Part shown: positions 1 through 36,527 of the stretch, piece after piece
Numbering within the stretch: position 1 is the stretch's first letter
How the letters are laid out: the number at the start of each line of letters is the position of its first letter
From: Thiogranum sp.
GTDB lineage: Bacteria; Pseudomonadota; Gammaproteobacteria; DSM-19610
Direction: 5' to 3'
DNA: 36,527 nt
Assembly: GCA_030148915.1 (NCBI GenBank)
Contig: JASBSN010000002.1
Coordinates: 1 to 36,527 of the forward strand
Notes under the pieces: model-generated
What the model saw: only the letters and a program-made list of their open reading frames with translations
What the model was told of the DNA's origin: nothing
Databases searched by the model: none
Made by a program: the position numbers and the translations under genes

Positions 1-197
1 GGTACCGCGCCCACCAACCGGCCGTTTTCGAACGCCGCCAGATGCCGCGGCAACCAGCCATAGCGCGCTCCGACGCAGCGGTGGTTTTCCAGCGCGGCGA
101 GAAACTCATGGCGCAGGAAGGGATGCGCGGTGCCCGAGACCCGGTTCCAGGCGTCGCGCTCCAGCTGGTCGATCGCGGTGATGACTTGCAGTTCCAT
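1..197 (-). CDS. COG3146-type predicted N-acyltransferase (5' part only)
   Basis: Only the first 65 codons are present; the gene runs off the left edge. Reading leftward from the ATG at 197, the protein begins MELQVITAIDQLERDAWNRV and continues with HPFLRHEFLAALE and a GWLPRHL segment. That opening (aspartate/tryptophan-rich start, then NPF/HPFL..EFL..LE) is typical of the COG3146/DUF482 family, related to FemAB/GNAT acyltransferases and often labelled peptidogalycan biosynthesis proteins. The substrate is unknown. It is transcribed divergently from the PilZ gene across a 72-bp gap. No catalytic region is visible, so the family call rests on the N-terminus alone. Confidence 0.6.
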   Translation of the reverse strand, partial: MELQVITAIDQLERDAWNRVSGTAHPFLRHEFLAALENHRCVGARYGWLPRHLAAFENGRLVGAV

Positions 198-269
198 GCG
201 GATAGTTTAACCAAACTTGGTCGGCATATATCTATATTTGAATCAAGGGTTTTGCTTTACAATAGGCGG

Positions 270-941
270 ATGGACTATTCTGACCTGAAAATCCAGGTGG
301 GTGAGACGCTGCAGTTGCAGCCGCGCGACGGGGAAGATTCACGCCGCCTGCAGGTCAAGCTGATCGGCTACGTGCGCGGAGCGAGTTTATTGGTGACCAC
401 GCCCACTATCGGCGGCAAAACCATGTTCATGCGCGAGGGGCAGCCGTTCGTAGTGCGCATGCTGGCCGGCAAGCGGATTGTCGGTTTTACCAGCACCATA
501 TTGCGCACCTGTACCCGCCCCTTTCCCTACCTGCACATGGCCTATCCCGAGCAGGTCGAACAGATCACCGTGCGCAAGGCCGAGCGGGTGCGCGTCAAGT
601 TGTTTGCCTCGTTGAAAAACGCCAACCCCGATTACCAGTTCGAAAAGCCGCGCTCCGGAACCATTATCGATATCAGCACCACCGGGGCGCTGATGGTGGC
701 GGGCGAACCGCTGGGGGTCAGCGGCGACGAGGTGGTGGTGCGCTGCGCGCTGAAAATCGGTGGCAACGAGAAACTGTTGTCGCTACCCGGCGTGATGCGC
801 AATATACACGTTGGCCAAAGCGAGGAGCACGGCAGCGGCAGCTATTATCATGGCTTGGAATTCCGCATCACCGAAGAGCAGGAGACCTTCGCCCTGCACG
901 GCTACGTTTACGAGCAAATCGTAAAAGCGCATTCCGAGTAG
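270..941 (+). CDS. YcgR-like flagellar brake / PilZ-domain c-di-GMP receptor
   Basis: The 223-aa protein has an N-terminal YcgR-like beta domain (about residues 5-95) and a C-terminal PilZ domain (about 100-220). The PilZ c-di-GMP-binding motifs are visible: RKAER (R102, R106) and DISTTG (D134-G139). It lacks membrane segments and a signal peptide, so it is cytoplasmic and probably couples c-di-GMP to motility or surface behaviour, as YcgR does. The reading frame is open upstream to position 42, but that part overlaps the divergent gene and does not look like PilZ protein. The ATG at 270 was chosen because the domain starts there and an AGG lies 3 nt upstream. A TACAAT hexamer at 258-263 resembles a -10 element; if used, the mRNA would be almost leaderless. 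No motility genes are nearby. Confidence 0.8.
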   Translation: MDYSDLKIQVGETLQLQPRDGEDSRRLQVKLIGYVRGASLLVTTPTIGGKTMFMREGQPFVVRMLAGKRIVGFTSTILRTCTRPFPYLHMAYPEQVEQITVRKAERVRVKLFASLKNANPDYQFEKPRSGTIIDISTTGALMVAGEPLGVSGDEVVVRCALKIGGNEKLLSLPGVMRNIHVGQSEEHGSGSYYHGLEFRITEEQETFALHGYVYEQIVKAHSE

Positions 942-954
942 CGGGGCAGAGGCG

Positions 955-971
955 CGGCGCCCCGGGCGCCG
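955..971. terminator. GC-only hairpin between convergent genes
   Basis: CGGCGCCC at 955-962 and GGGCGCCG at 964-971 are perfect inverted repeats, giving about 7 pairs with a 3-nt loop. They lie between the PilZ stop (941) and the trxB stop (978). There is no T-tract on either strand, so this is at best a weak or factor-assisted bidirectional terminator. Confidence 0.35.
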
Positions 972-977
972 AGGGTC

Positions 978-2006
<1,029 letters not shown>

Positions 2007-2177
2007 TTACCAGGGCGTGGCAAAACTGGCTGGCAATGGTACGGAATGTGCGGGAAGCGGTAAAGAACTGCCGCCACCAAGGGCCGGAGGCGATCGCAAC
2101 GCCGCTGCGTTAATCCTGCTACCATTCACTCAGGGTTCACTAGCGTCCACGCAGGGTCTGAGTTTATGCGCCGTTCC

Positions 2178-2193
2178 GTCATTCCGGCGTAGG
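2178..2193 (+). repeat. Half-copy of GTCATTCCGGC repeat
   Basis: GTCATTCCGGCGTAGG matches the left half of the fuller copies at 2210-2234 and 2244-2268 but lacks the complementary right half (GCCGGAATCC). It looks like a degraded unit of the same family. Confidence 0.6.
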
Positions 2194-2204
2194 TAACCGC
2201 CTCA

Positions 2205-2313
2205 TAACCGTCATTCCGGCGGAGGCCGGAATCCAGCGTGACTGTCATTCCGGCGAAGGCCGGAATCTAGTGGGAAGAGTTCTGGATTCCGGCCTCCGCC
2301 GGAATGACGGTTA
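2205..2313. repeat. Perfect 32-bp inverted repeat built from GTCATTCCGGC units
   Basis: Positions 2205-2236 and 2282-2313 are exact reverse complements over 32 bp. Each arm contains a unit that is itself palindromic: GTCATTCCGGCGGAGG followed by CCGGAATCC. A third, direct copy (2244-2268) sits in the 45-bp centre. Units of the form GTCATTCCGGCG-N-AGGCCGGAATCC are familiar as dispersed intergenic repeats in many proteobacteria. The arrangement could fold as a large cruciform or RNA stem between the divergent trxB and ftsK. Confidence 0.85.
2244..2268 (+). repeat. Direct copy of GTCATTCCGGC repeat unit
   Basis: This 25-nt unit matches 2210-2234 except at its internal N position (A in place of G) and its last base. 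It lies in the loop of the larger inverted repeat. Confidence 0.8.
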
Positions 2314-2469
2314 ACGGTTAACGGTTGCCGGGATGTCGGGTAGTCATGGGGGATTGTAGCAGCCGCGCTGAGGCGGCGCGGCCCAAGTCCTTGCTCATTG
2401 GGTGAATCGGCTTTAAAATCTCTCAAATATTTAATGCCTTAACGTATATACTTACTGATATTTCTTACT

Positions 2470-4782
2470 TTGGCTCAAGCGCGTCGAAAAAAAGCGGAAA
2501 CGCAGAAGATCCATCCTCAGGTCAGCAAGGGCCTGCGTGAAGGCACGCTGTTCGTTACGGCGGCGGTGGCCCTGTATCTGTTGCTGTCACTGATCAGTTA
2601 TAACGCCCAGGATCCCGGCTGGTCGCACCGTGGCCCGACCCAGGCGGTAAACAACTTTGGCGGCGTGGTTGGCGCCTGGTTCGCCGATGTGTTTCTGTAT
2701 CTGTTCGGTTACCTGGCGTATCTGTTTCCGTTAATGGTGGCGTTCAGCGGCTGGCTGGTGTTTCGCGGTCGCACGCCGAGCGGCGGCGTTGATATCCACG
2801 TGCTGGCTGTGCGCTGGGCCGGCTTTCTGCTCACGGTCGCCTCCGGTTGTGCGTTGGCCACACTGCATTTTCACATTGAACCGGGCAGGCTGCCGCTGGA
2901 TGCCGGCGGTGTGTTCGGCAATCTGGTCGGGCACAATCTCGACGCACTGTTCAGCTTCATGGGGGCGACGCTGTTTCTCCTGGCGCTGTTTCTCTCCGGG
3001 GTGACATTGTTCACCGGTCTGTCCTGGCTCAGCCTGATGGACTGGACAGGCAGAGCGAGTTTGCAGGCGGCTGCCTGGCTGAGCGAGCGGTTCGCCCAGG
3101 TGAAGTTGCAGCTCGAAGCCCGCAAGGCGCGTCGCAAACGCGAAGAAACCGTGGCCGCCAAACAGGAAAAGCGGCTAACTATCCCCCGCAAGCCACCGCG
3201 CATCGAACCGGTGATCAAGAAAGTCGAGGTCAGCGACCGGGTCGAGCGCGAGCGTCAGGTCAAGCTGTTCGATGCCCCCGCGAATACCGAGCTGCCGCCG
3301 CTGTCGCTGCTCAATGAACCTTACGATCACACCGAGGGCTATTCCGAAGCGGCGCTCGAAGCCATGTCGCGCCTGGTGGAGATGAAGCTGGCCGATTTCG
3401 GTATCGAGGTCGAAGTGGTGGCGGTGCAGCCGGGCCCGGTGATTACCCGTTTCGAGCTGCAGCCGGGCACCGGCGTCAAGGTGAGCCAGATCAGCAATCT
3501 GGCCAAGGATCTGGCGCGGGCGCTGTCGGCGATCAGTGTGCGGGTGGTTGAAGTGATACCGGGTAAGACCGTCATCGGTCTGGAAATCCCCAACGAGCAG
3601 CGCGAAATCGTCTCGCTCAGCGAGATCCTCAAATCCGCCGAGTACGACGATTCGCCCTCACCGCTGACGCTGGCGCTGGGCAAGGATATCGGCGGCCTGC
3701 CGACGGTGGTGGATCTGGCGAAAATGCCCCACCTGCTGGTCGCCGGCACCACCGGTTCGGGCAAGTCGGTGGCGATTAACGCCATGGTGCTGAGTCTGCT
3801 CTACAAGACACTGCCCAAAGACGTGCGCATTATCATGATCGACCCGAAAATGCTGGAACTGTCGGTCTATGAGGGGATACCCCATCTGCTCACCCCGGTG
3901 GTAACGGACATGAAGGAAGCGGCCAATGCACTGCGCTGGTGTGTGGGCGAAATGGAGCGCCGTTACAAACTGATGGCGGCCCTGGGCGTGCGCAATATCG
4001 CCGGCTACAATCGCAAAGTGCAGGAAGCCATCGATAACGGCAATCCGATTCCCGATCCGCTGTTCAAGCCCGACGATTTGCTGGAAGAACACCCCGAACC
4101 ACCGACGCTGGAACCCCTGCCGTTCATTGTGGTCATTATTGATGAACTGGCCGACATGATGATGGTGGTCGGCAAAAAAGTCGAGGAGCTGATCGCCCGG
4201 CTGGCGCAGAAAGCGCGAGCTGCCGGCGTGCACTTGATACTGGCCACTCAGCGCCCGTCGGTGGATGTTATTACCGGCCTGATCAAGGCCAACATCCCTA
4301 CTCGCATCGCTTTTCAGGTGTCGTCCAAAATCGATTCGCGCACCATCCTCGACCAGACCGGTGCCGAAGCGCTGCTCGGCCACGGCGATATGCTCTACCT
4401 GGCGCCGGGTACCGGTATTCCGATGCGCCTGCACGGCGCTTTCGTCGATGACCCGGAGGTGCATCGGGTTGTCGATCACCTCAAAGGGCGCGGTGAACCC
4501 GACTACATCGAGGATATCCTGCAGACCAGCACGGACTTTCTGCCGGGCGGCGGCGGACAGAGCGACGAGGATGACGCCGAAAGCGACCCGCTCTACGATG
4601 ACGCCGTGCGGGTGGTTACCGAAACCCGGCGCGCCTCGATTTCCGGTGTGCAGCGCCGGCTCAAAATCGGTTATAACCGCGCCGCGCGCATGATTGAACA
4701 AATGGAGGCCTGCGGTATCGTCGGGCCGCAGCAGTCCAACGGCAACCGCGAAGTACTGGCACCACCACCGCCCGAGGTATAG
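2470..4782 (+). CDS. ftsK: DNA translocase FtsK
   Basis: The 770-aa septal DNA pump anchors at the division site, moves chromosome ends toward dif and activates XerCD. Four hydrophobic segments lie at roughly 26-43, 73-97, 112-133 and 158-184. A short charged linker (about 200-290) is much shorter than the Escherichia linker, and the alpha/beta motor follows. Walker A is GTTGSGKS with K432; Walker B is VVIIDELAD with D558 and E559. The C-terminal winged-helix gamma domain ([19 protein letters not shown]) reads KOPS sites. The start is a TTG at 2470 giving (M)AQARRKKAE; no better ATG exists and the ribosome site is weak. The gene heads ftsK-lolA-rarA; lolA begins 6 nt after its stop. Confidence 0.95.
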
Positions 4783-4788
4783 AGCAGA

Positions 4789-5439
4789 ATGTTTAGGCAA
4801 AATACACCCGCGCGCCGGCACGGCAGACTGCTAGCAGTCATTCTGTGTCTGTTGGCCGGTTTTAGCCCTTTTTCAGCCCAGGCGGCCGATCTGGTCAGCG
4901 ATTGGTTTTCCGGGCTGGAATCGATTCAGGCGAATTTTACCCAGAGCGTGTTCGACAGCGCCGGCGAGCAGATGCAGCATTCACAGGGCCAGGTGTGGAT
5001 ACAACGCCCGGGACGTTTCCGCTGGGATTATCGTACACCCTATCGTCAGCTGATCGTCTCCGACGGCACACAGCTGTGGACTTACGACGAAGACCTCGAA
5101 CAGGCCACCGTCAAGGACCTGGACGCCGCGCTCAGCACCACCCCGGCGTTGCTGCTGAGCGGCTACCGCCCACTTTCCGAAGTCATGACCTGGCAGTCGG
5201 ACGGGGAGGCCGGGGGGCTTGCCTGGTACCGTCTCCAGCCGCGCCAGCAGGACGCATCGGTGGAAAAGGTGCGCATCGGTTTTGACGGGCGGCAGCTCGA
5301 CACCATCGAGGTGGTCGACGGTTTCGGTAACCACACGCGCATCCGTTTCGCCGACCTGCAGCGCAACCGCAAGCTCGACAGCGGCCTGTTTCACTTGCAG
5401 CTACCCGAAGGGACGGACATCATCGGCCCCGGATCATGA
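4789..5439 (+). CDS. lolA: Outer-membrane lipoprotein carrier protein LolA
   Basis: A 216-aa periplasmic chaperone that takes lipoproteins from LolCDE at the inner membrane to LolB at the outer membrane. A signal peptide spans about 1-32, with basic RRHGR, a hydrophobic core and probable cleavage after SAQA. The mature part has the LolA features IQANFTQ, GQVWIQRPGRFRWDY and QLIVSDGTQLWTYDEDLEQ. Length is near the family norm of about 200. It lies 6 nt after ftsK and its stop overlaps the rarA start (ATGA at 5436-5439), so it is probably co-translated in the conserved ftsK-lolA-rarA cluster. Confidence 0.95.
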   Translation: MFRQNTPARRHGRLLAVILCLLAGFSPFSAQAADLVSDWFSGLESIQANFTQSVFDSAGEQMQHSQGQVWIQRPGRFRWDYRTPYRQLIVSDGTQLWTYDEDLEQATVKDLDAALSTTPALLLSGYRPLSEVMTWQSDGEAGGLAWYRLQPRQQDASVEKVRIGFDGRQLDTIEVVDGFGNHTRIRFADLQRNRKLDSGLFHLQLPEGTDIIGPGS

Positions 5440-6752
5440 GCACCGCCGGCGCCGGATTCCGGCCGCTGGCCGATCGCATGCGTCCGCGCAACCTGGACGA
5501 ATTTATTGGCCAAAGCCATATACTCGGGCCGGCCAAGCCGTTGCGCCTGGCGGTGGCGGCGGGGCAGCTGCACTCCATGTTGTTCTGGGGTCCCCCCGGC
5601 ACCGGTAAAACCACTTTGGCACACTTGCTGGCGGCGGGATCCGGCGCCGAGTTCGTCGCCCTCTCAGCGGTACTTGCCGGGGTTAAGGATGTGCGCCAGG
5701 CGGTGGAGGTGGCCCGCCGGCGTCAGCAGGTAGAGCGGCGCCAGACGCTGCTGTTTGTCGATGAGGTACACCGTTTCAACAAAGCGCAGCAGGATGCTTT
5801 TCTGCCGTTCGTCGAGGACGGCACGGTGTTGTTGGTCGGCGCCACCACGGAGAATCCGTCGTTTGAACTGAATAACGCGCTGCTGTCGCGGGTGCGTACC
5901 TATGTCCTCAAACGCCTCAGCGTCGAGGAACTGGTGGCCGTGCTGCACCAGGCGCTGAGTGACAGCGAACGCGGTCTGGGCGCGGCAGGCGCGCGGATAG
6001 AAGCGCCACAACTGATGCGTATTGCGCAGGCGGCCGACGGCGACGCGCGTCGTGCGCTGAGTCTGTTGGAAATCGTTTTTGACCTGAGCAGTGACGAAGC
6101 GGCGGTCAGCGACACCGCGCTGGCCGAAGTGCTCTCCGGCGGGGTGAGACGTTTCGACAAGGGCGGTGAAGCGTTTTACGACCAGATTTCGGCGTTGCAC
6201 AAATCGATGCGCGGTTCGTCGCCGGATGCGGCCCTGTACTGGCTGGCGCGCATGTTGGATGGCGGGTGCGACCCGCTGTATCTGGCCCGCCGCGTGGTGC
6301 GCATGGCGAGCGAGGATATCGGCAATGCCGACCCCCGCGCGCTGACGCTGGCGTTGCAGGCGTGGGACGTGCAGGAGCGTCTCGGCAGCCCCGAGGGCGA
6401 ACTGGCGATCGCTCAGGCGGTGGTGTATATGGCTTGCGCGGCCAAGAGCAACGCCGTATACATGGCTTTCAAAGCCGCCACGAAAGATGCCGTTCGGCAC
6501 GGCTCTCTGGAGGTGCCGCTACACCTGCGCAACGCGCCCACGCGCCTGATGAAAGAACTCGACTACGGTCGGCAATACCGTTATGCACACGATGAGCCTG
6601 AGGGCTACGCGGCGGGAGAAAGTTATTTTCCCGAGGAAATGCAAGCGGCGCACTACTACCGGCCGGTGGATCGCGGGCTGGAGCAACGCATCGGCGAAAA
6701 ACTGGCTCATCTTCGAGAGCTGGACAAACGAGCCGCCAGGGACAACAAATAA
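5436..6752 (+). CDS. rarA: Replication-associated recombination protein A (MgsA/RarA AAA+ ATPase)
   Basis: A 438-aa clamp-loader-like AAA+ ATPase that acts at stalled replication forks. Walker A is GPPGTGKTT (52-60, K58) and Walker B is [10 protein letters not shown] (D109, E110). The sensor-1 GATTENPSF and the arginine-rich lid [13 protein letters not shown] follow. The C-terminal tetramerisation domain is recognisable by [12 protein letters not shown] and KSNAVYMAF. It starts inside the lolA stop codon. Length agrees with the family (about 440 aa). Confidence 0.95.
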
Positions 6753-6790
6753 ATGCGACAGTGTAAGTGTTGCGGTAATATCGGTGCCCG

Positions 6791-7165
6791 ATGAATCAGA
6801 TGTTCGCCATCGCCGGCGGCGGTGCCCTCGGGGCACTGCTGCGTTTCTGGGTTTCCGGATGGGTGTATGCTGTAGCCGGGCGCGGATTTCCCTACGGCAC
6901 GCTGGTGGTGAATGTAGCGGGCAGTCTGGCCATGGGTTTCCTCTACATCTGGTTGCTTGAACGGGTGGCAGGCGCGGTGGCCTGGCGGGCTTTTGTGCTT
7001 ATCGGTCTGCTCGGTGCGTTCACCACTTTTTCGACCTTTTCATTGGAAACGCTAAATCTGATAGAGGCCGGACAGCTCGCCAGGGCGCTGCTCAACATGC
7101 TACTGAGCGTAACCTTGTGCGTGGCCGCGGCGGCCCTTGGAGTACTGCTGGCGAGGCAGATATGA
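6791..7165 (+). CDS. crcB: Fluoride channel CrcB/Fluc
   Basis: A 124-aa inner-membrane protein with four predicted helices. Family signatures are present: GGALGALLRF near the start, GTLVVNVAGSLAMG with N41, and GAFTTFSTFSLET (75-87) containing the phenylalanine box and central cation site of Fluc dimers. It exports fluoride passively. The stop overlaps the start of the DUF190 gene by ATGA. The 38-bp gap after rarA is too short for a fluoride riboswitch and shows none, so expression probably comes from the upstream operon. Confidence 0.93.
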   Translation: MNQMFAIAGGGALGALLRFWVSGWVYAVAGRGFPYGTLVVNVAGSLAMGFLYIWLLERVAGAVAWRAFVLIGLLGAFTTFSTFSLETLNLIEAGQLARALLNMLLSVTLCVAAAALGVLLARQI

Positions 7166-7467
7166 AGTTTGAAACGGTTACCTTTGTGCGCATCTATCTG
7201 ACCGAGGCGGACAAGAAGCTGAAGGATCTGTTGCGCTGTCTGCACGACGAAGCTCAGGTGCGCGGGGTGACGGTGTTTCGCGCCATTTCCGGATTTGGCC
7301 GCAGCGGCACGGTGCATTCTTCCTCGCTGCTGGATCTGTCGCTGGATCTGCCGGTGACCGTGGAGTTTTTCGACACCCCCGCCAAGGTCGAGGCGTTGAT
7401 GGGCCAGCTCGAAACCAAGTTCGAGCCGGGGCACATCGTCTGCTGGCAGGCGCAAATGAATTGTTGA
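7162..7467 (+). CDS. DUF190 family protein (PII-like fold)
   Basis: The 101-aa soluble protein begins MKFETVTFVRIYLTEADKK and contains GVTVFRAISGFG and LPVTVEFFDTPAKVEALM. These are hallmarks of DUF190 (PF02641), which has a ferredoxin-like fold resembling PII signalling proteins. Members commonly sit next to or are fused to crcB; a role in modulating ion transport is suggested by this linkage but is not proven. The ATG at 7162 overlaps the crcB stop. The longer open frame from 7117 would lie inside crcB and is not family-like. Confidence 0.85.
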   Translation: MKFETVTFVRIYLTEADKKLKDLLRCLHDEAQVRGVTVFRAISGFGRSGTVHSSSLLDLSLDLPVTVEFFDTPAKVEALMGQLETKFEPGHIVCWQAQMNC

Positions 7468-7479
7468 ATGGACGAGTAG

Positions 7480-8766
<1,287 letters not shown>

Positions 8767-8871
8767 GGGCGGGGTCGGCGCTGTCAGATTCCGCGCTGAG
8801 CGGCGGAGAAACTCCCAAGAGGGGCGACGCAGTTATTTCGGAATGCTTTGGTTTTGTAACCACCGAACCCA

Positions 8872-8954
8872 GAGGTGGCGTCGGGTAAGCCTTCGATGGT
8901 GCATGTGCCGCTCGCGGCACCCTAAGCCATCGAAGGCTTACCCGACGCAACCTC
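8872..8954. repeat. Cruciform element, copy A: variable arms around a conserved 27-nt core
   Basis: Arms 8872-8899 and 8927-8954 are reverse complements over 28 bp with one mismatch (8877/8949); the inner 22 bp are perfect. The 27-nt centre (8900-8926) contains its own small stem, GTGCCGC (8905-8911) with GCGGCAC (8914-8920). Read on the minus strand, the centre begins CTTAGGG and ends CACATGCA. It is identical at 25 of 27 positions to the centre of the element at 36379-36463, although the arms of the two copies share no sequence. It sits between the convergent genes serS and glnD and could also stop transcription from both sides, although no T-tract follows. Confidence 0.9.
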
Positions 8955-8963
8955 GAACGTGCG

Positions 8964-11660
8964 TTAATCGGTGCTATCCAGAACGCGGACCAATTCACTG
9001 CGCAGACGCGCCTGCTGCTGCTCATCCAACGGGTTTCCCTGCATGTCGGTGACAAAAAAGACGTCTTCTGCCTGAGAACCGAAGGTGCTGATTTTGGCGT
9101 TCTGCAATTGCACGTCGTTACTGAAAAATACCCGTCCGACGCGCGACAGCAGCCCCGGGTAGTCGGTGGTGATGAGCTCGACGATGGTGCGTTGGGCGGT
9201 CTCATCATGTTCGAAATTCACTTTGGTCTCGACTTTGAAGTGGCGCAGCCGGCGCGGCGCGGTTCGCGCCACCAGGGTAAAGTCACCGTCGGGTTCCGCC
9301 AGTTCCTGATTGATCAGCGTCAGCAGCTCCTGTCCCTGATAGCGGTCTAGCACCGGCTCGCCGGAAGCGTTGAGCACCTGATAAGTGTCGAGGGCATAGT
9401 CGCGCGCCGTGGTGATAATCCGCGCTTCGGTAATCGTCATGCCCAACTGGTCGAGCAACCCGGTAGTGCGGCTGAACAACCGGTCTATCACCGGCGTGTA
9501 GACGAACAACGCGCTGCCGCCGCGCTCCGAGTGGGGCAACAGTGCCACGCGGACGCCATCGCTGTGCCCGGGTTCGAGGATCACTCCGGCGTGCCAGACG
9601 ACTTCGTTGGTCTTATGGCGCAGGAAATAATCCTCCGGCAGGTCGTTCCACAGACCTTCGAGCAATTGGGTGTCGAGGCCTGTGTCGAGCAGGCGCGCGC
9701 GCGCGGCCTGCTTGATATCGCCGATCAGCTCCTCGCGATGCAGCGGGTTTTCCAGGCCGCGCAGCAAGGCGCGGCAGGTGGAGTTGTAGAGATCTTTCAG
9801 CAACGCATCCTTCCAGCTGTTCCAGAGCGTCGGGTTGGTAGCGCAGATATCGGCCACGGTCAGCAGGTAGAGGAAGTCGAGACGCGTACGGCCGCCGACC
9901 TGGCAGGCGAACTCGTGAATCACATCGGGGTCGGAGATGTCGCGCCGCTGCGCCACGCTGGACATGAGGAGATGGTTTTCCACCAGCCACGCCACCAGGT
10001 TCTGGTCGTATTCGCTAAGGTCGTGGCGGGCGAGAAATTCGCGCGCATCGACCGCGCCCAGCTCGGAATGACTGCCGCCGCGGCCTTTGGCGATATCGTG
10101 AAACAGGCCGGCAAGGTACAACAGCTCGGGCTTGGGGATACTCTGCGCCACCCGATTGCACAAGGGAAATTCCTGCGCGTGAGTATTAACAAAAAACCGC
10201 CGCAGATTGCGGATTACAAACAGCGTGTGTTCGTCCACCGTGTAAGCGTGAAAGAGGTCGTGCTGCATCTGTCCGACAATGTGCTCAAACGGCGGGTAAT
10301 AGGCTTCGAGAATGCCGTAGCGGTTCATGCGCCGCAGCTCGTGGGTGAGGCCGCGCGGCTGACGGAAGATTTCCATGAACAGGCTGCGACAGCGTATGTC
10401 GTTGCGAAAATCATCGTCAATAAGATATTGGTAGTGGCGCAGCAGGCGGATAGTCGAGGCCCGGACGCCCTGTAGTTCCGGGTGCTGCTGCAGCAGCAAA
10501 AACACTTCCAGCATGGCGAACGGGTAGTGCTCGAACACCGTGTCGTAGCGGACTTCCAGGAATCCCTTGCGCGCCTGAAAGCGACGGTTGATTTTTACCG
10601 GCGCGCTCTCGCTGTCCTCGGCGTAGAGTATCGCCTCCTTGAACAGTTGCAGCAGCATTTCGTTTAACTGGCTGAGCTGGCGTATGGCGAGGTAGTAGTC
10701 TTTCATGAACCATTCCACCGCCAGGTGGTGGGCCTCGTCGTGATAGCCAAACTGTTTGGCCAGCGCGCGCTGGTGATCGAACAGCAGTCGATCCTCGCGA
10801 CGCCCCGTGAGCTGGTGCAGACCGAAACGCACCCGCCAGAGGAAACGCTGGCTTTCCATCAATTGCGCGTATTCCTCATCGCTGATGAAGCCGCGCGCGA
10901 CCAGATCCCGCAGGCGGTCGGAGCCGAAATGGCGTTTGAATACCCAGGCGATCATCTGCCCGTCACGCAGGCCGCCCGGGCCCTCCTTGACATTGGGCTC
11001 CAGGTTATAAAGCGCATCGTCAAAGCGCTTGTAGCGCGCCTCTTGTTCCTTGAGTTTGGCGGCAAAAAAGGCCGCGCTGGGCCACACACTGTCGGGGCCG
11101 GTGCGCTCGCGCATGGCCTCGAACAGGGGCTCCGAGCCGCACAGCAGGCGCGCTTCCATGAGATTGGTCGCCACGGTGATGTCGGCGCGGGCCTGCTCTT
11201 GGCATTCCTGCAAGGTGCGCACGCTGTGACCGACCTCCAGGCCGATATCCCACAGTCCGCTGAGCAGGGCTTCGAGCCGGCCGCCGGACTCGGGGCCTGC
11301 GGCGACCTCCAACAGCACCAGGAGGTCGATGTCGGATCCTGGCAGCAGCTCGCGCCGTCCGTACCCGCCGACTGCCACCAGCGCACCGTTGAAATCCCCC
11401 AGCCAACGCCGCCAACTCCGCACCAGCACCTGGTCGACCGCCCAGCTGCGGGCATGGATCAGAGCGGTGATATCCTCACCGTCGAGAAAACGCCGGGCCA
11501 GCACCTCGCGGACCTGCTGCAGGAACTGCCGGAAAGCCCGCGGCAGTCCCTCGTCGTCCTCGGCGCTGTCGAGCAGCTTGGTGTCGAACCAGCCCGCAAA
11601 GGCGGAATCGCTTGCGACTTCCGGTTCGGGCGAGGGCAACGGACTGAATTCAGAGCGCAT
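8964..11660 (-). CDS. glnD: Bifunctional PII uridylyltransferase / uridylyl-removing enzyme
   Basis: An 898-aa cytoplasmic nitrogen sensor that adds UMP to PII proteins when glutamine is low and removes it when glutamine is high. The nucleotidyltransferase motif GGYGRRELLPGSDID spans 98-112, with catalytic D110 and D112. The HD hydrolase domain has GLFHDIAKGRGGSH with H521 and D522. Two ACT glutamine-sensing domains occupy about 700-898. Length matches the family (about 890 aa). The start ATG shares a base with the map stop (TGATG on the minus strand), so translation is probably coupled to map. The glnD-map pairing is common in gammaproteobacteria. Confidence 0.97.
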   Translation of the reverse strand: MRSEFSPLPSPEPEVASDSAFAGWFDTKLLDSAEDDEGLPRAFRQFLQQVREVLARRFLDGEDITALIHARSWAVDQVLVRSWRRWLGDFNGALVAVGGYGRRELLPGSDIDLLVLLEVAAGPESGGRLEALLSGLWDIGLEVGHSVRTLQECQEQARADITVATNLMEARLLCGSEPLFEAMRERTGPDSVWPSAAFFAAKLKEQEARYKRFDDALYNLEPNVKEGPGGLRDGQMIAWVFKRHFGSDRLRDLVARGFISDEEYAQLMESQRFLWRVRFGLHQLTGRREDRLLFDHQRALAKQFGYHDEAHHLAVEWFMKDYYLAIRQLSQLNEMLLQLFKEAILYAEDSESAPVKINRRFQARKGFLEVRYDTVFEHYPFAMLEVFLLLQQHPELQGVRASTIRLLRHYQYLIDDDFRNDIRCRSLFMEIFRQPRGLTHELRRMNRYGILEAYYPPFEHIVGQMQHDLFHAYTVDEHTLFVIRNLRRFFVNTHAQEFPLCNRVAQSIPKPELLYLAGLFHDIAKGRGGSHSELGAVDAREFLARHDLSEYDQNLVAWLVENHLLMSSVAQRRDISDPDVIHEFACQVGGRTRLDFLYLLTVADICATNPTLWNSWKDALLKDLYNSTCRALLRGLENPLHREELIGDIKQAARARLLDTGLDTQLLEGLWNDLPEDYFLRHKTNEVVWHAGVILEPGHSDGVRVALLPHSERGGSALFVYTPVIDRLFSRTTGLLDQLGMTITEARIITTARDYALDTYQVLNASGEPVLDRYQGQELLTLINQELAEPDGDFTLVARTAPRRLRHFKVETKVNFEHDETAQRTIVELITTDYPGLLSRVGRVFFSNDVQLQNAKISTFGSQAEDVFFVTDMQGNPLDEQQQARLRSELVRVLDSTD

Positions 11661-12427
11661 CAGATGCTTTCGCCCTCGCGCAGGGTCAGGACTTCATAGC
11701 CCTCGGGGGTCACCAGAACGGTGTGTTCCCATTGCGCGGACAGGCTGTGGTCCTTGGTGACCACAGTCCAGCCGTCTTTGAGGAGTTTGGTGTGCCGCCT
11801 GCCGACATTGATCATCGGTTCTATAGTGAACGTCATACCCGGCTCAAGCGTCATACCGGTGCCCGGTCTGCCGTAGTGCAGGACCTGCGGTTCCTCGTGA
11901 AATTCCCGTCCGATGCCGTGACCGCAGTACTCCCGCACGACGGAATAGTCGTGCGCTTCGGCGTGGCGCTGGATAGCGTGACCGATGTCACCGAGTTGCA
12001 CGCCCGGGCGCACCATGCGGATGCCCAAGGCCATGCATTCATAGGTAATTCCGGCCAGCCGTTTGGCGAGTACTCCCGGCTCGCCAATAAAAAAAATCTT
12101 GCTGGTGTCGCCGTGAAAGCCGTCTTTTATCACCGTGACGTCGATATTCAGCATATCGCCGGCTTTGAGCAGACGATTGCCCGGAATTCCGTGGCAGACC
12201 TGGTGATTCAGGCTGGTGCAGATGGATTTGGGGAAACCGCGGTAGTTGAGCGGCGCCGGCACCGCCTGTTGGACGTTGACGATATAATCGTGACAAATTC
12301 GGTCCAACTCGTCGGTGCTGACACCCGGTTGTACGTGGGATTCGACCATTTCCAGCACCTCGGCGGCCAGTCGGCCGGCAATGCGCATTTTATCGATTTC
12401 TTCACTGGTTTTTATCGTGGTAGCCAT
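11660..12427 (-). CDS. map: Methionine aminopeptidase, type I
   Basis: A 255-aa dinuclear-metal peptidase that removes initiator methionine from nascent proteins. All expected ligands are visible: H79 (VCHG), D96 (NIDV), D107 (HGDTS), H170 (GHGIG), E203 (TIEP) and E234 (QWEHT). The numbering is almost the same as in the Escherichia enzyme. It lacks the N-terminal zinc extension of type Ib. It is transcribed away from rpsB across a 253-bp regulatory gap and overlaps glnD by one base. Confidence 0.97.
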   Translation of the reverse strand: MATTIKTSEEIDKMRIAGRLAAEVLEMVESHVQPGVSTDELDRICHDYIVNVQQAVPAPLNYRGFPKSICTSLNHQVCHGIPGNRLLKAGDMLNIDVTVIKDGFHGDTSKIFFIGEPGVLAKRLAGITYECMALGIRMVRPGVQLGDIGHAIQRHAEAHDYSVVREYCGHGIGREFHEEPQVLHYGRPGTGMTLEPGMTFTIEPMINVGRRHTKLLKDGWTVVTKDHSLSAQWEHTVLVTPEGYEVLTLREGESI

Positions 12428-12437
12428 GACATCCCAT

Positions 12438-12460
12438 ACCCGCCGTGCAATGCGGGTTTT
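12438..12460 (+). terminator. Small hairpin followed by TTTT upstream of rpsB
   Basis: ACCCGC (12438-12443) pairs with GCGGGT (12452-12457), followed by T residues to 12460 on the plus strand. In that direction it could block read-through antisense to map-glnD before the rpsB promoter. On the minus strand it lies in the map leader. The stem is only 6 bp, so the assignment is tentative. Confidence 0.35.
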
Positions 12461-12507
12461 AGCTGCTGGTGAGTGACCCGAGAGCCCCGGCTAAGTTGCC
12501 GGAATAA

Positions 12508-12536
12508 TTGCTGTTAGCGGTAGTGTATGGTATAAA
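12508..12536 (+). promoter_or_regulatory. Sigma70-type promoter for rpsB-tsf
   Basis: TTGCTG at 12508-12513 is followed by a 17-bp spacer and TATAAA at 12531-12536. TGG just before the -10 fits the extended -10 pattern TGn. The sequence after the -10 is GCGCGG, a GC-rich discriminator as found at stringently controlled ribosomal promoters. Initiation near 12543 would give a leader of about 138 nt. Confidence 0.75.
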
Positions 12537-12542
12537 GCGCGG

Positions 12543-12680
12543 CTTGTTAACAACGCGTTTCGCAGGTTTGTGGCACGCGAACTTAAATCCACACATGCGT
12601 CGACACGTGCAGTTGGGTGCCCACAATCGGGTTACTGCACGGGGCGTATGGAGGCCTAACCCTACTAAGAGGTTTATATT
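12543..12680 (+). promoter_or_regulatory. Structured rpsB 5' leader, candidate S2 autoregulatory site
   Basis: CGTGCAGT (12606-12613) pairs with ACTGCACG (12634-12641), and TGGG/CCCA (12614-12623) forms an inner stem. Closer to the start, AACC and GGTT (about 12658-12674) can pair and partly occlude the AAGAGGT ribosome site at 12668-12674. Ribosomal protein S2 represses rpsB-tsf through the leader in gammaproteobacteria. Assigning this structure to that mechanism is inference from position and folding. Confidence 0.45.
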
Positions 12681-13433
12681 ATGTCTACCGTAAGCATGCG
12701 CCAGATGCTGGAAGCCGGCGTGCATTTCGGCCATCAGGCCCGTTTCTGGAACCCGAAAATGGCACCTTTTATTTTCGGGGAACGCAGCAAAATCCATATT
12801 ATTAATCTGGAAAAGACGCTGCCGCTGTACAACGATGCGTTGAACTACATCGGCAAGCTGGTCGGCAACAAGGGTTCGGTGTTGTTCGTGGGCACCAAAC
12901 GCTCGGCCCGGGACACCGTCAGCAGCGAAGCGCTGCGCTGCAAGATGCCCTTCGTCAATCACCGCTGGCTTGGCGGTATGATGACCAATTTCAAAACCGT
13001 GCGCCAATCCATCAAGCGGCTCAAGGACCTTGAGGCGATGGAGGAGGACGGTACTTTCGAGAAAATGAGTAAAAAAGAGGCGTTGATGCTGCGCCGCGAG
13101 AAAGACAAGCTGCATCGCAGCCTCGGTGGCATCAAGGATATGAACCGCCTGCCCGATGCCATGTTCATTGTCGATGTCGGACACGAGAAGATCGCCGTGG
13201 CCGAAGCCCGTAAACTCGGTATTCCGGTGGTAGGCGTAGTCGATTCGAATAATTCCCCGGAAGGCATCGACTACGTCATCCCCGGCAACGACGATTCGAT
13301 CCGCGCCATTCAGCTGTATGTGCAGGGCGTGGCCGACGCGGTCGAGGAAGGACGCACGGCCATGGCCCAGGTGGGCGGCACCAGCGAAGATGAATTTGTC
13401 GAAATCGCGGGTGGCGGCGCCGCGGCGGAATAA
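12681..13433 (+). CDS. rpsB: 30S ribosomal protein S2
   Basis: A 250-aa protein of the small ribosomal subunit. It opens with [18 protein letters not shown] and contains [27 protein letters not shown] and [21 protein letters not shown], all S2 signatures. It is the first gene of the rpsB-tsf unit, with a strong promoter and leader upstream and the ribosome site AAGAGGT about 7 nt before the ATG. tsf starts 48 nt after its stop. Confidence 0.98.
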
Positions 13434-13481
13434 ACCGCCGGTGACGCGTCTTCTGGAACAGAATTAAACGAGGTAACAGCA

Positions 13482-14366
13482 ATGGCGATTAGTGCAGCGC
13501 AGGTCAAAGAACTGCGCCAGCGTACCGGCTGCGGCATGATGGAGTGCAAGAAGGCTCTGGTGGATGCGGACGGCGATATGGACACGGCGGCCGAAGAGTT
13601 ACGCAAATCCGGTCTGGCCAAGGCCGATAAGAAGGCCGGGCGCGTCGCGGCCGAGGGCACAGTGGTGGTGGAAGTCAGTGGCGACGGCAAGACCGCCGTG
13701 GTCGTGGAAGTCAATTCCGAAACCGACTTCGTCGCCAATAAAGACGAATTTCAGGACTTCGCCAGGGCCGTGGCGGTGCGCATCATGAGCGACGCTCCGG
13801 CCGATCTGGACGCGCTAATGGCGTTGCCCCTGGACCAGGGCGGCACCAGTGTCGAGGAAGCGCGCCGCAGCCTCATCGCCACCATCGGCGAGAACATCGC
13901 GGTGCGGCGGTTCGCGCGGCGCCAGGCCGCCGGCGGCACTCTGGCCAGCTACCGGCATGGTACCCGCATTGGCGTGCTGGTCGAGATGGAAGGCGGCGAC
14001 GCGGAGTTGGCGCGTGATGTGGCCATGCACATTGCGGCGAGTAAGCCGGTCTGCCTCGACGAGAGCGCCGTACCGCAGGAGATGCTGGACAAGGAGCGGG
14101 AGATTTTCGCCGCCCAGGCGGCCGACAGCGGCAAGCCGGCGGAGATTGTCGAGAAAATGGTCAGCGGCAGAATTCGCAAGTTCCTCGCCGAAATCACCCT
14201 GGTCGGCCAGCCGTTCGTCAAGGATCCCGATCAAAGCGTGGGCCAGCTGCTGAAAGCGGCCAATGCCCGGGTGATCGGTTTTGAGCGCCTGGAACTCGGT
14301 GAAGGGGTGGAAAAGAAGACCGAAAACTTTGCCGAAGAGGTGATGGCGCAGGCCCGGGGCAACTGA
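13482..14366 (+). CDS. tsf: Elongation factor Ts
   Basis: A 294-aa guanine-nucleotide exchange factor for EF-Tu. The N-terminal UBA-like segment ([19 protein letters not shown]) is followed by the core motif [13 protein letters not shown] and later by RDVAMHIAA and the [20 protein letters not shown] coiled-coil region. Length agrees with the family (about 290 aa). GAGGT lies about 9 nt before the ATG. A Rho-independent terminator follows 52 nt after its stop. Confidence 0.98.
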
Positions 14367-14418
14367 TCCCCCGTGGGTCGGATGGAGAGGACGCGCCGGT
14401 TACTTCCCGGTATGATTC

Positions 14419-14444
14419 ATGGGGTCGCGCTGCGACCCCATTTT
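14419..14444 (+). terminator. Rho-independent terminator between tsf and pyrH
   Basis: ATGGGGTCGC (14419-14428) and GCGACCCCAT (14432-14441) form a perfect 10-bp stem with a 3-nt loop, followed by TTTT. It ends the rpsB-tsf unit, at least in part. No strong promoter is visible in the 23 nt before pyrH, so partial read-through or a promoter inside tsf is likely. Confidence 0.85.
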
Positions 14445-14467
14445 GCGACTGAATAAAGAACAGGACC

Positions 14468-15187
14468 ATGCCCGAGAGTCAATTTGCCTACCGCCGTATT
14501 CTGCTGAAACTCAGCGGAGAAGCCCTGATGGGGCAAGGCGACTACGGGATCGAACCCGCGGTTATCCGGCGCATCGCCGCCGAGGTCCACCGCATGTCTG
14601 AATCCGGCGTGGAAATGGGCCTGGTACTCGGCGGGGGCAATATATTCCGCGGGGCCGGCCTGGCCCAAGCCGGCATGGACCGGGTGACCGGCGATCATAT
14701 GGGTATGCTGGCCACGGTGATCAATTCGCTGGCGATGCAGGATGCGCTGGAAAAACTCGGTAGCCGCTGCCGCGTCATGTCGGCGCTGAAAATCAACCAG
14801 GTCTGCGAAGACTACATTCGCCGTCGCGCGGTGCGTCACCTGGAAAAGGGACGGGTGGTGATTTTTGCCGCCGGTACCGGCAACCCGTTTTTTACCACCG
14901 ATTCAGCCGCCAGTCTGCGCGCGATCGAAATCGGCGCCGATATCATGCTCAAAGCGACCAAGGTCGACGGCGTATACGATTCAGATCCGGTCACCAACCC
15001 CGCCGCCATACGCTACGAAAAACTGAGTTACGACGAAGCCATCGCCAAAAAACTCGCCGTCATGGACGCCACCGCGCTGGTGCTGTGCCGTGATCAGGGC
15101 ATGCCGGTACGGGTATTCGATCTGAATACCGGTGGTAACTTGGAGAAGGTGGTGGCCGGTGAGAACATCGGTACCCTGGTGGAGTAA
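14468..15187 (+). CDS. pyrH: UMP kinase
   Basis: A 239-aa hexameric amino-acid-kinase-fold enzyme that phosphorylates UMP to UDP, the entry to UTP and CTP. Visible motifs are [26 protein letters not shown], the [17 protein letters not shown] acceptor loop and [12 protein letters not shown]. Length is typical. It starts the long block running to dnaE; frr follows after 6 nt, with a GGAG at the end of pyrH serving as its ribosome site. Confidence 0.97.
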
Positions 15188-15193
15188 GTTAAC

Positions 15194-15751
15194 ATGATAG
15201 ACGAGATCATTGCGGGTGCACGCCAGCGCATGGGTAAAAGTGTCGAGGCATTTAAAACCGAATTGAGCAAAATTCGCACCGGGCGCGCGCATCCCAGTCT
15301 GCTGGATCATATCAAGGTGGACTATTACGGTTCCGACGTGCCACTGACCCAGGCCGCCAATGTGGCCATCGAAGATGGGCGTACCCTCACGGTGACGCCG
15401 TGGGAAAAACCCATGGTGCAGATCATCGAGAAAGCGATCATGAAATCCGACCTGGGGCTGAATCCCAATACCGCCGGCACGGTCATCCGCATCCCCATGC
15501 CGGCGCTGACCGAAGAGCGGCGTCGCGACCTGGTGCGCGTGGTCCGCGCTGAGGCCGAAGGCGCCCGCGTGGCGATCCGCAATATCCGCCGGGATGCCAA
15601 CAGTGATTTCAAAGACCTGCTCAAGGAAAAGGAGATTTCCGAAGACGACGAGCGGCGCGCCCAGGAGGACATCCAGAAACTCACCGACAAATTCATCCAG
15701 GAAGCCGACGCGCTGCTGGCCGGAAAAGAAGCGGAGTTGATGGAGATATAG
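15194..15751 (+). CDS. frr: Ribosome recycling factor
   Basis: A 185-aa factor that splits post-termination ribosomes together with EF-G. The signatures are [51 protein letters not shown] and the C-terminal helix [18 protein letters not shown]. Length equals that of Escherichia RRF. uppS starts 8 nt downstream. Confidence 0.98.
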
Positions 15752-15759
15752 ACGGCGGC

Positions 15760-16527
15760 ATGACTCGGGAATCCGTTCAAAGCGCGTCGTCTTCGGTAGC
15801 GCAGTTGCCGCGCCACGTCGCCATCATTATGGATGGCAACGGCCGCTGGGCCTGCCAGCGCAACCGGCCCCGCGCGATGGGGCACCGCGAAGGCGTGAAA
15901 GCGGTGCGCCGGGCGGTCAAGGCGTGCCGCGAGCGCGGTATCGAAGTGCTGACACTGTTTGCTTTTTCCAGCGAGAATTGGCGCCGGCCGAAGACTGAAG
16001 TCAGCCTGCTGATGGAGTTGTTCGTGCACACCATCCGCAAGGAAATCGACGAATTGCATCGCAACGACGTGTGCATGCGCTTTATCGGCGAGCGCAGCGC
16101 GTTCGAGCCGAAAATGCGCGCCCTGATGGATGAGGCCGAGGCGCGCACGGCGGGAAACCGCGGCCTGACCCTGGCGATGGCGGTCAATTACGGTGGCCGC
16201 TGGGATATTGCCACTGCCGCTCGCGAGCTCGCCAAGCGCGCGCTGGCCGGCGAGATCGCCGTCGATTCTATCGACAGCGACAGTCTCGGCGCCTCGCTGT
16301 CCCTGGCCGATCTGCCGGAACCTGACCTGTTCATTCGTACCGGCGGCGAACAGCGCATCAGTAATTATCTGCTCTGGCAACTGGCCTACACCGAACTCTA
16401 TTTTACCGATCTGCTGTGGCCGGATTTCGACGATGCGGCACTCGGTGAGGCATTGCAGTCGTTCGCCCGGCGGCAGCGGCGTTTTGGACGTACCGGCGAT
16501 CAAGTGGAGCAGTCACGACGTGCTTAA
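15760..16527 (+). CDS. uppS: Undecaprenyl diphosphate synthase (cis-prenyltransferase)
   Basis: A 255-aa enzyme that elongates farnesyl diphosphate with eight isopentenyl units to make the C55 carrier for peptidoglycan and O-antigen. The substrate motif HVAIIMDGNGRWA has catalytic D25. FAFSSENWRRP follows, and RTGGEQRISNYLLWQLAYTELYF is near the C-terminus. The stop overlaps the cdsA start by 8 bp. Together with dxr downstream it represents the isoprenoid branch of this cluster. Confidence 0.96.
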   Translation: MTRESVQSASSSVAQLPRHVAIIMDGNGRWACQRNRPRAMGHREGVKAVRRAVKACRERGIEVLTLFAFSSENWRRPKTEVSLLMELFVHTIRKEIDELHRNDVCMRFIGERSAFEPKMRALMDEAEARTAGNRGLTLAMAVNYGGRWDIATAARELAKRALAGEIAVDSIDSDSLGASLSLADLPEPDLFIRTGGEQRISNYLLWQLAYTELYFTDLLWPDFDDAALGEALQSFARRQRRFGRTGDQVEQSRRA

Positions 16528-17341
16528 ACAGCGCATTCTCAGTGCTCTGGTGATGGTGCCGCTGGTGTTCATTGTGGTGTTGTATGCCAGTCAACCGGCG
16601 TTTGCACTGCTGGTGGCGCTGGTGCTGCTGGCCGGTGCCTGGGAATGGAGTGCGCTGGTGCCCTTACGCGGTACTCCGGCGCGCCTGGGGTATCTGCTCG
16701 CCACCGCCGCGATGACAGTGGCGGCGTGGTTTTTCGCCCGTTCCGATGTCTTCGTCAACAGCCTGTTGTGGGCGGCCATGCTGTGGTGGCTGTTCGTGCT
16801 GTTTTGGATTTCCCGGCCGGCGCTCGGGCGCGAGATCAACCTGCTGCACATGAGTGCCAAGGCGGCGTTGGGGATCGCCATGCTGGTGAGTACCTGGCTG
16901 GCATTGGTGATACTGCACGCGCGCCCCGACCAGGGGCCGCATTGGGTGTTGTACGTCATGCTGCTGGTGTGGGCGGCCGATAGCGGGGCGTATTTCGCCG
17001 GCAAGGCGTTCGGTCAACGCAAGCTGGCGCCGCAGGTCAGCCCGGGCAAGACCTGGGAGGGCGTCTACGGCGCCTTGGCGGCCACGGCGCTGTTTGCGCT
17101 CGGTTACGCCTGGTTTCTGGATCTGCCGGCGAGGACGTTCACCAGCTTTCTCCTGGTCTGCCTGGTGACGGTGCTGTTTTCGATCGTCGGCGATTTGCTG
17201 GAGAGCCTGCTCAAGCGTCAGCGGGGGATTAAAGATTCCGGTTCGTTAATCCCCGGTCACGGCGGCGTGCTGGATCGCACCGACAGTCTGCTGGCGGCCG
17301 CACCCGTGTTCCTGTTCGGCATGCGTTGGGTGGGGCTATGA
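16520..17341 (+). CDS. cdsA: Phosphatidate cytidylyltransferase (CDP-diacylglycerol synthase)
   Basis: A 273-aa polytopic membrane enzyme making CDP-diacylglycerol from phosphatidate and CTP. Several hydrophobic helices are followed by [13 protein letters not shown] and the family signature running from [14 protein letters not shown] to [11 protein letters not shown] near the C-terminus. The start was set at GTG 16520 (M)LKQRILSAL, with GGAG 10 nt upstream. The longer open frame from 16193 lies inside uppS and is not CdsA-like. The stop overlaps the dxr start (ATGA). Confidence 0.95.
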
Positions 17342-18549
17342 GGGCACCGCAGGGAGTGGCGATCCTTGGCGCCACCGGGTCCGTCGGCCTTAGCACGCTG
17401 GATGTCATCGCCCGCCACAGTGAGCGGTTCCGCGTGGTCGCGCTCACCGCCAACCGCGATGTGGAAGGCATGCTGGCATTGTGCCGTCGCCATCGGCCGG
17501 ATTGGGCGGTGATGGTCGACGCCGAGGCCGCACAGCGTCTGGCGCGTGAGCTGCACGGGGAGGCGCCCGATACGCAGGTGCTGGCCGGCGCCGAGGCCTT
17601 GTCCCAGGTGGCGTCAATGGAGCAAGTCGATACGGTGATGGCGGCCATCGTCGGCGCCGCCGGCCTGCTGCCGACTCTGGAAGCCGCGCGCAGCGGCAAG
17701 CGTATCCTGCTGGCCAATAAAGAGGCCCTGGTAATGGCCGGCGCCCTGTTCATGCAAGAGGTCGCCGCGGGCGGTGCCACGCTGTTGCCGGTCGACAGCG
17801 AACACAATGCCCTGTTCCAGGGGATGCCTGCGGCTTATGTGCCCGGCGCAGGCAGACCCGAGGGCGTCACGCGTATCCTCTTGACCGCCTCCGGCGGACC
17901 GTTCAGAACTACCGCCGCCGAACAGATGTCCAAGCTCTCTCCCGAACAGGCTTGCGCCCACCCGACCTGGGATATGGGGCGTAAGATATCCGTGGACTCG
18001 GCCACCATGATGAACAAGGGGCTGGAAGTTATCGAGGCCTGCTGGCTGTATACCATGCCCGAAGAGGATGTACAGGTGATCATCCATCCACAGAGCGTGG
18101 TGCATTCGATGGTGCAGTACCAGGACGGTTCGGTGCTCGCCCAGCTAGGTAATCCCGATATGCGCACGCCGATCGCACACTGTCTGGCCTGGCCGCAGCG
18201 TATCGAGGCGGGAGTTGAACCGCTGGATATGTTCGCCGTCGGGCGCCTGGACTTCGAGCCGCCGGATCTGCGGCGCTTTCCCTGTCTGCGACTGGCGCAG
18301 GAAGCCTGGCACGCCGGCGGCACGGCGGCGACCATTCTCAACGCCGCCAACGAAATCGCGGTACAGGCGTTTCTCGACCGGCGACTGGCGTTTACCGAGA
18401 TTCACGGCGTTATCGAAGCGACGCTGGCACAACTGGTTTCGGCTGAGGCCGACTCCATCGAGCGCATTCTCGAGCACGACGCGCGCGCGCGCGCCTGTGC
18501 CAGTGAACTGGTCAGCGGGCGGCGCACGGCACAGCGGGTGTATTCATGA
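17338..18549 (+). CDS. dxr: 1-deoxy-D-xylulose 5-phosphate reductoisomerase
   Basis: A 403-aa enzyme for the second step of the MEP isoprenoid pathway (DXP to MEP, NADPH and divalent metal). NADPH-binding [14 protein letters not shown] is near the N-terminus; [37 protein letters not shown] and [13 protein letters not shown] form the catalytic and metal site. The ATG at 17338 overlaps the cdsA stop and is preferred over the one 12 nt upstream. The dxr stop overlaps the rseP start. Position after cdsA is the non-enteric arrangement. Confidence 0.97.
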
Positions 18550-19919
18550 GTGGCTTGGCCGGCTCTTTATTGGCCTTCGTGGTTGCCATCAGCATCCTGG
18601 TTGCGGTGCACGAGTTCGGCCATTTCTGGGTGGCGCGCAAGCTCGGCATCAAGGTGTTGCGCTTTTCCATCGGCTTTGGCAAACCGGTGTGGCTGCGTCG
18701 CTTCGGCGCCGATCGGACGGAATTTGCGATCGCCGCGCTGCCACTGGGCGGCTATGTGAAAATGCTCGACGAGCGCGAGGCTCCGGTTGCCTCAGAGGAT
18801 GTGGAGCGCGCCTTTAACCGTCAATCGTTGCGCACGCGTTCGGCGGTAATACTCGCCGGACCGCTGTTTAATTTTCTGTTTGCCATTCTCGTCTACTGGC
18901 TGATGTTTATCAGCGGCGTGCCGGGTATCAAGCCGGTTGTCGGCGAGGTGGCGCCGCACTCGACGGCCGCTACCGCCGGCTTCGTCCCGGGAGACCAGCT
19001 CTACAGCGTCGGCGACACGCCGACGCCCACCTGGGACGCCGCCACCCTGGCGCTGCTCGATGCCGCGCTGTCGGCCGCGAACGTGGAGGTCGTCGTGGGT
19101 CAACCAGACGGTGCGCGCCGTGTGTTGCAAATCAATTTTTCCGCGGTGCAGAATGCGCTCGACAAGGGCGGTTTGCTGCAAAATCTGGGACTGTCCGTAT
19201 GGCGCCCGGTGTTGCCGGCGGTGATCGACCGGCTGGTGGCCGCAGGCGCTGCCGAACAGGCCGGTCTGCGCCCGGGCGACCGGGTGATAGGCGTCGACGG
19301 TCGGGAGATTCACAATTGGGGCGAGTGGGTGACTTATGTGCGCGCCCACCCGGCGCAGAAGCTCGCCGTGGAGGTTGAACGTGACGGGCGCCGGCTGCCG
19401 CCGTTGTCACTGACGCCGCGCGCGGTGCAAGAGCGCGAGGAGACCATCGGCCAGATCGGCGCTTACGTGCGCCCGCCGGCGGCCGCCTCCGCGGACGCGT
19501 TGCGTGTTGTGGTGCGCTACGATCCCTTTGAATCGATCGCCAAAGCCGTCGCCAGCACCTGGGAAATGAGCGCCCTCACGGTACGCACTTTATGGGGTAT
19601 GTTGTCCGGCAAGGCGTCGGTGGAGAATATCAGCGGTCCGATCAGCATTGCCCAATACGCCGGATACTCCGCGAGCATCGGCTGGGCCAGCTTTCTTAAA
19701 TTTCTGGCCATCGTCAGTATCAGCCTGGGGGTTCTCAATCTGTTGCCCATCCCGGTGCTGGACGGAGGGCATCTGTTTTACAATCTGATCGAGTGGCTGC
19801 GCGGTAAACCCTTGTCGGACTCTGCCCAGCAGGCCGGTCAGCAGTTGGGGATCGTGTTGTTGTTAATGCTGATGAGCGTCGCCTTTTATAACGATCTGTC
19901 CCGACTGTTTGGAGCCTGA
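18546..19919 (+). CDS. rseP: Site-2 zinc metalloprotease RseP
   Basis: A 457-aa inner-membrane protease that cuts anti-sigma factor RseA during the sigma-E envelope stress response and clears signal peptides. The zinc motif HEFGH has H22, E23 and H26 in the first membrane helix; the third ligand is D406 in [12 protein letters not shown]. Two periplasmic PDZ domains lie between (GDQLYSVG and [13 protein letters not shown]). Length is normal. It sits directly before bamA, whose product's folding defects trigger the same stress pathway. Confidence 0.97.
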
Positions 19920-19924
19920 GTATT

Positions 19925-22219
19925 TTGGAAGTGTCTTTGCATCGGTTACGCCTCGCGCTGTTGTGTGTTCTGGGACTGTTGTCGTTTACCGCGCAGGCGT
20001 TCGAGAGTTTTCATGTCAACGATATTCGCGTCGAGGGCTTGCAGCGCATTTCGCCGGGAACGGTGTTCAATTTTCTGCCGGTACAGGTGGGCGACACATT
20101 CAGCCAGTATGAATCGGAGCGCACTATACGCACGCTGTTCAAATCCGGTTATTTCAAGAACGTACGTTTGGAGCGCGACGGCGATGTGCTGGTGGTGGTG
20201 GTCACCGAGCGTCCGGCCATTGCCGACATCAAAATTCAGGGCAACGAAGACCTGGAAACCGAGCCCTTGCTGGACTCGCTCAAGGATATCGGTTTGGCAA
20301 AGGGCAGGGTATTTGACCGCTCGCTGCTGGACAAAGTGGAGCTGGAGCTGGAGCGCCAGTATTACAGCCGGGGAAAATACGGTGTAAAAATCGAGACTAC
20401 GGTGACGCCGTTGGAGCGCAACCGGGTAGACATTCTGATCGACGTGTCCGAGGGTTCGGTGGCCAAAATCCGCCAGATCAACATCGTCGGCAACAAGGTG
20501 TTCGAGGACGAAACACTGCTCGATCAGTTCAACCAGAGCACGCCCAACTGGTTGTCTTTTTATACCAAGGACGATCAGTACTCCAAGCAGGAGCTGGCGG
20601 CCGATCTGGAGACGCTGCGTTCGTTCTATCAGGACCGCGGCTATATAAAATTTGCCATCAACTCGACCCAGGTGTCGATTACGCCCGACAAGAAAGACAT
20701 CTACATCACCATCAATATTTCCGAGGGCGAACAGTACAAAGTACGCGAAGTACGTCTGTCCGGAGAGTTGGCGGTGGCGCCGGAAAAACTCTACCCCGAT
20801 TTTCAGATTGACGCCGGCGATGTTTTTTCCCGCAAGCGGGTAACCGATACGGTGACGCGGATATCCAATACACTGGGCAATGAAGGCTACGCCTTCGCCA
20901 ACGTCAATACGGTCCCCGACGTAGACGAGAAAACCCGTGAAGTGGATCTGACTTTTTTTGTTGATCCGGGTAAGCGCGTGTATGTGCGGCGCATCAACTA
21001 TGCGGGGAACAGCAAGACGCGTGATCAGGTATTGCGACAGGAAATGCGTCAAATGGAAGGCGGCTGGTTTTCCGCGGAGAAAGTCGAGCGTTCACGCACC
21101 CGTTTGCAGCGACTGGGATTTTTTGAACAGGTCAATGTGGAGACCCCGGCGGTGCCCGGTGCCACCGATCAGGTGGACGTCAACTATTCGGTCACCGAAC
21201 AGCCTTCCGGCAGTATTTCAGTGGGCGTGGGGTTTTCGCAGACATCGGGTATTATTCTTAACGGCAGTATCTCGCAGGATAACTTTCTCGGTACCGGGCG
21301 CAGCGTCAGCGTTGCGGTGAACAACAGCAGCTACAGTAGCGTATACAGTTTTTCCTACAACAACCCGTATTACACGGTGGACGGCATCAGCCGCGGGTAT
21401 GGCGCCTTTTACCGCAGCACCAATGCCAACCGGGCCAATATCACGTATTATTCGACCGACACGTTTGGTGGTAACGTCACCTACGGATTTCCGATCGATG
21501 AGTTCAATTCCTTCCAGTTCAGCCTTCTCGCCGACAGTCTTAAACTGAGAACCTCGCAGTTGAGCTCTCAGCAGGTGTTCGATTTCATCGACCAGTACGG
21601 CAACGAATTTCAAAGCTTGGGGTTGTCAGCCAGTTTCGCCCACGATACCCGCAACCGGCGTATTTTCCCGAGCGACGGCGGCGTGCGCCGTGTCAGCGCC
21701 GAAACCAAGGTGCCGGGCTCGAAACTGGAGTTTTATAAACTCAGCCTAAGTCTGCAGCAGTTCATCCCACTGACCCGCCTGTTCGTGTTCGAACTCAAGA
21801 GCGACATTGGCTACGGCGACGGTTTCGGCAAGTTTTCAGAAATGCCGTTCTTCGAGAACTTCTTTGCCGGCGGTGTGCGCTCGGTACGCGGTTATCAGGA
21901 CAATTCACTGGGGCCGCGCGACAGCCGGAATCTTCCCATCGGCGGCAACTTCAGGACCATCGGCACCGCTCAGTTGCTGTTCCCGCCGCCCTTTTTAACT
22001 GAAAGCAATGCCGTGCGGTTGAGCCTGTTCTATGATGTCGGTAATGTATTCGCCGGCACCAACGATTGGTCGGCCAACGAACTGCGCATGTCTGCGGGGA
22101 TCGGCGCCACCTGGTTGTCGCCTGTGGGCCCCTTGACGGTCAGTATCGCGCAACCGTTTAACGATCAGTCGCAAGATAAGGTGCAGCAGTTCCAGTTCAC
22201 GCTGGGCGCAGGCTTCTGA
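19925..22219 (+). CDS. bamA: Outer-membrane protein assembly factor BamA
   Basis: A 764-aa Omp85 protein that inserts beta-barrels into the outer membrane. A signal peptide ends at AQA before FESFHVNDIRVEG. Five POTRA domains cover about residues 23-420 and the barrel about 425-764. The loop-6 motif VRGY is at 654-657, and the chain ends in phenylalanine, as outer-membrane proteins do. The start is ambiguous: TTG 19925 has GGAG at 19911-19914 about 10 nt upstream, whereas GTG 19931 would also keep the signal peptide. TTG is preferred on spacing. Confidence 0.96.
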   Translation: MEVSLHRLRLALLCVLGLLSFTAQAFESFHVNDIRVEGLQRISPGTVFNFLPVQVGDTFSQYESERTIRTLFKSGYFKNVRLERDGDVLVVVVTERPAIADIKIQGNEDLETEPLLDSLKDIGLAKGRVFDRSLLDKVELELERQYYSRGKYGVKIETTVTPLERNRVDILIDVSEGSVAKIRQINIVGNKVFEDETLLDQFNQSTPNWLSFYTKDDQYSKQELAADLETLRSFYQDRGYIKFAINSTQVSITPDKKDIYITINISEGEQYKVREVRLSGELAVAPEKLYPDFQIDAGDVFSRKRVTDTVTRISNTLGNEGYAFANVNTVPDVDEKTREVDLTFFVDPGKRVYVRRINYAGNSKTRDQVLRQEMRQMEGGWFSAEKVERSRTRLQRLGFFEQVNVETPAVPGATDQVDVNYSVTEQPSGSISVGVGFSQTSGIILNGSISQDNFLGTGRSVSVAVNNSSYSSVYSFSYNNPYYTVDGISRGYGAFYRSTNANRANITYYSTDTFGGNVTYGFPIDEFNSFQFSLLADSLKLRTSQLSSQQVFDFIDQYGNEFQSLGLSASFAHDTRNRRIFPSDGGVRRVSAETKVPGSKLEFYKLSLSLQQFIPLTRLFVFELKSDIGYGDGFGKFSEMPFFENFFAGGVRSVRGYQDNSLGPRDSRNLPIGGNFRTIGTAQLLFPPPFLTESNAVRLSLFYDVGNVFAGTNDWSANELRMSAGIGATWLSPVGPLTVSIAQPFNDQSQDKVQQFQFTLGAGF

Positions 22220-22265
22220 GCCGCCTGGCGCTCAAGGCCCGTTTACTATATCGAGGAGATAGATT

Positions 22266-22784
22266 TTGAAGACTATAGAGAAAGTGCTGGTGTTATTGGC
22301 CGCCGTGACGGTGTTTTCCGCACCGGTCCTGGCGGAAACCCGGGTCGGTGTCGTGGATACTGTGCGGCTGATGGAAGAAGCGCCACAGGCCAAGTCCGCG
22401 CAGGCGGACATAGAAACAGAGTTTGCCCCGCGCGAGCAGGAGCTGGTCAAGTTACAGAAAAGCATTCGCGGACTCGAGGATAAGGCCTCGCGTGACGGCG
22501 CGGTTATGAGCGAAAAGCAAAGCGGCAAGCTGGAGCGTGAAATCCTCTCCAAGCGCCGCGAGTTGAAGCGCACACAGGACGAGTTTCGTGATGACCTGAA
22601 CATCCGCAAAAACGAAGTGCTCTCCAAGCTGCAGCGGCAGATGTATGAGGCCACTGTGACTCTGGCCAAGGAGAAAAAATACGATGTAATCCTTGGCCAA
22701 GGGGTTATCTACTCCAACAAGAGCGTGGACATTACCGATTTCGTTCTGGATAAACTCAAGGCCCAGGCGAAGTCCGGCAAGTAA
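22266..22784 (+). CDS. skp: Periplasmic chaperone Skp/OmpH
   Basis: A 172-aa exported holdase for unfolded outer-membrane proteins, working alongside BamA. The signal peptide ends near VLA, followed by ETRVGVVDTVRLMEEAPQAK. A long charged coiled-coil hairpin (about 45-140) and a C-terminal ILGQGVIYSNKSVDITDFVLDKL segment are typical of OmpH. The start is TTG 22266, supported by GAGGAG at 22253-22258, 7 nt upstream; no in-frame ATG precedes the signal peptide. Confidence 0.93.
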   Translation: MKTIEKVLVLLAAVTVFSAPVLAETRVGVVDTVRLMEEAPQAKSAQADIETEFAPREQELVKLQKSIRGLEDKASRDGAVMSEKQSGKLEREILSKRRELKRTQDEFRDDLNIRKNEVLSKLQRQMYEATVTLAKEKKYDVILGQGVIYSNKSVDITDFVLDKLKAQAKSGK

Positions 22785-22796
22785 ACCGGGCGCGGC

Positions 22797-23828
22797 ATGG
22801 CCCTGACACTCGCGCAGCTGGCTGACCTGCTGGATGCCGAGTTGCGCGGTGATGGGGGAGTGACCGTCAGTGGCCTGGCGACACTGAGCGATGCGCGTCC
22901 CGGCGAGGTCAGTTTTCTCGCCAATTCAAAGTATCGACGCCACCTTGCCCACACCGCCGCCAGCGCCGTTATCCTGGCCGAGATCGATGCCTTTGCGGCG
23001 CCCTCGGCCGTTCTGGTTTGCGCCAATCCCTACGCGGCCTATGCGCAGGCGGCGAGGCTTTTGTACCCTCCCGCGCCCTCTGCGCGAGGCGTTCACCCGC
23101 AGGCTGTCGTCGATCCTTGCGCTGTTATCGAGCCCTCTGCGTGGATCGGGCCGGGCTGCGTTATCGAGGCCGGCGTGCGTATTGGCGCCGGTGCCTGTCT
23201 CGGGCCTGCTTGTGTCATCGGGGCCGGGGTACAGATCGGCGCGCACAGCCGCCTGATCGCCCGGGTGACGGTGCTGGCGGGGGCGCGCATCGGCCTGCGC
23301 GCCATTGTCCACCCCGGCGTGGTTATCGGCGGCGACGGCTTCGGCATGGCGCGGGTCGACGAACACTGGGAAAAGGTGCCGCAGATCGGCAGTGTGCGCA
23401 TCGGCGACGATGTCGAAATCGGCGCCAACACGACCATCGATCGCGGCGCCTTGGGCGACACCGTGCTCGAGGACGGCGTGAAGATCGATAATCAGGTGCA
23501 GGTCGCGCATAATGTGCACATCGGTGCGCACAGCGCGATCGCCGGCTGCGTCGGTATTTCCGGCAGCGCCCGCATCGGTCGGCATTGTACTCTCGCCGGT
23601 GGCGTCGGGCTGGTCGGTCACCTGGAGATCGCCGATCATGTGCACATCACCGGTATGTCCATGGTGACCCGCTCGATCCGGCAGGCGGGCACCTATTCGG
23701 CCGGGACACCGCTGATGGACAACCGTCTGTGGCGGCGTAACGCGGTACGGATGAAGCAGCTCGACGAGCTGTCGAATCGGGTATTAAAAGTAGAAAAAAT
23801 AATAAAAAAGAATAAAATAGACAAATAA
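22797..23828 (+). CDS. lpxD: UDP-3-O-(3-hydroxyacyl)glucosamine N-acyltransferase
   Basis: A 343-aa left-handed beta-helix enzyme for the third step of lipid A synthesis. The N-terminal uridine-binding domain contains TLSDARPGEVSFLANSKYRR. Hexapeptide repeats follow (IGPGCVIEAGVRIGAGACLG and onward), then the catalytic region QVAHNVHIGAHSAIAGCVG. The last 15 or so codons are strikingly A-rich and encode a lysine-rich tail (KVEKIIKKNKIDK), unlike the GC-rich body. They contain an in-phase A AAA AAG heptamer at 23804-23810. Confidence 0.96.
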   Translation: MALTLAQLADLLDAELRGDGGVTVSGLATLSDARPGEVSFLANSKYRRHLAHTAASAVILAEIDAFAAPSAVLVCANPYAAYAQAARLLYPPAPSARGVHPQAVVDPCAVIEPSAWIGPGCVIEAGVRIGAGACLGPACVIGAGVQIGAHSRLIARVTVLAGARIGLRAIVHPGVVIGGDGFGMARVDEHWEKVPQIGSVRIGDDVEIGANTTIDRGALGDTVLEDGVKIDNQVQVAHNVHIGAHSAIAGCVGISGSARIGRHCTLAGGVGLVGHLEIADHVHITGMSMVTRSIRQAGTYSAGTPLMDNRLWRRNAVRMKQLDELSNRVLKVEKIIKKNKIDK

Positions 23829-23855
23829 TAGAGAATTGAGATTAATATTTTATCT

Positions 23856-24299
23856 ATGGACATCACAAGTATAAAGAACCTGCTCCCGCACCGGTATCCG
23901 TTTCTGCTGGTGGACCGGGTGCTGGCGTTCGAGCCCGGTGTGTCGCTCCAGGCAATCAAGAACGTGACCTTTAACGAGCCTTTCTTTCAGGGCCATTTCC
24001 CCGACAAACCGGTGATGCCGGGCGTACTGATTCTCGAAGCACTGGCCCAGGCCACCGGCTTGCTGGCATTCAACACCGAGCGCCGCGGCGCGACGCGCGA
24101 TACACTTTATTACCTGGTCGGTATCGATAACGCGCGCTTCAAACAACCGGTGGTCCCCGGCGACCAATTGCATCTGTCGGTGACAGTGACGAAACAAAAG
24201 CGCGGCATCTGGGTGTTTGACACTCACGCCAGTGTCGGCGAGGTGACCGCCGCCAGCGCTGTGATAATGTGTACCGAGCGCAAGATCGACGCTGAGTGA
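23856..24299 (+). CDS. fabZ: 3-hydroxyacyl-[acyl-carrier-protein] dehydratase FabZ
   Basis: A 147-aa hot-dog-fold dehydratase of fatty-acid elongation. The motif [14 protein letters not shown] starts the protein; the catalytic H47 is in [12 protein letters not shown] and E61 in EALAQATG. It competes with LpxA for 3-hydroxyacyl-ACP, which explains its place between lpxD and lpxA. The 27 nt before its ATG are AT-rich and lack a clear ribosome site. Its stop overlaps the lpxA start (GTGA). Confidence 0.97.
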
Positions 24300-25090
24300 G
24301 CGACCCCTACTGCGACACACTGATTCATGATACGGCGGTGGTCGACCCGGCTGCACGCGTCGCCGCCGACGTGACTGTCGGTCCGTACAGCGTCATCGGT
24401 CCGGACGTGGAGATCGAGAGCCATTGCCGGGTCGGCGCGCACGCGGTGATCGGCGGAATTACGCGCATCGGCGAACACACGGATATTTTCCCGTTTGCCT
24501 CGCTGGGACAGGCCCCCCAGGACAAAAAATACGCCGGTGAACCCACCCGTCTGGAGATCGGTCGCGGTAATACCATCCGCGAATATGTCACTATCAACCG
24601 CGGCACGGTGCAGGATCAGGCGGTGACTCGAATCGGCGACGACAACTGGATCATGGCCTATGTGCATATAGCCCACGACTGCCGCATAGGCAATCACACC
24701 GTGCTGGCCAATAACGCCACTTTGGCGGGGCATGTGCACGTGGGCGATTTTGTTACCCTCGGTGGTGCCGTGCTGGTGCACCAGCACTGTCATATAGGCG
24801 CGCACGCCTTCGCCGCTTACGGCGCGCGTATCAACAAGAACGTACCGCCGTTTGTCACCGTCGGCGAAGGCCGCGCCCGTCCGCGTGGGCTGAACAGCGA
24901 AGGGTTGAAACGCCACGGTTTCAGCGAACAGCGTATCGTGCGCCTCAAGCAGGCGTACCGGCTGCTGTACCGCAGCGGGCTGACGCTGGAGCAGGCCATC
25001 GAACAAATGCAGCCGCTCGCCGCGGCCAGCGACGACGTGGGTGAGCTGCGCGACTTTCTGCGCAACTGCTCGCGAAGCCTCGTCCGCTAG
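24296..25090 (+). CDS. lpxA: UDP-N-acetylglucosamine O-acyltransferase
   Basis: A 264-aa trimeric hexapeptide-repeat enzyme, first step of lipid A synthesis. It opens with [26 protein letters not shown]; the catalytic histidine is H127 in [12 protein letters not shown], equivalent to H125 of Escherichia. The C-terminal helical domain contains [16 protein letters not shown]. The start is GTG 24296 overlapping the fabZ stop; no alternative ATG gives a complete first coil. Length is 2 aa more than the Escherichia enzyme. Confidence 0.96.
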
Positions 25091-25093
25091 CCG

Positions 25094-26242
25094 ATGAACG
25101 TGGCGCCGCGCATTGGGCTGGCGGCCGGCGAAGCCTCCGGCGACCGGCTTGGCGCGTTGCTCATAGAGCGCATTCGCGAAGTCTGTCCGCGGGCGCAGTT
25201 TGTCGGCATCGCCGGACCGCAGATGCGCGCTGCCGGTTGTCAGGCCGTGGCCCGTAGCGAGGAGTTGTCGGTGATGGGCGTAGCGGAAGTGGTGCGTCAC
25301 CTGCCGCGGCTGTTGCGCCTGCGCAGTCGTGTGGCTCGCCACTTCTTACAGCAACCGCCCGGCGTGTTTCTCGGTATTGACGCGCCGGATTTCAACCTCG
25401 GACTGGAAAAACGCTTACGCCGCCATGGCATCAGAACGCTGCACTGGGTCAGTCCTTCGGTGTGGGCCTGGCGCCGCTACCGGGTAAGAACGATGCGCGC
25501 CAGTGTCGAGGAAGTGCTGACGCTATTTCCTTTCGAAGTCGATTTCTACCGCGCCCAGGGGGTGCGGGCGCATTTCGTCGGCCACCCGCTGGCCGATGCA
25601 ATCGGCGACGAGTGCGCCCGGGCGGCGGCCCGCGAGTCGCTATCGCTCGATATCACAAAGCCCTGTATCGCGTTGTTGCCCGGTAGCCGCGCCGGCGAAG
25701 TGGCGCGTTTGCTGCCGCTGTTTGTGCGGACCGCGCGTCGCTGTCTTGATGCCGAAGCGGATCTGCAGTTTGTTTTGCCGGCGGCCACCGAGGCGTTGCT
25801 GGATGAATGTCGGCGCTGGTTGCGCCAGCCGCCGTTCGCCGCTCTGCAGGTGCGCCTGGTGCTTGGCCGGGCGCACGAGGCCATGTGTGCCGCCGACGTC
25901 GTATTACTGGCCTCCGGCACAGCCACACTGGAATGCCTGTTGCTGCGACGGCCTATGGTAGTGGCTTATCGATTGCACCCATTGACCTACCGCCTGCTAC
26001 GTCGCCTGCTGAAGGTGCCATACGTGTCGTTACCGAACATCTTACTGGCGCGCGCGCAGGTGCCTGAGTATCTGCAGTCCGCGGCGAGCGCCGAGCGCCT
26101 GGCGCCGGCCTTATTGGCGCTGCTCAACAACAACGCGGGCGCCGAGCAGGTGGCGCCGTTTGCCGGCGTGCACCGACAATTACGACAAGACAGCGCGCGT
26201 CAGGTCGCCGGCCTTGTGCTGCAGCGACTGGGCGCGGAATAA
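25094..26242 (+). CDS. lpxB: Lipid A disaccharide synthase
   Basis: A 382-aa GT19 glycosyltransferase joining UDP-diacylglucosamine and lipid X at the inner-membrane surface. The signatures are [22 protein letters not shown], the [17 protein letters not shown] region, [23 protein letters not shown] and FVGHPLAD. Further on, [10 protein letters not shown] and [11 protein letters not shown] are present. It follows lpxA by 3 nt. Length is normal for the family. Confidence 0.96.
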
Positions 26243-26265
26243 TTGCCGAACGACGGAGGGCGAAG

Positions 26266-26883
26266 ATGTCAACAGAATGCTTTAACCCGGCGGACTATCC
26301 GATCCAGCTGGCCGGTGTCGATGAAGTCGGGCGCGGGCCGCTGGCCGGACCGGTGGTCGCCGCCGCGGTGATTCTCGATCCGGCGCGCCCGATACCGGGT
26401 CTGAACGATTCGAAGAAACTCAGTGCGAAACGTCGTACCGCCCTGGCCGCGCAAATCCGCGAGAGCGCGCTTGCCTGGTCGTTGGGGCGTGCCGAGGTGG
26501 AGGAAATAGACGCTATCAATATTCTCCAGGCCAGCCTGCTGGCCATGCGCCGAGCTGTGGAGGGTCTTTCCTTGAGCCCCGCAATGGCGCTGGTGGACGG
26601 TAACCGCTGCCCTTCGCTGACCTGCCCGGCGCAGGCGGTGGTGAGGGGAGATGCGCTGGTGCCGGCGATCAGTGCGGCGTCGATTATCGCCAAGGTCAGC
26701 CGCGATCTGGAGATGATCGAGCTGGATGCGCGTTATCCGGGTTACGGCCTGGCCCAACACAAGGGTTATCCCAGCCGGGTACACCTGGCGGCGCTGGATA
26801 GCTTGGGTGTATTGCCGATTCACCGGCGTTCTTACGCCCCGGTCAGACGGTTGCTCGAGCGCCTTGCCGGAGAACCCGACTGA
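26266..26883 (+). CDS. rnhB: Ribonuclease HII
   Basis: A 205-aa nuclease that cuts RNA in RNA/DNA hybrids and at single embedded ribonucleotides. The acidic residues are all present: D19 and E20 in [14 protein letters not shown]111 in VDGNRCP and D129 in [10 protein letters not shown]. The C-terminal [13 protein letters not shown] and HRRSYAPVR are typical. It begins 23 nt after lpxB, with GGAGGG upstream of the ATG, as in the usual lpxB-rnhB-dnaE order. Confidence 0.96.
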
Positions 26884-26888
26884 GCCGC

Positions 26889-28070
26889 TTGGGTTTGATC
26901 GGCCATTATCTGCGCTCGCGGCCGGCGGCGCACGAGTGGTCGGAGCGTCATCGACCCTCGGCGGCGGACGATGATTTTTACTACCGCAGCGAGAGCATCG
27001 CCGAGTATCTGCGCGGTGCGCGGCGGCGCGTCGAGGTTGCCCGCACCGATCTGTGCGGTCGGCGCGACAGATCGATCGTCGAGGGCAACAGTCCGTTTGT
27101 TTTCACCCCGGACGACGCGCCATCGCCGGCTCGGGCGATTGTGCTGACCCACGGGCTGACCGATTCACCCTACGCGGTGCGCGATCTGGCGGGATTTTTC
27201 CAGCGCCAGGGATTTTTTGTCCTCGCCCTGCAACTGCCCGGGCACGGTACCCGCCCCGGCGATCTGCTCGTGACCGGTTGGCAGGACTGGGTCAAATCGC
27301 ACCAGCATCTGCTGGCGAAGCTCTGCCAGCGCTTTGACGAGGTCTATGCCGGAGGCTTTTCCACCGGCGCCACCCTGAGCATTTACCAGGCACTGCTCAA
27401 TCCGCGCATCCGCGGTCTGTTCCTGTTTGCCCCGGCGCTCGGGGTGAATCCGCTGGCGCGACTGGCCGCGCCACTGGCCCGATTGGGTAAGCGCTGGCCC
27501 CGGCTGGGCTGGTTCGATGTGCAACCCGACAGCGACTGCTTCAAGTACGAATCGCTGCCCCAGCGGGCGATTGCCGAAGTCACCCGGATGATCCGCGCAC
27601 TCACCGAGTTAAGCCGTATCAGTGCGCCTAGCGTGCCGGTGTTTGTCGCCGCCAGCGAGCAGGATGCCACCCTTGACTCCCGGGCCATTCTCGACTGGTT
27701 CGAGCAACAGACAGGGCCGCGGCGGATGTTGTATTACAGCAGCGGACAGCCGCAGGTACCGGCCTTCGTCAAGCGCGTCCCGTCGCGCTTTGCGGCCCAA
27801 CGCATCCGCAGTTTCGCCCACACCTCGCTGATTCACTCCCCGGCCAACCCTCACTACGGCGCGCATGGCGAGCAGCGGGTCTGCGCCCATTACTACCGCC
27901 TTGAGCCCTCCAAGTACCAGCGCTGCAAAGCCGGTGAGGAGGACTGTCTGGGCGAAATGTTCGATGAAACGGAGGCTTGCCAGGTTATCCGGCGGTTGAC
28001 CTATAACCCCCTGTTCGAGGAAATGCTGAGCGAGATCGGCGAGTTCATCACCACGTGCCTCAGCGACTGA
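26889..28070 (+). CDS. Alpha/beta hydrolase, lipase/esterase-like
   Basis: The 393-aa protein has a serine-hydrolase core starting at IVLTHGLTDSPYAVRDLAGF (about 84-103), with oxyanion HG and LALQLPGHG (112-120). The nucleophile elbow is GFSTG with S158. Candidate acid residues are D259 or D263 (SEQDATLD); candidate histidines are H311, H316 and H322 in the HTSLIHSPANPHYG stretch. No signal peptide or membrane helix is evident. The fold resembles monoacylglycerol lipase/carboxylesterase families, but the substrate cannot be read from sequence. The start is TTG 26889, 5 nt after rnhB; no better start is visible. It is inserted between rnhB and dnaE, which adjoin directly in Escherichia. Confidence 0.8.
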   Translation: MGLIGHYLRSRPAAHEWSERHRPSAADDDFYYRSESIAEYLRGARRRVEVARTDLCGRRDRSIVEGNSPFVFTPDDAPSPARAIVLTHGLTDSPYAVRDLAGFFQRQGFFVLALQLPGHGTRPGDLLVTGWQDWVKSHQHLLAKLCQRFDEVYAGGFSTGATLSIYQALLNPRIRGLFLFAPALGVNPLARLAAPLARLGKRWPRLGWFDVQPDSDCFKYESLPQRAIAEVTRMIRALTELSRISAPSVPVFVAASEQDATLDSRAILDWFEQQTGPRRMLYYSSGQPQVPAFVKRVPSRFAAQRIRSFAHTSLIHSPANPHYGAHGEQRVCAHYYRLEPSKYQRCKAGEEDCLGEMFDETEACQVIRRLTYNPLFEEMLSEIGEFITTCLSD

Positions 28071-28091
28071 TCACTTTAGGGGGCGGGCGTC

Positions 28092-31000
28092 TTGTCAAGC
28101 CTTGAAACGCCAGTCGCAAAGCCGGACACTGCGCGCATGCGTCCCGGCTTCGTTCATCTGCACCTGCATACCGAGTATTCGCTGGTGGACTCGGTGGTGC
28201 GCATCAAGCCGCTGGTCAAGGCGGTCGCCGCGGCCGGTATGCCGGCGGTGGCTGTAACCGACCAGAGCAATTTGTTTGCCATGGTCAAGTTCTATCGTGC
28301 CGCCATGGCCGCCGGGGTGAAGCCGGTGGTGGGCGTCGATATGTGGCTGCGCAATCCCGAACAACCGGCCAAGCCCTGGCGTGTGCTGCTGCTGTGCAAG
28401 AACCGCGCGGGCTATCGCAACCTGACCGAGCTGGTATCGCGCAGCTATCTCGAAGGCCAGCACAACGCCATTCCCATGATCGAGCGTGACTGGCTGGCCG
28501 GACACAGCCAGGGTTTGATCGCGCTGTCCGGAGGACGGGAGGGGGATGTCGGCGAGGCCCTGTTGGCCGCCAACGCCGAACTTGCCGCACAGCGGTTGGC
28601 GTTCTGGCAGGCGTTGTTCCCCGATCACTATTATCTGCAAGTACAGCGTACCGGGCGCGAAGGCGAAGAGGACTACCTGCACGCCGCGGTGCATCTGGCG
28701 GGTCTTCACGGCGTACCGCTGGTGGCTACCAACGATGTGCACTTTATCAAGGCCGAGGACTTCGAGGCCCACGAGGCGCGGGTGTGCATCCACGACGGGC
28801 GCACGCTCGACGATCCGCGCCGGCCGCGGCGTTATTCCGATCAGCAGTACCTGCGCAGCAGCGAACAGATGCAGGCGCTGTTCGCCGATCTGCCGGAGGC
28901 GTTGCGAAACAGCGTCGAGATCGCGCAGCGCTGCAACCTGGAGCTGAGCTTCGGCAAAAACTTCCTGCCCGAGTTTCCGGTGCCAGCCGGGCTGACCATC
29001 GATGAGTACTTTCGCAAGCAAGCGCGTGACGGATTGGAGCAGCGGCTGAAAACTCTGCTGGATCCACAGTCCGCGCAGTTCGAGGAGCAGCGCAAAGCCT
29101 ATGACGAGCGTCTGGAGATCGAGCTTGAAGTCATAGTCTCCATGGGCTTTCCCGGCTATTTCCTTATCGTCGCCGATTTTATCCGTTGGGCCAAGCACAA
29201 CGGCGTGCCGGTCGGCCCGGGGCGTGGTTCCGGCGCCGGTTCGCTGGTGGCCTATGCGCTGACCATCACCGATCTCGATCCGCTCAAATACGAATTGCTG
29301 TTTGAGCGCTTCCTCAATCCGGAGCGGGTGTCTATGCCGGATTTCGACGTCGACTTCTGCATGGAGGGGCGCGACCGGGTGATCGACTACGTTGCCGAAC
29401 GCTACGGTCGGGAAAAAGTCTCGCAGATTATCACTTACGGTTCGATGGCGGCCAAGGCGGTGGTGCGCGACGTCGGCCGTGTGCTCGGTCAGCCCTATGG
29501 TTTTGTCGACCGCATCGCCAAACTGATTCCGTTCGAAATCGGCATCACGCTGGACAAGGCGTTGAAGCAGGAAGAGGCGCTGCGGGAACTCTATGAGGGC
29601 GACGAAGAGGTCAGAGCGATCCTCGACATGGCGCGCTCGCTCGAGGGGTTGTCGCGCAACGCCGGCAAGCACGCCGGCGGGGTTGTCATCTCCCCGACCA
29701 AGCTGACGGATTTCACCCCGGTCTATTGCGAGCAAGGCGGCGTGAATGTGGTCAGCCAGTTCGACAAGGACGACGTCGAGGCAGTCGGCCTGGTCAAGTT
29801 TGACTTCCTCGGCCTGCGCACCCTCACGGTCATCGACTGGGCGCTGCAGACGGTTAATGCCCAGCGCGGCCGGCTCGGCGATCCGCCGCTCGATATCAAC
29901 GCCATCCCGCTCGACGACCGAGCGACCTTTGAACTGCTCCAGGCCCATCAGACGACCGCGGTATTCCAGCTCGAGTCGCGCGGCATGAAGGATTTGATCA
30001 AGCGCCAGCGGCCGGACTGTTTCGAGGATATCATAGCCCTGGTGGCGCTGTTCCGGCCCGGTCCCCTGCAGTCGGGCATGGTGGACGATTTCATCCAGCG
30101 CAAGCACGGCGCCAAAGTCGAGTATCCGCACCCGGACCTCATCGAAATTCTCAAACCGACTTACGGCGTTATCCTTTACCAGGAACAGGTCATGCAGATC
30201 GCCCAGGTGCTGGCCGGTTACACTCTCGGCGGCGCGGATTTGTTGCGCCGCGCCATGGGCAAGAAAAAACCGGCGGAGATGGCCAAACAGCGCGTCATTT
30301 TCACCGGCGGTGCGCAGGCGCGCGGGGTCGAGGAGAAAACCGCGACCTATATTTTCGATTTAATGGAAAAGTTCGCCGGTTACGGGTTCAACAAATCACA
30401 CTCGGCGGCCTACGCCCTGGTGTCTTACCAGACGGCCTGGCTGAAAACCCACTACCCGGCACCGTTCATGGCCGCCGTGCTGTCTGCGGATATGGACAAT
30501 ACCGACAAAGTCGTGATTCTCATCGAAGAATGCCGGCACATGCAGCTGCAAGTGGTGGCGCCGGATATCAACCGCTCGGGCTACGCTTTCAGCGTCGAGG
30601 GCGACGCCACCGTCGTCTATGGCCTCGGTGCCATTAAGGGCGTCGGCGAGGGGGCGATCGAGGTGATGATCAACGAGCGTCTGGCCAACGGTCCGTACCG
30701 CTCGCTGATCGACTTGTGTCGGCGCGTGGACTCGCGCAAGGTGACGCGGCGGGTTTACGAGGCCCTGATCCGCTCCGGCGCGCTCGATGCGCTGGCAGAC
30801 AACCGGGCCACGCTGATGCAACTGTTGCCCCAAGCCGTCAAATCGGCCGAGCAGCAGCTGCGCGACTCGGCCGCCGGACAAACCGATCTGTTCGGCAACG
30901 CCGTGGCGCCATCGGCAACCCCTGCGAGCGAGCCTTGCACGGCGCCGGAATGGGACGAGCAGACCCGTCTGGCCGGTGAAAAGGAGACGTTGGGGCTGTA

Positions 31001-31628
31001 CCTGACCGGCCACCCGATCGAACGTTATCGCGCCGAACTGGCGCACATCATCACCGCGCCGCTGGCCGAACTGGCCGATGAGACGCCCGCTGCGGGCAGC
31101 GGGCAGCGCGGCAAGGAAAAAACCGTGGTGCTGTCCGGCCTGGTGGTCGATCTGCGCACGCGCAATACCCAAAGTGGCGGGCGCATGGCGTTTGTCACCC
31201 TGGACGATCGGACCGCGCGCATGGAGATTCGAGTGTTTTCGCGCGTCTTCGACCAATATCGGGCTCTGCTGGCCAACGACAAAGTGCTGGTGGTGCAGGG
31301 GAGCCTGGCGTTCGATGATTTTTCGGGCAGCATGCGCCTGAACGCCAATCGCATTTACGAAATCGACCAGGCGCGGGAAATCTACGCACGGCGCCTGATC
31401 GTCAGTGTCGGCGAGCAGAAAGCCGGCAACGGCTTCGTTAAGTCACTGGCGGCGGTGCTGGCGCCGTACTGTGAAGGTAACTGCCCGGTGGGCATCCTGT
31501 ATCAGAACGGCGCCGCTCAGGCACACATGACCCTTGGCGACGAGTGGCGGGTGCACCCCACCGACGAGTTGCTGCACCGTCTGCGAGAACTCGCGGGCGA
31601 CACCCAGGTGCGCATGATGTACGCCTGA
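28092..31628 (+). CDS. dnaE: DNA polymerase III alpha subunit
   Basis: The 1178-aa replicative polymerase. The N-terminal PHP domain begins FVHLHLHTEYSLVDS; the catalytic aspartates are D419 and D421 in PDFDVDF and D571 in VKFDFLGLRT. A helix-hairpin-helix region, the internal beta-clamp motif QTDLF (about residue 935) and an OB-fold domain (VVDLRTRNTQSGGRMAFVTL) follow. The start is uncertain. TTG 28092 has a good AGGGGG site 8 nt upstream. ATG 28137 would give 1163 aa, closer to the Escherichia length (1160), and aligns better with its N-terminus. Confidence 0.97.
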   Translation: MSSLETPVAKPDTARMRPGFVHLHLHTEYSLVDSVVRIKPLVKAVAAAGMPAVAVTDQSNLFAMVKFYRAAMAAGVKPVVGVDMWLRNPEQPAKPWRVLLLCKNRAGYRNLTELVSRSYLEGQHNAIPMIERDWLAGHSQGLIALSGGREGDVGEALLAANAELAAQRLAFWQALFPDHYYLQVQRTGREGEEDYLHAAVHLAGLHGVPLVATNDVHFIKAEDFEAHEARVCIHDGRTLDDPRRPRRYSDQQYLRSSEQMQALFADLPEALRNSVEIAQRCNLELSFGKNFLPEFPVPAGLTIDEYFRKQARDGLEQRLKTLLDPQSAQFEEQRKAYDERLEIELEVIVSMGFPGYFLIVADFIRWAKHNGVPVGPGRGSGAGSLVAYALTITDLDPLKYELLFERFLNPERVSMPDFDVDFCMEGRDRVIDYVAERYGREKVSQIITYGSMAAKAVVRDVGRVLGQPYGFVDRIAKLIPFEIGITLDKALKQEEALRELYEGDEEVRAILDMARSLEGLSRNAGKHAGGVVISPTKLTDFTPVYCEQGGVNVVSQFDKDDVEAVGLVKFDFLGLRTLTVIDWALQTVNAQRGRLGDPPLDINAIPLDDRATFELLQAHQTTAVFQLESRGMKDLIKRQRPDCFEDIIALVALFRPGPLQSGMVDDFIQRKHGAKVEYPHPDLIEILKPTYGVILYQEQVMQIAQVLAGYTLGGADLLRRAMGKKKPAEMAKQRVIFTGGAQARGVEEKTATYIFDLMEKFAGYGFNKSHSAAYALVSYQTAWLKTHYPAPFMAAVLSADMDNTDKVVILIEECRHMQLQVVAPDINRSGYAFSVEGDATVVYGLGAIKGVGEGAIEVMINERLANGPYRSLIDLCRRVDSRKVTRRVYEALIRSGALDALADNRATLMQLLPQAVKSAEQQLRDSAAGQTDLFGNAVAPSATPASEPCTAPEWDEQTRLAGEKETLGLYLTGHPIERYRAELAHIITAPLAELADETPAAGSGQRGKEKTVVLSGLVVDLRTRNTQSGGRMAFVTLDDRTARMEIRVFSRVFDQYRALLANDKVLVVQGSLAFDDFSGSMRLNANRIYEIDQAREIYARRLIVSVGEQKAGNGFVKSLAAVLAPYCEGNCPVGILYQNGAAQAHMTLGDEWRVHPTDELLHRLRELAGDTQVRMMYA

Positions 31629-31669
31629 AATTAAGCGTCGTTTGCCGTAAACATATGTTAATTCCCTCA

Positions 31670-31731
31670 TGTCACCCTTTGGCGACAACTGATATAATCA
31701 GATTTGCTTCAATTCCTCGCAACTCTATAAA
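31670..31731 (+). promoter_or_regulatory. Promoter region of the accessory island with operator-like palindrome
   Basis: TGTCACC (31670-31676) and GGCGACA (31681-31687) form a near-perfect palindrome just upstream of an extended -10, TGA-TATAAT (31690-31698). A second candidate promoter is TTGCTT (31704-31709), a 16-bp spacer and TATAAA (31726-31731). Further upstream lies the perfect palindrome AACATATGTT (31650-31659). The AT-rich gap after dnaE suggests that the island has its own transcription start. Which hexamers are used cannot be decided from sequence. Confidence 0.55.
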
Positions 31732-31746
31732 ATTGCAGGATAAACA

Positions 31747-31806
31747 ATGAGTTGCTTGGTAGATTGGTCAGATGGGCAGGTGATGGGTTTGGTGTATGGG
31801 CGTTAA
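31747..31806 (+). CDS. 19-codon upstream reading frame overlapping the SARP/BTAD gene
   Basis: ATG 31747 has AGGA (31737-31740) 6 nt upstream, a better ribosome site than that of the regulator itself. The peptide would be MSCLVDWSDGQVMGLVYGR, ending at TAA 31804-31806. It overlaps the regulator start (31796) by 11 nt in another frame, so ribosomes ending here could re-initiate on the regulator. No similarity is recognised. It may be a leader peptide or chance. Confidence 0.35.
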   Translation: MSCLVDWSDGQVMGLVYGR

Positions 31807-32644
31807 TCTCGAAAACCGGCATCTTCGCCGTCAGCATCAGCAGCAGCCAACCAGCGGCTGGAGCCGACGGCCGGACGTCGGCCGGCTGGATCAGCCGGTA
31901 CGCATCTATACCCTGGGTCGTTTCAGTATTCAGCTCGAGGGGCATCCGCTATACGGCAAACAGGTGCGTCAGGGTCGGCCGGTGGAACTGTTGCAGGCGC
32001 TGATCTCCCTGGGTGGCCGCGACGTCGGTCTCGACACGCTGGCACAGGCGCTGTGGCCGGACACCGATGGCGATCTGGCCAGAAACAATGTCGAAGTCAC
32101 CCTGCATCGACTGCGCCGGCTGTTTGGCGTGAAAAACCTGCTCCTCCTGCACGACCAGCGTCTGAGTCTTAACAGCGGACTGGGCTGGGTGGATGCGTGG
32201 AGTTTCGAGCGTCTGGTCAACCACGCCGAACGCCTGCTGCCGTTGGCCGCCGATCCGGTCATGGTACGCCAACTGGCCAGAGTCGGGGAGCGTCTCATGG
32301 CCCTCTACCAGGGCAACTTTCTCGAGCGCGAAACCACCAGTACCTGGCCGTTGCGGTTGCGCGAACGGCTGCGCAGTAAGTTGATGCGCCATATCCTGGG
32401 TATCGGTCGGGTATGGGAGCGGGTCGGCGAATGGGAACGCGCCGCGACTTATTACCGCAGAGGTCTGGAGATCGATCCCTTAACCGAAGCGCTTTATCAA
32501 CGCCTGATGATCTGTTGCCGCGAAACCGGCCACTACGGCGATGCCATCGCCGCTTATTTGCGTTGCGAGACAATGCTTGCCAGCCACTTCGATATCAAAC
32601 CATCACCGGCCACACAATCCCTCTTCTGCGCGCTAAAACGCTGA
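31796..32644 (+). CDS. Stand-alone SARP/BTAD-family transcriptional regulator
   Basis: The 282-aa protein has a polar, probably disordered N-terminus (1-34). An OmpR/SARP-type winged helix follows (about 35-130: VRIYTLGRFSIQLEG, RPVELLQALISLGG, LAQALWPD, NNVEVTLHRLRRLFG, DQRLSLN). A C-terminal bacterial transcriptional activator domain with TPR-like helices (about 134-280) contains ALYQGNFLERE and AATYYRRGLEIDPLTEALYQRLM. No ATPase, receiver or sensor domain is attached, although in proteobacteria this module is often the end of very large regulators. It is presumably a DNA-binding activator. The effector and targets are unknown; the neighbouring small gene and VPLPA-CTERM gene are the obvious candidates. 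The first usable start after the in-frame stop at 31781 is ATG 31796. Confidence 0.8.
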   Translation: MGVNLENRHLRRQHQQQPTSGWSRRPDVGRLDQPVRIYTLGRFSIQLEGHPLYGKQVRQGRPVELLQALISLGGRDVGLDTLAQALWPDTDGDLARNNVEVTLHRLRRLFGVKNLLLLHDQRLSLNSGLGWVDAWSFERLVNHAERLLPLAADPVMVRQLARVGERLMALYQGNFLERETTSTWPLRLRERLRSKLMRHILGIGRVWERVGEWERAATYYRRGLEIDPLTEALYQRLMICCRETGHYGDAIAAYLRCETMLASHFDIKPSPATQSLFCALKR

Positions 32645-32755
32645 CGCCGCAGTACAGCGGGCGTTGACACCAGCCCGTTTCCCTTCTGTCTGTTGATTCC
32701 TGTGCCTCACAGAGGCGTTGTTTTGCCCGATGTCTGGGGCAGATGCCTTAAATAT

Positions 32756-32815
32756 GTGTCAGGCGACACCGATTTGTAAGCTATCCGTAAGTTCCTAGCT
32801 GCGATAGTAGCTGCG
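32756..32815 (+). promoter_or_regulatory. Palindrome and phased direct repeats upstream of the small gene
   Basis: GTGTC-AGGC-GACAC at 32756-32769 is a perfect palindrome sharing TGTC/GACA half-sites with the palindrome at 31670-31687. Next come two GTAAG repeats (32776 and 32787, 11-bp period) and two TAGCTGCG repeats (32796 and 32808, 12-bp period). Direct repeats at about 11 bp are the usual binding pattern of SARP/OmpR-type regulators. A weak -10-like GATAGT lies at 32803-32808. Binding is inferred, not shown. Confidence 0.4.
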
Positions 32816-32845
32816 TAAAAAAATAAAACATAACCGGAGGGGATA

Positions 32846-33016
32846 GTGGAGAACTACATTGTTCGCATTTACCGGCGTGATTCGGTCGATCCAAACAAGG
32901 TCGCCGGCATTTTTGAATCGGTCGAGCAGGAAACCGAAAACACCTTCACCGACCTGAGTTCGCTTGTGGAGCTGCTGAGCACCGAATGCCCTGATCACGA
33001 ACCGGTTGACGAGTAA
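32846..33016 (+). CDS. Uncharacterised 56-aa small protein
   Basis: A short gene starting at GTG 32846 with a strong GGAGGGG ribosome site (32836-32842). It encodes 56 residues beginning (M)ENYIVRIYRRDSVDPNKVAG, then an acidic IFESVEQETENTFTDLSSL and an acidic tail HEPVDE. The pattern of a YIVRIYRR strand followed by a helix suggests a compact alpha/beta fold; no signal peptide or membrane segment is seen. It lies 201 bp after the regulator and 64 bp before the VPLPA-CTERM gene, in the same direction. I do not recognise a characterised family. The ribosome site and balanced codon use make it a credible gene. Confidence 0.65.
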   Translation: MENYIVRIYRRDSVDPNKVAGIFESVEQETENTFTDLSSLVELLSTECPDHEPVDE

Positions 33017-33080
33017 ACGCTAAGACCAAAAAGGGTGTTGTTGTACGACTTAATAATCAATAAATGATGGAGGATAAAAC

Positions 33081-33767
33081 ATGTACCTGATAAAAAGATC
33101 CGCGTTGGCCGCCGCCTGTACGAGCTTGCTCGCGTTGGGAGCTTCGCTGTCGGCAAACGCTGCGTTGGTTATCGACGGCGGCGCCAATCAGAGCCTGCCG
33201 ATTGTGAACAACTCGTTTAATACACAGCTGTCCGCGGCCGGTTTCGACCAGATGGCGAGCGGCGCTCAATTGCGTGTCGATCAAAACGGTTTTATTGATT
33301 TTTACTATATCGGCGCTGAATCGGGCTTCAATAACAGTTTTACCGCCCAAGGCAGCAGCCCAGGGGATACCCTCGCGGAACACAACGAAGGGTTTAATTT
33401 CGCCGGCTACGGCAATTTTACCATTGCAGTGTCCGCCAATGACGTCGTCAATTTTAGTTTTAACAGCGATGCCGCCACGGCTCTGCAGCCGGTGGACAAC
33501 GCCAGCGGCAGCAACCTGCAGGGGCTGGGCATCTATTTTAACAGCAGCCAGAACAACCCGCTGCTCCAGGTCCTGCTCGGTTACGACGATCAGACCGTTA
33601 ACGATGACAACGACTTTGAAGACATGCTGATTCGGGCTGATTTCCGACCCTCCGGCGACAATGTCTCGCCGGGTTCTCCGGTGCCCCTGCCGGCCGCGAT
33701 CTGGTTGTTCGGCGCCGGGCTGACGGGTCTGGCGGGCTTTGCGCGCCGGGCTGCGAAGCCTCAGTAA
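33081..33767 (+). CDS. Exported VPLPA-CTERM sorting-domain protein
   Basis: The 228-aa secreted protein has an N-terminal signal peptide (about 1-27, cleavage after SANA). The middle is rich in Asn, Ser, Gly and Phe and probably beta-sandwich (NQSLPIVNNSFNTQL, GFIDFYYIGAESGFNNSF). The C-terminal tripartite tail at 201-228 has VPLPAAIWLFGAGL, a hydrophobic helix, then ARRAAKPQ. This matches the VPLPA-CTERM class of exosortase targets, so the protein is likely cut and anchored or released at the cell surface, often with exopolysaccharide. The matching exosortase is not in this window. GGAGG at 33069-33073 precedes the ATG by 7 nt. The function of the mature domain is unknown. Confidence 0.85.
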   Translation: MYLIKRSALAAACTSLLALGASLSANAALVIDGGANQSLPIVNNSFNTQLSAAGFDQMASGAQLRVDQNGFIDFYYIGAESGFNNSFTAQGSSPGDTLAEHNEGFNFAGYGNFTIAVSANDVVNFSFNSDAATALQPVDNASGSNLQGLGIYFNSSQNNPLLQVLLGYDDQTVNDDNDFEDMLIRADFRPSGDNVSPGSPVPLPAAIWLFGAGLTGLAGFARRAAKPQ

Positions 33768-33774
33768 CTCCACC

Positions 33775-33807
33775 CCCCGATGGCGCCCGTGGGAGGCGTC
33801 GTCGGGG
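33775..33807 (+). terminator. GC-rich hairpin after the VPLPA-CTERM gene
   Basis: CCCCGATGGCGCC (33775-33787) and GGCGTCGTCGGGG (33795-33807) pair at 11 of 13 positions around a 7-nt loop, beginning 7 nt after the stop codon. No T-tract follows, so intrinsic termination is doubtful, but the position suits an end-of-unit or mRNA-stabilising hairpin before accA. Confidence 0.4.
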
Positions 33808-33893
33808 AGAACGGGGCCGTCGCAGGAGAGCGGCGGTGAGAAACGCGGGCTAGAGGGTGCGGTGGCGCCGAGAATTGCGTAAACTTGCGCTCC

Positions 33894-34853
33894 ATGAACC
33901 TGAATTTTCTGGATTTTGAACAGCCTATTGCCGAACTCGAAGCGAAAATCGAGGAATTGCGGTACGTTGGCGATGACGCTGAAATTAACATCAACGAAGA
34001 AATCGGCCGGCTGCAAGCCAAGAGTCAGTCGCTGACCGAGTCGATTTTCTCCCATCTGAACGCCTGGCAGATCTCCCAGCTGGCGCGTCATCCGCAGCGT
34101 CCGTACGCGCTCGACTACATCCATAAACTGTGTACCGATTTCGAAGAACTGCACGGTGACCGGGCGTTTGCCGACGATCCGGCCATCGTCGGTGGCGTGG
34201 CGCGCCTGGAGGGGCGCCCGGTGATGGTGATCGGTCAGCAAAAAGGCCGCGACACCAAGGAAAAAATTCAGCGCAATTTCGGCATGCCACGCCCGGAAGG
34301 CTATCGTAAAGCCAAACGGCTGATGGAAATGGCCGAGCGCTTCAAACTGCCGGTACTGACCTTCATCGATACTCCGGGCGCTTATCCCGGGATCGACGCC
34401 GAGGAGCGCGGCCAGAGCGAGGCCATCGCCCGCAATCTCTTTGTTATGGCCGGCCTTAAAACGCCGGTGATTTGCACGGTCATCGGCGAGGGGGGGTCCG
34501 GCGGCGCGTTGGCTATCGGCGTCGGTGATCGTATGTTGATGCTGCAATACAGTATTTATTCGGTCATTTCGCCCGAAGGCTGTGCGTCCATCCTCTGGAA
34601 GAGCCCCGACAAGGCCGCCGATGCCGCTGAGGCAATGGGCGTGGTGTCATCTCGGCTGAAGGAGCTGGAACTGATCGACGATATTATCGAAGAGCCGCTC
34701 GGTGGCGCCCATCGCGATGCCGATGCCATGGCGGCAAGTATTAAGGTAAAGCTGATCGAACAGCTCGATGAGCTCGAGAGTCTGCCCCTCGATGAGCTGC
34801 TCGCCGCACGTTATCAACGCCTGATGTCATACGGTGAGTATCTCCAAAAGTGA
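33894..34853 (+). CDS. accA: Acetyl-CoA carboxylase carboxyltransferase subunit alpha
   Basis: A 319-aa subunit, identical in length to the Escherichia protein, that with AccD transfers CO2 from carboxybiotin to acetyl-CoA, the committed step of fatty-acid synthesis. It opens [22 protein letters not shown] and carries [43 protein letters not shown] and [18 protein letters not shown] 33894 is preferred over TTG 33885 because it gives the family N-terminus. No clear ribosome site or promoter is visible just upstream. It normally follows dnaE directly; here 2.3 kb intervenes. Confidence 0.97.
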
Positions 34854-36180
34854 GCCGTGGCCGTCGCTCCTGCGGCGGCTCGTGCAGGCAACGCACTATG
34901 CTGTCGCTTACAGCGGTGGCGTCGATTCCCACGTCCTGCTGCACGCCCTGTGCGCGCAAACCGCCGAGCGCGGTGCGCGCCTGACCGCGGTACACGTCAA
35001 CCACGGTCTGCACGCTCACGCCGCTGACTGGGCCAGACACTGCGCCGAGGTCTGTCGACAGCTGGGCGTGCCGTTGCAGGTGTTACGCGTCGACGCCGGT
35101 GCCCGGCCGGGGGAAAGCCCGGAAGCGGCGGCCCGCCGCGCCCGCTACCGGGCCCTGGCCGAATGGTTGCCCAAAGAGGCCGTACTGCTGAGCGGCCAGC
35201 ACCGTGACGACCAGGCCGAAACCGTCCTGCTGCAACTGTTCCGTGGCGCCGGGGCGCGTGGCCTGGCCGCCATGCCCGCTATCGCACCGTTGGGCGCCGG
35301 GCGTTTGGCCCGGCCGTTGCTCGGCTGCAGCCGGGCGGAAATCCTCGCCTACGCCCGGCGACATCGGCTGCAGTGGATCGAAGACCCCAGTAACGCCGAT
35401 ATCCGCTATGACCGCAACCTGTTGCGACAGCAGCTGTTGCCGGCTATTCGTCAACGCTGGCGCGGCGTCGATAAGGCGCTGGTGCGGGCGGCCCGCCTGC
35501 AGGCCGACCAGGCGGAACTGGCTACCGTGCTGGCCGGCTTGGACCTGGCGCACTGCGAGATCGAGGGGCAGCCCGACCAACTGCGCGCTCCGGCACTGCA
35601 GTCGCTCGCCCGCGCCCGCCAGCGCAATCTGCTGCGCCACTGGATCGAGGCCAATCAGTTGCCGTTGCCGGCCGAGGCGATCATCGATCAGATCATCGAC
35701 AGCCTGTTGGAGGCCCGGCCGGATGCCGGGCCGGTCGTGCACTGGTCGGGCGCAGAGGTGCGCCGCTACCGTCAGCGGCTGTACATCATGCCGCCACTGC
35801 CGCGCTGGGACCCCGGGCTGCGCCTCCCCTGGGACCCGCGCCAACCCCTGGCGCTGCCGGCAGCCGGCGGCACCCTGCGCGCCGCGTATGTCTCCGGACA
35901 GGGCTTGCGCGCGCCGGCGCACACACAACTCCAGGTCGGCTTCCGGCAAGGCGGCGAAACACTCCAGCCGGCGGGACGCGCCGGCCACCACAGCCTGAAA
36001 AAACTGTTCCAGGAATGGCGGGTACCGCCGTGGCGGCGCACGCGTGTACCGTTAGTATTCTACGGCAACGCCCTCGCCGCCGTGGCAGGGTACTGCATCT
36101 GCGAGGATTTTCTGACCAACGGCGATGAGCGGGGCTTTGAACTGTTCTGGCATTGCGCTGCTATGCCACAAGCCCGATGA
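34834..36180 (+). CDS. tilS: tRNA(Ile)-lysidine synthetase
   Basis: A 448-aa ATP-dependent enzyme that attaches lysine to C34 of tRNA-Ile(CAU), switching it from Met to Ile decoding. The PP-loop SGGVDS (27-32) is followed by [41 protein letters not shown] and [15 protein letters not shown]. The C-terminal TilS domain contains [16 protein letters not shown]. The start is GTG 34834, overlapping accA by 20 bp; the next in-frame GTG (34882) would leave too little before the PP-loop. The accA-tilS linkage is usual. Confidence 0.95.
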
Positions 36181-36242
36181 GTCCCGGGAAGCAGCAGCCA
36201 GACGCCGACATACCTAAAGAACCCTCTGATTAATTCCTTTTT

Positions 36243-36358
36243 CGTCTTTCTGGCGTATGCCAAACAAAAGCGCTGACGCGTTGAACGCCCACAGGGCGAG
36301 CGAAGCGCGCCATCCAGTGGGTTTAATAACCTGGATACCGACCTACGCCGGTATGACG
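36243..36358. repeat. Diverged GTCATTCCGGC-family inverted pair
   Basis: Positions 36331-36358 match the reverse complement of the unit at 2.2 kb (with its CTGGATTCC end) at about 24 of 28 positions. CGTCTTTCTGGCGTATGCC at 36243-36261 is a more degraded copy in the opposite orientation. The pair therefore resembles the 2205-2313 arrangement with a longer centre. Confidence 0.6.
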
Positions 36359-36378
36359 AATGGATCAGTTTCCCTAAA

Positions 36379-36463
36379 GCGGGCTGCGGCCGGTGCGGAC
36401 TTTTTGGCTTAGGGCGCCGCAAGCGGCACATGCACCAAAAAGTCCGCACCGGCCGTAGCCCGC
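36379..36463. repeat. Cruciform element, copy B: variable arms around a conserved 27-nt core
   Basis: Arms 36379-36407 and 36435-36463 are reverse complements over 29 bp with one mismatch (G at 36386 against T at 36456). The core 36408-36434 starts CTTAGGG, has the inner stem GCCGC/GCGGC and ends CACATGCA. It matches the core of copy A at 25 of 27 positions in opposite orientation. The arms (rich in CGGCCGGTGCGGAC and TTTTT) do not resemble those of copy A. Confidence 0.9.
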
Positions 36464-36503
36464 CTGCACCGAAGCAGGGTCATGGCGCGAGGTAGACGCC
36501 GTG

Positions 36504-36527
36504 GGTGTATGCGCCGCTTGCGCTGCC
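36504..36527 (-). repeat. Cruciform element, copy C (cut by the window end)
   Basis: GGTGTATGCGCCGCTTGCG at 36504-36522 and the five bases after it match the minus-strand reading of the copy B core plus its adjoining GG at most positions (about 18 of 22 in the compared stretch). The left arm would be the preceding bases, roughly 36488-36505. The rest of the core and the right arm lie beyond the window. Confidence 0.55.

Follow-up and report, generated by a model that had tools for sequence, protein, structure and literature searches.

The window analysed here is a stretch of 36,527 nt that makes up one whole contig of a 135-contig, 3.22-Mb Thiogranum genome (labelled G000). It contains two long hairpins that raise the question of how a dispersed repeat can keep its centre constant when its arms, matched to each other within each copy, vary between copies. 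A preliminary description had noted that the 27-nt centres at 8900-8926 (plus strand) and 36408-36434 (minus strand) agree at 25 of 27 positions, and that each lies between arms that are near-perfect inverted repeats within the copy; we recovered both observations, with 27 of 28 and 28 of 29 arm positions paired, respectively.

Two hairpins and their relatives in the same genome

The first unit spans 8868-8958 on the plus strand (96.7 bits with covariance model R1, of which it is one of the building sequences) and has BLAST relatives across the genome. Its left arm (8872-8899) pairs with the right arm (8927-8954) located by the hairpin scan, and its 33-nt constant core (8897-8929) consists of GG/CC closing pairs, the interior-loop strands 8900-8904 (TGCAT) and 8921-8926 (CCTAAG), and an inner hairpin at 8905-8920. 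The left flank (8832-8871, plus strand) resembles a flank consensus ending CCACCAGACCCAGAGG; the right part of the composite element described below is absent because glnD directly adjoins. The second unit lies on the minus strand at 36376-36466 (97.0 bits, likewise a building sequence of R1), with arms at 36379-36407 and, again from the hairpin scan, 36435-36463. Its core (36405-36437) differs from the first at two positions, i.e., the full shared core is 33 nt long with 31 of 33 positions agreeing. This core is inverted with respect to its own flanks (flank score 19.2 versus -23.4 in a leave-one-out flank test), and a weak candidate for a degenerate partner unit, truncated by the contig end, follows on the plus strand (36474-36527; 15.9 bits, E 0.13). 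Both hairpins fold far better than 200 shuffled sequences, as RNA and as DNA alike; for RNA of the core strand the z-scores are -13.2 and -10.7, and none of the 200 shuffles was equally stable.

A scan of the 36.5-kb window for hairpins with a stem score of at least 12 and a centre of up to about 44 nt returned three structures, namely the two units and a palindrome at 2244-2308 (GTCATTCCGGC...). The latter is of a different kind, and similar ones occur at loci of several relatives. Two other features of the window were recorded: positions 36342-36377 are part of another dispersed repeat, with matches at C29:22991, C55:26018 and C2:22947, and a t44 RNA (Rfam RF00127) gives an ordinary match at 12572-12660.

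Across the genome, the 33-nt core occurs in 54 copies with at most three mismatches, against none for the reversed control. Allowing up to nine mismatches around the fetched sites gave 63 cores, comprising 54 complete copies, eight cut by contig ends and one hybrid (C7:3515) that joins a class B left arm to a class A right arm; this hybrid is the single one among 55 uncut copies that lacks complementary arms, the feature by which the preliminary description had proposed to test the family. The covariance model counted 73 places, some of which are the two ends of one copy split between contigs. Counts are therefore approximate, since the contig-end copies C25/C37, C2/C87, C55/C56 and C53/C106 have the same arms, each pair probably being one copy split by a break. 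Each unit, about 85-91 bp in all, has an outer stem of about 25-31 bp and a centre of about 21-27 nt, in which an asymmetric interior loop that hardly varies (on one strand GGTGCAT / CCTAAGCC) encloses a short inner hairpin of variable length.

The arms sort genome-wide into two classes, A (the 8872 type) and B (the 36379 type), of which the window holds one each. In a set of 21 A and 32 B copies, from which the A copy L062 was left out for its 4-nt insertion, arm identity amounts to 69.2% among the A copies and 66.5% among the B copies, against 34.4% across the two classes. The arms had been described as unrelated between copies; this was not confirmed, as each class has a consensus, although the variable part of each arm is copy-specific and matched to the partner arm. 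The picture of an inside-out family stands, with 97.6% identity at the 17 interior-loop and closing positions over 53 copies, against 51.3% for the arms overall. A and B units occur together at 18 sites, with 97-164 bp separating their cores, which face each other at 11 sites, point the same way at six and stand back to back at one; at four or more of the six same-way sites (L063, L074, L082 and L088) one core is inverted inside its own flanks. The composite with its conserved flanks is estimated at about 270 bp.

Arm symmetry, covariation and core inversion

Compensatory change in a hairpin is usually taken as proof of a selected RNA structure, and compensatory change is abundant here. Watson-Crick complementarity of an arm to its own partner averages 95.8% (minimum 80%) and is perfect in 22 of 53 copies; when the left arm of one copy is set against the right arm of another of its class, the match falls to 69.1% (A) and 66.4% (B), with a maximum of 92%. 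In a 35-pair structure aligned over 54 units (53 from the window's genome and one from the relative G001), 97.6% of cells are paired and 27 of the 35 pairs show double changes. The covariation score is 0.690 versus 0.185 for shuffled and at most 0.144 for slid alignments, the structure having been drawn from the same sequences. One alignment row, L069 from contig C37, comes from a contig that opens with a fold-back; the same copy apparently recurs in C25 with the other flank.

The main rival to the explanation that we prefer is that the unit is a functional RNA, a hairpin acting in the 3' region of mRNAs, on stability or through RNase III or a protein bound at the loop, with selection on pairing maintaining the covariation. 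We regard this as somewhat unlikely. It would account for a near-invariant interior loop flanked by two covarying stems, and for the 3' and convergent location of the copies; at facing A/B pairs each of the convergent transcripts would meet the core-sense hairpin first. It also accords with the types of non-Watson-Crick cell. Read on the core strand, G-T exceeds A-C by 31 to 8 over all stems (p 0.0003; some inner-stem cases may share descent) and by 19 to 4 in the outer stem (p 0.003), and the excess recurs in each class (13:4 and 18:4), though the two classes are mostly oriented opposite to each other. Together with the constant loop, this bias suggests that the folded core strand, as single-stranded DNA or RNA, is recognised.

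The frequency of G-T cells speaks against this RNA reading. Among 1512 outer-stem cells, 1453 (96%) are Watson-Crick, 19 G-T, 4 A-C and 36 other combinations, and G-T, at just 1.3%, is rarer than the remaining mismatches (2.6%; 19 vs 40); the inner hairpin has 358 Watson-Crick, 12 G-T, 4 A-C and one other cell. Homogenising at the DNA level fits such a scarcity of intermediates better than slow passage through G-U. The units of other species are similar in this respect. In 12 units from five other genomes, each scored at 25 positions in its best-fitting register, 10 are Watson-Crick at 25 of 25 positions, and 292 of 300 cells in total are Watson-Crick, with one G-T, one A-C and six others.

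Inversion of the core within its flanks is a further point against a functional RNA. A leave-one-out flank profile applied to 61 copies gave a clear orientation for 46 (16 A and 30 B; 15 were unclear), and in five of these 46 (three A and two B, including the window's copy at 36405) the core is flipped with respect to the flanks. Template switching of the polymerase between inverted arms would give a joint account of the arm symmetry, the scarce G-T intermediates and the inverted cores. Homogenised arms and an inverted spacer are its reported outcome in the account of inverted repeats given in PMC8604942, and PMC8794818 argues that template switching maintains RNA stems. Both outcomes are present here, with arms homogenised copy by copy and the spacer found in both orientations, from which we infer the process. 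The preliminary idea that one arm is copied from the other is thus retained as the best account of the symmetry; its source is the partner arm and not DNA of the landing site.

That part of the idea, in which a core inserts and turns the flanking DNA into a palindrome by fold-back copying, we consider highly improbable. One observation in its favour is a class A copy at C51:93647 (L075:1012-1116) whose 39-bp perfect stem continues past the class A arm, as would be expected if flanking DNA had been replaced along a copying tract; such tracts may therefore reach into the flanks. The class-specific consensus of the arms contradicts it, as do orthologous hairpins whose paired changes accumulate in place (see below); a core that palindromises whatever adjoins it is not what these copies record. 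Insertion into the centres of pre-existing palindromes, the other route proposed earlier, gained no support. A 15-bp perfect palindrome at C121:2586-2616 (L193) has class B arm sequence and flanks without a core, and from its sequence it looks like a unit after symmetrical deletion of tip and core. A second coreless hairpin, at L051:984-1040 (C2), has a perfect 24-bp stem and a 9-nt loop and sits some 50 bp away from a B unit.

Neither the constancy of the loop nor the bias of G-T over A-C is accounted for by template switching alone, and the bias counts against it. A related possibility is that a recent burst left the family behind as a selfish or inert relic; identical cores would then reflect recency or recombination, template switching would be passive and nothing would now read the core. 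Nearly all copies lie in one genome, the B/A hybrid C7:3515 suggests exchange within cores, and several contigs break at copies, all of which would suit such a relic. We nonetheless hold it decidedly unlikely, because arms of the same class are about 67-69% identical at the same time as the loop is 96.8-98.2% identical, and because much the same loop recurs in sister species despite different arms.

Several contigs of the fragmented draft genome break at units, and contigs C37 (L069:1-265) and C26 (L140:1-249) open with perfect core-centred fold-backs of 119 and 112 bp, which are probably assembly artefacts or else a minority inverted form. That the family as a whole is an artefact of short-read metagenome data, as these contig ends might suggest, is barely credible, given that 31 of 45 sites are internal to a contig and have called genes on both sides, and that units of this kind also turn up in separately assembled sister species.

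Gene context, orthologous sites and distribution

The copies are intergenic and mostly 3' of genes. None of 45 sites examined lies inside a called gene; 18 are between convergent, 11 between tandem and two between divergent genes, and 14 have one side off the contig, all these counts being based on a home-made coding score and given without a genome-wide background. In the window, about 100 bp separate serS from the start of the A unit, and 5 bp lie between the end of the unit and the glnD stop. Its two neighbours are adjacent in the window (8766-8964) and lie about 174 kb apart in G004 and about 1.1 Mb apart in G003, the relatives with both genes on one contig; in other relatives the matches to serS and glnD are on different contigs. 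This A unit, which has no B partner, may lie at a rearrangement junction.

A terminator between convergent genes had been suggested as a second role. The convergent setting is indeed frequent (18 of the 31 sites with both neighbours), but none of 54 copies has TTTTT directly beyond the stem on one strand or the other, and intrinsic termination was rejected on this ground. A terminator scan of 8700-9050 likewise gave no match, although it counts loops of 3-8 nt and is blind to the whole hairpin.

Comparison of flanking genes ties three sites between genomes, and the ortholog pairs are few. Downstream of gltD, a unit is present in G004 and G014 and G000 is without one; the 3' ends of gltD were checked in these three genomes, two of 17 loci carry a unit, and locus L207 is a weak match. 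Over 28 positions the G004 and G014 hairpins have 22 the same, four double changes and two one-sided changes with a mismatch at the stem foot. By eye, the arms at this site are less changed than the flanks, so constraint on the arms is possible, which counts against the template-switching account. At a second site, where the gene beside the hairpin of the window's genome (L094) is dnaB-like, comparison with G001 (L108) gave 17 positions the same, eight double changes and three one-sided changes with a mismatch. The third site, downstream of an HDOD-domain gene, holds an A/B pair in G000 and a single unit in G001, and the G000 B arms compared with it show 11 positions the same, 15 double changes and two with a mismatch. 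Hairpins at orthologous sites of sister species differ mostly by changes matched on both arms, as the first two pairs show.

In G001 the hairpin begins right behind the HDOD stop codon and takes up almost all of the space before the facing gene, a placement that would suit a functional RNA. The proteins closest to the HDOD protein of G000 are those of G004 (89%) and G014 (88%), both without a unit at this position, and units are found at two of 15 such loci; independent insertion at this site is possible. Presence and absence at orthologous sites shows that units have been gained or lost.

Units were recognised in six of 17 Thiogranum genomes when candidates from a first look, at most 150 per genome, were scored: the window's own, G011 (five places), G001 (five matches at four places) and G004, G014 and G005 (one each). 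About 70 copies in one genome and none detected in 11 of 17 members of the genus would be odd for a needed regulator, a further argument against a functional RNA. Arms in the other genomes are mostly unlike A and B, the length of the inner hairpin varies, and the interior loop has drifted at some positions in G011 and G005. In G011 (L102, L106, L109, L111 and L114) we observed a third arm class, whose stems mostly have a run of T's plus GCG-like bases at the opening and the complement of these at the close; in four of the five, by eye, CAG stands ahead of the T's. At L099 of G001 (C46), two units stand back to back (1375-1459 and 1501-1585); those of the window's genome usually face each other.

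Outside the genus, no unit was recognised in three genomes of sister genera in the same family, the sole additions from a search of the order, where weak hits were confined to G019 (E 3e-4). Loci L163 and L164 of that genome hold GTAG-flanked palindromes that by eye are of the classical REP kind and of another kind than the units. A BLAST comparison of the A unit with 39 genomes, drawn from 22 genera, matched two, each of them Thiogranum, and in a sparse sample of the class, searched with stricter filters and 23 candidates scored per genome, one of 185 genomes matched, namely that of the window. Core-pattern matches belonging to the family were found in Thiogranum sp. BWSM_145 and BWSM_146. 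Among GTDB contigs, the T..A core pattern occurs in eight stretches, of which the two from Thiogranum alone have arms paired at 20 of 20 positions; the other six, with 4-7 of 20, were rejected. So were five viral stretches with the same pattern (2-9 of 20) and one viral stretch with the C..G pattern, which by eye has no palindromic arms. The class A unit had no blastn match to phages, and its one 33-nt match to plasmids, within a Rhizobium gene, was attributed to chance. At the gathering threshold, Rfam searched with the whole window gave no match at either hairpin, which also counts against a functional RNA of a known family; with E up to 1 for 8780-9020, it returned chance-level matches to microRNA hairpins alone (20-21 bits).

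Linkage to a Y1 (RAYT-type) transposase was ruled out. None of 26 loci of the genus with a Y1-transposase match holds a unit within at most 1.5 kb, i.e., the arrangement of RAYT-mobilised REPINs, a RAYT gene flanked by repeats, was seen at 0 of 26, and the unit carriers G004, G014 and G011 (95, 86 and 88% complete) gave no Y1 match.

Relation to known systems and proposed mechanism

We found no earlier description of this hairpin family in the open-access literature searched. The units share broad features with REP, BIME and REPIN elements as characterised in sections of PMC3733652: many dispersed intergenic palindromes, inverted dimers that sometimes combine two different units, a location downstream of genes and between convergent genes, and frequent restriction to one lineage. 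REPs have stems of 5-13 bp and loops of 2-20 (PMC3733652), with a published range of 20-40 bp for the whole unit, as compared with stems of about 25-31 bp, a centre of about 21-27 nt and a unit of about 85-91 bp in Thiogranum. The unpaired tag at one end of a REP palindrome is not typical of the family, since GTAG lies near the 5' foot in two of 54 copies and CGTC occurs in two of 54; and, unlike in REPs, conservation resides in the interior loop and not in the stem, with no linked RAYT. An experimentally tested parallel in the mode of reading is the E. coli REP recognised by TnpA-REP, a hairpin with an obligatory unpaired region in its stem, the other parts of which are contacted partly by shape. 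According to PMC8266576, the enzyme needs the unpaired bulge, the GTAG and a few stem positions, and its remaining stem contacts are non-specific. The Thiogranum units differ from this system in having no GTAG, another loop and no associated transposase gene that we could find.

Other hairpin elements provide further points of comparison. Integron attC sites are recognised as a folded strand through a few unpaired bases, with a variable stem sequence, and have conserved outer boxes and a variable middle; relative to this general pattern, the Thiogranum units, with a constant centre and variable arms, are the reverse. The repetitive hairpin-forming elements of sponge mitochondria and the yeast GC42 elements are likewise small, dispersed, apparently mobile and defined by their fold, but in the descriptions excerpted from PMC2800124 and PMC4478555 their stems are conserved and their loops vary, opposite to what is found here. 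Stem-loops of Borrelia plasmids resemble the units in being repeated, intergenic and rich in compensatory changes, and one set lies 3' of lipoprotein genes with 11-13 bp stems that show no mispairing (PMC2674063). Stems of another set reach up to 21 bp, and the passages describing them mention no constant interior-loop core such as that of Thiogranum (PMC2674063).

We propose that the units are REP/BIME-like dispersed palindromes of Thiogranum whose interior loop is recognised and whose arms are symmetrised by template switching, an explanation to which we give an even chance of being correct. The interior loop on the core strand would be the part read by a protein of the cell or of a mobile element, and the arms would need merely to pair. 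The symmetry would arise mainly at the DNA level, as the polymerase switches template between the inverted arms, so that one arm is overwritten with a copy of its partner and the core is occasionally inverted. A putative enzyme would spread whole units, or A/B pairs, as single strands, in the way that is thought for REPs. That the units spread as a mobile element is suggested by their copy number and their presence or absence at sites. The comparisons yielded neither a target-site duplication nor a clean empty site, and no mobilising enzyme was found; the former result and the absence of Y1 linkage count against this explanation.

A more far-reaching variant, which we think unlikely, is a mobile hairpin whose interior loop is its sole sequence-specific part, read by a dedicated single-strand enzyme while copying rewrites the arms in step. 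If this were true, almost the whole sequence of such an element could turn over with its function intact, and the element could thereby escape both homology searches and recombination between copies.

The family shows that a repeat can be defined by its interior loop and fold, with its arms left free. With about 70 copies and a few orthologues, the family allows selection on RNA and copying of DNA to be told apart by counting, and the near-perfect Watson-Crick pairing of its arms, the rarity of G-T and the inverted cores argue for copying from arm to arm at the DNA level, around a constant centre that something probably recognises. Thus, the family would serve as a natural record of how DNA hairpins stay symmetrical.
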